Shown here: in pieces, positions 1-64,000 of the stretch | How the letters are laid out: every line of letters begins with the position of its first letter | Position numbering within the stretch: position 1 is the first letter of the stretch | The notes under the pieces: generated by a model | What the model was told of the DNA's origin: nothing | The model's database searches: none | The model's input: only the letters and a program-made list of their open reading frames with translations | DNA from: Morchella semilibera | Lineage: Eukaryota > Ascomycota > Pezizomycetes > Pezizales > Morchellaceae | DNA length: 64,000 nucleotides | Direction of reading: 5' to 3' | NCBI GenBank assembly: GCA_009192285.1 | Contig: WBVU01000010.1 | Span: forward strand, 1,920,111-1,984,110 | Program-made: the position numbers and the translations under genes

Positions 1-911
1 CTGTATCTTACCTGCATCTGGACTAGATGCTTGGTATCGCCAAGTCGGTTGGCAGATCGCTTGCGAGGGTGATCCTGATGTGTTGGCGGGCAGTTACAGG
101 GGTCGAGTATACCCTCTTACTCGACACGACATGATAGCAATATCTAAGGGCAGAGAGGCAACCAAAGCTACAGGAAAAGCAGGGCAGAAGGTACATACGC
201 GCTATGGATGGAGGGGTAGCTCTCGTCGGGGGGGCTTGGAGGCAGTGCTTGTTGTGAGGGGCATCCAGTGTCTGAGACAGAGAACACGCGGGCACTGGCT
301 CAGGCACAGGAACAAATGATGTCGCGTTGCGTCGGTATCAAGGTACGGGCAATCACGAGAAGCACTACTTTACTAGTAGCAGTGATATCTAGGACTAAAT
401 AACGTCGATAGTAATGCAGTAATTCTCTAGCTCGGCGGTTAGAGTAGAGTACAACATTTCTCGAGCCCTCTCTCTGTGCTTCACATCAAAAAAGGCGCTT
501 ACTAAAGAGGCACAGAAACAAGACAAAAAGTGAAGCTGAAAAAAAGTGACAACTGTCTATCTACTGCTCGTACATACATACCAAGCCAGGAGCGACAGCT
601 AATCGCATCCTCAAATTTTTGTTTTGCTTTGAGACATTATCTTGCCCTCCATAACCAACCAACCAACCACCAGCCCCTCTCTTCCCCTCCCTCAAAACGA
701 CATAACGAACAACGTTCTCTTACTGGGAAAACGTGTTTCCGCCGAATGGAACAACGAAAATACGATCTGATCCCTCAACTCCCCGCCGGATAAAAAAAAT
801 TCTAGACGGCGGAGCTCGGAAGAAAAGAGAGGAAAAACAAAAACAAAAAGAGGCAAACAGTTAGCTTACCCTAGCTAATTGGCTTGCCCTCCTCTTTCTT
901 TTTTTTCTTTC
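1..911. other. intergenic, no gene seen
   Basis: Short open frames here show no recognisable domain and no convincing splice-linked continuation. The last part (about 780-910) is A- and T-rich and is the likely 3' untranslated region of the minus-strand gene ending at 912. A gene entering from the left edge cannot be excluded, but I see no coding signature. Confidence 0.6.
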
Positions 912-2478
912 TTACCAGCTTTCGTCGCCGCCCCAACCAACAGCATCACTTCTTGATAGTCGCATCTCATTGGCGATAGCTCCCACACCCGCGATAAAGC
1001 CCAAGGCACTATCAACCGTGGAGTTTCCTGTCTTTGGTGTTCTCACCGGTTCTGCCTGAGATACGGCCCGGCGATTAATCTCGTCGCGGTCGTGCTGGGT
1101 TACCTTACCACTCCGTCTGGCCCTCGCGGCACGCTTTATCGCCTCGCTCCAGAGCCCAAGCCAGTCGCGCTCGGTGGTGGGAGGCAGCATACTTCCCGGG
1201 CTTACATAGGTATAATCCCACACCGTCTCGGCCACATGATAGCGCCTTGTGAAGAACCACAGATAGGGCCAGGTAAATATCCAGAGAAAGGTCAGGTAGA
1301 AGAACCATCGCCAATACTCGTTCTTGCGCATCCGGGAGATACGGTTGGCAGGGTATACCTCTACACGAGTCTCGAACACGGGGAACGCCACTTTGATTCG
1401 GCCGCGATAGTTTGTCGAGCGAATCAAGGACTCGATGTTTCTCTCGAGCCACTCGAGATCCCAGCCCACGCAGGACTTTTTCATGATGAACCTGCGATGC
1501 AATACACACACACATTCAGCTTTCAAACGCGTGCAAGTAGGACCCCTTTATCAAAGATTACGATCGTATATATATCTCGATACGATATCAAATCGGGATC
1601 GATGTGGATATTATAATTCCATGTAGTGTGTGGGAAGGCTCTCTCTCTGCATGAATGGGTAAAGGACGTACTCTTTCAATATTGATTTATCCTCACAGTA
1701 TTGGTCGGCCCAGCTACGAACGGTTCGTGCTTCCTCCAGGTCCGTGGCCACCGTCTTCCATCTTCCGCCGCGATTGGTCTTTTTTGTCGGGTCGACCGTC
1801 TTTAGGGGAGGCAGGACGTCGTAGGGAGCCAGATAGATCTGGTTGAGGTGGTAGCGCAGGTTTAGTTGCAGGTTGAAATCAGTCACGGTGGACGTCTCGG
1901 TTTTGTCGCCCTTGCGCTTGCTGACTGTGTGGTATCCTTGTATGTGGATCTCTGGACTGGGCGGGATATGGCTCTCGTCTAGGAGCCATCTGTAGATATA
2001 AAAAATGAAGACTTAGTTTTAATGAATAATAAAATAAAGTAAAAAAAAAATGGCTCATCCGGTAGAAGATGGATAAACATATTATGCCCCCTTCCACCCC
2101 TCCCCACAGGATAAACGTAAAGAAACTCCCTCTCTCTCCTTTTCTAAAACCCACATACCTATACAGCGCCTCGCCATCACTATTGAGGTGCCCATCGTGA
2201 GACACCGTCAACATATCCCCCATGCCAAGCCTCGTCCTGATCCTCCGCACCTCCGGCCGATAGGCCTCAAAGTCCGGGGGAGCATCACCACCGCCGTCGC
2301 CGCCGTCGCCAGCCACAACAGCGGCAGCCTCATCAGAGACGTATCCGGGCAGCTCCTCATCACCACCATCGTAGTGGGCCAGAAGGGGAATGTTTGACGC
2401 CGCCGCCGCCGACGAGGAGGCCCCGTGGCCGTCGTCGTCGGTGTAGCGCTGCGGGAACGGCTTCTTGGTTACTGACAT
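912..2478 (-). CDS. conserved fungal membrane protein of unnamed family
   Basis: Three exons fit: 2478-2159, 1989-1672 and 1491-912, giving 405 residues. Donors are GTATGT and GTACGT; acceptors end CTACAG and TCGCAG. The start ATG at 2478 begins MSVTKKPFPQRYTDDD, followed by an Ala/Gly/Asp-rich disordered N-terminus. The core has the block IESLIRSTNYRGRIKVAF, then a tryptophan-rich membrane hairpin (WRWFFYLTFLWIFTWPYLWF) with positive charge after it, and a basic tail (AIKRAARARRSGKV). From memory this order (TNYRG block, then an IFTWP-type segment) is shared by uncharacterised fungal proteins sometimes loosely labelled ABC transporter; no ABC ATPase motif is visible, so that label is not supported. 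Coding DNA is GC-rich. Function unknown; probably an endomembrane or plasma-membrane protein. Confidence 0.8.
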
Positions 2479-3415
2479 GGTATGTAAAAGGGGGGGTAGA
2501 AGGAGAGGTGTAGCTGCTAGTACTGTGCTGTGAGGGGGAGCTCTGTTGCAATGGGACGACGCGCGACTCGACTCTATATATGATATGGGCGCGTAGATTT
2601 TATTTTATTTTTTAATTACGCTTGTCTCCCTCCTCCTGGTCTGGTCAGGAGATGTGTAACCGTGTGACTCACGCCCTATGCTACTCTCGTGATGGGTGCT
2701 CTGCCCCTCGAAAGACATGGGATGAAAGAAGTGCGGATGTCGGCTGGATAAGTGGTATTGTATTGTAGCCCTAACCCTAACATGTGCATCATGGGGTGTC
2801 ACTCGGTGTAGTTACTGCAACGCGGATTGTGGTCGTTTATACGGAGCACTGGGAGTACATGTGTATGTCCAGCCCCGTCCGTCCGGGAGGTCCTGGCGCC
2901 CCCGGGCCGGGCCAAAAGTACAGGGGTGTTTCCTCTATTCCCTGTTACTGTGACTATGAGCTACAATACCTCCATAACGGCCAGCCATACCCACCAAACG
3001 TACCCTAGGAGAAATGGTTGTTGGCGGGTTGGGTTGGGGTTTGCAAACAGACGCGGTTGGATATAGTATAGTATATACTTTGGGTCGTTGTGGACGTCTT
3101 CTTGGTGCGCGGGATAAGGCGTTTCTCCTGTTTGTGCCCGGTCACTCGTGTCCTGTGTTGAAAGTCTGGATATAAATCTTGACCCCGAGTATCCATGGTC
3201 ACAACTGTTCCTGGGGTACTGGTATGCCCATGTACGGCTCATGTGTGCGTATTTATATGGGAACAAGACATCTCTTGCAAGTGCGTGCTATTTCACAGGC
3301 CAATCTGAACAGTGTTATCAATAGATGCTGCAAGAGACGAGACGAGACGGACGAGACAGACTGTCCACGGATACTAGACAGGCCATATAAATAAACTACA
3401 CACAAAAACAATAAA
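2479..3415. other. intergenic between two minus-strand genes
   Basis: No gene seen. It holds the upstream region of the gene starting at 2478 (a TATATA stretch near 2574) and the downstream region of the GH127 gene. A two-unit CCCTAA run near 2769 is too short to be telomeric. Confidence 0.55.
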
Positions 3416-5777
3416 CTACATATAACCCCCCACAACCGGCAACTCAGCCATATGGACCTTCGCCGTCCCATACGGCACCAACACGACCGCCCTCCACGCA
3501 CCCACGCACGCCGCACCGACAGGCGGCACCGCCGGCGAGTCCCCCGTCGTGTTCCACGCCACCACGCACCCCCGCGCCAAGACGCTGACGGGCGCCGCCC
3601 CACGCGCAAACACCGGGTCCGGCAGCCCGTCCGTGGCCATGTCCGCCGACGTGTCCACGGCCGTCAGCGTGGCCGGGTCGATGGCGATGCGCCACTCGCT
3701 CAGCGGCGTGAGGACGTGGTCGCGCGTCTCGGGGAGGGTCTGGGCTGTTAGTGGGTGTGTTGCGGGGGGGGGGGAGGGGGGCGGGGTATACCTCTTTGTC
3801 TGGCAGTGGGGTCCGGTCGGTCCAGTTGAGCGGCGGGAAGGACTCCTCGGAGTATTCCAGGTCGAGCGCGTACAGTAGTGGGCCTCTGTAGACTGCGACG
3901 CCGCCCGACGCCCTCGTCACGACCTCGATCCTCATGCCGAGCTTCAGCGTGATTGTTGACCTCCCAGCCCGTACGGAGACCTTCTGCAGCGACGTGTGTG
4001 CGTCGGGGGTCAGCGCCGCCGCCGCCCCGCCGTTGACGGAGATGCTCGATGCGTCGAGGACGGCCCAGGACGGGATGCGCACGAAAAAGTCGAAGCTGGA
4101 CCGCGCGCGGAGGGTGTAGTGCAGCGTGTCGCCGAAGGGGTACAGCGTGTCCACGGTTACGGTGACGGTGTTGCGCCCGGGGAGGGTCGTGGTCACGGTC
4201 GACGGGCTGAGGAGGGCGTGCAGCAGCCCGTTGCCGGCGCGCACGAAGGAGGTCGAGAGGAACTTTGGGTATGCTTGTGGGTGGTTGACCGTGCAGCAGG
4301 GCTGTATGTATATATGTCAGTCAATATATTCCCAAGCAAGACAGGCAGACATACAAAGTTGGGCTCCAGCCCAAACGTGTTCCCGTACGAAACAACATTG
4401 TAGAAGGGCGACCCCTGCGTCAGGTTCCTGGCCCACGGCTGGTTCGTCTGCGTCACGTACTGGTGGCTCCACCAGTCCGGGGCCACGGCGGCCGGGAAGG
4501 CGTTGAAGGCGGCGCGCTCGACGCCGTCGGCGTAGCCGTTGTCGCCCTGCAGCCGGTACAGGTACGAGAGGGAGAACATTGTCTCGACGGACATGCACAG
4601 CTCCGATCTGTTTTGTTAGTTATATATTGAATTCAAAGGTTGTATGAGATGTAGACATACCCCCGCTGCGGCGAGAGGCCGCCGAGATGCTCGTCGGCGA
4701 TGATGGTGCCCGAGCTGGAGCCGTGGTACGTAAACGTCCAATTGACAGCATCGCGTGTCTGCCCCAGCAGCGAATCGTTCCCCGTCATCCGATACAGCAC
4801 CGCCGGATACCTCAACCCCTGCGCCAGATTGACCCCATGCGTGAACCCGCTCGCCCTGACGCCCCCAGTCCCCACAGCCACCCTCGGAAACACCCCGTCG
4901 ACAAAGAAGGCCGTCCAGTCCCTCCCGCCCACCCTGCCGCCCTCAAACATGAGCTCCATGGTCTCCCAGATGAGCTGCTCCCTGCCCTGCGGGTGGTGCT
5001 CATACAGCCACTGCCAGGCCATGACGAGCTCGTGCGTGCGCGACACCCCAAACCGGTACGGGTCGAAGGTGTCGCCGGGACCCGGCAGAAGCCCCGTGTA
5101 GTTGCTGCTCAGCATGTCGTGCGCCAGCGCCGTGAAGCGGTGCATGGCCGCCACGATGCGCGCCGTCTGCGTCGTGTCCGCCTCCGCATATTGCTAGGAG
5201 CATACGTCAGCGATCTGCACGGCAATCATTGACCCCCGGGAGGATAACAAACCACCAGCCCCGCGAGGACCAAAGCCCTCGCCCACAGGCCCCTAGTGCC
5301 CCTCTCAGTCTCGGGCCCAAGCCACCCATCAGCCGCCTGTCCGTCCACCACGACGTCCAAGAACGCGCGCGCCTGCGCCCTCAACTGCACGTCGTCGAGC
5401 GCGAACGCGAGCGGCACGGCGTAGTTGAACCAGTAGGGCGCGGACTCGTGGAGCTCGCTGTACTCGTGCGTGCCGCCGAGCCACGTGCTCCGCGCCACGT
5501 AGCGGTAGAAGGCGCCTTGGTGGCCCGCGAGGGCGTTGGAGGAGCGGTGCAGCTGCGCGCGCAGCCAGCCACGCGGCCGGATCGACGTCAGTGGGAGCGC
5601 TGCGTACAGGAATGGGGATACTGCGCTCTGTGTTAGTTGCAGTGTGGGGTGGGGGAAGGGGGGGGGGGTACGGGTTGGGGTGTTGCTGCTGTTTGATAGT
5701 GCGGCGGCGGCGGCGGCGGCGGAGGGGATGAAGCCCGCGGCGGATATGATTGCTGCGAGGAGCGCGGTGGCGAGCAT
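3416..5777 (-). CDS. secreted GH127/DUF1680-type glycoside hydrolase (beta-L-arabinofuranosidase family)
   Basis: Exons 5777-5672, 5620-5253, 5193-4661, 4607-4355, 4301-3792 and 3739-3416 give 697 residues. The N-terminus MLATALLAAIISAAGFIPSA is a signal peptide, so the product is probably extracellular. The ALPLTSIRPRGWLRAQL block and the helical-barrel region fit the DUF1680 (GH127) family. In the known bacterial enzyme HypBA1 the active site is a zinc bound by Glu-x-Cys plus a Cys-Cys pair; here SELCMSVE and PCCTVNHPQ match both parts, the second appearing only after correct splicing at 4355/4301. The first intron (51 nt, in frame) is optional: reading through it adds 17 residues. Introns 1 and 5 begin with C homopolymers. 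Substrate in fungi is not established; arabinofuranoside hydrolysis is inferred. A hexanucleotide repeat lies just upstream of the start. Confidence 0.88.
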
Positions 5778-5806
5778 CTTGGTGTGTATTCTGTAGCTGT
5801 ATATAT

Positions 5807-5864
5807 CCAATTCCAATTCCAATTCCAATTCCAACTCCAACTCCAATTCCAATTCCAATTCCAA
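5807..5864. repeat. hexanucleotide tandem repeat (CCAATT)n
   Basis: About nine to ten units of CCAATT with two CCAACT variants lie 30-90 bp upstream of the GH127 start codon, in its leader or promoter. Open frames across it encode only alternating dipeptides and are not genes. Confidence 0.95.
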
Positions 5865-7128
5865 GTATAAGCCAGCCAGCCAGTATATATATATATACGC
5901 AGAGTCTGTCTGTCTGGATACACAACGACCGCAACACAGCTACTGCCAGCGTCAAGAAGAGGTGGGTGGAGGACGCCCTCATATCTAACCCCCCGCCACC
6001 ACAGGAACCCCCCGGGCGGAGGCTGTCCGGACGCTCCTCCAGCACCCGGGGGAACCCCTGCTAGCCGCAATTACCCAAACACGCCGAGAAGCTTGGCCCC
6101 GGGGCCGGGACGGAGGAGGAGCAGCTAGACAGACAGACAGATATGTGTATGTATGTACACTTGGCCGGGTACTAGACGTTGCCTGTGTCTGTTCTGGACC
6201 GTGTCTTGATGTCTGGTCTGCCACTCGTGTGCGCGGGGTGTAAGTATTATGTCTGTATATATAGTATAAGAAGAGGGGGGTGTAATATAACTCCATACCT
6301 GTATCATGCCGACATGCAGCTTGGTAGAAGACGAGACATGGGGAATCACCCGGTGCGCGAGTGACGGCCTGTGAATGCGGCCGTGCCCCGGGGGGAGTGA
6401 CGGGCCATAAACACCGGTGGCCAGGGTACATGTAAGCACAGCTGATGCATGTTAGCCGCCAGACCCGGCCCCGACCAGTATGTATGATAATATTATACAT
6501 ACTCACCTCTGGGTTCAATTCAATTCAACGGGTGCAAGTACATGTACTCTAGATACCCCATCGAGCCTGTTTGGCCTTCCCACCCGTGAGCTCTCGGCCT
6601 CTCGATGGAGGGAGTTTCAAACCCGATGTTGGCCAGCAGTCAAACATCAGCACTCACGAGCCAGACAGGACACGGGCGAGTGATAGTCCATGACCGTCTC
6701 CTTGGTCCCTTAAGTGTGAAGTCTGAATTCCATCCCGGAATATATAGACAGAGCAAGTTCCATGGCCGAACTCCCTTGCCTGAAGAGTCTACTAAATGTA
6801 GTACTCATCCCCGAATATAGACAGCAAGTATCTACACATGAAATGATGTCATCCTCCCAAACGAGCAGCACCGCCGACGCCGCCAAGCCTCACCGTCGTT
6901 ACCTGCAGCAAACCTGCGCGCATAACAAGCTTTTTCCCCGATCCGACCTTCCGGACACCCCGCACCAATTCGGCGTGTGAGCCGCAAGGGTTGCGCATCC
7001 CTTGAGGGCGTGATTACATCTGCGGTAGAACACATGTCGGGATAGCACGGCTGACTTTATTGTAACCTCTACTCCTCCCGCTATCATCATCCATCCTCCC
7101 GCTATCATCATCCAGCTCGAATTCCACA
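5865..7128. other. intergenic, divergent promoter region
   Basis: Lies between the divergently transcribed GH127 (-) and C2-domain (+) genes. It has an (AT)n run near 5884-5897, CA/GT-rich stretches and TACATGTA octamers at 6427 and 6539. A direct repeat of CCTCCCGCTATCATCATCCA occurs twice just upstream of the C2 gene start (about 7074-7112). No gene seen. Confidence 0.6.
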
Positions 7129-8671
7129 ATGCCCAAAGCCTACGACCTAACAATCACCTTCCGCACGGCCTCGAACCTGCCCGTCGCAGACCTCCCCACC
7201 CTCTCCTCAGACCCCTACGTCTCCGCAACACTGACCACGGCCCTCTCCGCCACCGACCCCGACCAGACGCCCGCCCTGCACTTCCGCACGCCGACGGTCC
7301 GGGGCACCACAAACCCGTCGTGGGAGTGCCGCTGGGACCTGCGCAACGTCCGCCGCGAGGGCACGAGGCTGCGCATCGACGTGCTGGACGAGGATGTCCG
7401 CAACCACGACGACAGGCTGGGCCATGCCGTCGTTGACTTTGGCGAGCTGGAGAACTGGGGCGACGGACAGGTGAATGAGGGCTGCTACAAGCTGCGCCAG
7501 AAGGGCGCCAGCAAGAAGGCCGCGGTGCTGAAGCTGTGTGTGGCGGACGTGAAGAGGGGGAGGAAGGTTACGGCGATGGTTGTCGTGAGGATTGAGGTGG
7601 GGCGTGAGACGAGGCTTGCTGAAGGGTTTCAGGATGTCGAGAGGGCCTTTACCTTTGGACCAAGTATGTACTCCAGATTCCATGATATATATGACAATAT
7701 TATATATATGTATATAACAATACTAATAAACATTCCCAGACTACTGGTCCAAGCACTTCTCCCCACTCATCGGCAAAGTAGTGGGCACCAAAGACTCCCC
7801 CCAGACCGACAAAGCAACAACCTTTTCCTTCGAGGCCAACAAGATCCAGCTCACCGGCCCAGTCCCGCCAGAGCTCCACCACAAATACGTCGACTTTGCC
7901 CCGTTCGTGACCGCCTACTTCTCCCGTGCGGGCCTCAAGGGCCGCGTCCTCAACCGGGCCCTGCACAGCCAGTACAACCACCTCTACTGCCACGACCAGA
8001 GCACCGAGTACGGCCACATCGACAACGAGGACAAGGACGCGCTCGCGAAGCGCTTCCTTGAGATGGCCCACTGGAGCGAGGGATACCGTCTCTTCACATA
8101 CGTGATCACGCTTGACGCCGAATGGCGCTTCACCGAGACCGGCGACGAGTTTGCGGTCGACCTGCTGAGCAAGCACAGCCTGCACAGCGACGTCAGCAAG
8201 CACATCGCCTACTCGGGCGAGTTCTTTGTCCGGAGGCTCCACCACCACCGCGACGAAAACGCAATCGCCTCCTCCTCCACCACGGACCCAGGCCCCGAGC
8301 AGGACAACCACAACCCAGCCCACTACGAGCTCGTCATCGACAACGACTCCGGCACCTACCGGCCCAAGGAGGACCTCCTCCCCCTGCTCAGGCGCTTCCT
8401 CGAGTCCAACCTCAGGGGCATCGGCGCGGTCACCACATACCACTGCTTCGACGACGAGCTGCAAAGGCTCAAGCGGGAGCGCAAGGACGCCAAGCACAGA
8501 GACGGGCGCCGCGTCTTTAGGCAGCGCAGCATGTCCAGCAGCATCAGCAGCAGCGACGAGGAGGAGCTGGACACGGGCCGCGAGAGAAACGTCTTCAAGA
8601 GGCGGTGGTCAAGGTGGATGGTGAGCGGCAGCACCGCGCCCCAGGCGGCTGCCGGGGGGGGCCCGGGTTGA
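7129..8671 (+). CDS. C2-domain protein, conserved in filamentous fungi
   Basis: Two exons, 7129-7663 and 7740-8671, give 488 residues; the intron has a GTATGT donor and a TTCCCAG acceptor and splices G-P-N-Y-W. Residues about 1-165 form a C2 domain: SDPYVSATL on the first Ca-binding loop, NPSWECRWDL, and DVLDEDVRNHDDRLGHAV with the expected acidic loop, so calcium-dependent membrane binding is plausible. The C-terminal part (NYWSKHFSPLIGK onward, about 310 residues) is a conserved fungal region of unknown fold ending in a Ser-rich, basic tail. There is no signal peptide, which suggests a cytosolic or peripheral membrane protein. Strong C/G-ending codon use like the GH127 gene. The long minus-strand frame over exon 2 is a composition shadow. 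Confidence 0.87.
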
Positions 8672-10099
8672 TGTGGTTCAAGGGGTGGCTGGCTAGTTGC
8701 GTGTGTGTGTGGGGAAACTCTGTGGAGTTCCGGTCGATGGTGCCCCTCTTCCTACTGTTTAAAATCTTCTCTGGCCATTTCTCCCCTGTTCGTTTCATTG
8801 CTTTGATCTGCCGGCTATTTTCTGCCCATTTATTCCCCTTTTTATCTTTTTATTCTTTCTTTGTCTGGCGGGCGAGTATATATACCCATTAGCTATTATA
8901 TTAATCTATACTGATATGCGGCACCCCGAGTATTGCTAATTTCTAATGACCAGGAGGGCAGGTTGGTGCGTACATGTATGTAGTTTTAGTAGTTTCAGTA
9001 GTTACATGGGGAAAGGGGTAAAAAGTAGCTCTAATCAAGTAGTATGTAGCTAGCTGGGCGAATTCAAGTCATGGATTCTCACTCGGGTGTGGTCTGGAAC
9101 GGACCCGCTTTTTTTGTTTGGTTCCGTACTTGTGGTGGGTGGTTTGTGGGCTTGGAGTGGGTGGGGGGGTTACATGGGCATGTACGTACGTACGTAGGCG
9201 GCGGTGGTGGTCGTCAACTGTTACAGGTGGGTGCTACCTCCGGGGCGCTTAAACCGGGTAACGCCCCAGCGCAGTACTGTTCTATAGCTACTCTATCTTA
9301 GAAAGAGCTCGTCGAGGCATCAGATCTAGAGCGCTTGACAGTGTTGCTAGTTTTACGTACACGTAGTTACATGTAGTTACCACAGCAGCGCGCCATCATA
9401 AAACACAACAACGGAGCCCCCCAGCTGGACTGTGTGTGTGGATGTGTACATGTTCTACCCCTTGCTTTAGGGGTGGGTGTTGGGGTGGGTGGGTGTGGTG
9501 TAGTGTAGATGTGCTGCGCCGGTGACCGGCTGGTTTGCTTGCTTGCTAGTGGGTAGGTAGGTGTTGGCGGGGGTGAGGGCGGGGTGAGGGCGGGGTGAGG
9601 CGTTCATGGCCAGTATAACCCAAGACCGACAACCTGTACCAGCGACTCCCCTCCCGGGGCCTGGGCAGTAACCGATGGATATTAGACCGGAATATGGGCT
9701 TCCAACCGGTGAATTGATGTCCAGCATGCAGTAACAAGCGCCTGGATGCTCGTTCTAGCTCTGTTACCCAGCTGGGACTGTGGTATGTATACAGCCAGGC
9801 TCACGGAACGGCTAGCTTCCATGAACGGACGGCCCCGCTCCTAGATACGGAAAATGCTCTTGTGGTGTCTTGACACTGGTGGGTGCCGTCACAGGACATC
9901 ACTCGTGCCAAGCCCGGGTTCTGGCCTCCGACCCGTTGCCTGGCGCGCGGTGCGGTACTGGAGGGTGGTGGCTGGCCTGGGGGGTCTTTGGACCGGTGGT
10001 TCGTAGCAGTGTACCATAGAGGCTCAATATACCACACGGTAATAAACACCACCATTCTGACAGATCCAGGCGGGCCAAGAACAGGGTCTCAATAGTCCG
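8672..10099. other. intergenic, gene-poor
   Basis: No gene seen. It contains the 3' region of the C2 gene, TACATGTA octamers (8971, 9368), an ACGT tandem run near 9182-9197 and two G-quadruplex-type stretches listed separately. Frames here are short and lack domains. Confidence 0.6.
9470..9600 (+). other. two G-quadruplex-forming motifs
   Basis: At 9470-9493 there are five runs of three or four G with loops of 1-4 bases. At 9569-9600 there is a direct repeat of GTGAGGGCGGG giving five more G runs. Both meet the usual G3+N1-7 pattern on the plus strand. No gene start is nearby, so a regulatory role is not implied. Confidence 0.6.
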
Positions 10100-10230
10100 T
10101 GACGTCGCCCTGATATTGGTATACATTGATAACAGCGCGGTAGCCATTCCCCGGTAAGAATCAAACCAGAGCACACAACCGCCGCACCGCCCTTAACGTC
10201 CATATCTAACCGCTAGACCGTACCCTCACA
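10100..10230 (-). repeat. tRNA-derived relic (SINE-like or tRNA pseudogene)
   Basis: Read on the minus strand there is an A-box-like GGTCTAGCGGTTAGAT (10219-10204) and, about 37 bases further, a degenerate B-box GGTTTGATTCT (10167-10157). The order and spacing fit an internal Pol III promoter derived from a tRNA of the Glu/Asp type, but the arms do not fold into a sound cloverleaf. I therefore call a relic rather than a working tRNA. Confidence 0.35.
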
Positions 10231-11380
10231 GCACCTAGAAGATCAGTGCCAGGCCACTCGACCAATCCCTACTATGATCCCCCAACCCTCGTCTTCGTTA
10301 CAGCTGGCCAGTTATCTACTCGCAATAAGTGACAACGTGAGTGACGGTGGTTCCGATCGATAGCTAGATCCTCCTCGGCCGCCGCCGCCACCTAGAAACC
10401 CAGGCAAGTGGCAACAAGATACCTCTTACTTGGCTGGCATGCACCATTCCAGCCACAACAAAGTCAACCCCCCACGAGAACCGTCATGTCAATGATAATC
10501 ACCTAGTCACTCGAGCACCACACGGACTAGTTAACTACGCATACATGCACTTGCCACCGAGAAACATCTACCATAGCTACAAAACGCAAAGAGGGGCGGC
10601 CGGCCATATATGGTTGTTTAGAGTAGAGTGGCGGGCCCCCACATCTCGTGTAGCCAGGACGCCAAGTCCGCCGCCCCCGACCTATCTACCCCGCGGCTGA
10701 AATAGGTATAGACAGGATCGCCGAGACCCCGGCCCGTGCATTGCAAAAGGCCCTGTGCAGACATTTCAGGGACATCAGATATAGAACCTTAGCTACGCCG
10801 GTATATCTAATTCACAGTGGCATCGTTACGACGGCAGGAGGGATGTGTGTAAAGCCTGGGGGTTGGGATGGCAATCGTTGGTGATTGTCTTGTCACTGAT
10901 TATGTAGTTATCTCCAAAGGAGACACAATGAATCCCAAACCACCAATGCAATGTTAAGAAATAACAATCCCAAACCACCACCGGCCTGTGTCGAGTGATT
11001 TTCCATGATTAAGTTGACTTACACCCGAAACCCACCAGCCCAGATACATGGACGACTATCATCCCCGGTACTCCCCAGTACATACCCTTTACAAGCATAA
11101 AATAGTTTTCGATTCTTTGCAAAACAAAACAAGATTATACACCAGTACAGATCCCTCCTCTGCGGGAATCGCCGCCCCAGCCACCAGATGCGGCGGCGGT
11201 GTCAACACACAGCGGCGACACCACGCCAAGACCCTCAAAAAAAAGCGGGGAGCGCCCCATTTACAATTGGGGGTGGTTGGTTGGATGATATGCAGGTATG
11301 TACATATGTAGATCCCCCTTTTCTCTGCTTCACCCCCCCCCCATCATCCCGTGCGCGGTGTTAGCTGAGATGTAAAGTAA
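10231..11380. other. intergenic, gene-poor
   Basis: No gene seen. One GGCCGGCC site lies at 10598. A C homopolymer run lies near 11332, just before the MITE. Confidence 0.6.
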
Positions 11381-11554
11381 AGTACAGTCGTTCACAGGGT
11401 TTTGACGAACACAGGGTTTTGGCGAATCTCCCTGTAGCAACGCCATAGCAACGCCTAAACTGGCGAATTTGTCTAATAATAACGGTTTTTATTGGCCCCA
11501 ACCCCCTGTTCGCCAAAACCCTGTGTTCGCCAAAACCCTGTGAACGACTGTACT
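11381..11554. mobile_element. 174-bp MITE with 46-bp terminal inverted repeats
   Basis: Positions 11381-11426 and 11509-11554 are inverted copies over 46 bases with one mismatch. Each arm carries a tandem direct repeat of ACAGGGTTTTGRCGAA. Setting the ends at CAGTCG...CGACTG leaves a TA on each side, as expected for Tc1/mariner/pogo-type target duplication. The interior is only about 80 bp and has no coding capacity, so it is a non-autonomous element; the superfamily is inferred from the TA. Confidence 0.85.
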
Positions 11555-13230
11555 CTGTAACATACATGTAGGTACATGTACTTCGCGGCACACTATCTTC
11601 AAGATAACTACATACAAGCCATGATTCGTCCCAGGCGTGTGTTGTTGGTTCCGCGTGCGTGTTCAGGCCATGATTGGGGGGGGGGGGGCGATAATTGCCT
11701 GCATTTGGGAGCAGCGAAAACGTAAATCACCCCCCCCCCCCCACGTACTCTACTCGCGTGCACAGCTGAAATCAATTTGGTTCCTGGATTACTTAGCAGG
11801 TACATACAAGTGACGTAAGCGAGAAAACAATGTCTGTCGAAATACCTATGCAACGGGGGCCTACATAGATACTTCATATCTATGTATGTAGACCTCGGTG
11901 CCACAGACATGACGCGGGACTTTCTTAGTACACAACTACATAAGCCACTGTCGTCACTCTAGGATACCCACCGCACCACCCACACGTAGGTAACTATGTA
12001 CCTACAGATGAATTAATTGATCGCGAGGCACAGACAGCAACATCAACGGCACCTTGGCGATTCCAACGTGTGTGGTGGATGGAGGCTTGAGACCCCCATC
12101 GTCATGAGGTAGAATAATTTCAGAGGATCTACCTTACCTGCTACTCTAGGCGCTAATGGTGCAGTGTAGCGAATCAGAAAATGCGGGGAAGCTTGTGTAG
12201 CATAGAGTGCTCGCTACATGCATCTACTTTTACTACTAATAGACGCGACATATCTACCCCTAGATTACCCCCCTGCCCAATCATCGCACGTCCAGTCCAA
12301 GACAAACAAGCAAACTGTCATACCTCTTTTTTTCTTTTCCTTTGGGGGGGGGGGGGGGGGCGGGGGGAAGGAGTTTAAAAAAAGCCACACGGAGGGTTAC
12401 AGAAAAGAAAAGAAAAAAAGAAAAAGAAGCTAGTTCGGGCGACTGGTCCGATGGGGGGGGGGGGTTTGGTTGACTGCTGCTGCTGTGCAGTGCCGGGGAG
12501 GTGTCTAGACAGTTGTAACGCAAGCAAGTGAGTGTGACAGTTGTAACATTTACAAAGTAGGTACATCCCAGAACTACCCATTCATGAGAGGGGGGGGGGG
12601 GACGGAAAGTCCATCCACTCATCATCATCACACCAGTTCAATCTCCGGGGGGGGAAACCTTCCGGGTGTTGACTCGACTCCTTTGTAACTCCTATGTATG
12701 AACTACGTCGTGGAACGGAAGAGCTGGCACAGCATCTCGTAGGACGGCCGGCGCGGGAAGGTAAATCCTAAAGCATTTCCCAGATAACCACCCTCCACCC
12801 CCCCACCCACCACAACCACCGAAAGGGGATTTGGTACCTTCTTGGCATGATTCTTGGCAAATCCAAAAAAGGAAGTAAACAGACCGCACTTCTGCAATCG
12901 AGATTGAAGCGATGGCGTCCAGAAGCAGATTGCCGATAAATAAGTCTAGGAGTTTGGTCCGGAAAACATCATTGGCTGAACTCGAAACTCAATTCACATT
13001 GCTGAGAGAGCCCGTAAAGAAATTCCGTTTACACGTTGACTTCTTGAAGTTACATCAAAAGTAACCGCTAACTAGATACATTACATTCACATTGCTCATC
13101 CTATAAAAAAAAAAAACCTGCAGGAAAAATAAACCCAAGATACAAGAAGAAGAAAAAACAAAAGGGTTTCAGGCGAGTTCGATAAACCAAAAGAGAAAAA
13201 AAACAAGTGGTCTAAGATCAAAATCTAGCC
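11555..13230. other. intergenic, homopolymer-rich
   Basis: No gene seen. It has repeated long G or C runs (about 11677, 11731, 12344, 12453, 12589) and two TACATGTA octamers (11563, 11573). The last 150 bp are A-rich and form the probable 3' untranslated region of the transporter ending at 13231. Confidence 0.6.
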
Positions 13231-14911
13231 TTAAGCACGGTCAATGTGGGCCGCCTCAGCAGCCTTGATGTCATTAGCGAATTCCTCCTTTCCGTGGTGA
13301 GCACCAAAGCTGGCCTCGGGCACGAAGCCGCGTGATTGCCAGGCCTTGTCAACCTTCTCGTACATCTGGTCAACATCCTCGAGGGAGAGACCCTTGGTCT
13401 CGTAGATCATAAGGTAGACGAAAGAGATACAGAGGAAGCAGCATCCACCCCAGACAAAGAACACCTTGGCTCCCATGTTGGCGTTACCTGGGCCACTGTC
13501 GACCATGTAGGGGGTGGCGAAACCGATGGCAAAGTTGAGAAGCCAGTTGGTGGCAGTGGTCATGGAAAGACACTTGGCACGGACCTTGAGAGGGAAGATC
13601 TCTCCGGTAACGACCCAGGCGACGGGACCCCATGAGACGGCGAAGAAGAAGATGTAGAAGCAGACGAAGGCAATGAGAACCTTGTTTGCAACATCAGTGA
13701 AGACGGTGACACCAACAATAGCAACGATGAACTCGCAGACACACATTCCAATGGCTCCCATAAGAAGGAGACGACGGCGACCAAGCTTCTCAACAAGGTA
13801 AAGACCGGGGAGGGTAGAGATGACGTTGACCAAGTTGGTAATGAGACCAATCAAGAAGGCATTCTCGATACCAGAGTTCTTGAAGAATTGAGTTCCGTAG
13901 TAGAAGATAAAGTTGATACCAGTGAGCTGCTGAAGGGCCTGGAGACCACATCCGGTCAAGAGCCTCTTGAGCATCTTCTTGGAGAAGCAGTCTGCGTAGG
14001 TAGCCTGGCCAAGGGAGATCTCATACTCGTGAATAGCCTTGATCTCTGCGAGCTCATCGACAATGGCGGGGTGGTCAGGGGGGAGAGAACGGAGGCGGGA
14101 CATGGACCTTGCGGCTGCTTCGTAGTTATCACTCTTGATGAGGAAGCGGGGCGTCTCGGGGAGGATGAACATTCCGACAGCAAGGATGATGGCCCAGATG
14201 AACTGGATGGCGAGAGGGATACGGTAAGAACCGGTGTCCGGGCGATTGTGGGTGCCCTGGTTGGCACAGGCAGCCAACAAGAGACCGATGGTGATGGCTA
14301 GTTGGTAAGAACCAACAATTGTTCCTCTGATCCACTTGGGTGAAGTCTCGGATTGGTACATGGGGACTTGAAAGGCTGTTAGTTCGCGATAAAGAAGCGT
14401 GTATCAAGAGTCTGAAAGAGCTCACCAAGGGCAGAAACGAGACCAACACCGTAACCAGCGAACAGACGACCAACAACCATGAGTGGGATAGCAGTAGAGG
14501 CAACCTGGAAGGCAACACCGATAGCGAAGACACCACAGGCAGCAATGAGACCCATACGACGACCCAGCCTGTCTCCAGCTGGGGAGGCAGTAAGAGCACC
14601 TAAAATAAACTAGTTAGAGCAAGATCATATATTGAGTAACCTCAAGTAAAATGATTCAACATACCCAAGAAAGTACCAGCGGAAAGAATGGAAACGACCA
14701 ATGAAGTCTGGGAAGAAGTCAAAGCCAAATTTCCCTCTGCATTGCGTTCGGTTGCAAACTGGTTCTGGAAGTAATCCATGGCCAGAATACCGTTGATACT
14801 ACCAGTATCATATCCAAAAAGAATACCTCCGAATGCCACGAAGATACCAATTAGAATGGCCGGTCCGGTCTTCCCCTCCTCGCCGGCGGGCTTTTTAAGC
14901 ATGAAACCCAT
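13231..14911 (-). CDS. MFS hexose transporter (sugar porter family)
   Basis: Exons 14911-14665, 14599-14426 and 14366-13231 give 518 residues, the normal length for fungal hexose transporters with 12 membrane segments. Visible sugar-porter signatures are GYDTGSINGIL in TM1, DRLGRR between TM2 and TM3, PETPRFLIK after TM6, GLQALQQLTGINFIFYYG in TM7, and YETKGLSLEDVDQMY after TM12. The acceptor of intron 2 was chosen at 14367 because it gives SALVPMYQSETSPKW, the conserved form; an upstream AG would add AFQ. It imports glucose or related hexoses with protons at the plasma membrane; high affinity is likely but cannot be read from sequence. Codon use is strongly biased (GGT, GTC, ATC, CTC), typical of a highly expressed gene and unlike the AT-rich desert next to it. 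Confidence 0.95.
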
Positions 14912-17900
14912 CGTGTATGTAGCAGCGGTTGCGAGCTGGTTTGAATTGTCAAAAGAGAACTGTTAAGTTGGCTGATGTCCCCTCTTAAGGTTCTTGACGG
15001 GTTGGCTTGTGGGATGGTGATTCAAAGGAGGAAGGGAGAGAGGAATATATAATGATTTCGGACACCTTCTGACCGCCTACAAAAGAAATCACATCCATGG
15101 TCTGGCCGTGGAGCCCCGCATAATTTGTCTTACCCCCTGTTAGCTCTATGTCTTGGGACTAGAGTAGCAATTATGCGGAGAGCGCGTGATGGTCTCCCTT
15201 AGCTTGGGTGGGAGAATAATGCCTCCAGAGTAAGTAAGCTAAAGCAAAGGTATGTAAAGTACTGAAATGAGTGAGACCCTGCTTCACTTATTGCGGGGCC
15301 CCCGATATCTTCCACTCTCTCTCTACCTTACGCAAGCCCATGTCCATCTCCTATACCCGGAAAAAAAATTCATTGCTGATTTCCCAGCCGTCAGGATCGC
15401 AGGCTTACGGTGAGCTTGAAACCCAACTGGCTGACCTATTGTTTCACTACACGTGACTTTTAAGATTTTGGTTATTACAACGAAAGCAATCCTCGGCATC
15501 TGAAATTTGGGACAGGGAGGCTGGTTTCTTGCCACAGTCCAGTCAGAGTAGTGCACCCAGGACGGCGTCTAGAGCTCTTTCTCACCTTGTGGGTGGACTG
15601 CATACCTGCCCGTTTGGAGAACCTCACGATGGCCCAAAATGGGTCTTCCACTCTGAAAGCAGAGAGAATTCGAGGGGCCATAGTGACAGAAGAAGAAGAA
15701 AAAAATCCCCCCAGACAAAATAAAACACACACACATACTCCTACATAGGGGAGTACACTGAAAATCCCGCGGCGGATCTTCGGTCAAAATAGCTCTAAAC
15801 ATGCGGCACCACAACTATACAGACGCAAATATTATTATCCAGGTACGTCACTTCATTAGGGAACCATTTTACTTGCTAAGGCAGCTGCAGTGGTCTTAGT
15901 TGTTGGGTGGTCACATTAATATTGTGGCTTTTCCGTACCAAGCAAAAAAAAGCTTGTGATAGTAATTCCGCTCAGGTTGAGCTGCCGGAAAAATAACTAT
16001 GAAGCTATTAAATTCACTATTAAATACGTAGTACCAGGTACTAGTGGCGGGCTATGAATGTTGTTAATTTAGATATAAAAGTTCTACAACGTCTAGAGAA
16101 GGCGTTGTTGTTGGATTGCTTTCTCCACGATACTTCCCCTCAATTGCAATCGATCCCAGAAGTCCCCACAAAGTTTCTCTCTCCATGATTCTGGGAAAAC
16201 CTGGGAAAACCTGGGGAACGAAAATCAAACCAAATTCGCCACAAGTGCGCGCTGCGAAGATGGATTCATGAAGTGATGCATCAGCAGCAGCTCGCATGTG
16301 TTGATAGGCATGGCATGGGCATGGATACCGAGGCCGTAACCCTGTTCTGTCTTGTCGCACAGAAAGTCAAGAACCGCATTTCTCACCTGCAGCTAAGAGA
16401 AGGGAAGGTTCACTCGCACATCCACCAAGCCACCCCAGTGCAACCTGACGGGGGGGGAGGTTTTTCCTTGAAGGACTTTTCTCCGATGTTCGCTGCAACC
16501 AACCAGCCAACCATGCCTGCTTCCTTTTTTATTTGCTTTTTCTGTTGCATCGGCTCCGATTTCCCTCGTGGCCGCAGTCGGTGGCTGCTCTTAGTTCCGT
16601 TCCCAACCTTTAAGCGCAGACGCTGTTTACTGTGGCGATATTTCGGCAGACTGGCGGGAAGGAAAAAAAAAAAAAAATCAATTTCCTGATATACCCTATC
16701 TAAATAACGCCGCCACAAGATAGAAAAAGGGAAAAGCTAGGCCAAAAGGTGGCCCTGACTTGTAATGAAACAGACAAGATACATGACGATGTTAATTCGT
16801 TGTGCGGTCAAAGAGCAATCAAAAGAGCCGCATCATCAATCCCAATCCGATCGCCATTAACAGTCTCAATAACTTCGATCCCAGATCCTGAAACGGTGAG
16901 GCGAAATAACATTCAGAATATATCGCTGATACCAGCTATCAGGCAACTACAAGGCGAGACCCCCCCGGGCCCCCACAAAAAAAAAAAACCAGACGCCAAT
17001 CTTAGGCCATTTTTTAGGGGCACTTGTCATTGCCCCTTACTTGGGTTCTCCCCATACCCCAAATTATTCGCTATTAGATAACTTTTTTATGGTTATTCCG
17101 ACCCCCTGTTTGCGGTCGCAGGGGTGTCCAAGACGCGCATTTCCCCGGCCGGCCGCAACACCGGTGTCGGCTCCACTTTTATCCGTTATAGTCAACGTGC
17201 CAGGGCCTCTGAAGTATGCATAGCCTATGTGCCCCGAAACACGCATACGCTACATGTAGACAGTAGCACTCACTTGACAGCAGAACAACTACATACATGT
17301 ATTTAGCTAGTTGAAATCGAATTCGCATTAACGGATGAATTATTTATGGCTTACAACGATGTTTGTAAAGGGGTTCCCTGAAACCTACAGGCTACCGCGC
17401 GATATCAACGTTATCAAGCGGATATTTGACATTTTCAACCACCCGTACCACAAACTACAGATATCCGTGTACATAGTTCGTTTCGCTAAGTAGCTGCCTC
17501 GGTCGCCAAAATCGAAGAAATTAACATTTGCACTTGGAGCTTTAATTGTCCGCTTGATCTATTTCAGAGATTTGCACCTCAGAAGCGGGAGGTTAGCCAT
17601 TAGATTTCCGGCCGGCCGGATCCAAAAAAAGTCACTTCCTTTCGATCTCGCAGGCCAAGGAAAAAGAGGGAAAAAATGCAGTGATGGGGGGGGGGTACCT
17701 ATTGGCACGATGGATGGGCGATGGTGGTCGGAGGTTTTGTTTTGTTTTCTCCCCGCATAGCCGCGTGCATATGCATGGCGCAAGAGGGCAAGCGAGAGTA
17801 GGTATGAACCCCACTGTTGTAAGAGCAGCGTAGCATCATGTATGTAGTAGCTCAAACATCTGCCACTCTGGAGTCTCCACAACTCCCCATAGAGTAGGTA

Positions 17901-19000
17901 TTTTCAACTCTAAAGGTTATCTCTGCTCACCAAGCGAAATGAGGGGTTAAGATGTCAGACTATCCAGGTATTGTTCTAAATATGCATGGATGATTAGTTA
18001 TACTATGTGGTATCGATATGAGGGGTAAAATAAAAAATCAAAGCGCGAGAGAGAGGCTCTAGATAGTAAGGAGGACATGGAGACGAGACCCAGGGTAACG
18101 TCAAAGAAGCCAAGGATCCCGGCCGGCCGTTATCGGCACGTTTCTGGGCACTTTACAATCTATTTCACTGTGCGACACTCACTTTCAAAATTCTTGGCTC
18201 AGCAATGAGAGAGAGAGAAGAGAGAGAGAGAGAGATCTCGAGAGGTACCTAAGGAACAAGAAAAACGGCCCCTGGTAGATAGTAGAGTATGCATGTAAGT
18301 AGATAGATAGATGTAGGTACCTACACCCCCCAGTGCGTGTGTGTGTGTATGCACCCTATAATTTATTGTTTTATCAACAAGCGCCTACGGCATCAAACTT
18401 TTCTTTTTGTCAAATCTCTTGGACGACGTCTGATTCTTTTTCGCTGGCCATGGGATAAGGAGGAAGAAGAGGAGGCAAGCAGGCAAGGATCTGTCATTCG
18501 ACGTTGGCATAAATCCTTACAGTATATATGCACTTACCTGATCATTAGTTAGTCTCTTGAGCAGAGTAAGATCTGGATCTGGAGCAAACGAGCGAAAATG
18601 CGGGCGGTCCCCCCAACCAAGCAGGCTAATGCATAGTGCGGAGAAAGTTTTTTCCCCAGTCTGTACGGTATAGAGAGAGAAGTGGGTTCATGTAAATGGC
18701 TTACTGACTAGGACAACACTCCGCAACCGGCACCCTGTCCGGCGGTGACAAACTAGCGGATCAGTAGAGGGTGTAACCTACAATCCTGCAAATCCTCTCA
18801 ACACCACACCCCAACCAAACCTCCACTATTCACCCCCCTTCCTCAACCTGTCTCGACTCAAATCAAACTATCGGTAGCGCAGAACAAATCTTTTTCGATC
18901 ATCGTAACACTTTTTTTTTCCCTCTTCTCCACGGCCTCCAAAGGGTCGGGATTCTCCACTCCTCTCCACATAAGAGGGAGGGAAGTAAAATTAAAAAAAA
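14912..19000. other. gene desert, first part
   Basis: No gene seen. The first 150 bp is the hexose transporter promoter (ATATATAATG near 15044). Further on are G and A homopolymers, GA-rich tandem runs (18207-18235) and three GGCCGGCC palindromes. Open frames are short and without domains. Confidence 0.55.
17147..18128. repeat. three GGCCGGCC palindromes within 1 kb
   Basis: GGCCGGCC occurs at 17147, 17610 and 18121, each preceded by CC and followed by G; a fourth copy is at 10598. The surrounding DNA is only moderately GC-rich, so four copies of a GC-only octamer stand out. No function can be read from the sequence. Confidence 0.5.
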
Positions 19001-22000
19001 TATACCCGCCACTCTAGTACCCGAAATAACGTGTCTGCCGTGAACTATCCCCCCCTTCTCTTGCGGGGAGTTGGGGAAGCGCTATTTTCACTAATTTCTA
19101 AGCATAGGATTAGGGGCTCTATGTGACAGACTATGGAATTACTCTAATTTGCCGCCGCAAATGATTACCTATTCGAGACCGAATACAGCTCCCATACTCA
19201 AAAACAAAGGGAGGCAGGAGTTAGAACTTCGTGAGATTTCTCTGAAATCGAGGTCACCTGTCCGTCTTCCTTGGCAGCCTGTGAAGGGGCTGTGAAACAA
19301 ATTTCATCTTACGAGGTAGAAACAATCCTCTATAATAGGACTAATTTATACCCATATCCAATTTTAGACTCGATCGTGCAACAACTTTCCCCACTTCTTT
19401 GGCTTCTTTGCCTGGGAGTTGCAGTAAGTACTCCAGATTTCACACTTCCCAGCGTCCAGGAAGCTGGTATGAGGGGAAATTCAGTAAACGGGTGGCATAA
19501 CATATAGCAGAACCTACGTTACCATGTATAGTGATTTTGGCAGGATCATAAGTTCTCCAGGTTGCTGGAATTCCAATGTTATGCTGTGGCAGGATATTCG
19601 CGCTGATACATATCCGTACTGTGATCATGAGTGCAGTTTACCCTGAGTATGTATGTTGCAGTTGCCTGGGTCCTAGGATTCATGACAGGTTGACAGATTG
19701 ATGAATCTCCTGCCTATCTACCTGTGTTTGACCCAGAAATTGAGGAGCCGTGGGACTGGAAATGGCAGATCAATAATAGAGATGTCAGATGTTAGAGGTT
19801 TCATTATTTCCTTCTTCTTCGGAGGTTCTACCCAGGAAGGAGATGTATGCCCGCGGCCATATTCGTCGTGCATCACACTCTGTGACGTAAATCCGTAGGC
19901 GACATTTATTGATTGTAGCCAATTACCCTCGTGATAAAGTGTTGCTGTTGTTAGACTGAGAGTAGGACAGCCAACTCTTGGGCTTTATAGGACATTTCTA
20001 TATGTCGTCGAAACGCATATATACTCATATATCGGAGATCATTGCCAACGATATCGCTACCCGCACCCACGGAATAGCAGGCACTACTCACACGTTAGAT
20101 GAAGCTTTATAAGGCTAACCAATTGAATTTTTGAAGACGATGCTCCCGCAGGAAGATCACCCCCAAAACCATGTGGCCATGTCCGGAGATGTGTGCACCG
20201 AACCTGCTTGCACGTTATGGTTTCTTTTCCCTTTTCCGACCCGAGGCGCGCGGAGGGGGAATTTAAAGTTTAGGAGCGTGTAGTTTTCTCCGATCCCAGG
20301 TGCATGCGTGCCACGAGATCGTCTTAAGATGTGGAGAGGTTCTATATATTTGGATAGTTCAATCCGGATGTCTGGTTCGGAGTCAATGTTCAACTAGCAT
20401 GTTTACCGGAAGAGTTGCCGAATTAGGAAGGATACCCAGAAGGCCCAAAGTGCTCTGCATATATTTTGAGGTAATATGGGGTATATCTCTCCGATATTGC
20501 GAGTAGCTTTTCTAGGAAAACTGCATGTCGTGTGATATATTTAAGCTTTTTAAGCTTAGTTAATAGTTTCCGGACACTATAACCACCAAGCAATACGTAG
20601 GAATCTTATGTGAACTCCATACGGTCATATGCTATTCGGCCTCCATCTAATAACGAGAGGAAGTTACTTCTGTCGAATATAAGCCGTAGTATGGGTTATT
20701 TTAACCTAGTTCCCTTCGTGCGCGATTGCTGCAAAGATGAGCTCAAATCGAGTGATATTAGGTGATGGAGCCAATCAGGGTTGGGCCAGTTGCTGTGGCA
20801 ACCGGATTTGCTTTGAGGCTCCGTGCAAACGATAGTTTCACCAACATGCGCAGCTGCACTTGATCGATGGCCACCCGAACAGGAGAATGAGCCTTCGTTA
20901 GATACATGCTCACCTGGCGACACGACCTACCTTTTAGGGACCTCCTTAATTCGCAAGCTCTTTATTATAGCACTATCTAGCTGAGTCCCAACGAGTTATC
21001 CAGCGCAGCGTAGGCTTGGCCTAAGTATTATTTTACTTGCCGGGCGCTCGACCTAACTCCATTGTCTCGCGCCACAACAGACATCATCCAAGAAAAAGAA
21101 CGTATGTGGCTTCTTCAGACCTCTTTAAATTCCGATATTGACCCCGCCCCCCAGCCCCCCCGAAGGTTTCAAATTCGACAGCGGGTACAGTGTCGGGATT
21201 CCCGAGCACTGGGCTTCTCCTGACCTAACCGTATAGGGCTTGGTTCATGCCAAGAACTACAACCACAGAAAATCACTCGATTGCTCCGCTTCGAATAAAT
21301 TTGATTGAGGCGGCGCAATTATTTATTTATTACTTCAGGCGGCGCAAGGTACTGGGAGGAATTTCTATCGGACAGAACACCTCGATTAATAGTTCGTTAT
21401 ATGTTAGGCTCTAGCTTGAAGAGAACCTAAGTGATTAGCTGGGCGGATTTGGGGTTAGCACATCGAGGTTTTATGAACGTTCATGTTTGAGGGGAGATGG
21501 TCCTGCGGATCTAGTCTTAGCCGGAAGTGTTGGTGCGATTGTTATGATATTGCGATCTTGTTTTTATGGACCAAAGCTTTCCATGGGCGTTTGATTGACT
21601 ACAACGAAGTAGTTAAAGGGCTTCTCCGACTTTATGATGGGCTTACAAGCCAACCTATCTATTCACCGGTATAGCACAGAAGCTCTGTGCGGCGGGCTTT
21701 TGTAAAGCAGCCTAAGATCGGCTTGCCGGTGGTTACCCAGTATACATATAAGCAGAAAGTTTCCTACGCACTCAATCCAGCAAAACACGGGCAGAGAACC
21801 CCTACACACGCAAAACTATCAACAAATAGGAGGCAACTATAACATTTTGTCGGCTTGACTTGACCCAGAAATATCGTTGATACAACATAGGATAGCACGG
21901 TGCTGATATAGGGACTATATCATCCGATCCAAACTCTATCCATTCGGCCATGTCTAACGCGCCCATATAGTACTGCCCATTACTATAACATAAAATGCCT

Positions 22001-23591
22001 TTTCGTCTATTCGCCGTCGCCAGGTCTAAGGGGTGCAAAAGGTGGGTACTTTCATGGCGAACGTTTTCTATGGAAGTTTGAATGGCGGAAGGGAAGCCAA
22101 TATAGAGGTCTATAGGGGGGAGTGGGGGGAGCATACCCTTAAGCAAGAGTACAACAAAATTATGTTTTTATTAATAGCGCTGGTTCTTGAAGTCACAGCG
22201 ACTTCAACCGCATACCTTTAATTTCGCGACTAGGCCTGTTCGCTGTGCTTGGTTTCTTGGCTGCATGTGGTCGAGTCGAGTGACCGCTCATGAGTCTGAT
22301 GATCTTGTTCATATAACATCACTCGATCACGATAAAACACGAGATACAATTTTCGCAATATTTATGAATAGAGCACGCTGGCTATAAATCCTCATCGGTT
22401 CTGGATATTATTACTAATATATAGCATTGATATCCATAAGGTCAGGTATGGGAAGTAATGAATAAGATTCAGTCCAATTAGATAAATATGTGACTAAGTG
22501 AGTGAAAGGTACCGATCTGAGCCCATCATCTAGATAACACAAGTGCATAGGCCAATCATAAAAGTGCCGATACGACCACTGGTGAAGAAGAAGGTATTAC
22601 TACAGAAGTCGCGACCGTTATCGTAACATCAATAATCACCGTACGCGTATAGAGCTTGTAGTTCCTTTCGTGGAATATGGTATCTTCTGTAGAAATCCGT
22701 ATGCGGGACACGTTCGACGATAATGAGGCCAATTCTTGAAAGTTGCTGGCAGTTGTCATGTGCGTACGAGTCGAAACCTAGCTTTCCTAGCAGTGGAGTT
22801 TCACGACATCAATACTAACCTGCAATTGGTCGTACTTGCTACCCGACATACATATACACATGATATGTATTATGTGGTAGTCTCTAGCTCTTGCCCTACC
22901 TATGCTGTGATTTGAGCACAATCGTTTTCGTTTGTAGACTTAATTTCTCAGGGTCGGGGGTTCTTTCAGAGTACTAGTCCTAAACCTAAGAGTTTTGGGG
23001 CTGGACTGTTTTGTATAAACTCAAGAAAATTCCAAATCAACGTAAAGTTCGGATGTAGCTCGTGGAGTATATCTGACTCTTAATTTTCCACGAATTTATC
23101 GTATAAAACCCAGGATTTTAGGGGCGCCGGCAGATAACTCGAACCACTCGGAGAAAGTTTGGAGGACCCCCGAAAACTTAGAGTTATTACACAAGAATAC
23201 TGCAGGCGGCGGACGAGATTATATGTGGTATCTGTTATAACATGCACAAAATAGGCTTTTTCACAAAAACTACCCTCTTGGTAATACATATATAGACATG
23301 GGGCAAATCTTGGGTTGTTGGGCGGGGCCCTCCTACGATTCCTCCGGGCCGTTTTAGGCTGCGGCTGTTGCGAGGCACGGCGCTGATTATCAGATCTATG
23401 TGCTAGCAGGGATACCTCGGGCCGAGAACGACTATACTAGTCTGCGAATTAACCGAAACAAAAGCTTGAATTAACCAACAACCACGTGTTTAAGTGGTCC
23501 CCAGAACCCCAGTACATGACATAGCTGTCGCGCCTCAATATATAAACCTTTTGATTGAGTCTCTGCAAAACTCTTCAAACCTCATCTCAAA
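19001..23591. other. gene desert, second part, AT-rich
   Basis: No gene I can support. Two minus-strand frames look mildly protein-like but match no family I recognise: 19440-19628 (contains NIGIPATWRTYDPAKITIHGN-like text just before a possible GTAGGT donor) and 21802-22146 (114 codons). They could be decayed or heavily split genes. The final 100 bp before 23592 carries a TATATAAA box near 23540 and belongs to the dehydrogenase promoter. Confidence 0.45.
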
Positions 23592-24871
23592 ATGTCTACA
23601 CTCGAAGCAAGCACTTTATTTTCGACTAAAGGCCTAGTTGCGGTGGTGACTGGGGGTGGGACAGGTATGATGGATTACCCCGCGTGAGCTATCCTGGGAC
23701 AAATAGCTCATCACATTGTGGGTGCAAAAACACAGGTATCGGTTTGATGATTGCTGCAGCTCTAGAGCACAATGGTGCAGAACGGGTGTATATCGTAGGA
23801 AGGAGAAAGGAAGTTTTGGAGAATGCAGTAAAGGGGCACTCTGTGAGAAGATATCATCTGATCATGACTGCACTTATCCCTGACTCTAACGCTTAGTAAA
23901 ATCTAGAAACACGGCAAGATGGTTCCGCTTGTCGGAGAGGTTACATCGAAAGAGTCTCTAGAATCGATAGCTGCCCACATCAAGTCAGAAGTCGGCTATA
24001 TAAATTTGCTTGTCAATAATGCTGGTACTGTAGGAGATACACACCACAGCCATCAGCCACTACCAGCACCGTACGTGTCGAAGCCAGAATCGGAGAATTA
24101 TCAAACTATCGAAGAACTTCAGGCATATCTGTGGAGGGATTCAGTCGAGAACTGGGATAACGTCTTTAGAGTGAATGCCACCGGTGCTTGGTTTACAAGT
24201 GTAGCGTTCCTGGCACTACTAGATGAAGGTAACAAGAGGAAGACTGTGGAGCAAACAAGCCAGGTACGTAGTATTCAGCAATTCTGCAACTGTTGCTTTC
24301 AAGCTTTATATTTAGAAAACTAGCGAGCAAGAAAGGGCTAACGAAGTAATTAAAGATTGTTACTATTACCTCGATCGCAGCCTTTTCTAGATTGCTGGCA
24401 TCAAGCTATATCTACGCTGCAAGCAAAGCGGCCATAACCCATATAGGAAAGATGATGGCAACAAATTTAGCCCCATTCCACATCAGATCGGTACGCTTAT
24501 TAATCTTGACTCCTTATTTCTGTATTCATCTGTGAGTATATTTACTAATAGAAAATAAACATGATAGAATATGATTGCACCAGGCCGTAAGCTTTCACGA
24601 AACCATGAACCTGTGAGTATATATATACTAACATGTTCGATAATAAGTTTACCCCTCAGAAATGACAGCCGGTCAAGGGAAAATGGACGACCGTAACAAG
24701 AACGTGCTCCCAGATTACCCGAGTCATCATATCCCAATGTTGCGCCCAGGAAAAGAAGAAGACATGGCCGGCGCAATCCTGTACCTTGTCAGCAAAGCTG
24801 GGGCCTATTGTTCAGGAACCGTGATCGTTAGTGACGGCGCGAGATTATCGATTTTGCCGGCAACTTATTAG
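23592..24871 (+). CDS. short-chain dehydrogenase/reductase (classical SDR)
   Basis: Exons 23592-23664, 23736-23842, 23907-24263, 24356-24490, 24568-24586 and 24660-24871 give 300 residues. The Rossmann motif TGGGTGIG is formed across intron 1. NNAG follows at about residue 110, the catalytic serine sits in TSIAAFS, and YAASK supplies the Tyr/Lys pair, so the enzyme looks catalytically complete. NAD(P)-dependent oxidation or reduction of an unknown carbonyl substrate is expected. Odd point: after NMIAPG, relatives usually have a few residues (x-x-P-S-E) before MT; here the only in-frame splice uses a GTAAGC donor, skips 24587-24659 and gives GQMTAG. Retaining the GTGAGT donor instead would shift the frame. 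The gene stands alone in AT-rich DNA. Confidence 0.85.
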
Positions 24872-26443
24872 ACGGCCTATATGCTAGCTATAGAGGGGAA
24901 TAGTCCGCATCCACGTATAACCTACGGCGAGGGCAATTTCTCAGCGGGCTTGAATGAGAAAACAATAATTGATAAAAAAGAACCCCTAGAATTACCTCTT
25001 TCTTTATAACTCTACGGGTAGCTGTGAATATAGACCACTATACAGAGCGATAGTAACAAATTCTTGATCTGGTATCCTTGGATAAGCTATCGGGCGACTT
25101 GGTAAGTCGGGGTGGCACTAGAAATTACGCGCCCATGATAATACTGCCACTTATATAGCATTTCTCGTCACGCAAAAGAAACTTTCCTATTCCATTTCTA
25201 CCACAGTTGTTAACAACTCAAGAGTGTGATGTGTAGAATTTGAATTAATCTAATAGATAATATTTAACTTCTAGGTGCTAGATTTCTAGGTTTGAGCCTG
25301 AGGTTCCGGTTACCATCATAGTACATCACTCGCCCTATGTCATGACTGGTAAGCAGGGGTCTAACCAATTATCTCTTATTTGAGTAACCATAGGTTATGC
25401 TGGAATCCAAGCTAAAAATATATAAATACCTGTCCTCAGATTTAAGTCCTTGATATCGCTGCCATTTCCCTTTCCCTCTTTTTCTCTTGAAGAAAGACAC
25501 AAACCGCTAGTGAGTGAGATGCTGTCATTTGAACCCATCAACATTCTCCGTAACTCAACTTCACTTCATGCACACCCAGACACAGAAAGCCTCGGAGCCT
25601 GTTTCGCTGCGGCCGTCCGGGGGATGAAAACAAGTTTTGCTGCATGTATACTCGGGTACGAGGGCTAGAACCAGAACATGCGATGGAGTATGGCACTCCG
25701 TACAAGTAAACCCTGCTAGGGTACAGCCAGTACCTACATGTGTGTAGCAGGCATCATAAACTGACTATTATCTCTGTAGCTGGCTGCGATGATGATACGA
25801 TGATAGTATGGGGTTGTCTCCGCATGCGGGGTGCCGTTGATTGACCTGTGTAGCGCAAGTTGTAGCACTGGCTAGGCAAGATGGCAGTTGAGGGTCGGAA
25901 TTGTACCAATTGCAACATGGTATATAGTACTCTACCTTAAATATAAAGCCACTACCACATTCCAGGGAGAGACCTGCCGAGGAAGTTGAATGGTGGGGAT
26001 TAATCGATTTGGGGGGCGTATGTACTTGCCGACTCCACTAACTCAGGGATAACCGCAGGTACTATTCCCATTCATTAATTAACGGCGAAAGGGAAGGTGC
26101 AGCATTTGGTCACCTACAAACGGCGAGGAGGAGATACTCTACAAAGTCGTACTATGCACCTAAAGGTTCGAGCTTTTCTGAGTATGTCCTTATTTGCACG
26201 AGAAAGAACCGTCGATTGTAATATCAGCTTGCCTATCAGATAATAAAAATAAAAAATAAAAAATAAAAAATAAAAAATAAAAAATAAAAAATAAAAAATA
26301 AAAAATAAAACAAACGGTACTATGATCACAAGCACCGATTCTTGTTAGAAATATTATTCGGTCTATGTACTTGTTTTACCAGTCTATAATAGACTCCCCC
26401 TCTACAGCCTCACTCAATACATATGAAAAACAAACGAGTGTAA
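24872..26443. other. intergenic between convergent genes
   Basis: No gene seen. The region is AT-rich and contains a heptamer tandem repeat near its right end, listed separately. Confidence 0.6.
26241..26310. repeat. TAAAAAA heptanucleotide tandem repeat
   Basis: About nine to ten units of TAAAAAA lie 130 bp downstream of the stop codon of the GH3 gene (minus strand). It reads as a run of Phe/Tyr/Leu codons on the minus strand, which creates a false open frame. Confidence 0.95.
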
Positions 26444-29293
26444 TTAATAATGTCCGTACCCGTATTCCAAGCTACCCCTCAGACGCAACTTTCTTGAACT
26501 CTGTCCAATTGCAATATCAATTCCGCCAGATGGAATCTCCCAGTTCTCAATGGCAGCATTATAATAACTCAAATCTCTCCGTGTCAACTCGAAACAGATC
26601 CGCCTGCACTCGCCAGGCTCCAGGTAAACTTTCTCGAACCCTCTAAGAACTTTGACCGGGAAGTCGATCTTCTTGTTCTTGAACTGGACGTAGAGCTGGG
26701 CAACCTCGGCACCTGCAACATCTCCAGTGTTTTCGAGGATCATGGTAACCTTGTACAAAACTTCCCAAAGAGCAGGGTTGCCTCCTTCAGCACCACCAGC
26801 AGGCATAAGCGGGTGTGGCTTCTCATAGCCCTCGGGATATGGGTAAGGGCCAACGGTAACATTAGGGTTTGTGGCATTGAGGTATGGGTAAATCATACGA
26901 TCGATCGGTGAGAATCCTTCGGGGAAGAATGTCTCAGAAACATCAGGGATTTCCGAATCATAAACGGGGGGAGTACTCTCTGGCTCAGGGCGAGGGGCAG
27001 GAAGGGGAGTCAGAGGCTGGATAAGCTCAGTCTCAAGGTCACAGAATTTGAAGGTAGTATATGAGAGGCCGAACCCGAATTCGTAGCGAGGTGTGATGTC
27101 GTGTTTGTCGAAGTATCTGTAATCGATGTAAAGGCCCTCGGTGAAATCCTGCTGCGGAGGGTTTCCATTGGCAACGTACATAACGCCGGCAGTTGGGCCA
27201 TAGTCTGCGAGAGACTTTCCAATAGTGTATGGAAGCTTTCCACTGGGGTTTACATCACCGTAGAGAACATCTACAAGGGAGTTTCCACTCTCCTGCCCAG
27301 GTAGATGCGCCCAGACAATGCCGTGAACATATTGAGAATCTGCCCATTTCTCCATAATGATAGGCCCAACTGAGTGAACAACAACGACTGTCTGCTTGCA
27401 GTTCTGAGAAACAGCCGCAATGACCTCGTTCCCGCCAAGTTGAGTTTCGAGATCGTTCCTATCACCCTCAAGATCATTCCAAGTGAGATATCCTTCACCA
27501 GAGTCGGCATTGACGAACGTGAGGCAGATATCTTGCTCTTGAGCAGAGACCTTCATATCTTCAAGCTTTGTGTTGTTCAAGATTGCGGTGACGACAGAAC
27601 CATCTTCAGCAGCGCGGGCCTGAATGGCTTCAAGAGGGGTAATTAAGTAGCTAAAGTTAGTGGCGCCGCTTCCCCATCCAACAGCAAGACTATTCGGTCG
27701 TATCAGTATCGTAAGTTTGAATTAATTATTGGACCGGTTTTACTCACGTTCCCTGGTTGCATGCCCTATCAATGCAGAGATTTGGTCCATTCCCAGGACC
27801 AGCATCTTCACCGTAAACACCGATTTTCATTGGCCCTGACAATGGCAAAACACCTTCGTTTTTGAGCAATGCAATGGCATCTGCGGCAATCTTCCTTGCG
27901 AGAGTAGCATGATCTCCTCTGACTTCAACGTGCTGGTTAACAACACCTGTAGTATTGTCGTTTGAGCCATAGTAAAGCTTTCCAACGGTAGCATCTGTCC
28001 ATGAGTTGAAATTTGGTTCTGGGAAATCTTCATCCTGACCAAACTTGTACCAGGTTGCAACGATACGGGTGACCATGTCATCGAGTCTGTCCATTGGCAC
28101 AGAGCTGTTTAGCACGGCCCTAGTAAGTTCAGGCCCAAGAAGTGATTTACGGTCGTCCCATGCCAAGCCATCACCTATACAAAATCAGCTTATAAAGTCA
28201 AAATATACAAATTCTCGTTGGCCTACCAGGCATGGTCATATCCATCCCAGCAAGGACGCTAGCAACTCCACTGTATTGAGCGAGCCAATCGGACATGATA
28301 AACCCTTCAAAGCCTAACTCATCTTTCAAAACGGCGTTCTGCAGCCATGAATTCTGACAAGAGGCACTGTTATTATTCTGGTTGTAGGAACACATAACTG
28401 CCCCAACACCAGCTTTCACCGAGTCCTGGAATGGCCATAAGTAGACTTCATGAAGAGTTCTAGCATCGATGTTGGTGGAGATGGCGTTGGCACCTTGGCG
28501 GAAATGTTCCTGCTCATTAGCTAGGATAGTAGTTAGTATGCAACTTTCGATGATAATAATTTAGAGATTCGCATACCAATGTAGTGCTTTGCAGTTGCAA
28601 TGACTCCATTATCCTGGATACCCAGGATGGTTTGGGAAGCGCCGATACCCTGGAGATAAGGATCCGAGCCAAAGCCTTCCCAGCCTCTCCCACCTGCTGG
28701 CATACGACCGATAGGACCCATCGCTGGCCCTAAAATAACGTTTATTCCCTTTTCACGGAATTCGGAGCCCAAACCATCTCCACGAGCATACATGAGCTCC
28801 TTGTCCCATGTTCCTGTATGCGTCGTTAGAACCCTCTAACAAACCCTCTATTTTCAGATGTAACTCACCGCCGATTGTAATTCCAGCAGGCCAAGCCGTA
28901 ATCTTATCCGCAAATCTTACTCCTAACGGTCCATCCTGAAGACAGATGGAAGGGAAGTTCAGACGCTCAACCGGACCGGTATTTCCTACACAAGGGCCCA
29001 TAGCCCAGCCAATACCAGTCGTGATATTCACTGCATCATCTATTAGCATGAATCCTTCACATAAAGTGGTAGCTAGAGTTGAGATCCAAACCTTTTTCAA
29101 CCAATGTCATCTGCGAGACAAGGTCATAGGCCTTTTGATAAGCATCAGCCCATGACGCCGAAGAACCACCCTTAGGAGCAGGGTAGTAAGGCGGGCTCTT
29201 TGTAGCTACTCCAGACTGTCTATTTTCTAGAGGGGCAGAGGATCCCAGCCCCAATTGGGCGGCGAGGAGAAATGCCGAGTAGAACCCGATCAT
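26444..29293 (-). CDS. secreted GH3 beta-glucosidase
   Basis: Exons 29293-29092, 29030-28869, 28813-28577, 28520-28227, 28174-27748 and 27689-26444 give 855 residues, the usual size of fungal extracellular beta-glucosidases. The start at 29293 gives signal peptide [19 protein letters not shown]; an ATG six codons upstream is weaker. Order of domains: GH3 N-terminal barrel ([46 protein letters not shown]), then the nucleophile Asp in GFIMSDW (about residue 278), the alpha/beta sandwich ([32 protein letters not shown]) and a C-terminal fibronectin-III-like domain ([20 protein letters not shown]). It should release glucose from cellobiose or other beta-glucosides outside the cell. The intron 1 acceptor was set at 29031 because it gives the family form VEKVNITTG. 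Confidence 0.95.
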
Positions 29294-32178
29294 TTTATCA
29301 ATCAAGTACAAAAGACAATTTCAAAGACCAGCGTAAATGGAACTCAGATGAATTCCCAGAATGTGATTAAGGGATGAGAATAGATGGAAAGACCACGAAC
29401 CAGTATCGATTTCCAGAGGTTGGGTGTCCATCTTATACTACGTAGTTCATGGCCCTTCGGACTAGCTGCCCAACTCTCATGAGACATCTTTGCTGCACTG
29501 CCCCCCCCCCCCCCACAATTGCTGTAATTACCGTTAGACGAACTATTAATGCGTTGACGTCGGTGAAATTACTTGCGTGCCCTCACCTCCATTTGATCGC
29601 GGCTTCGGACATCAATAGCGCATACGTTCTGTGCACCCGATTATTCCCAATTGAGGTGCCACTCTGTCTAAATGCGTCATGTCTCCCGAAGAAAAATTTA
29701 GGCACGTACCGTCACTGCCCAGTGACCAGGAGTAGAGAATTGTGCGGGGTACCGAATATCTGGGAAATGTGCAAAAAACTGGGGTAGCAGGTAGTTAATT
29801 TTTCATCACCCCAGCTTTCTGGTCATATATTTCCATCTCTGGAAGGAGCCTACACCCTATGTACTCGATCAAAAACCAGGTTTTTACCCGTGTTTAACCC
29901 AACGGCTGTCGGGAATATGCACTTGGAATCCCGAAAATATCTTGGTAACCATGTGCTTGAAGTTTGCTCTACGAAGGTAAATACATGTATGTATATACAT
30001 ACACGATTGATTGATTTTATTACATAGCTGGTACGGATGAAGTCTTATTTTTTCTCCCTTGAAGGCTTATGATAAAGGGTTTGGGCAGCTAGCTAGGTTA
30101 CATGTTGTTAATCTGTTAATCGAACGAATGTGTGTGTCTGCTTGCGGCTCTTTATTATTTTTTTAACCTTAAAAAAAAGAAAATAGAATTAAGGAGTACA
30201 GGAGGGGTGGTTGGAAAGCAGGCACAAGCTGGCGAGGGATGTGCTGTGTCGATCAAAGTGTGCAACCTAACTTTGAAGGACGCGCTGCTGTTGCAATGTT
30301 GCACGGTTGGTCACGGACTTCACCCCTGAAAGTTGAATGGTAACGGGTGATGAGCTATGATGGGGGGTTACTTCCGACTAAGAGAAGAAAGAATGAAAAA
30401 AACAAAAAGCAAGATCAATCGGCGGAGAATATTCGGAGGAGCCTTTACAGCCTCAACCAATTGACTCGCAGAATGTCGCGATCCCGAGGTATCTGACTAA
30501 TGTGGTGAATCACAGCCAGCAGCTGGGATCGTTTGTTATAGTACTCATACGCGTATTTGTAGAGTCTGGACATTGAGTTGGTGATATATAGGACTGTCTG
30601 ATCAGCACACATCGGGTTCCAGCTACTTAGCTACTCAGCTGATAAACGGGGATGAAGGTTAGTTATACTACGAGACAGCATGCACTGTGATTGTTGAAAT
30701 ATGATGTAGTGAAATCTAGGAGTACTGTAGTATTTGAGAAAATTCGTTGCGCTGCAGCAGGGGTATGAGCCAATTGCAACCAGAGGCAGTATTTTAGGCG
30801 ATCATTTCAACTTACACAGGCTATTATTAGAATACTAAATCGTCATATCAGATCGGGTCGCTACTCCCAAATCTTCATGTCTCGCCGGTTGAGCCTCGAC
30901 TCACGTCGGAGCCCAATTTCACCAAGTATTGATCTGGGTCACTGGATCAGTACATGGATGTAGTATAAGTTGTAGCGTGTACTCAACAGTGCGACATAAC
31001 TACGGTAGTGTGCCCACTGCCGTACGTGTACGATTCCATCTTCTACAAACCTTCTAATAAGGGTACAGCCATGGGTATATATTCAACAGCAGCAACAAAA
31101 ACACGTCCGATAATGTATAAGTGGGTAATTCAGCTGATCCTATAGCTATATACAACCTATCAGGACAACAAATGAGACATCCACTACATGAATCCGGAGC
31201 ACGCACGGAAGGGACTTAGACCAGCGCCTAGCACAGCTTTCTACAATTCATACGAATTCAGCATTCGTAGTTCCAAGTATTACGAGACGAGAATTCACGC
31301 ATTTAGTTACGTCAGGTATCCGCGGTTCAAATTTATCAATCGTTCTGCGCGTGCCAACATTGCAATCGGTACATTGGCGATTTACTTTTGTTCTACCAGG
31401 ACTCATAATCGGGTTTCGGCCTCAGCTCTCGCCAAAAAAAAATTTATTGCATTGCTTTACACAATTATGGGGTACTACAATGGTAAAAGTCTAAGGTGCC
31501 ACACCGGCAAACACGAATCAATCAATTTGCGAATTATTTATTAAGATCTCGTTCGCAGGATTTTAAACAGGTACTAACTCTGTTTCCTAAAAAATTGGGC
31601 AGCCCAGAAACTAAGGACTCGGCCTCCATCAATAAATAGATTGTCACGCAACGCGTACGGTATTGTGGTCTATTACCCTTCTTGAGTTTGCTATATGGAA
31701 TCTGCCTCTTTGTGATAGGTTAGAATGCTTTCAAGATCTTGACAACGGTATTCTTGGCATTGTGACATATATATCATGACGCTATTCACCTTGTTAATGT
31801 TAGAGAAATTGTTGAAGCTGAACATATCTATTCGCTTTTTTGTAGCTACTTAAAATAGTACCAGAAAGTAAAGTAGCGAAACCATAACTACTAACGCTAG
31901 CATATATACTAAGAGCTTATAGGTACTCATCTTGAAGGATTAAAGAATCCCGATAATACAACTTGAAGCAATCGACTCAAAAAACAAGAGTATAGAAAAG
32001 ACACAAATATATGTTTACCAAGCTCAAACTGATGCATATGCTATTGAAATTTGAAAGACAGGAAGATGAAAATTTGAAAATTATCAAAAAGAGCTAGAAT
32101 CTTGCTTATACCCACCCCTCAAGTCTTTTCCGGCAAAGATTTGGCAGCAACTCCCCTTCACGTGCACCTGCAATCTCC
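29294..32178. other. intergenic, AT-rich
   Basis: No gene seen. The left end is the GH3 promoter and has a C homopolymer near 29501. A TACATGTA octamer is at 29982. A plus-strand frame of 118 codons at 31188-31544 shows no domain or codon bias and I do not call it. A partial MITE copy at 30733 is listed separately. Confidence 0.55.
30733..30789 (+). mobile_element. one-ended remnant of the MITE family found at 57.4 kb
   Basis: The stretch shares the inner 31 bases of the terminal repeat of the element at 57349-57487 exactly (TTGAGAAAATTCGT...GCAGCAGGGGT), and then continues into the same internal bases (ATGAGCCAA...CCAGAGGCAG) with a four-base insertion. The outer TACCGCATTAA end and the second arm are absent, so this is a truncated copy. 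Confidence 0.8.
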
Positions 32179-35100
32179 TCAATCCTCCCATATTAGTTTT
32201 ACTTCAACGTTCTCTTGTACGTAGCGAACTGGAGGTGCTTGGTAATCTGAGATTACGAGGCGTAGTTCTCCACTAGCTGTGATCGCCATTAATTCGGGAG
32301 TTTCGCCTAACAATCCCTTCTGGAATGTTTCGACCAATTCCTGCATAGAAGTTACTGGGGCCACTGGGATAGTAGACAAGGCACTGGATTGCCCTCCATT
32401 AACGGCTTCTGTCGAGTGTTCCTGGCTAGTGATGGTAGCAATAACTTTTCCCGAATTTGCAAGCACTAACTCCATATCAACAGAATCCAGGGTGAGAACT
32501 ACACCGAATGGATTCCTGAGACTAATTCTAGCCCCTAGTCTGTGCTCACTAATAATCAGGCCGATAGAGTCAAATAGACGGTGGCCTAGAGAGGCCCATT
32601 CAGCTTGAATTTCGAGTCCAGTTAATCCTCTAACTTCGTGGTGGGATTTCGTGCGTAGGCTCAAGTTATTCCGGCCACCAATCATGAATCTAGAAAGAAA
32701 TTCTGCCGTTTCTGATGAATTACAGTGGGATGCTGTGGGGTCAAACTTTCCCGTGATATTATTAGATCCGTAATCCAAGGTCAATTTCTCGACACTAATA
32801 GTTCCAATACATCTATCTTGATTATTTTGGAAAACGTCAAACTCAGTATCCCCGAACTAAGAAATTAAATTAGCCTTTTCCACAGGACGCCAAGAAAGGG
32901 GGGGGGGGGGCGGTAAAACTAACATTTACAAACATATCAGATGGATTCTGGATTTGTAATGTCACGGTCCAAAGTTTTCCCATCACTATTTGGTTTGAAA
33001 CTATCACTTTCTGTTTACCACCACCATCCAGACCGTGAAGGCCATTCATCTGCCATGCATGGTTTTCAATGTTGATCCCAGAAACTCTTGCTTCTCCGTA
33101 TGGGGTGTCTAAGTCGACAGACATACTGCCTCTAATTTTGATCGGCAGGGATTGCGCTTTTATAAAATCAGGCATGAAAATGTTCTTGAGAATTTCTTCT
33201 TCAACGACACTACTATTCGAGCCTACAAGGCTACTGTTCAAAGTATGAACCCCGGATAGGACACTCTGTTCGCGGAAGTTGGTTGTGCTCTCTACCCTCA
33301 GAAATTCTGTTCCTGAGAGTGGAAGAGATATACCCAGAAAGTAGATCACTCTCCGGACAGTGATAATAAAATCATCAGACTCAAAGGGTAACTTTAAATT
33401 GCACTCAATATTACTTCCTCTGCCCAGCTTCGTTTTCCCATCCGGAGTCATTGTCAGGAGTATTTTAGTGTCCAGGGTAGTGAAAATCTGCTCATTCATT
33501 ACCACTGGCAGATCTTTGTCAAATAGTTGGATGACCGGTTGTAGCCAGTCAATATCAGTGCCGTCAACTGTAATATTTCTTCCCTTCAGACGTAATAGCC
33601 CCCCCCTAGCCGGCCTAGTCCCCTCCAAAGTAAGTGCCGATATCAAATCCCCGAGAAGAGTATTATTGCTTCTAAAAATATCTCTATCATAGAGAACAGA
33701 TGAAAAATGTGCATGATTATAACCTGGGAAAATCTTCATGGAAGAAATCTTGGCCTCACCAATTGCGAGGTCGCCGAGAAAAAGGTCGAAATTTATGCCC
33801 CCCTATGATTGAAATGAATCCATGTTTAATTCAGGGATTTATGAGTCTTCAACTTACAAGGTCCATTGCCACGACAGACGGATTAAACCATGTAATATTA
33901 GCATCAATAAACCCCTTTTGTGGCTGAAGAAACCTATATGAATCAATCCTAATGCCTTGGAACCCACCCATACCTAAAAAGCATTAGTAAGAGCGAGAAA
34001 TTGTTCATGTGGGGTTAAATATTGTTTACAATTGATATTAATTTTTTTCATTATATCTGTGGAGGCGGTGAATCCATTGGCCCGAACTTGTATATCGCCT
34101 TGAATGATTGAGCGCATTCCTTTTCTATCCTCATATGGGCCCCATACCAATATCTCAACCATGTCCCCAGGCCTCCAGAAGCCAGATTTTCTGTCCTCAT
34201 TGCCATCGTCATGTTCATGATTATCATCATCATTATCACCTCTTGAAGTAAGTGTGATGTTCCCATTGCCTTTGGAGAAATTGAGTTTCTCGGACAAATA
34301 CAGCAATCCTAGCTTTGTATATTCGTGGCCGCCGTACACTTCGGATCTATTTCTGCTATTTTTTTTTTTTGAATGGTAAAAGTCGTAGTTGTAATCATTA
34401 TCAGACTCAAAAGTGAAGGATGCCGGTTGGATGTGTATGCGGGTGTTGGCATACGACTTGGCCACTAGTTCAAGTTCCACAGTAGTATAATTATACGTGA
34501 CATCACTAACATGAAATGCTGCGACCTCAACAGTTGTTCCATCGGCCTTCTCCCTCATTATTTCTGGGATAATAAATATTAATCTAGAGTTTGTCAATTA
34601 GCTGTCGTGCGTATGCTAAAAGAGAAAATACAAAATCATCATGCTATGTTTATATACTAACATTATGATTATTGATAAGAGCGATGATATCGCGATGGCT
34701 CCCAGGCTTGCATACTTCCAATTCCGAGCAAAAAACTTGAAAAGTGGTATTGGATTAACGTAATTGAGAACCTTCAAAGGGTTATCCATAGAAAACTTGC
34801 TTGGCCTTGCAAGAGTCATATGTATTACTGGGGCTGAGGGCATAACTGGAGTGGCTGTGGGAGTTGGCATTGGATCCAAATCGACCATTTCAAATATACC
34901 ATCTGCACCGAGATAGCGGTGGTCGCGCCGCATACCCGGGTGGGGACCCTCACTCATATCGTCGGAGAGTCTTAGAAATGTAGGGTCAGGCCCCAAAGAA
35001 AAGGCTGAGATTCGTGACTTCTTGTTACGGTTACGGTCTTGACTCCCCTTATTTCCGTTACGATCAGGGCTATTATCAACTTCACTGTCTGCCTTGCCCC

Positions 35101-36424
35101 TAGAGGATAGTTCCATGCGAATGTTGAGAGGTTGCGAGCTTGTATTGCTTTTCTTCTCTGCCTGACCAAATATTCGGTTCGAATTTCCGTTCAATCTACC
35201 ACTGTCATCTGAGCTAAGAGAATATTCATCTAGTGACTCGCGATCAACATGATTGTATGGGCTCAGTCTACTTGACGAGCCCTGATAATTGCTTGGACCT
35301 GGTTGTCCAACTTTATCATGTTGTCCCAATAGATCCTTCATGACATTATAGCTTGTTGGAGCTAGTAACGGCGCCTGGATGGGTGATTTCCCTTTGGTAT
35401 CTTTATCATCATGGGGGGAAGGGGGAGGGGTCAAAGGTGGCGGCCCCGGGTTCTGCCCACTAGGTGCATAAAGCTGTTCTTCAGCTGTACTGGCAACAGA
35501 TGTTCGTGGGGATGGTTGAGGTGGGCATAGAATGCATCCTTCGTAATGCCGATCTCTTGGAATCGTTTCGGTTTCAGAGTTTTTCCCTTCTAAGTTGAAC
35601 GTCTTTGGAGTCTTTCTCCAATTTGTGAGAAATCCATTCCTACCAAGAAGTTTGAACTTGGAATATTTGTCCTTCACTGGCAAGGTCTCTGGGATGGTGG
35701 TGTTAGGGGCTGGCTCACTCCATGGTGGTCTGTGGGGGCAGTTATTTGCGTGGACTAGAGACCCTTCCCTTGCGGATTCGTCAAGAATATTTGGAGCGTA
35801 TTCATTACTTGAACGTCTGGAGGAGCTCAAGGTAAGCTGCTTCCTATGACCATACGCAAGACCATGGCTGATATCTTCCGCAAGATCGTCGGAGTCGTAT
35901 TCGCATCCGGTTAAGGAGTCCTCCTTGGGCCCAACGACCTTTTCGACAACGTGGGGAAGAACATGGTTTTTACCTTTAGCATCTGAATTCTTGATGTGGT
36001 CAGTTCTTCGTCCTGTGTGGCTGGTGTTTTCCTGGCCAGGCAGTTTTAGCTCTAGCAATCCTTTTGTCCCGGTACCAGGTCTGGACGGGAATGAAAATAC
36101 GGGAGTATTCTCATCGTGTCGATAGCTCAGATTACCACTTGTAAGGCCAACGCTATGGACCGCTGATGTCTGTCCAGATATCAATGTTTGCTCCCCGGCG
36201 AGGGGTTTGCGTCCTCCGCTCGAGTGTGAGAGCCATATATCTCCTGTAGGAGATCTAGAGTCCGCTGCAGAGGCTGGACTTTCCGGAAGCGGGGGAGGCC
36301 CGCTGAGTGAAATGTGTGTTTTAGTACCTACCAAATCCTCTCTGTGTCCATAAGAGGTCGCAATTGACGGTGAAAGTGCCGGATCAATGATCAGCTCCTC
36401 CACTCGTGGTTGGTCTGGTGGCAT
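32179..36424 (-). CDS. large single-pass vacuolar membrane protein with DUF3712-type lumenal region (Tag1-like)
   Basis: Exons 36424-34662, 34583-34030, 33973-33858, 33802-32924 and 32856-32179 give 1329 residues. Residues about 1-560 are a disordered, Pro/Ser-rich cytosolic region. One membrane segment follows (SLGAIAISSLLSIIII, continuing across the first splice into LIFIIPEI). The rest is lumenal beta-rich repeats (VEVAAFHVSDVTYNYTTVEL, FIDANITWFNPSVVAMDL, VTLQIQNPSDMFVNFG, FGVVLTLDSVDMEL). This layout is that of fungal DUF3712 proteins, of which yeast Tag1 (YLR173W) is a vacuolar member linked to ending autophagy. Assignment to Tag1 itself is by architecture and is tentative. Each splice was fixed by phase; intron 4 begins GTTAGTTTTACCG and then a 12-C run. 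Many N-glycosylation sequons sit in the lumenal part. Confidence 0.8.
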
Positions 36425-38461
36425 TTTTAGGTAAAAAAATGGGTATTGAGAGAGGAAAAAAAGGGGGTTGTTCTAATTGGAGCAGTATGGTTTAGGTAGC
36501 GAGAAGAAACCAGGCTCGGTGAAATGAAGGATGGATTTTGATATGGCTTGGTTTAGTGAGCAGTAAATTCAAGAATAGCAGGTTGAGAGGGGACTGTACG
36601 AGGAAATCGTTGAATTCAAAATGAACGAACGAATTTTCTTGAGGTACTCTCAGTTACTATTGTCCTTAAATTCTCAATGTGAGTGACAGAGGATACACTA
36701 TGGGTGACCGTAGATGATAAAAGATGGATGAGAAATAAGGTGTGAGTATGTGAGAGCAGTGGAGTAGTGGAGGTGGGGAAGGTGGGGTATGAAGGTTAAG
36801 AGGGAAGAAGAGAATACAGTATATCAGAAGAGAGATGTAGACTAGAATGGAGCTAGCGGCTCAATTCTCAGATGACAATACGAAAGGTAAATTTCTGGGT
36901 ATGCCACTGGGTACCACTGGACTGGCTACTGGAAAAGCTATGAGAAAAAGTGCTGGACGGTCTACTGAACGGTTTACTAGCCAAGACATTCAAAGAATTG
37001 GCTGCATGTATAAACTCAACATACATAGGGCCGATACCTAAAGGCTCTACGAGGCCCAGTAATTGGGACACTGAAATTTATCTAAATTCTATTTTTACTA
37101 TATTTATGCACCACCCATTTAGGTATTTAAAGTTCTAGAGTGGAAGAAGTATTCTCATATATCCGAAACATCTCCGCCTACGGCCAAGACCAATTACGGT
37201 GTTCATAAGATGTATATTACTTCAAGAAAAACAATGCCCGTTGTTCTGGTTCCTACGAGACTAAATAGAAAAATAGTTAGAATCATCCCTTATTTGCGCT
37301 TGTGGCCGGCTGTAATATATTATAATTATTTCCGTCATGAAACATGATTCGACAATGAAGAGTTGTCAGCGCATGTAGGTACATAATGCACACGTACTTT
37401 AAAAATTTACATGTAGTACATACATGTACTTACATAATACATGTACTTATATCCATCTACATACAAGTATATACACGAGTATACATGTAGCTACATGTAG
37501 TCACATACTTACATGTACTTACATATGCAGATGCAATTTAGTCCCCTAAGGCGGCACTTAAAATATTAGAATTGTCTCTAGACCGCGGGCGTGTTCGTTT
37601 TGTGGCGCTGCTTGCTTAGTAGAATTCAATACCTGATTATAGATGCGAACTAGATCAATACAAACTAAGTACATGTACCATAATACATACTAAAACAGAA
37701 ATGAAATTTCTAACCTTATCCTACTAGAAAATCAACTCTAGGTCTCATCTAACTATTAGATGCGTGTCCATCTCCTGGTGTAACTTTATACTATATTGGA
37801 CCAGTACATACGTACGGATCATGGAATCACTTGCGTGCACATATAGTTGTTTAAGTGCAGGTTATGAAATTATTCAGCCAGGTCCCTGGTTGTCACAATA
37901 TCGCTTGTCATGATATAAGCCATAACTATTTTTAACCCTTTGACTCGGGTGTATCACAATCAGTTTGTTGGGTTTTGCGCCCCTCTTTATCATCTCAAAC
38001 TGCATACCTCTCCATTTTCTATATCACTTCTACAGACGGGATTATTCATCTCAATAATTTGCTCTTGCGAGGACTTGGTGGTATTAACGAAAGGTGACTA
38101 CATGTCGTTGTATCTAGGACAAAGACATAAATATCGCATGTACCAAACGAGCAACACATTTCTGCTAGTGAAGTTGTAACTTTAAAGCTATATATCTGTA
38201 CATGCATAAGATATCGTACTGTCAAATACAAATCCCAATACCGTGCCTACCGTACACCGAAAATAAAAAAGAAAGAAGAGAAAACGAAAACGAAAAAATA
38301 CGGTCAAAGCAAAGTCCCCAATTCATCAAGCAAGAAAAAAAGCCCGCCCATATCTGTTTCAGCCTGAACCCTTGTACGTGAAGAAGCTTCTCGATTCTTC
38401 AACATAGTCTCGTTTCTGTCTGCCTGCCTGCCTCCATGTACACAGCACAGTAGACTCATAT
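36425..38461. other. intergenic with TACATGTA-rich patch
   Basis: No gene seen. Just left of 36.8 kb is the promoter of the DUF3712 gene with GA-rich stretches. The middle is dominated by TACATGTA-type palindromes. The right end is the 3' region of PEX11. Confidence 0.6.
37370..37530. repeat. cluster of TACATGTA palindromes
   Basis: Exact TACATGTA octamers start at 37408, 37421, 37438, 37482, 37492 and 37510, six in 110 bp, joined by related TACATA and TACTTA steps. A seventh is at 37670. The spacing is irregular, so it is not a simple tandem repeat. Confidence 0.9.
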
Positions 38462-39314
38462 TTAAGCTGTCTTCTTCCAGATGGCCTGAAGCCCGATCAA
38501 AGAGCTAATGGTTCCGGCCATTCCCACAACTCCATCATCCAAAGCAACATATCCCAATGCGCTAGCCGGGATAGTGACGTCGCAAATGTCTGATACCATC
38601 TGGGTAATAGTCGCCTGTCTTTCCTTGACTAATTTCTCACCCTCCACTTTTCCTTCTGCAATTGTTTTCACGATACCCCTCTCTCTCTCGCGAAGTGTAT
38701 ACAACGTGTAGGCTCCGCTAACAAGCGAGAATACTAGACCCGCAAACCAGGCCCGGGATGCTTCTGCAGCTAGTTTCTTGCCGGCGGCAAACTTGTAGAT
38801 TCCGCTACTATCGAGGAACGAGGCCGCATCGAATGTGAGATAAGTGAAGTAGCCAAGCTGGCGACCGACGGCGCAGTAACGCAAGACGGGGTCAAGGGAT
38901 TTGTTATCCATAGCCTTTTATTATCACATTATTATCAACTCAAGTGTCGCGTTACCAAAGAACCTATGATATCATACCTGAGATGCAGCTTTGAAATGCT
39001 CAACGTTTTTCCCAATACGCATCACCTTTCTCGTTGAGGCAAACTGCTTTTTGATTGCCTCGAACGGTGCGATCATATCCATTTTATACCCCTTCCTAAG
39101 GAGATAGAACGAAAGAAAACGCGCTAGGTACTGTAACGTCCTCAACGCCTTGTCCCGACCAGCTGTTCCCCTCCCACACTGTCGTCAGCCTTGACAGTAT
39201 TTTGATACTGGGCTTGAGTGCCCAGGTTAGATAGGATTGAGGTTTACCGGTCGATGAGACGAAGCGGATGTAGTGTGCCACCGTGGGGTGGTAAACGAGC
39301 GAATCTGCGACCAT
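38462..39314 (-). CDS. PEX11: peroxisomal membrane protein Pex11
   Basis: Exons 39314-39248, 39162-38978 and 38914-38462 give 234 residues, matching fungal Pex11. The N-terminus MVADSLVYHPTVAHYIRFVS is the conserved family start; splicing the first intron (GTAAAC donor, GAACAG acceptor) restores STAGRDKALRTLQYLARFL, the family amphipathic-helix block. IAPFEAIKKQF, RKVMRIGKNVEHFKAA and DPVLRYCAVGRQLGYFTYL follow, and the C-terminus has the hydrophobic IPASALGYVALDDGVVGMAG segment. It tubulates and divides peroxisomal membranes. Tail KKTA lacks a strong targeting motif, as usual for a membrane protein. No regulatory sites are evident. Confidence 0.95.
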
Positions 39315-42300
39315 TTCGAGTGTTGTTGTGGGGAAAGTTCAGTAATGTAGTTCTGCTGAAACTTGGTAGGGTACCGGTATGAAGGTTCAAGTTGAGTTCA
39401 CGCTGAGGATAAGCGACTGGATCTGTGTGAAGCTACGGAATAAAGTAGATACTGGGGGAACAGAAGCTGAATGGTCTGAGCGAGATGTTAATAATAAAAG
39501 TTAAGAGGTGGTGAAGTAGAAGTCTAGGTAGAGAGCAGTGAATCGTGGGTTGATGTGGTTGGAAGTCCGAAGCACGTGAAGGACAAATTGTGGGGGATAA
39601 CCCGAGGAAAGAGCATTTCTTGGCAAATTGTGCGAGCGAGCTTCGGCGGGGCCAACCGCCAATATTGATGATATCCGTAGCGGGCCGAGGTACAATCTGG
39701 AGATAGATAATTACAAGCCTACAGCTACATATAATCCATATAATCTAGTACATGTTTTTATGATATACGTGTAAGTACAGTATAGGGTACCCACACTAGG
39801 TGCATGTATACTATTGTACATAAAGTACATGTAGTAGTACATACATACCCCATACAACTTCATGTCCAAGCTTGAATTCAGAGTACTCCTACATACAACC
39901 GTCGAGTATTATTCTCGTGTCATTTCGGTTACGCATATATCACGTGCTAATCATACTCATGGACAATCACTCGTCCTGTGCCTCCACCTGCCAAGGAGAG
40001 CGGCGCTGTGACCAACTTTTAAAGTTTGACACACCACCCCTCCAGATCAGCGGAGTGGAAAATCCGGGAAATGATTTTCCAGCAACTTTTTTGGTATCAG
40101 TATAAACTAGAATTTTAACCCTTTAAATACGGGCCCATAATAAACTAGGCCAGGATATTCGAGACTTTGAGATTATTAATTATCTCCACTGTTTATATTA
40201 TGATATCATTTTGATTTTGTGGATTGGAAACACGTGCACCCACATAGCTAGGAGTGTTAATTATCATATGCCAGCCTAGACTGTCTAGTCCCTGCATGTA
40301 GCTTTGACTATGTCTTCTCTAGATCTCGGGGAATATCTAGTAACTTGGAATCTTGTTAGGGAAGTGCCCTCAGAATATCTCTCTATATGTCGTGACTTGA
40401 AAAGGCTGAGAGTAATTATAAATTTTGTTGATGGGTTTCATTATTTATAGACATTATATGAATAGTAAACCTGTCAGACTTCCATCCCCACCCACCCCCA
40501 TCTTCAGATTCCTCAGAGAAACATTCGAAGACAAGGGCCGAGATCATAGCCACCCACGCCGAGGCGGAGGCAAAGCGGCGTCACTCTTGGATGGGGAGGA
40601 TAAACCTCATCCCCCAGGTTGGAGATTCTGTGGCTCTGGTAAAGAGTTCAGAAGAGGCGATTTACTATAGAAATGATCCTATGAAGTAAAATCGCATAGT
40701 GAGGGAAGAGGGGGGCGGGGAGAGGGCCACTTTATAGCCCTGAGGGCCCAAGCTAGGCGCGTCGGAAAATTTTTATCCAGAATCTTACTTATGTGGTTTG
40801 GTGTGGCCTGGGCGGCGAAAATTTTTTCAGTAGAGGTTGACTAATATACAGATAGTGTTATTGGACTAGTTGCCAAGAATGATCAATTACTTGTACGACA
40901 CTTTTATTCCCTTTTCCCATTCGATACATGTCTTTATTTAGGTTTTTGAGAACTACATGTATATATATATGTAGTCAATTTCAACCGGACGTTGGATTAA
41001 AGGTATTGGCATATAGTAAATATAAATTTGACAATGAACTTAGGTCTTAGTTAGCCCCTGTAATATATGTAGCTATCTCACCATAGGGTTTCTTTGCTGG
41101 AAATAATGGCTAAATAACGTGTGTGTAAATATTAATATGATGTGTAATGGTGCTATATAGAAGGCTCGGAAACCTCGGGGTACGTTATTAGGAGTGAAGT
41201 TATCATTATCCTTTTATTGGGGTTATACAGCACAAAATCGATACTACAAATTAACAAGGAGCTATATACCAGATTACAGCTACTAATACGAAACTGAAGC
41301 AGACTTTTACCCTCTTTAATAAGCCTTCTTTATCTATATGGTTGGATATTGGTCCGGTGTTAATTTCTGCGTTGATAGAGAAATGGTGAGATGCAAAGTT
41401 ATACACGGACCCTTGATATGCGCCATTAGTCGGTAAATGGGCCGGCTGTTATCAGGGGAGATATAAATAGAGTATAAGAAAAGCTAGCGCTAGTTTTTCT
41501 TTAGTGAAAACTAGGCGAGAAGTTAGCACCGTAGTATATGTCTAAGACAGAAGGCCTGAGATAGAGGCTTGAATCTACATTACGTTGTTCCTATAATCGG
41601 GGTGTATATAATGGACTTACTTATATTGGTCATAGAAAACTTATAACCAGAAGAGGTCCCCTAAAAGTCTGGGTGATAATGAAAGGAAGCCACTGATTTA
41701 ATTGAGCCAGAACGGGCTGATAAAACACAGTGGACAGCTAGCAAATATATATAGCAATTTACATATGGTAAACAGCTCTAGTCCACTATTCCTAAGAGAG
41801 ATAATATAAACAGTTGATCTTATCAGTGATTTCGGGTTTCCAAGATAACGACACCCATCAGAATCAATATATCAAAATCCTCACATGATGTATATACCTC
41901 GCTGACTAAACATCGGAATTGCTTCCGGCACCGCATCCGTACCCCGCTATTTATCCTCGGGATCACCTGTCACAGTTTCAAATTTTATCTTTAATACCCA
42001 GGGATCGTCCCTTCGAGAGAGCACATCACTCGCCAACACCTCCTCTCTCCTTCGACCCAGACAATACAATTCTCTCCCCTCATTGGAGGCAAGCTAGTTA
42101 TCTATAAGTTTTACGTCAATTCCCTATCCAAGGCTTTCTCCGTATGATTGGTGAGCCACTACCCCAGTTTCGTGCAGGAATGATAATTCTGACAAATACC
42201 TCTCATGGAATCAGGCCCTAGCTTCCGTGTTTAGTCGCCCCCTCCTTGACCTTCTTGCTGCAAAGGAACCATAGGGGCTGGAGTGCTTTTTCAGCAGCCC

Positions 42301-42798
42301 TTGGATGTTCCTTCTGTTGGGCCGGTTGTTTGTTTAGTGATATTTCATGAAGTACTAGTAGAGTCTTGGCACTCATCTCAGGTTACGACAACGAGATGAT
42401 ATTTTGATTCCAAACTATGTAGAATCATAGTGTCTACTTGAAAGAATATCGGGGTGTCAAGATAGATAAAAAAAATCAAGACTCGACAGCTAGGGACGAA
42501 CGGGGTTAAGTTGTTGGGGTTATGCAACCTCCGGGGTCTCGGCATGGGGAAACTTTAATACGAGGCTACGCGATGCCGCATTCAGGAACAGCGCGGACCT
42601 CCCGGCCACGGGGGTGGGAAAAAAAGCGGGGAGCGGGGAATGTCGGCTTTTAACAGAGCTCCCAACGCGCTAAGTTGACCTCTATCACACGTCTACCGAA
42701 CTTCAGTGGTCAATTGAGCGAGTCCCGATATCACCCTTACAGATCGCTTCCCTGCCCGGTACAGCATCAAAAACAAGACTGCCATTTTCTTTGATCAG
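39315..42798. other. intergenic, AT-rich gene desert
   Basis: No gene seen. TACATGTA octamers occur at 39826 and 40954, the latter inside a longer ATATAT palindrome. Open frames are short and without family matches. The last 300 bp is the promoter of the Zn2Cys6 gene. Confidence 0.6.
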
Positions 42799-45285
42799 AT
42801 GGATCCACGTTATTATCCAACACCGACCGCCCCCGAGGGAACCCTCCCTCCTCCTCCCCCCCCCCCTCCCCCTCCTCCACCACCACCTCCACCACCACCT
42901 CCTATTGACCAACAGCAACAACAGCCTGGAACGAAACGCCCCCATGCCTCGGCGGTAAAGTCAAGGTCTGCCTCCAGCTATCCACGAAAAAGAGCTGTCA
43001 GCGCGTGTCTGGTGTGTCGCGGCAGAAAGACGAAATGTGACAACCAACGACCACAGTGCGGGTTCTGCCGACAGAATGGTGCCGAGTGTGTTTATGAAGC
43101 TGAGAAGCTCGCTACGTATGAGACCAACTTCTTTGCGTCGATTAACAGTCACGTGTGAGCTTTCGAGTGTGATAGATTTGTGTGTTAATGGGTCGTATTT
43201 TTTTCTCTTCAGGTTCGACGCGGCTTCACTGGCCATCTTGGACAGGCTCTCTAGGATAGAGGCTCTGCTAGAGGTTCCTTCAAACAACCAGCCTACGAGT
43301 CACCCTTCTCCTCATGCATCATCTACGAGCGGAGGTGCTGTAATTCCGAGTAATGCGACTATAATGACACATTCACCTGGGCTCAGGGGCTCAGGTCATC
43401 CAGCAGAGGCGACAGAGTTGATTCATATTTCTATAGCCATAGCTGCGGCATCGAGGGTAGAGAATGTGTTACAATGGCCTGCATTTCTGGGGAAAATTAC
43501 AACAGAAGATATTTTGGCACCTGTTTTTGCTTACGTAGGAGATGAGTCGGATGATGAGGACTCCGAGGAAGCTGAGGGGCAAGCTTGGAATGGTAATAAT
43601 AACTACGAGCATTCGATGGATCATCAGAACGGACAGCATGATCACCAGGACGGGGATTATTATAGCCCCAGTGTCAAAAAGGGGCCAATGTATGTGGATG
43701 AAAAGGTTTTGCTACAAAGCCCAGGGGGACTTCCAGCTCTAGTCAAGAGGTTCTTCGCAAACGTCCACACGAAAAACCCCATCTTGGATTCGAGTGAGTT
43801 GGAAAAGTACGTGAACCATGTAGAGCGCGCTGGGGAATTTGGCTGGACTGGAAAGGCTTGTTTACTTGTGAGTCGGGATCCCGCTTTCATCCGATCGTTA
43901 ATTTTAACAAGCCAGTAGCTTCTAGTTTGCGCCCTTGGATCTCTATCGGCGCCCTACAACCCAAAATCAATGCCTCGTATGTCGGAGACACCGACAGCCC
44001 GGACTGTGTACCCTTCTACAGAAATCAGTCAACGCTTTTTTGCGGCCGCCAAGAAGCGATTAGGGATCGTGATGTCGTCGAACCAGCTTGTCGCTGTTCA
44101 GTGCCTATTCCTAACCGGCATATACCACATGTACACCTTCCACCAGTTTGCCGCCTGGAAAATATTCAATGCCGCTTCCGTTTCTTGTGAGGGTTATCTC
44201 CACCGCAAGGAGAAATCAAAAACTGGTGATGGATCGTATAACACTCCAGCCATACTTCCGTCAAGCGAACCAACGCGACATCTGGAACAACGGATATATT
44301 GGAGTTGCCTCAAATCAGAACTGTGCATACCCCCCCCCCCCCCCGGGCTTCCCCCCTCAGTCACTTTCATGAACAAAGATCTCAGCAGAGCTAATTCTAC
44401 CTTCGCCTTTTAAGCGAATTGTGCGCAGAACTCGACATCCCCAATTCAAATCTCCATGAACTCGAATATCCACACGCATTTCCTTCCCCGCCGCGAGAAA
44501 TCTCAACATCGCGGGCATTCCAATCTTCAAACTCGTTTTTCGAGCAACCCCGCACTGCCTACGCCCCTGAGGATCACCAAACAGATGAGCACTTGCAAGA
44601 TCAGAAAACTTGGTTCTACTACTTGGCGGAAATTGCGCTTCGAAAGGTCGAAATTCGAATGTCGGTTGTATTCAAGCAGCGCACACCACGATCATCAGGG
44701 CACCATGACGGGACGTCAACGTCAACCTCTATAGGCGAGGATGACAGCACAGGCCAACCAACCATAGATGACCTTCTTCAGACGGCCAATGAATTCGAGT
44801 TGCAGCTCGACCTCTGGTTAACATGTCTCCCCCAAATTCTGAAGTTTCCATCCGATCCTAGTTTACCCTGTGGAGACGAAAGGTTGCAGTACCTGCGTCA
44901 AAGGTATTGGTGGAATCTATCGCGCGTGTACCGGCCGTTCATCTACTACCTCCTCCAATATCAACACGCATCGCGGCACTCAAAGTACCACATGATGGTG
45001 AATTATGCGAAGAAGGGGCTGGAAATTGACATCAATTTTATCCTATCGAACGTGATAACCCACCGGCACCACGGAGCGTGGTTGACATTGAGGGCGTTGA
45101 CGAGCAACAGTGTGATAATCCTAGTGGTGAAGAAAAGGAGGATCCTGGACCCCATGCCGCCTAAATGGGCCGAGGCGATCACCCTGGCAAAGAGCTGTCT
45201 GTCGTATTGGGAGAGCGAGGTCCGGGACGCGGGGAAGCTGAAGGAAGTGATCGAGAAGGTTGAGGTTAGAATACCGGAAGCCTAG
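42799..45285 (+). CDS. Zn2Cys6 fungal transcription factor
   Basis: Exons 42799-43154, 43213-43867, 43919-44322 and 44415-45285 give 761 residues. After a run of about 20 prolines and a short Gln run comes the DNA-binding cluster at about residues 76-103: CLVCRGRKTKC followed by CGFC and the sixth Cys in GAEC, spacing C-x2-C-x6-C-x5-C-x2-C-x6-C. The basic residues before it (YPRKRAVSA) are typical. The middle contains a fungal-specific transcription-factor homology region: AACLL/LVCALGS, RFFAAAKKRLG, AVQCLFLTGIYHMYTF, IYWSCLKSELELCAELDIP, the last formed by splicing 44322 to 44415. The gene product should act in the nucleus; target genes are unknown. The gene ends in a Lys/Glu helix. Intron 3 starts GTGCATA followed by a C homopolymer. 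An acidic patch (DESDDEDSEEAEG) is a possible activation region. Confidence 0.92.
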
Positions 45286-46604
45286 ATCTGTCAACCGGGG
45301 GGGACGAATTGACGAATCCACGATGAACGGGAATGCGTTGTTGGTTGGCGCGTGGTGGAGGCCAATTTTATTAGGGTTCTCTCTCTCTCTCTTTTTTTTT
45401 TTTTTTTTTTTTTCGTTATCTTGTACGCACATGGGGTGGAGGCGGGGCGTTCAGGACATTTTTTGTAGCGTTTGGGTGATTATGTTTCTTCGACTTTCTC
45501 TTTCTCTTTAGGCCATTTTTGTTTTTTGAGAGGCTACACGAGAAAACTCTTTCATTTCTTTTAATGATGATGTATAAGTACATACATATACTCCCTAGTA
45601 GTAGCTATGATTTGATGCTTTTTGTCCTTTTCTTTTTATTTATTGTCTTTGGCTTTCTTTCTTTTTTTCTACCCAGCATTTTGTTATCTTATTTAGCAAA
45701 CAAAAACACCGTAGGTTAGTAGGCCCCCCAATTTGAGGTAATCCATATTTTTGATATGACATACATTTATCTACAATCTCTCTGGTCAGAATCTGCCAGA
45801 CTGTCAAGCAAAGCGCCTTTGGCCATCAAGAATCATATCCAGCTTAAGCTTCCCTCAGGTTCTTCTTCCTTTTCTCTTCCCCCCACGAATATCGTCTCTA
45901 CTCCCGTTTTCATTTTTCTAGTCTGTACCACAACGGGTAGCACTGGCACGTTGCTCCGCGCGTTCTAGAAGCTGTATCTTGGCAGGCTCCCTCTTCGAGA
46001 TGCCAATTCCGGAATCTTCCTGATTGGGTTGGGTCGGGTTGGTGCGGTTCCTGCGGTTCCTGCAGAGCAGATGCACGACGGGTTGTCACTCACTTGTCAG
46101 GCAGACATGCCGACCATGGAAGGGGTGGTTTCGGATGTGATGTGATGGAGATGGAGATGGAGGGATGGAGATGGTCATCGTGCTAGTGGGAGAGAGGGGG
46201 CTTTCATTTTTGGTTTACATATCCGCATACAAAATACAATGTTTACAATTAATTTTCGCCGAAGTGTGGCCTAGTGGTGATTCACTAGACTACATACCGA
46301 TGACACCAAGGTTCAAACCCAGGTGGGAGCGGTGATCAGAATGCCCAACATGGTAGCGACGCTCTTGAGGGATGATACTGATCACATAAGTCTTTTGTCA
46401 TTTGTCTTTTGCGTGTTTGAGGATTAGATTGATACATGTATCTTATCGCTTGGGCAAATACTCTCTATTTAAATAAACATTAGACTCTTTTCCCTATCCT
46501 CCCATCAAAAAGACGTCTTTTGCCGCGCAAAGGGCCCATTTTATTAACTATGATATTACACGCGTCGCTTACATAATCCCTTCGCTTTCTCCTATCCCGT
46601 AATA
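45286..46604. other. intergenic
   Basis: No gene seen. It contains a (CT)n-(T)n run at about 45378-45413 in the 3' region of the transcription factor, a GGAGAT tandem near 46146-46176, and the tRNA-like element listed separately. A TACATGTA octamer is at 46433. Confidence 0.6.
46261..46330 (+). repeat. tRNA-derived element (SINE-like or tRNA pseudogene)
   Basis: An A-box TGGCCTAGTGG at 46267-46277 and a B-box GGTTCAAACCC at 46310-46320 are both near consensus and sit 32 bases apart, as in a tRNA gene. The D arm (CTAGTGGTGATTCACTAG) can pair, but the T stem has two mismatches and the acceptor arms do not pair. I read it as a tRNA-derived relic, possibly a SINE head. Confidence 0.45.
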
Positions 46605-47181
46605 TTATTCCCTGAATAATAAATTGGTTACCACACCCGGGAAAACTCTACCTCCATTGTTCAACGCGGCGTACATGCAGTCCACCAGGATGGAATAATC
46701 CTTCATCCATCTCTCTTTGGCTTCACCCATCGTATGAAAGAGTACATCCATCTTCTCTGTGATCTGAAAGTCCCATCGTAGATGAGCATTTGCCAGGACT
46801 CTCCGGTTGTAATCAAACCATACACAACCCCTCCACCATTGTAAGATCTCTTGCATCTTTCAAACACTGTTTCATAGCCTCTCCAGTAGAATTCATGATA
46901 AGGACGAACCTATCTTCCCCCACGGAAACCCGGTCAATCACAACAAATTCCCCTATGCCTCCTGTCTCATTGTCTATGGATACAATCTCTTTCTCCCTCC
47001 GTAAGCGTACGTTGCGTCCCGTCTTGCGTCCGAACTCGGTGACTACCGGACCGATGATGTACAACGCCAAGTCACTAACTTTGAAATCTGGATCTGCCTC
47101 CATAGGGTACCCTTCTGAGGTCTTCCATCGTGAGGCCGAGTCTCTGCTCGAATGGTCGTCTTCGAATACGCAGTCGTCCAC
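46605..47181 (-). pseudogene. frameshifted relic of a fungal hypothetical-protein family
   Basis: Three adjoining frames on the minus strand make up one recognisable fungal family: 47181 to about 46835 (ALYIIGPVVTEFGRKTGR, VRLRREKEIVSIDNETGG), then about 46835-46763 in another frame (GGGVVYGLITTGESWQMLIY), then about 46763-46605 in a third (ITEKMDVLFHTMGEAKERW, MKDYSILVDCMYAALNNGG). From memory, related proteins in other ascomycetes carry these blocks in one frame, often in expanded families. I see no splice signals that would join the frames, so two small deletions are the simplest explanation. Function of the family is unknown. Confidence 0.65.
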
Positions 47182-48616
47182 TTCAACTTGTTATCGTCAC
47201 CCATCCTATGTATGTTAATGCGTCAGTGTTATTTCTCGCCGACCGTAGGAATAGAGACTCACCTTCTGTATCGTCTAGGGGATTCCGCTCACAAGTACCG
47301 GCTCTGTCCCTCTGTTTTCATAAAAAAAAAACAGATTAGATTAGATTAGATTAGATGTCTTGGCACTATGGCTAAGCCACCGTTGTCGTGCAGTGTTCCA
47401 CTATGGTTACTCCTTCCCTCATACAGTGTTCGTATCCCCACTTGCGTTGGGGCCCCTCCTTATAAAAAAAAATATTATTTCCCGTCGACTGCGACTGTAC
47501 CTACATGTCTCTATGTGCCACAGTCAATAACCCCCCCGCGCCGCATCCATCGTCCCCCTAGTTCATCTCCGCCAAACCGCTGTGTATGTTATGTAGTATG
47601 TAGCTGGGCGGTTACCTATCCGGCCGCGCTGTTTCGTAGCTTGTAGTGAGGTAAGCGGGACTCGGCAACCCCAAGCAGCGATGGTAGACCGTAGACCAGT
47701 CCAGTCCCAGCCACCCAAGCTGTGTGTGTTGTTTTTCTTTCTGGAGCGAGACACAGCGGTGATTACGAGGATGAGAGCCCCCCCCCCCCCCCGGCTAGAT
47801 CGCGTCGTGCCTTGCAGCCAGGGTATCTACGGTACTAATCGTTCTCAGTTCGAGGGAGAAAAAAAAAACATCCATGATGGACGGGTTCACGCCTGTTTGA
47901 GAATTGGTTGTGCTGCGTCATTTGTGCAACCAGCTTGATTTTGTTTTGTGCAGGGGGACGGACGTTCTGTTCTTGTCCTTTTTTTTTTTACCAGCCTTCT
48001 GATTTTCGGACAGGGCAGGGAACGTGGGGATGGAAATAGATACATTATATATTGGGCGCCCTCTTTCTTTTCTTTTCGTGGTGTATGTGTGCTGATGTAT
48101 GTTGGAACGATTGTATTTTGTATGTTTTCTGTGACGACTCGAACGAGATACTAAGCTATCACGATTTTAACCAACGGAACGAGACGAGACGAGACAAGAC
48201 GAACTGTCAACGTGCTACTGTTCTGTTCTGATCTGACCTGATCTGAGACGAAAGACGAAAGACGAAAGACGAAGAACGTACCTGAACGATTCAAAGGTTA
48301 TACGAACGGACCGATTCTACTCCTTTCACGACGTCTTGACGTATTTTAAGCGGAGATTCCGAATTCTATTGCCCTCACGAAGGAATATCGATTAATGAGA
48401 CATTAACGGAACATTCTACGAACATCTACGAATTACTTGAGCGTCGTTGTTGTTAACTTGTGATGATTGTTTGACTGCTATACGTACGAGATATCATTGT
48501 CACTTTTTACGCCTTCAGACGATCACGAATCAAGAATCACGAGAATTACTATCACGAACACTTGATACTATACCTACTCTATCTACACATCCCAAAAAAC
48601 AACCAAAAAACCCAAA
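47182..48616. other. intergenic, low-complexity
   Basis: No gene seen. It contains an AGATT tandem (47336-47356), C and T homopolymers (about 47779 and 47979), and purine-rich tandem units upstream of the next gene: GACGA repeats near 48180-48200 and GACGAAA units near 48247-48275. The last 150 bp is the probable leader of the gene starting at 48617. Confidence 0.6.
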
Positions 48617-49180
48617 ATGCACTTCACCGCCCTCTCCACCGCCCTCCTCTCCCTCTCCCTCCTCCTCACCCCCACCCTCGCCAACCCCTTCCCCGCCGCC
48701 CCCACCACCCCCATAATCCACGGCCTCCACATCCGCGCACCCACCCCGCAAACCACCTGCGCCCCCAACTCGGGCACCTCCAACACCGGCTGTGGTAACT
48801 CCGGCGTCGGCAACTCCGGCACGGGCAACTCGGGCGTCTGCCTCTCGGGGACGGGCGAGTCGGGGGTCGGCGACTGCAGCGTCGCCGCCGAGGCCGTCGC
48901 AACAAGCGTCTACGTGCTGCAGTCGGCCACCACCGTCTTCCTGGTCTCAACGGTCACGGTCGAGGGCGCATCCGTGGTCACCACCGTCCAGAGCGTCTTC
49001 CAGGCTGGTGCCACGGCGACGCAGACTATCGTCGTGGACGACGGAAGGTATAATCGCCCTGGGTGTGCGTACTGGCGCACGCAGGGGTATGTGTGCTCGG
49101 ATGCGGGGAGGGGGGTGGAGGTGTCGAGGTGGGCGGCCGCGGTGCTGGTGGGGGTTGTGGCGGTTGTGGCGGTGTTGTAG
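48617..49180 (+). CDS. small secreted, probably GPI-anchored Ser/Gly/Thr-rich protein
   Basis: A single exon encodes 187 residues. MHFTALSTALLSLSLLLTPTLA is a clear signal peptide. Residues about 55-90 hold short imperfect repeats of the type G-N-S-G-x (GNSGVGNSGTGNSGV) bounded by cysteines, followed by a Val/Thr-rich stretch (STVTVEGASVVTTVQSVF). The C-terminus WAAAVLVGVVAVVAVL is hydrophobic and ends at the stop, as required for GPI attachment, with small residues (CSDAGRG) before it as candidate attachment sites. This suggests a cell-wall or surface protein. There are six or more cysteines. I know no named family for it. The coding sequence is strongly C-rich, unlike its AT-rich flanks. 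Confidence 0.8.
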   Translation: MHFTALSTALLSLSLLLTPTLANPFPAAPTTPIIHGLHIRAPTPQTTCAPNSGTSNTGCGNSGVGNSGTGNSGVCLSGTGESGVGDCSVAAEAVATSVYVLQSATTVFLVSTVTVEGASVVTTVQSVFQAGATATQTIVVDDGRYNRPGCAYWRTQGYVCSDAGRGVEVSRWAAAVLVGVVAVVAVL

Positions 49181-49959
49181 ATGGGAAGGTACGTACATTG
49201 GGCTGGGTTGGGTTGGGTTGGGGTATAATAAATGAGGCATGGCGTTTAATGTTTTTTGTCTTTCTTTAGTTTAATTGTATAGCCTTTTTATGGACTTTAT
49301 GTGTTTATGTTTACGGCTTCGTGTTAATGTTTTATGCTTCATGTCTATAAGTTGTTGATATATGTCTCTTTTTTTTTTCTTGCTTAGCTCTCTACAATGG
49401 GGCCAGGCATATCATGGGTGGAAAGCTACATATGAAGTATCTATTGCGTATTTAGTATAAGGTGATTACTACATACATACTTATATATAATACGATTTAC
49501 ACTGCAAGCCAGCTGATCCACTGTTAATGAATGAGTTTACCAACCCATATATATATATACATATATATCTTCCACCTAAATCCAGTGCACTCTTTAATTT
49601 AATACATCATATCTGGACCAAACCACCCATCCGTTGTTGTCGTTGCTTTCATTCCCCCTCCATAAAACACAACGCGGCGACGTCAATGATCACAACCACC
49701 TCATTCCGTGCCTTCACCACACATCACTCGCCCACACCGCCCACCACCGCGCATCACCCGCCCCGGATCCCCCGCTAACCCACCGCAACCACCAACGTCA
49801 GAGCCTCATGAGGTCACCCGCCACCCGCGGAGTTCTAGAACAGAATGATGAAATAACCACGCATTGCCTCCCCCCCCCCCTCCCCTATCATAGATACAAA
49901 AGTACGTCCCGGCCCTCGAGTTTCAGACCAGAAAAAAAATATAGAATTATATATCAATT
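49181..49959. other. intergenic
   Basis: No gene seen. The left end has GGGTT repeats in the 3' region of the preceding gene (49200-49224). (AT)n and C-rich stretches lie before the next start; a C homopolymer is near 49870. The 50 bp before 49960 is A-rich, as in many fungal leaders. Confidence 0.6.
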
Positions 49960-51712
49960 ATGGAGACGATCAGGAAATCGTTGCAGGCGATCAACATCAC
50001 CAGCCCTGACTCGGAGGGGGACGAGGATGGTGGCGAGAATCAGGGACAGCAGCAGCAACGGCGGGAGGAGGAGGAGCATGAGCATGAGCATGGGTATGAG
50101 CCGCTAGGGGCTGGTGATAGGGTTCTTCTTATGGGTAATTACTTTTGCTACTACTATACGCGGAGGAAAAAATGGGCACATCGCTAATTATTGTAATAAT
50201 ACGAATTTTTAAAAAACTATATAGGCGCTAATGGGTTTATCGGGGGCCACATTCTGAAAACGCTTTTGGAGGAAGGACTCAAAGTCAAAGCGGTCGTTGG
50301 CACCCGCAACGAGGAGATGATGGTTAGGCGCCTGTGCACTGGGAGCGAGGAGCGGGTTCAGGTCATAATTGCGGGTGGCGGTGTTGTGGGGGATAAATCT
50401 GTAGAGATTATGAGTGGTGTTTCCGGGGTTTGTCCCCCCCCCCCCAATTGAGTTTTGTGGGGGAGGTTATTCTTACTTATGCCAGAAGTAGGCCGTCATC
50501 ACTGCCTGTCCTCACCAAAACTGGGATCAAAGGCAGGAGTCCAATATCGTTGGAATATTGGACTCGATGCGCGATCATAACCCGATGATCAGACGGGTTA
50601 TCCTCACGTCCGTTATGAATGACCTCAACAGAGATCGAGAAAGTAGTGATTGGGACCCTGTATGCGCCCACTCTCCTCTCCCGCCTTGGGCAATAAAACC
50701 CAAGACTAACTAACCGCCATGTTAGACTGCAGCCGCAGCCCTCAAAACCTTGCCCCCAAAAACACCAATAGAGCGTGCGGCGTGGAAATATATATCCGCC
50801 CACTCCCCAAACTTCACTCTAGCATCCGTTATTGTGCCGGCCCTGTTCGGGCCCTCTGCTCACGACCCGCCCAAGACCGAGCCCGCATCCGAGATTCTCC
50901 GTTTCATCAGAGGCACTAGCGGCACAGTCCCCATAAACACCATGGGACCATGGTCAGACGTAAGAGACGTTGCCAGAGCACATGTTGCAGCGCTGATGAG
51001 AGGGGGCGCCAGCGAGAAGGCCGGGGGGGACCGCTTCTTTGCCGTTGCGGGGATGTACAACTCCAAGCAGATCTGCAAGGTTGTTGAAAAGTGGTTCCCA
51101 CAGCTTATCGCGGAGGGGCGGACCCCGAGGTCCGGCAGCGTTCCAGGCGCATTCGAGGAGGAGATGTGGGAAGACGGCATGTTGGGTAGCCGGTATGAGG
51201 GTGACAATAGGGTGGCTGGCGAGCTGGGGGTTAGTATGAGATGCCTGGAGGAGTCTGTTGTCGATACTGTGGAGAGCCTATTGAAGTTCGAAGAGGTGGT
51301 CAAGGGACACGGCAAAGGCGTGGCTCTGGAGGCGGGGGTAACGCCAACTGGTGGCCCAGGACCATCTCGCCATCTGAGTAGTTGTACGTGCGGTGAGTGC
51401 GCGACTAGGACTAGGCACAGGAGGACCAGTGTGGATGAGTTGGACGAGAGTACCTTGGAGGAGGGCGTGGACAAGGATAACCTGTACACACTTGTGGAGC
51501 AGGCATACGAAGGCTCGGTATCGGGCATGGAGCCTGCTACCTCCAACATCCCACGTAGCCTTGCGGGAGGTGAGGCCATATGTGTTTGTGCCCCCGGGGA
51601 TCAGTGTACCTGTGCAGAACGGGGAATAGTGGAAGAGCAACCAATGAGGACGAGGAGGATCAGTGTTGTGTTGAACAAACCTGACACGGGGGAAATGTTG
51701 CGCCACTCGTGA
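49960..51712 (+). CDS. extended-SDR-like NAD(P)-binding protein with cysteine-rich C-terminal tail
   Basis: Exons 49960-50134, 50225-50427, 50492-50659 and 50726-51712 give 510 residues. The first 58 are acidic and Gln/Glu/His-rich. GANGFIGGHIL (about 59-69), formed across intron 1, is the dinucleotide-binding glycine motif of extended SDRs (cinnamoyl-CoA reductase/Gre2 type). AVITACPHQNW, RRVILTSVM and WSDVRDVARAHVAAL match the family fold. Where relatives have Tyr-x-x-x-Lys before AERAAW, this protein reads KTPIERAAWKYI with no Tyr, so dehydrogenase activity is doubtful. The tail beyond about residue 380 is unusual: CTCGEC (402-407), Arg-rich RTRHRR, and CVCAPGDQCTC (468-478), which look like metal-binding CxC motifs. 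Intron 2 starts GTTTGT plus a C run. The function is unknown. Confidence 0.75.
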
Positions 51713-52272
51713 GTTTTTAAAGTTTGATGATCATGAGGTTTATTTTTTTTGTAGTTCGTGTTTGTAGGATGTTAATGTATAACTAGTATATATGTAGGCT
51801 ATGAGTCGAGGGTCGAATTAATGTCTTGTTGTGTTGATAATTGGTTTCTCTTTCTCATACCCATCCCCTACCAGCAGCTAGCATGCTCTTTTTGACAAAA
51901 ATATCATTTACTGTGTCGGTGACCTAAATGAAGCCCGACACACTTCCGTCGAGTGATCTCCTGTGTCCCGCCGGCCAAGACGGATACTGCCGGAAGAGCC
52001 TCCAAACGCCAAGCTGCCAACCCAAACTCGTGCATAACTGACCAAAGTGTGGGTGGTGTGGTGGTGGGTGTGTGCGTGATAAGGGGGGGGGGGCCTTCAA
52101 TTACCTCCCGGAGCAGACACGGGGGTGCTTGGTTTTCTGCTACTAGGTAAAAGAAAACTCCTTGATCCCTATGCTGGCCGGGTGGAGTTGTATGTATCTA
52201 CTATATTAACAGGTATCTAGCCGATCTGCTTTCAAACAAAACAAAAAAAAAACCCTTTCGTTTTTTATTACC
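51713..52272. other. intergenic between two plus-strand genes
   Basis: No gene seen. It holds the 3' region of the SDR-like gene, a G run near 52083 and the A/T-rich leader of the BTB gene. Confidence 0.6.
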
Positions 52273-53966
52273 ATGTCCGATCGCGATCCCAATGAAATAG
52301 CCCCGGACCAACAACAACAACAACAACAACCAGGTCAGCCTGCTCAACTTCATGAAGCTCAGCTTGCAATCGATGATGGTACTGCTATCTACAACCCACC
52401 CACCCACCACCACCACAACCTTTTTTTTGTCCCCCCCTCCCCCTCCCCCCCCTCAGCTCGTGGGAAAACAAATTTAGTACTTACTCGAATAGGCCAAACA
52501 GATCACAGTGTCGAGCCGGCAAATGACATCACAGAAGAGCCTGCGAATCACTCGTGTGCTACGACTGATAACTCGTCGGATTTGAAAGACTTGTCAACTC
52601 CAGTCTCAACGCCTTCCGTTCACGGGGGTCGTGATGGTGGGTATACACCCCCAAGAATTACATAAATGAGCTTAGGCTTTAGCAACATGGAACATTCAAC
52701 TCAACTAAACGTTCATTCTAGAATCCACGGCAGCGGCGACGGCTGAACAAGAAGAAGAAGAAGACACAAGCAACATCAACAACCCAGATTACAACCCAAT
52801 AGCTACTGTCGATATCGTACCCCATGGCGACCTGATCCTCGAAGTCGGCTCCGACGCTGGCACCGCACGGTTCAAAGTATCGTCCCAGGTACTCTGCATA
52901 GCTTCGCCAGTGTTCCGCGCAATGCTCGGGCCGTCGTCGAGCTTCAAAGAGGCCTGCGAGCTCCGAGCCTCCGCGGTATCATCAGAGCCATATGTACTCC
53001 AGCTCGGCGAAGACGATCCACAAGCTCTCGCAGTCGTCCTCAACGCCCTCCACCTCCAGGGTTCCAAGGTGCCAATCTCGATATCGTTCCAGAACCTGGT
53101 GGATCTGGCCATCATCTGCGACAAGTATGACTGCGCGCCTGGGGTCACGCTCTGGGCAGATGTTTGGACGGAGGTGTGGAAGAAGTATGCGCTCGAGCCC
53201 GGCTTCGAGAGGTGGTTGTTCATATCGTGGACGTTTGGGATCGACGAGATCTTCATGTCGCTCTCGAAAAAGCTAATCATAGAAGGGGAGTTCGAGTGGA
53301 ACAATCCAAGGTGCTTGCTGCTGAAAGGTCATCCCATAGACGATATGCTCATCCCAGAACCTGTTATGGGTATGTTTCCCCCTCCAGCCAGCCATTACTA
53401 TTCCTATTCTCTCCGGCTCACATAGGTCCCAACTAGCATCGATACTTGAGCAACGGAGCAATACACTGAGGGATATGCTACAGTGTACATTATCCTACAT
53501 AGACCGCTACACCCTTGCTTGGGGCCGGACATTCTGCAGAAGCAGTCGAACAGAAAAATGTGATACCATGATTCTAGGTTCCCTGATCCGAGAATTCCGC
53601 TCCAAAGGCTTGATCCCCACCCACGAGGAGTTTCTCCTCCGGAGTATTTCCGACGTAGAGAAAACAATTCGAGGCTTAAAAATCCAGTTCTTCGAGAGTG
53701 TGAGTGAGAGGCAAGAGCCATGTACACCATGGACTTTGCAAGGTCCTGCAACTCCCCCGTACTGTTTCAAACACAAGGAGATATCGAATTGCCCGATGAC
53801 GATGGTGTCGCATGAGGCCACATGTAGTTTTTTGCCCGAGCTGTTTGAGAGGATTGATGATGCGCTGTCCGTGATCGACGGATTGTGCCTAGATGATTTC
53901 AAGTCGTCGGAGGCGAGATCGAGGGAGATTGGAGCGGCGAGATGGGAGTCTTTGGTTTACAAGTAG
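52273..53966 (+). CDS. BTB/POZ-domain protein
   Basis: Exons 52273-52636, 52722-53369 and 53437-53966 give 513 residues. A further in-frame intron of 78 nt (52379-52456, GTACTG donor, pyrimidine tract, CTCAG acceptor) is likely and would remove a His/Pro stretch, leaving 487. The N-terminus is Gln-rich and disordered. The BTB domain runs about residues 145-250: ILEVGSDAGTARFKVSS, VLCIASPVFRAMLG, ALAVVLNALHLQG, LAIICDKYDC. The C-terminal third (LASILEQRSNTLRDMLQ and a Cys/His-bearing segment) is a common fungal BTB companion region of unknown role. BTB domains mediate dimerisation, often with cullin-3; nothing here identifies the partner. The intron 3 acceptor was chosen at 53436, because the nearer AG gives a stop codon. 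Convergent with TRK, 313 bp apart. Confidence 0.85.
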
Positions 53967-54279
53967 ACTTGTGGGGTTTCTAGGTGCATTCCGGAGTATG
54001 TGCATTTTTGCTTTTGTGGGAAAGTTTAATTGGGTCTTATTGGTTTCATCGGGAGGGGGAGGCTGCGTTCATACATACAAATAATACCATTGAATTAATC
54101 ATTTTAAGAGACAAGACCTTTACGTTCAGTATTGTAGTGACAGAATACTTTTATGGCACTCTAAGGGAAGGGGAGGGGGAAGGGGGATAAATTCTAGCTA
54201 GTTTTCCACGGTGAGACAAAGTATAAAGTCATATTAAGGGAAGATACAAGTTCTACCACAACCGGCAACACAACAACCA
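53967..54279. other. intergenic between convergent genes
   Basis: Shared 3' region of the BTB gene (+) and the TRK gene (-). It contains a purine-rich GGGAGGGG stretch near 54168-54187. No other signal seen. Confidence 0.7.
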
Positions 54280-57200
54280 CTATTCCTCCGCCACATGAAC
54301 GTTTTGTCTGGAGCCTGATAGTACCCGTAAACGTGTACCATCAGGACTAAACATTGAGTCGGGAGTTTCAATGCTAGGGAGTAAAACCTGTAGCAGACAA
54401 ATATACTTAGCAATTACAGAGGTATACTGTGCCGGAGCAGCATAAACTTACTGCTCTATCAACGTCATATGGAAGACCTCTGTGACGACCTCGAATCTAC
54501 CTAGTGTCAACATCAAGTTCATTAGTAATGGTCATCAAAGCTTACCTCCATGGCAATGATCACTAGTTTACTGAAGGGAGTAAAGGTGCCGGAGAGTGAA
54601 CAATTGAGCCCGGGATATCCTAAACTAAGACCAACAGTTCCACTTGGAGGGAGTAAGCAGTTTTCTAGATGAGATGAAGGATGTTGTACTTACTAGGCGC
54701 TGACGACTTCAAAGAACACACTGAAAGCAGTGAATGCCTTTAAAGTTCAGTAAGGAAACTACATGTACTTTGGAACTTGGGATAGATGACATACGTAATC
54801 GTTTGCATCCGCAATACGCCCCCCCTCAGCTACACAGATTAGGAATAGCCCTAGAAATACATACCACAGATCAAATTCGAGCTGTCGTCTGACGTGTGCC
54901 ATAATGTATTTCCCTTCATCTCCATCATTTGATTCTGGTGTACTGTTATCGACATATACCCCTAGTGAATGCTCTTCGTATACATTCGTTCTTCTAATGC
55001 TAATCGCAAGCGGAAGGACGGATATATACATCATTACTGTTTCAAGGGTTAGAAGAGTATTCGTAAAAGACCTTTACTAGAGAGTATATCTACCAAGGTA
55101 ACTGCATTGAATGCCTGGATGTAGTTCTCCTAAAGGAATAGATGCTGTGCCCGAAGTTCGAGTGGAGACCGCTTGGAAGAACGCATTTACTATTCGGAGA
55201 CCAACAGGGAGAGATTTAACGACGGGGGTTTGATACTATATGTGGGAAGTTCCCATCTACCGTTAATCAACCTTGTTTGGGACGGGGGGCAGAAAACAAA
55301 AATCGCACTTACGTCCAGCACAAGAAACAGAACAATATCAGCAAGATTTAGGCCCTAGTGGCTTTAGCTTTGAAGTTTGGACAAGCAGGGCTGAACATAT
55401 GGAGATACGTACTATCAATATCCCAAAGAGCCACCATGTGGGCTAAAGTAAATGAAAATTAGCTTTTAACCTTGAAATAGATGGTGTGGCTCTGAGATAT
55501 ACCCTGCTAGGAAATAACAACGTGAAACATCGGCGAGGGTGGTCAAGGAGGAAATTTAGTTCCTATAATTAATTAACAGCCAATCCAATTATCGATTTTG
55601 TAAGGTTACCTACATCTTTTGTGTCGGTGTACTTTTCTGGGCACAGAACGAATAGAACCCAGATAATAAATCTTAGAAATAGGGGGAATCCGGTATTTCT
55701 GGGGTGGAGATAGTTAGCTGATTTCAGTAGATCTTTTAGGTCTTGTACACGTATTCTCAGTACCCAATCACAATTAAAAGGCCGCAGAAAATTAATATAA
55801 ATGCTGCCTTCTGAAAAGAAATGAAAGAATCCGGTGTAAGGGTAAATCCTGTACCGGTATCAGTATTAGCTAAATGCGGGCTAATGCTAAGCACATATAC
55901 TTACCAACATCGTTAAAACATGTCATAGCACTATAAACTCCCCACCAAACTTTGTTCAATGCAAGGCCCTTGACAAGGTTACCATATTCCTCGTTTCTTA
56001 GAACCCAAGGTACAAGGACTATGATGCCAAGAATATGGAAAACAACATAGTACCCTTGTAGTAGAGATTTTAGTATTAGTTTGCAATTTGTAACAAGGCA
56101 AAAACAACTTATGTCTAAAGCTTACCAATAAGAATCCAGGATAGTGTCTTCAACGACCGGTATTCAATACCCCCAAGTTCATTCCGTTGTTCATCGTTAA
56201 GATCGTAGAACTGCGAGTTTCTACCAATACTCGGAGTATACGAGAGATATGGGGTTTTTATTGGTGATGCGGATCTTGAACGGCCACGGCGAGACCTTGC
56301 CATTGATCTCGAAGTCGAATTTTCGCGGCCCCCAAATCTAGATCTGGAGCGTGGTCTGGATCTTTGACTCTCGATACGAGAAATCCCAAGATCATCCTCT
56401 ACTGTATCAAGTGAACTTCTGTTCGGTACTGCACCCGATTGTGGAGGCTCGAAGTTAATTGGTCTCTCAATATCTACCCAGCGTTTAGCTTGACCTAGAA
56501 AAATGGGAGCAGCGGAATCACGTACCCTTTTTCTCTTCCGCCCCACCTTCTGCACGAGAAGGAGTGGGTACGTCCCATATGATACGGGTTGTTGTTGGCT
56601 CTGTGATACCAGGTCCATCCAAGGCCGCGCTGGTAGTACTAAGGGCAAATAACCAGAGAAAGTTAGACCGGCATAACTGACAGGATACAGTTGAACTAAC
56701 CTGGCAGCCACGGTATTTGATGTCTCGGTCGTTTGAGTCACACTAACTGGCAGAGGGGGAAGGACAGTGCCAATGTCATTAGGGGACCTTATAGGAGCTT
56801 TGCATGAAATGAAAGGCGTCAGATCACACCAGGTTTAAGTTCAGGGTCACAGAATACACACCTCCTCGCTCAACAACGTAATTGTCCCTAACCACTTCCT
56901 TTGAACGTCGTGCTAAGGAGATCGTACGACGAAGCTCTCGGCTCTCCTTAGATGTAGCCTCCAGGACTATTTTGATACTCTAGTTAGTGCACGAGTGACT
57001 TTATGGGCACATCGTTCGAAACAAGGGCTTGTAGTACCAATGTGCTTGAAACGCTTTTCGAACCAATGAATTCTAACAAACACAACAATCGTATGAATAA
57101 AAATCGGGGTTGTTATATATGGTATGATGTATGTTATGATCTGCTGGTATGTATTGGTTTTGTTCAGGTCGATGCTTTATTATTTAAGTCAACTTAGTTC

Positions 57201-57885
57201 TCCAGGAGTGCATTCTAGTATTGCGCAAAGCCCCATGTTCCTCCGGCAAATGAATATGGTGATTTTATGTTTGATGGTATCATTAAGAGCCTCAAGAATG
57301 CAAAAAGGAAAAAGGGCACATATGCAGCTGGCAGCTAATTAGGTAGAGTACCGCATTAATTGAGAAAATTCGTTGCGCTGCAGCAGGGGTCTTCTCTACC
57401 AAATCTTGCATATTGACGTCCAAATCCTGCCTCTGGTTGGCTCATACCCCTGCTGCAGCGCAACGAATTTTCTCAATTAATGCGGTATTGAGATCCACGT
57501 AGGGCATAATGATATATATGAAAGCCGGGGTCCGAAAGGATCACAAATTCTAACTTACGTATTAAGACCAGATTGTGTTGCAGCTCCACTACGGAAGAAG
57601 TGTTAGAATATTTCACAATATGCGGCACCAAGGGGCGGATCCAGCGAATAATGCATGCGTATACTTACGAAGCAAAGAATATCGCATCAACAAATGGTAC
57701 ACCGCCCGGGATATAGATTAAGATAGATCCGATAAGTATACAGAACCCCAAATAATAGTCTAAAATGAGTTAGCGTAGCCCGATACTCCCCAGAAGTTTT
57801 CACAGGCCATACAGTGCATTGCCATAAAGTTAGGGCGTGTCGAGAACAGCCGCTTTATCCTTCTGGTGAGCGACCTGTGCCCCAT
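54280..57885 (-). CDS. TRK1: Trk-type potassium transporter
   Basis: The gene is split into 20 exons, from ATG at 57885 to TAG at 54280, giving about 694 residues. Exons include 57885-57813, 57759-57669, 57588-57559, 57174-57038, 56966-56862, 56494-56126, 56054-55905, 55235-55094, 55036-54795 and 54387-54280; several are 30-60 nt. The four pore-loop units of the Trk/HKT family are present: TQSGLNT (about 60), NDVGFTLTP (about 367), RTSGTASI (about 495) and AYGTVGLSLGYPG (about 611). Also conserved are GNTGFPLFLRFIIWV, LLDHPRRCFTLLFPS, SIRRTNVYEEHSLGVY and IRGRHRGLPYDVDRA. The long cytosolic loop after repeat one is short and Arg/Ser-rich. It should take up potassium at the plasma membrane. 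Exon 7 has two possible ends (56586 or, with a 31-nt intron, 56526); the former is preferred. Intron 3 (57558-57175) contains a MITE. Confidence 0.92.
57349..57487. mobile_element. 139-bp MITE with perfect 42-bp inverted repeats, inside TRK intron 3
   Basis: 57349-57390 and 57446-57487 are perfect inverted copies over 42 bases, counting the flanking TA. Without the TA pair the element runs CCGCATTAATT...AATTAATGCGG, so TA is the likely target duplication (Tc1/mariner/pogo type, inferred). The spacer of 55 bp is non-coding. A truncated relative lies at 30733. It sits 71 bp from the donor and 174 bp from the acceptor of the intron, leaving both splice sites intact. Confidence 0.9.
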
Positions 57886-60136
57886 TTTTTTGTAGATCCC
57901 CTCTTCTCGTGTGTAATTCAATATACTAGGTTGCTTGCGATCAAAAGGTTAAACCGGGTGTACGTCGCAAGTCGAAGTGTAAAGTTCATTGATGGCAACC
58001 TGCTATTTATCTATGTTGAATTGCCTTTAATTATCTTTCTATGTATATCCTCCCCCCACTGATATCCTTAAGTGGCCAAATGATGCTCCAATTCCTTTTT
58101 ATCGAAAATCCCTCACTTATTTGTTCTTAAGGCAATGAAGGCAGTGCAACCACAGTGGCACGGGGTGTCGTGCGGGGTAAAAACTGAAATGCGAGTAGTC
58201 GAACGAAGGCATTTTATGGGTAGATTACAATAATGACATTCAATTGATCATGGGCATAAAAATCAATCAATCAAGGGCTATGTCATCGACAACAACGATC
58301 AACACCACCATCGCGAACACTAGACTCACCCTCATACTACTACTTCTACTACTACATCAGCTTATTTACCACCACTAACGCTTGTAGGAGCTGACGCCCT
58401 AACCAAAGACAAATAGATTATAAAGGTATCTTGTTCGATCTTTTTACTCTTAGACGGAGCAAAGCGCTAGCTAATTCTGAATGTCGTATGATTGGGACGG
58501 CTTTAGTTGCTTAAACTACCTATAGCTTTTAGAATGATATAGATTGTTATCTCCTCGAAATCAAATTGAAACTCCGGTCGGTAGTTCGACGGAGGGCTGG
58601 CCGCGTAGGTCATCTAGGCTTGCAACGTGCATATATGCGTGCCCCTAGGTACGGCTATGGCTGGCTGGCTGATGATTTTCTCCGGTAACTTCCCGAATCT
58701 GAGCGTTTTATTATCGGCATCTACGGTCCTTATGTTTAGCCCGAACATATGTACCGACACATGCGCCACTCAAGAAGCCTAGCTTTATCATGCCAGGTCC
58801 ACCAAAAAAAAAAACGAATTGCTATCTCTTTTGCGCGTACGTACATGTATGTAGTCACGCAACCATTCAGTCGGCACACCCAGCTTTCGAAACAGGTATT
58901 GTGTGACAGGATCGAAATATTGGGTAAGTTGAGATATTGAGATCCGGCATAATGTAGACTTTTGTGGTGATAGGGAGGTGTAGCAACCCAAGTGCTACGT
59001 TAGTACTAACCTCGGATCATGGTGAGACTTGTCCGTTGAAGAATTTTCAGCGTTCGTCCGGTACTCACCTACATGTGCCTAATTTACATGTATTAACTGA
59101 TTGTGAGTCTGAGAAGTTTCGCGCGATAACAATCTTCAGGGGATGAATAGTTAAGAATTGTAATGCCTCTTAGCCCGATCGATCACTTGTGGGTTTTATG
59201 GGGTTGTCCAGTGGTTGATGGAAGAGTAAGCAAATGTCGTTATGATGTTTGTTTACCTGGTACCCAATAGGTAACCCTTGTAGGAACTTGTACTCTATAG
59301 TACGCAAATTTTTTTGTTCCTGAATACATGCAACTCTCGGTAGCATCCCGGGTTTCTCACCCCGAATGCGTGGTAGTCGGGCTCGTCTGTGTTAAGCGAG
59401 ACTTCAAAAGAGGGAAGACGAGGAACTGAAGAGACCTTCTGTATCTTTGGCACCCTTGTTTAAAACCGGTCAACAGTCCGGACTTACCCAGGGATTTGCA
59501 TGTTTTCTACACTTACTAACATGTACTAAGACCCAATAAGAATTGAGTGTCTGATAAAATTCGGCATCTCCCCACGTCCGGGAGCCGATCAATCAATTGA
59601 GACCTGAGATGTTCACTATATCTATTCACATTTTGCCAGCGGCAGGCTTCTTCTGATTTAGGAATTGGGGGCAGTTAAATTTTTTTTCCGTCATCAGTTA
59701 TCCCAGGAAAGGTAAACGATCTTCGTAGGCTTGTAACATTGAGACGCCTGATCGACAAACTCTATCCCTTGGCACCGCTTAAGAAAAAACGTTTTCCTTC
59801 GTGCTGGAACCCTACATTGGTACTTACTTCCGCGGCAGACATATTTTACAAAACTACTCAAGGCAGTACACCGACTGATTCTCTAGAAGGATTCGCAAAG
59901 ATCTCATGGAGATCCGTGCAGGCCTAATCGACAATAAAGTGCTCCCCCACTATTCCTGCCGCTGTTGATTACAATCAAACCCTCAACCAGAAAAAAAGGG
60001 CCCTAAGGGTCCCACTTCCCTGGGAAGCTTCGTCTTCCCCACAACCCCTTTATAAGCCCCGGATGTCCCTTGGATTGGTCTGATTTCCGTGGCTCCTTCT
60101 ATGTTGAGGGTAACACCTCGATCTCACGATATCAAC
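57886..60136. other. intergenic, divergent promoter region
   Basis: Lies between TRK (-) and the rhodopsin-FucP gene (+). No gene seen. TACATGTA octamers are at 58842 and 59085. Near the right end CCCCTTTATAAGCCCC (about 60045) is a good TATA-type promoter, 85 bp before the chosen start codon of the fusion gene. Confidence 0.6.
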
Positions 60137-63002
60137 ATGGCACAAGAACACGATACGTCTGTAGTGGTTACAGTTGTAATGATATGCTTGGGGCTGTCAT
60201 TTGTTGCGGTATTACTTCGACTTATATCTAGAGGGTTAATTTTGAAGAATGTTAAAGCCGACGACTGGCTGATTATGCTTGCTTGGGTATGTGATTATTG
60301 TAAAAGGCGCTCGTGGGAAATAAGACCCTGGAATGTTTCGTGCTAATTTCAAACCATATAGGTTCTATCTTTTGGGGTTGCCTTCTCCATATGTTTAGGT
60401 ACCAAATATGGGCTAGGGCATGATAATATTTCTGAAAAGAACCAAGTACTAGAACGGAAGGTAGGTTATCCTTAAGTTCTAATTTTCATCCCAGTGATTT
60501 AAAAAAGACTCTAAAGATTCGATGGCCGTCTCAATAGACACAATTTGTATACACTTTGCTATATGTAAGTGATCTTATGGAGGCCCTGGTTTCAATTATC
60601 TCTAACAATTATAGCAACCTGCACTGATGGCGACAAAAACCTCGATATTGCTATTCTATCTCAGCATATCTCAAAATTTCAAGGTGGTCCAGTGGGGAAA
60701 CTGGGCAACATTAGTTGTGGTTAATATTGGGGGCCTTGTGATGACGTTCCTAGTTGCTTTCCAATGCAAACCGGTAATCACTGACCTACAAATAAATAAA
60801 CAAAAGCCCTTTAAAACAAAGCTAATCAGTGCTTTAAGCTGTCCGCCACCTTCTTAGCAAATATACCTACAACGGCCAAGTGCATTGAGACATATGCGCT
60901 TATCTATACATCAGCACCCCTTAATGTCATTACCGACCTACTAATATTGATCCTGCCAATGCCGGTACTGACATCACTTCGATTGCCAAAGAAGCAGAAG
61001 GTTATTTTGATTGCGGTATTTGCTGTGGGCGGATTGTGAGTTCCTTGTTAGTTTGTGGCTGAAACTTAGCATCTTATAACTTTTAATGAATATAGGACTT
61101 CAATAGTCGGCATCATCAGGATATATTTCTTTGAGAGGGGGCTAGCAAAAGAGCATATTCATGTCGGGCTAGCAACAGACTCTCACGTCCATTCATGTAA
61201 GGAAGTCCTCCCTGTCATTAGTCTTATAATTATGTTGGGGTTTAACGTCGGGATTAAGGGAATGGCGCGATTTCATTCATGTGGAGTAGCGTTGAGATTA
61301 ATGCTGGTATCATTTGTGCTTCAGTACCAATGATTAAGCCTCTTGTTGCCAAACTATTTCCCAGTTGCATTGGTGTCTCTGGGTCATCCGCTTCCTTCGG
61401 CGACACAATTGACTCAACTTTACACCCCACTAGATTCATAACATTTGAGCCACCAAAGCCTCTTATTGCTCTCACATTCAGGGAGTCTTTAAAACCTCTT
61501 TCCTTGGTCACTGTCTTATTCTTCTTGTGGGGATTTGCATATGGATTTGTCAACACAATAAACCAGCGATTTGAGGATTTATTGAATATATCGGTAGCTA
61601 GATCGCTTGGACTCCATTCTGCATACTTTAGGTGGGTTCTGTTAAAACCCCACTCTTTTTTCGAGTTTCTAACTTTGATAATGCTTGAAGCGGATACTTT
61701 GCCGCTCCGCTCTTGTTTTCAGGGTACCTTTTGAAAACGTACGGGTTTAGGGCCACATTTATTGTTGGGCTTTGTATCAATGGTGCTGGGTGTTTAATAT
61801 TCTGGCCATCTGCTGTATTGAGGAGTTACGCTGGATTCTGTATTTCCATGGTGGTCCTGGGGATAGGCCTCGCAACGTAAGTGACCCACATTAACACAAC
61901 CGGGTGAACTTAGCTAAGGGACGATAAAGGATTGAACTTGCAGCGAACCCATTTATAGTCTTGTGCGGCCCCCAGAAATATTGCGAATCCCGTCTCTGCA
62001 TTTCACAAGGATTTCAAGCGGTTGGGTCTTTAATCGGGCCTATCGTGGCAAGTCAGGTTCTACCTGAGTTGGTAGTAAGTGAAACCTCACTTGGAGGTGT
62101 GCAATGGGTATATCTAGGGATTGCATTTTTCGTCTTTCTGTTAGCGATTGCATTCTACTATTCCAAAATCCCCGAGGTCGAGTATGTTTACTTCATCATC
62201 CCTTTGACCTTGATTTTGCTGGCTGACTACGGGAATTTCCAGAGATACCGACTTCCCCACAAGAACTGAGCGGCATGGTTCTACTTCACTATGGAAGGGC
62301 AAATATGCTATGGGATTTGTATGGAGTATTATAGCCCAGTTCCTATACACTGGCGTTCAAGAGGTCTTTTCTAGGTTTTCTGGTACATATCTTGGCCAAG
62401 GGACCTCGGCGGTTTATAGCTTTTCAACAACAAGCCATGGCCTGTTCGTCGCTGGAAGATTTGTTGCAGGCTTTGCAATGCTTGCCTTACGACAACGTTA
62501 TATTTTGCTTGTTGCTGTAGCGGGTTGTACAGTTAGTACGGCATTTGCTCTTACCACAGAAAGTATGAGCACTGGAAATGTGATGATTCAGCTGATTTGG
62601 TTTTTTGAGGTAAGCTTTGACGTTCCTTCTGGGCGCTCCTTTTGCTGAAATTTGCGCTAGTCATCTATCTTCCCAATTGTTCTTGCTACAGCCATCCGTG
62701 GCCGCGGGAAGCTCACAAAAGATGGTGCGAAATACCAAGTCTCTTCCACTGTCGGGGCCACAATTTTCCCACCACTATATTATTCAATTCATAAAAAAAG
62801 TAACCCTCGGTACGCCATGAGTGTTCCACTCTCGGTTTTTGCTATACTAGCTATATACCCTATGTATCTATGTATCTCGTCAACAGAACGGAAACGGTTA
62901 GATAGATCAGATTGCACGGAAGATGTACCTGAAGATAGCGAGAGGCCTATTGTTCTACAAGACATGAAGCCTGGTAGGCGGGAATATCTTGAGGTGATAT
63001 AA
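60137..63002 (+). CDS. fusion of Pth11-type rhodopsin domain and FucP-type MFS sugar transporter
   Basis: Eleven exons fit: 60137-60286, 60362-60460, 60538-60564, 60615-60773, 60830-61035, 61096-61196, 61259-61631, 61691-61876, 61930-62181, 62243-62609 and 62661-63002, giving 753 residues in one frame. Residues about 8-285 form the seven-helix fungal rhodopsin domain (KADDWLIMLAWV, YQPALMATKTSILLFYL, FQCKP, SAPLNVITDLLILILPMPVL, HSWNGAISFMWSSVEINAGI). After a 35-residue linker, inside the same exon 7, begins an L-fucose-permease-type transporter: FRESLKPLSLVTVLFFLWGF at 322, then GYFAAPLLFSGYLLKTYGFR, IELAANPFIVLCGPQKY, VGSLIGPIVASQVL and TAIRGRGKLTKDGAKYQVSS. All parts look intact. It may be a sugar sensor-transporter, but this is inference. 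An in-frame ATG 12 codons upstream is an alternative start. Confidence 0.85.
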
Positions 63003-63689
63003 CCATAATAGTTTATGCGGTATATATTATGAGTAGAGTGCCATGTGTATATATGCACATTTTAGTGCTTAATAATGAATTAATGGGGTTATAGAACGCT
63101 GCATAAAAAATAACGGGTTCAAGGTTAATTTGTCAGCTCCCAGACTTATTTATTACTGATCCAACTTATATGCAGGCGGATTAGGTGTTCGAAGCAGGCG
63201 CGTGTTAGGTGTACTACTTTCCCTACACCGAGTACTGTACTCAAGCGTAAACACGGCTTTAACTACCTTTTTGAATGTTAGTCGGGCTTGGAGTCCAATA
63301 CAATTAAAAATGGCTGCCTTGATCCTTTTCGGGATGGTTAATACCGGGACATATGTCCGCAGTTCCCCACGAATATATGTGCCTGATCTCACAGAACCAA
63401 GGCTTTTGGCGATGCCAGGCCCTGGTTAAGTAGGCACAGTAACCCCGGAAAATCATTAGGCTTTACGAAGGTGACGGGAAATCAAGAGCACCGTCATAAA
63501 TCCGGTTGACCGAATCTGTGGATAAACGTTTTTTTCTGCCCTAGGCTGAATATAAACCCTGCGCCTTTGATTACAAAACACAGAACTCCCGTATTCCAAG
63601 ACTTATATAAAGGGGGGGGGGGGGTGCAAGAAGGTAATTCCAGTTTCTCTGGTCACCAAACTCTCTAGAGAAAACCTAATTATATCGAG
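63003..63689. other. intergenic
   Basis: No gene seen. The right end has a TATATAAAG box near 63603 followed by a G homopolymer (63612-63624), about 80 bp before the esterase start. A 75-codon frame at 63202-63429 has no domain match. Confidence 0.6.
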
Positions 63690-64000
63690 ATGCTCGTGCA
63701 AATTCCTGTCCTTTCGACACTTCTTCTGTCGTTATCCGTCTATGCTAGCCCATTGGGCATAGATGAAGGAGCTGTATTCTCTAGAGATTCAGTTTCATCG
63801 TGGGGGGAATTCAAGAATTTGGTTGTTTTTGGTGACAGGTAGTTTCCTTTGGGTGTAAGTCTAAGTATTGATATTCTAATAACAAACCATTAGCTACACG
63901 GACGAAGGTCGGCTGGGTTATTTCTTCAGTCATAATGGATCAGCGCCACCTGTAGGATATATTCAACAGGAAGTCAGTATTTTCTTCTCTGTTCAGCAGT
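63690..64000 (+). CDS. secreted GDSL/SGNH esterase, 5' part only
   Basis: Exon 1 is 63690-63838; a GTAGTT donor and an ATTAG acceptor at 63893 join it to exon 2, which runs to the window edge (a possible donor, GTCAGT, lies near 63973). The N-terminus MLVQIPVLSTLLLSLSVYAS is a signal peptide. Splicing forms NLVVFGDSYTDEGRLGYFF, which is block I of the GDSL/SGNH hydrolases with the catalytic Ser in GDSY, followed by SHNGSAPPVGY. Fungal proteins with this start are usually secreted acetyl esterases or lipases (CE16-like); the remaining catalytic His and Asp would lie beyond the window, so completeness cannot be judged. Confidence 0.85.

Follow-up and report, generated by a model that had tools for sequence, protein, structure and literature searches.

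A Pth11-type receptor joined to a FucP-type transporter domain in two paralogous loci of Morchella semilibera, a candidate one-chain sugar sensor

The genome of Morchella semilibera encodes a membrane protein in which a Pth11-type seven-helix receptor continues into a FucP-type twelve-helix transporter domain. Its gene, FUS1, lies in a 64-kb window (C9:1920111-1984110, the whole stretch of DNA that was analyzed) of an assembly of 56.76 Mb in 23 contigs, and it is almost certainly a real fusion gene that is translated as one chain. A diverged second fusion, FUS2, is encoded on contig C1. In both, the aspartate that corresponds to the putative proton-binding residue of Escherichia coli FucP has been replaced, which suggests that the whole chain may work as a sugar sensor.

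FUS1 is a single gene on the plus strand. Its ATG is at window position 60137, its stop codon ends at 63002, and its 11 exons are separated by GT-AG introns. The exons were placed by hand from homology, and a motif-based splice scan served as a guide only. An earlier note on this DNA, made from the letters alone, had proposed an 11-exon fusion gene at 60137-63002, and this is confirmed at the DNA level: both domains are found by Pfam and the frame is open through the join. The note's count of 754 codons was not borne out. The present model has 751 codons including the stop, giving a product of 750 residues, and an in-frame ATG upstream at ~60101 (ORF 60056-60346) could add 12 residues. The features of the gene, in window coordinates, are as follows.

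60137..63002, + strand: FUS1, whole fusion gene, 11 exons and 750 residues (gene model and Pfam)
60137..60286, + strand: exon 1, 150 nt, receptor TM1 and the start of TM2; intron position and phase common to FUS2
60362..60460, + strand: exon 2, 99 nt (gene model; FUS1/FUS2 intron comparison)
60538..60564, + strand: exon 3, a 27-nt mini-exon; FUS2 has a 27-nt exon in the equivalent place
60615..60773, + strand: exon 4, 159 nt (gene model; FUS1/FUS2 intron comparison)
60839..61035, + strand: exon 5, 197 nt (gene model; FUS1/FUS2 intron comparison)
61096..61196, + strand: exon 6, 101 nt (gene model)
61259..61631, + strand: exon 7, 373 nt, an open frame running from receptor TM7 across the linker into transporter TM1; the residue aligned with FucP D46 is Asn
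61691..61876, + strand: exon 8, 186 nt (gene model; FUS1/FUS2 intron comparison)
61930..62181, + strand: exon 9, 252 nt, encoding the conserved Glu that matches FucP E135 and the Cys that stands in place of N156
62243..62609, + strand: exon 10, 367 nt (gene model)
62661..63002, + strand: exon 11, 342 nt, the final transporter helices, a C-terminal tail of 41 residues and the stop

PF20684 (Fung_rhodopsin, Pth11 type) and MFS_1 (PF07690) are the only Pfam domains in FUS1. The former covers residues 27-275 (E=1.2e-56; profile positions 1-236 of 237; 192.3 bits against a cut-off of 27) and the latter residues 330-648 (E=5.1e-12; 45.8 bits against a cut-off of 33.4). The second half of the protein aligns with E. 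coli FucP (3o7q) over chain residues 23-432 of 438 (E=2.3e-28). FUS1 also matches the NCBIfam fucP and gluP models, below their cut-offs. Against the TIGR00885 equivalog cut-off of 280.4 bits, FUS1 scores 134.2, FUS2 117.7 and the stand-alone relative on contig C14 246, all of them below it.

The join between the two halves was said in the earlier note to fall inside one uninterrupted exon, and it does. Exon 7 reads without a stop codon through its 373 nt, from receptor TM7 over the linker to transporter TM1. Methionine is absent between residue 269, within receptor TM7, and residue 422, near transporter TM4; a separate transporter therefore cannot start in the FUS1 linker. Seven receptor helices fit the hydropathy profile and the hand-assigned helices, and the N-terminus would lie outside. 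A seven-helix domain with an outside N-terminus ends in the cytosol, and MFS domains begin in the cytosol, so the order of receptor then transporter is topologically sensible. The hand-set loops of FUS1 fit a cytosolic join loosely. A 7+12 layout is in keeping with the earlier estimate of about 19 membrane helices.

When the genome was searched with each half of FUS1 separately, one locus on contig C1 was matched by both. This locus, FUS2, lies on the minus strand (C1:955776-952727) and has 12 exons encoding 806 residues. PF20684 is found at residues 30-271 (E=3.8e-62; 210.4 bits, cut-off 27), and MFS_1 at residues 372-717 falls under its cut-off (E=7.3e-7; 28.8 bits against 33.4). The domain order is that of FUS1, and the join is likewise within a single exon, here of 508 nt; unlike FUS1, FUS2 has a methionine in the linker (residue 328). 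The two proteins are 39% identical overall; by segment, identities number 128 of 268 aligned residues (receptor half), 8 of 34 (linker) and 144 of 397 (transporter half). Three exon-level matches of the FUS1 receptor half to FUS2 show 53-58% identity; against the other listed loci the identity is at most 47%, mostly 24-38%. Eight introns occupy the identical alignment column and phase in the two genes, and one more pair has equal phase but is 11 columns apart in a gapped loop. One intron is private to FUS1 and two are private to FUS2.

The relationship of the transporter halves was examined in a 48-row tree that included 43 bacterial loci drawn from a set of 80, together with E. coli FucP, the stand-alone loci on C14 and C6, FUS1 and FUS2. 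The two fused halves group together with support of 100/99. Since they do so and since introns are common to both genes, the data point to a single fusion event followed by duplication into FUS1 and FUS2. Branch lengths are 1.64 and 3.92 for the fused halves versus 0.55 and 0.37 for the stand-alone rows. The tree program flags FUS1 and FUS2 as long branches, and the position of C14 next to them is uncertain (91/33). The long branches look as if the fused halves had been freed from the constraint of transport, but could also mean relaxed constraint. Between FUS1 and FUS2, differences at codon positions 1, 2 and 3 are 0.46, 0.24 and 0.64 in the receptor half and 0.50, 0.38 and 0.67 in the transporter half. 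Such a pattern fits purifying selection acting on each half, judged from a comparison of positions rather than a formal test.

With the transporter half of FUS1 as query, all 12 candidates were scored and four loci were found: C9/C10 (two identical contigs, counted as a single locus), C1, C6 and C14. The stand-alone C14 protein as query (14 of 14 candidates scored) returned the identical four, and two of the four, C9/C10 and C1, are fused. PF20684 has 60 exon-level matches in the genome, contig duplicates included. A wider MFS_1 scan scored 9 of 213 candidates, and Pth11 fusions with other MFS families may exist in this genome. The C10 copy of FUS1 is 100% identical to that on C9 over the 7869 bp compared and was for that reason rejected as independent support for the fusion. 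PF20684 matches stand at nearly equal coordinates in the C9/C10 pair and in the C12/C13 pair; duplicate haplotypes or contigs inflate the assembly here. At the stand-alone C6 locus (L048, ~4100-4640), the reading frame shifts near the seventh helix, possibly because of a pseudogene, an assembly error or an odd intron, and C6 was therefore compared over its N-terminal part only. In viral contigs, 136 stretches matched a search pattern and none encodes a relative of the fusion.

The earlier note had held the key motifs of both halves to be intact. For the transporter half this fails. In the numbering of E. coli FucP, the D46 site is Asn in FUS1 and Gly in FUS2, and it is Asp in the C14 protein and in the N-terminal part of C6. 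The bacterial control consisted of the best 80 of 260 confirmed relatives, many of them closely related rows, and the two peptide patterns used to find these relatives cover neither D46 nor N156. Of those 80, 71 have Asp at D46 and nine have Pro. The N156 site is Cys in both fusions and Asn in C14, C6 and all 80 bacterial rows. E135, N139, R154 and Q159 are kept in FUS1, FUS2, C14, C6 and 80/80 bacterial rows. At N162, the 80 bacterial rows have Asn and all four fungal rows, fused or stand-alone, have Gln. The nine relatives with Pro at D46 (L082, L083, L089, L090, L092, L112, L116, L124 and L128) are labeled as Bacteroidota or Flavobacteriales, Chitinophagia and the like, and are perhaps a subfamily with other coupling.

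Asp46 has been described as the putative H+-binding residue of FucP (PMC4882079, in the section available). The FucP D46N mutant is reported to be transport-deficient, with H+ translocation inactivated and L-fucose-specific charge displacement retained (PMC8784342, likewise in part). Judged by its residue at this site, FUS1 is a natural equivalent of FucP D46N, and FUS2, with Gly, is not.

These observations suggest a mechanism in which a single membrane protein would begin with a Pth11-type seven-helix receptor, its N-terminus outside and its C-terminus in the cytosol, and be connected by a linker to a FucP-type domain of twelve helices. Because the proton-coupling residue is missing, the latter would most likely bind a hexose or 6-deoxyhexose and shift its conformation with no active uptake. 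The conformational change would be relayed via the linker to the seven-helix domain, which may in turn act on a signaling partner; a G protein and the cAMP-PKA pathway are plausible candidates. The protein would operate like Snf3 or Rgt2, transceptors that do not transport, with the receptor domain as a built-in output. From the sequence, we infer the lack of active transport, the binding of sugar, the ligand, sensing, the direction of coupling and the signaling or G-protein output. Taken whole, a sugar-binding domain without active transport that is covalently coupled to a Pth11-type output has a nearly even chance of being right. The earlier idea of a sugar transceptor is plausible, but the sequence favors a sensor without proton-driven uptake, the Asp being missing in both fusions and kept in both stand-alone loci. 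Several points speak against the mechanism. Nine of the 80 bacterial relatives carry Pro at D46, so the Asp is not strictly conserved among relatives and its loss need not abolish transport; FUS2 carries Gly, whereas the FucP mutant studied is Asn; and C6, one of only two stand-alone controls, may be a pseudogene. It is possible, though on balance doubtful, that these proteins form a natural family of one-chain receptor-transporter sensors. In that scenario, loss of the proton-coupling acid would have turned a FucP-type carrier into a pure switch for sugar binding, a Pth11-type receptor would have been attached as its readout, and duplication would then have given the two paralogs that are kept.

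Alternatively, the twelve-helix half might still move sugar, by uniport, by exchange or by coupling to a different ion, under the control of a seven-helix half that senses something else. The retained E135, N139, R154 and Q159 and the helix motifs are in keeping with this, and since the nine relatives with Pro at D46 may still be transporters, loss of D46 alone is no proof of lost transport. However, N156, an Asn in every bacterial row and at both stand-alone loci, is Cys in both fusions, and the fused halves sit on long branches, which makes a receptor-regulated transporter fairly unlikely. The transporter half could also serve as a structural or trafficking partner, or bind a ligand other than sugar, with the receptor half working as usual. 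Such a role would suit the changed substrate residues and the better conservation of the receptor half between the paralogs, but it sits poorly with the retention of E135 and Q159 and with second codon positions in the transporter half that differ far less than third positions (0.38 vs 0.67), and it is unlikely.

Finally, the fusion could be an artefact or accident: two genes misjoined, read-through, or a decaying fusion with no function. The identical C10 copy is uninformative on this point, and the linker methionine of FUS2 leaves some room for it. Against it stand the continuous frame through the join, the FUS1 linker without Met, a diverged second locus with an equal fusion and introns common to both, and the excess of third-position over second-position differences in both halves. 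Because a second, paralogous fusion exists, an accident of annotation is very unlikely, and this whole class of explanations is highly improbable.

Snf3 and Rgt2 of yeast signal through long C-terminal tails. This feature is absent from the fusions; with hand-set helix ends the tail of FUS1 is 41 residues, and that of FUS2 is short by eye. In oomycete GPCR-bigrams, a seven-helix receptor is fused to a second, cytosolic domain. The fusions resemble them in combining a seven-helix receptor with a second domain, and differ in that this domain is a transporter and not cytosolic. Snf3/Rgt2 and Neurospora CLP1 are discussed, in part of PMC5890159, as transporter-like proteins thought to sense without transporting. 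They are a precedent for the idea of a transporter-like sensor and not for the fusion; they are homologs of hexose or cellodextrin transporters, whereas the fusions have a FucP-family fold and, as their proposed output, an attached seven-helix domain.

Pth11-related receptors have been found only in Pezizomycotina, and ordinary members end in a cytosolic tail, some with an N-terminal CFEM domain (PMC12842992, in the portion available). Both fusions hold a full-length PF20684 far above the cut-off but continue into a twelve-helix transporter. Their transporter halves are homologous over nearly the whole length to the FucP/FHS L-fucose:H+ symporters and the GluP glucose/galactose transporters (TIGR00885, TIGR01272) and keep E135 and Q159, yet they fall far short of the cut-offs for these families (for TIGR00885, 134 and 118 bits where 280 are required), lack D46 and N156 and carry a receptor in front. 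A further precedent for the idea, again not for the fusion, comes from Neurospora: excerpts of PMC12892961 report that mutants in G proteins and adenylyl cyclase misregulate Pth11-class genes on cellulose, and its authors speculate that cellobiose or glucose transceptors may be under the control of G-alpha proteins.

The earlier note knew of no described example. No Pth11-transporter fusion or sensor is named in the titles or abstract openings of the open-access full-text matches listed, and no paper was found in open-access full text with Pth11, FucP and fungi together. PMC13116585, the only paper among the matches listed with both Pfam numbers, was rejected as a precedent: in the part available, it places PF20684 and MFS_1 on different genes. 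The available parts of three papers on fungal GPCRs (PMC12842992, PMC13308352 and PMC4683645) mention no receptor-transporter fusion. Each half is known, and as far as the open-access literature was seen, the combination with the lost coupling acid is new; such an architecture may already be on record elsewhere.

Of the fungal GPCRs, the majority are orphans (PMC13308352, in part), and it has been proposed that transporters which lost transport mark a stage on the way from transporter to receptor (PMC5890159, in part). With a receptor and a transporter that lacks its coupling acid in the same protein, kept as two diverged paralogs, either question would become open to experiment: FucP and GluP sugars would be the place to look for the ligand of one Pth11-type receptor, and the coupling of a transporter-like sensor to a seven-helix output could be measured in one protein. 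If the proposal is true, one branch of Pth11-class receptors would gain a directly assayable ligand domain.

No tandem repeats were found at the default score within window positions 55000-64000. Upstream of FUS1, an ORF at 52709-53425 matches BTB/POZ weakly, at 17.4 bits against a cut-off of 20.5. On the 3' side of FUS1, ~690 bp away, begins a GDSL-type esterase gene whose product looks secreted; it extends past the window (63690-64000; L130:1227-2195); its exon just beyond the window, the only one scanned, matches PF00657 with E=6.2e-6. Upstream of FUS2, the first recognized gene, divergent and ~6.4 kb away, encodes a galactose-1-phosphate uridylyltransferase (PF02744, E=3.3e-51; L132:6202-7395, ~C1:962.2-963.4 kb), and nothing recognizable by eye was seen among ORFs of at least 75 aa between the two. 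The uridylyltransferase is a weak hint of a sugar role for the fusion, and both it and the esterase may be neighbors by coincidence. An L-ornithine/lysine N-monooxygenase gene (PF13434, E=7.1e-84; L131:2537-3598) lies ~6 kb past the 3' end of FUS2 on C1, adjoined by an EXPERA-domain ORF (PF05241).
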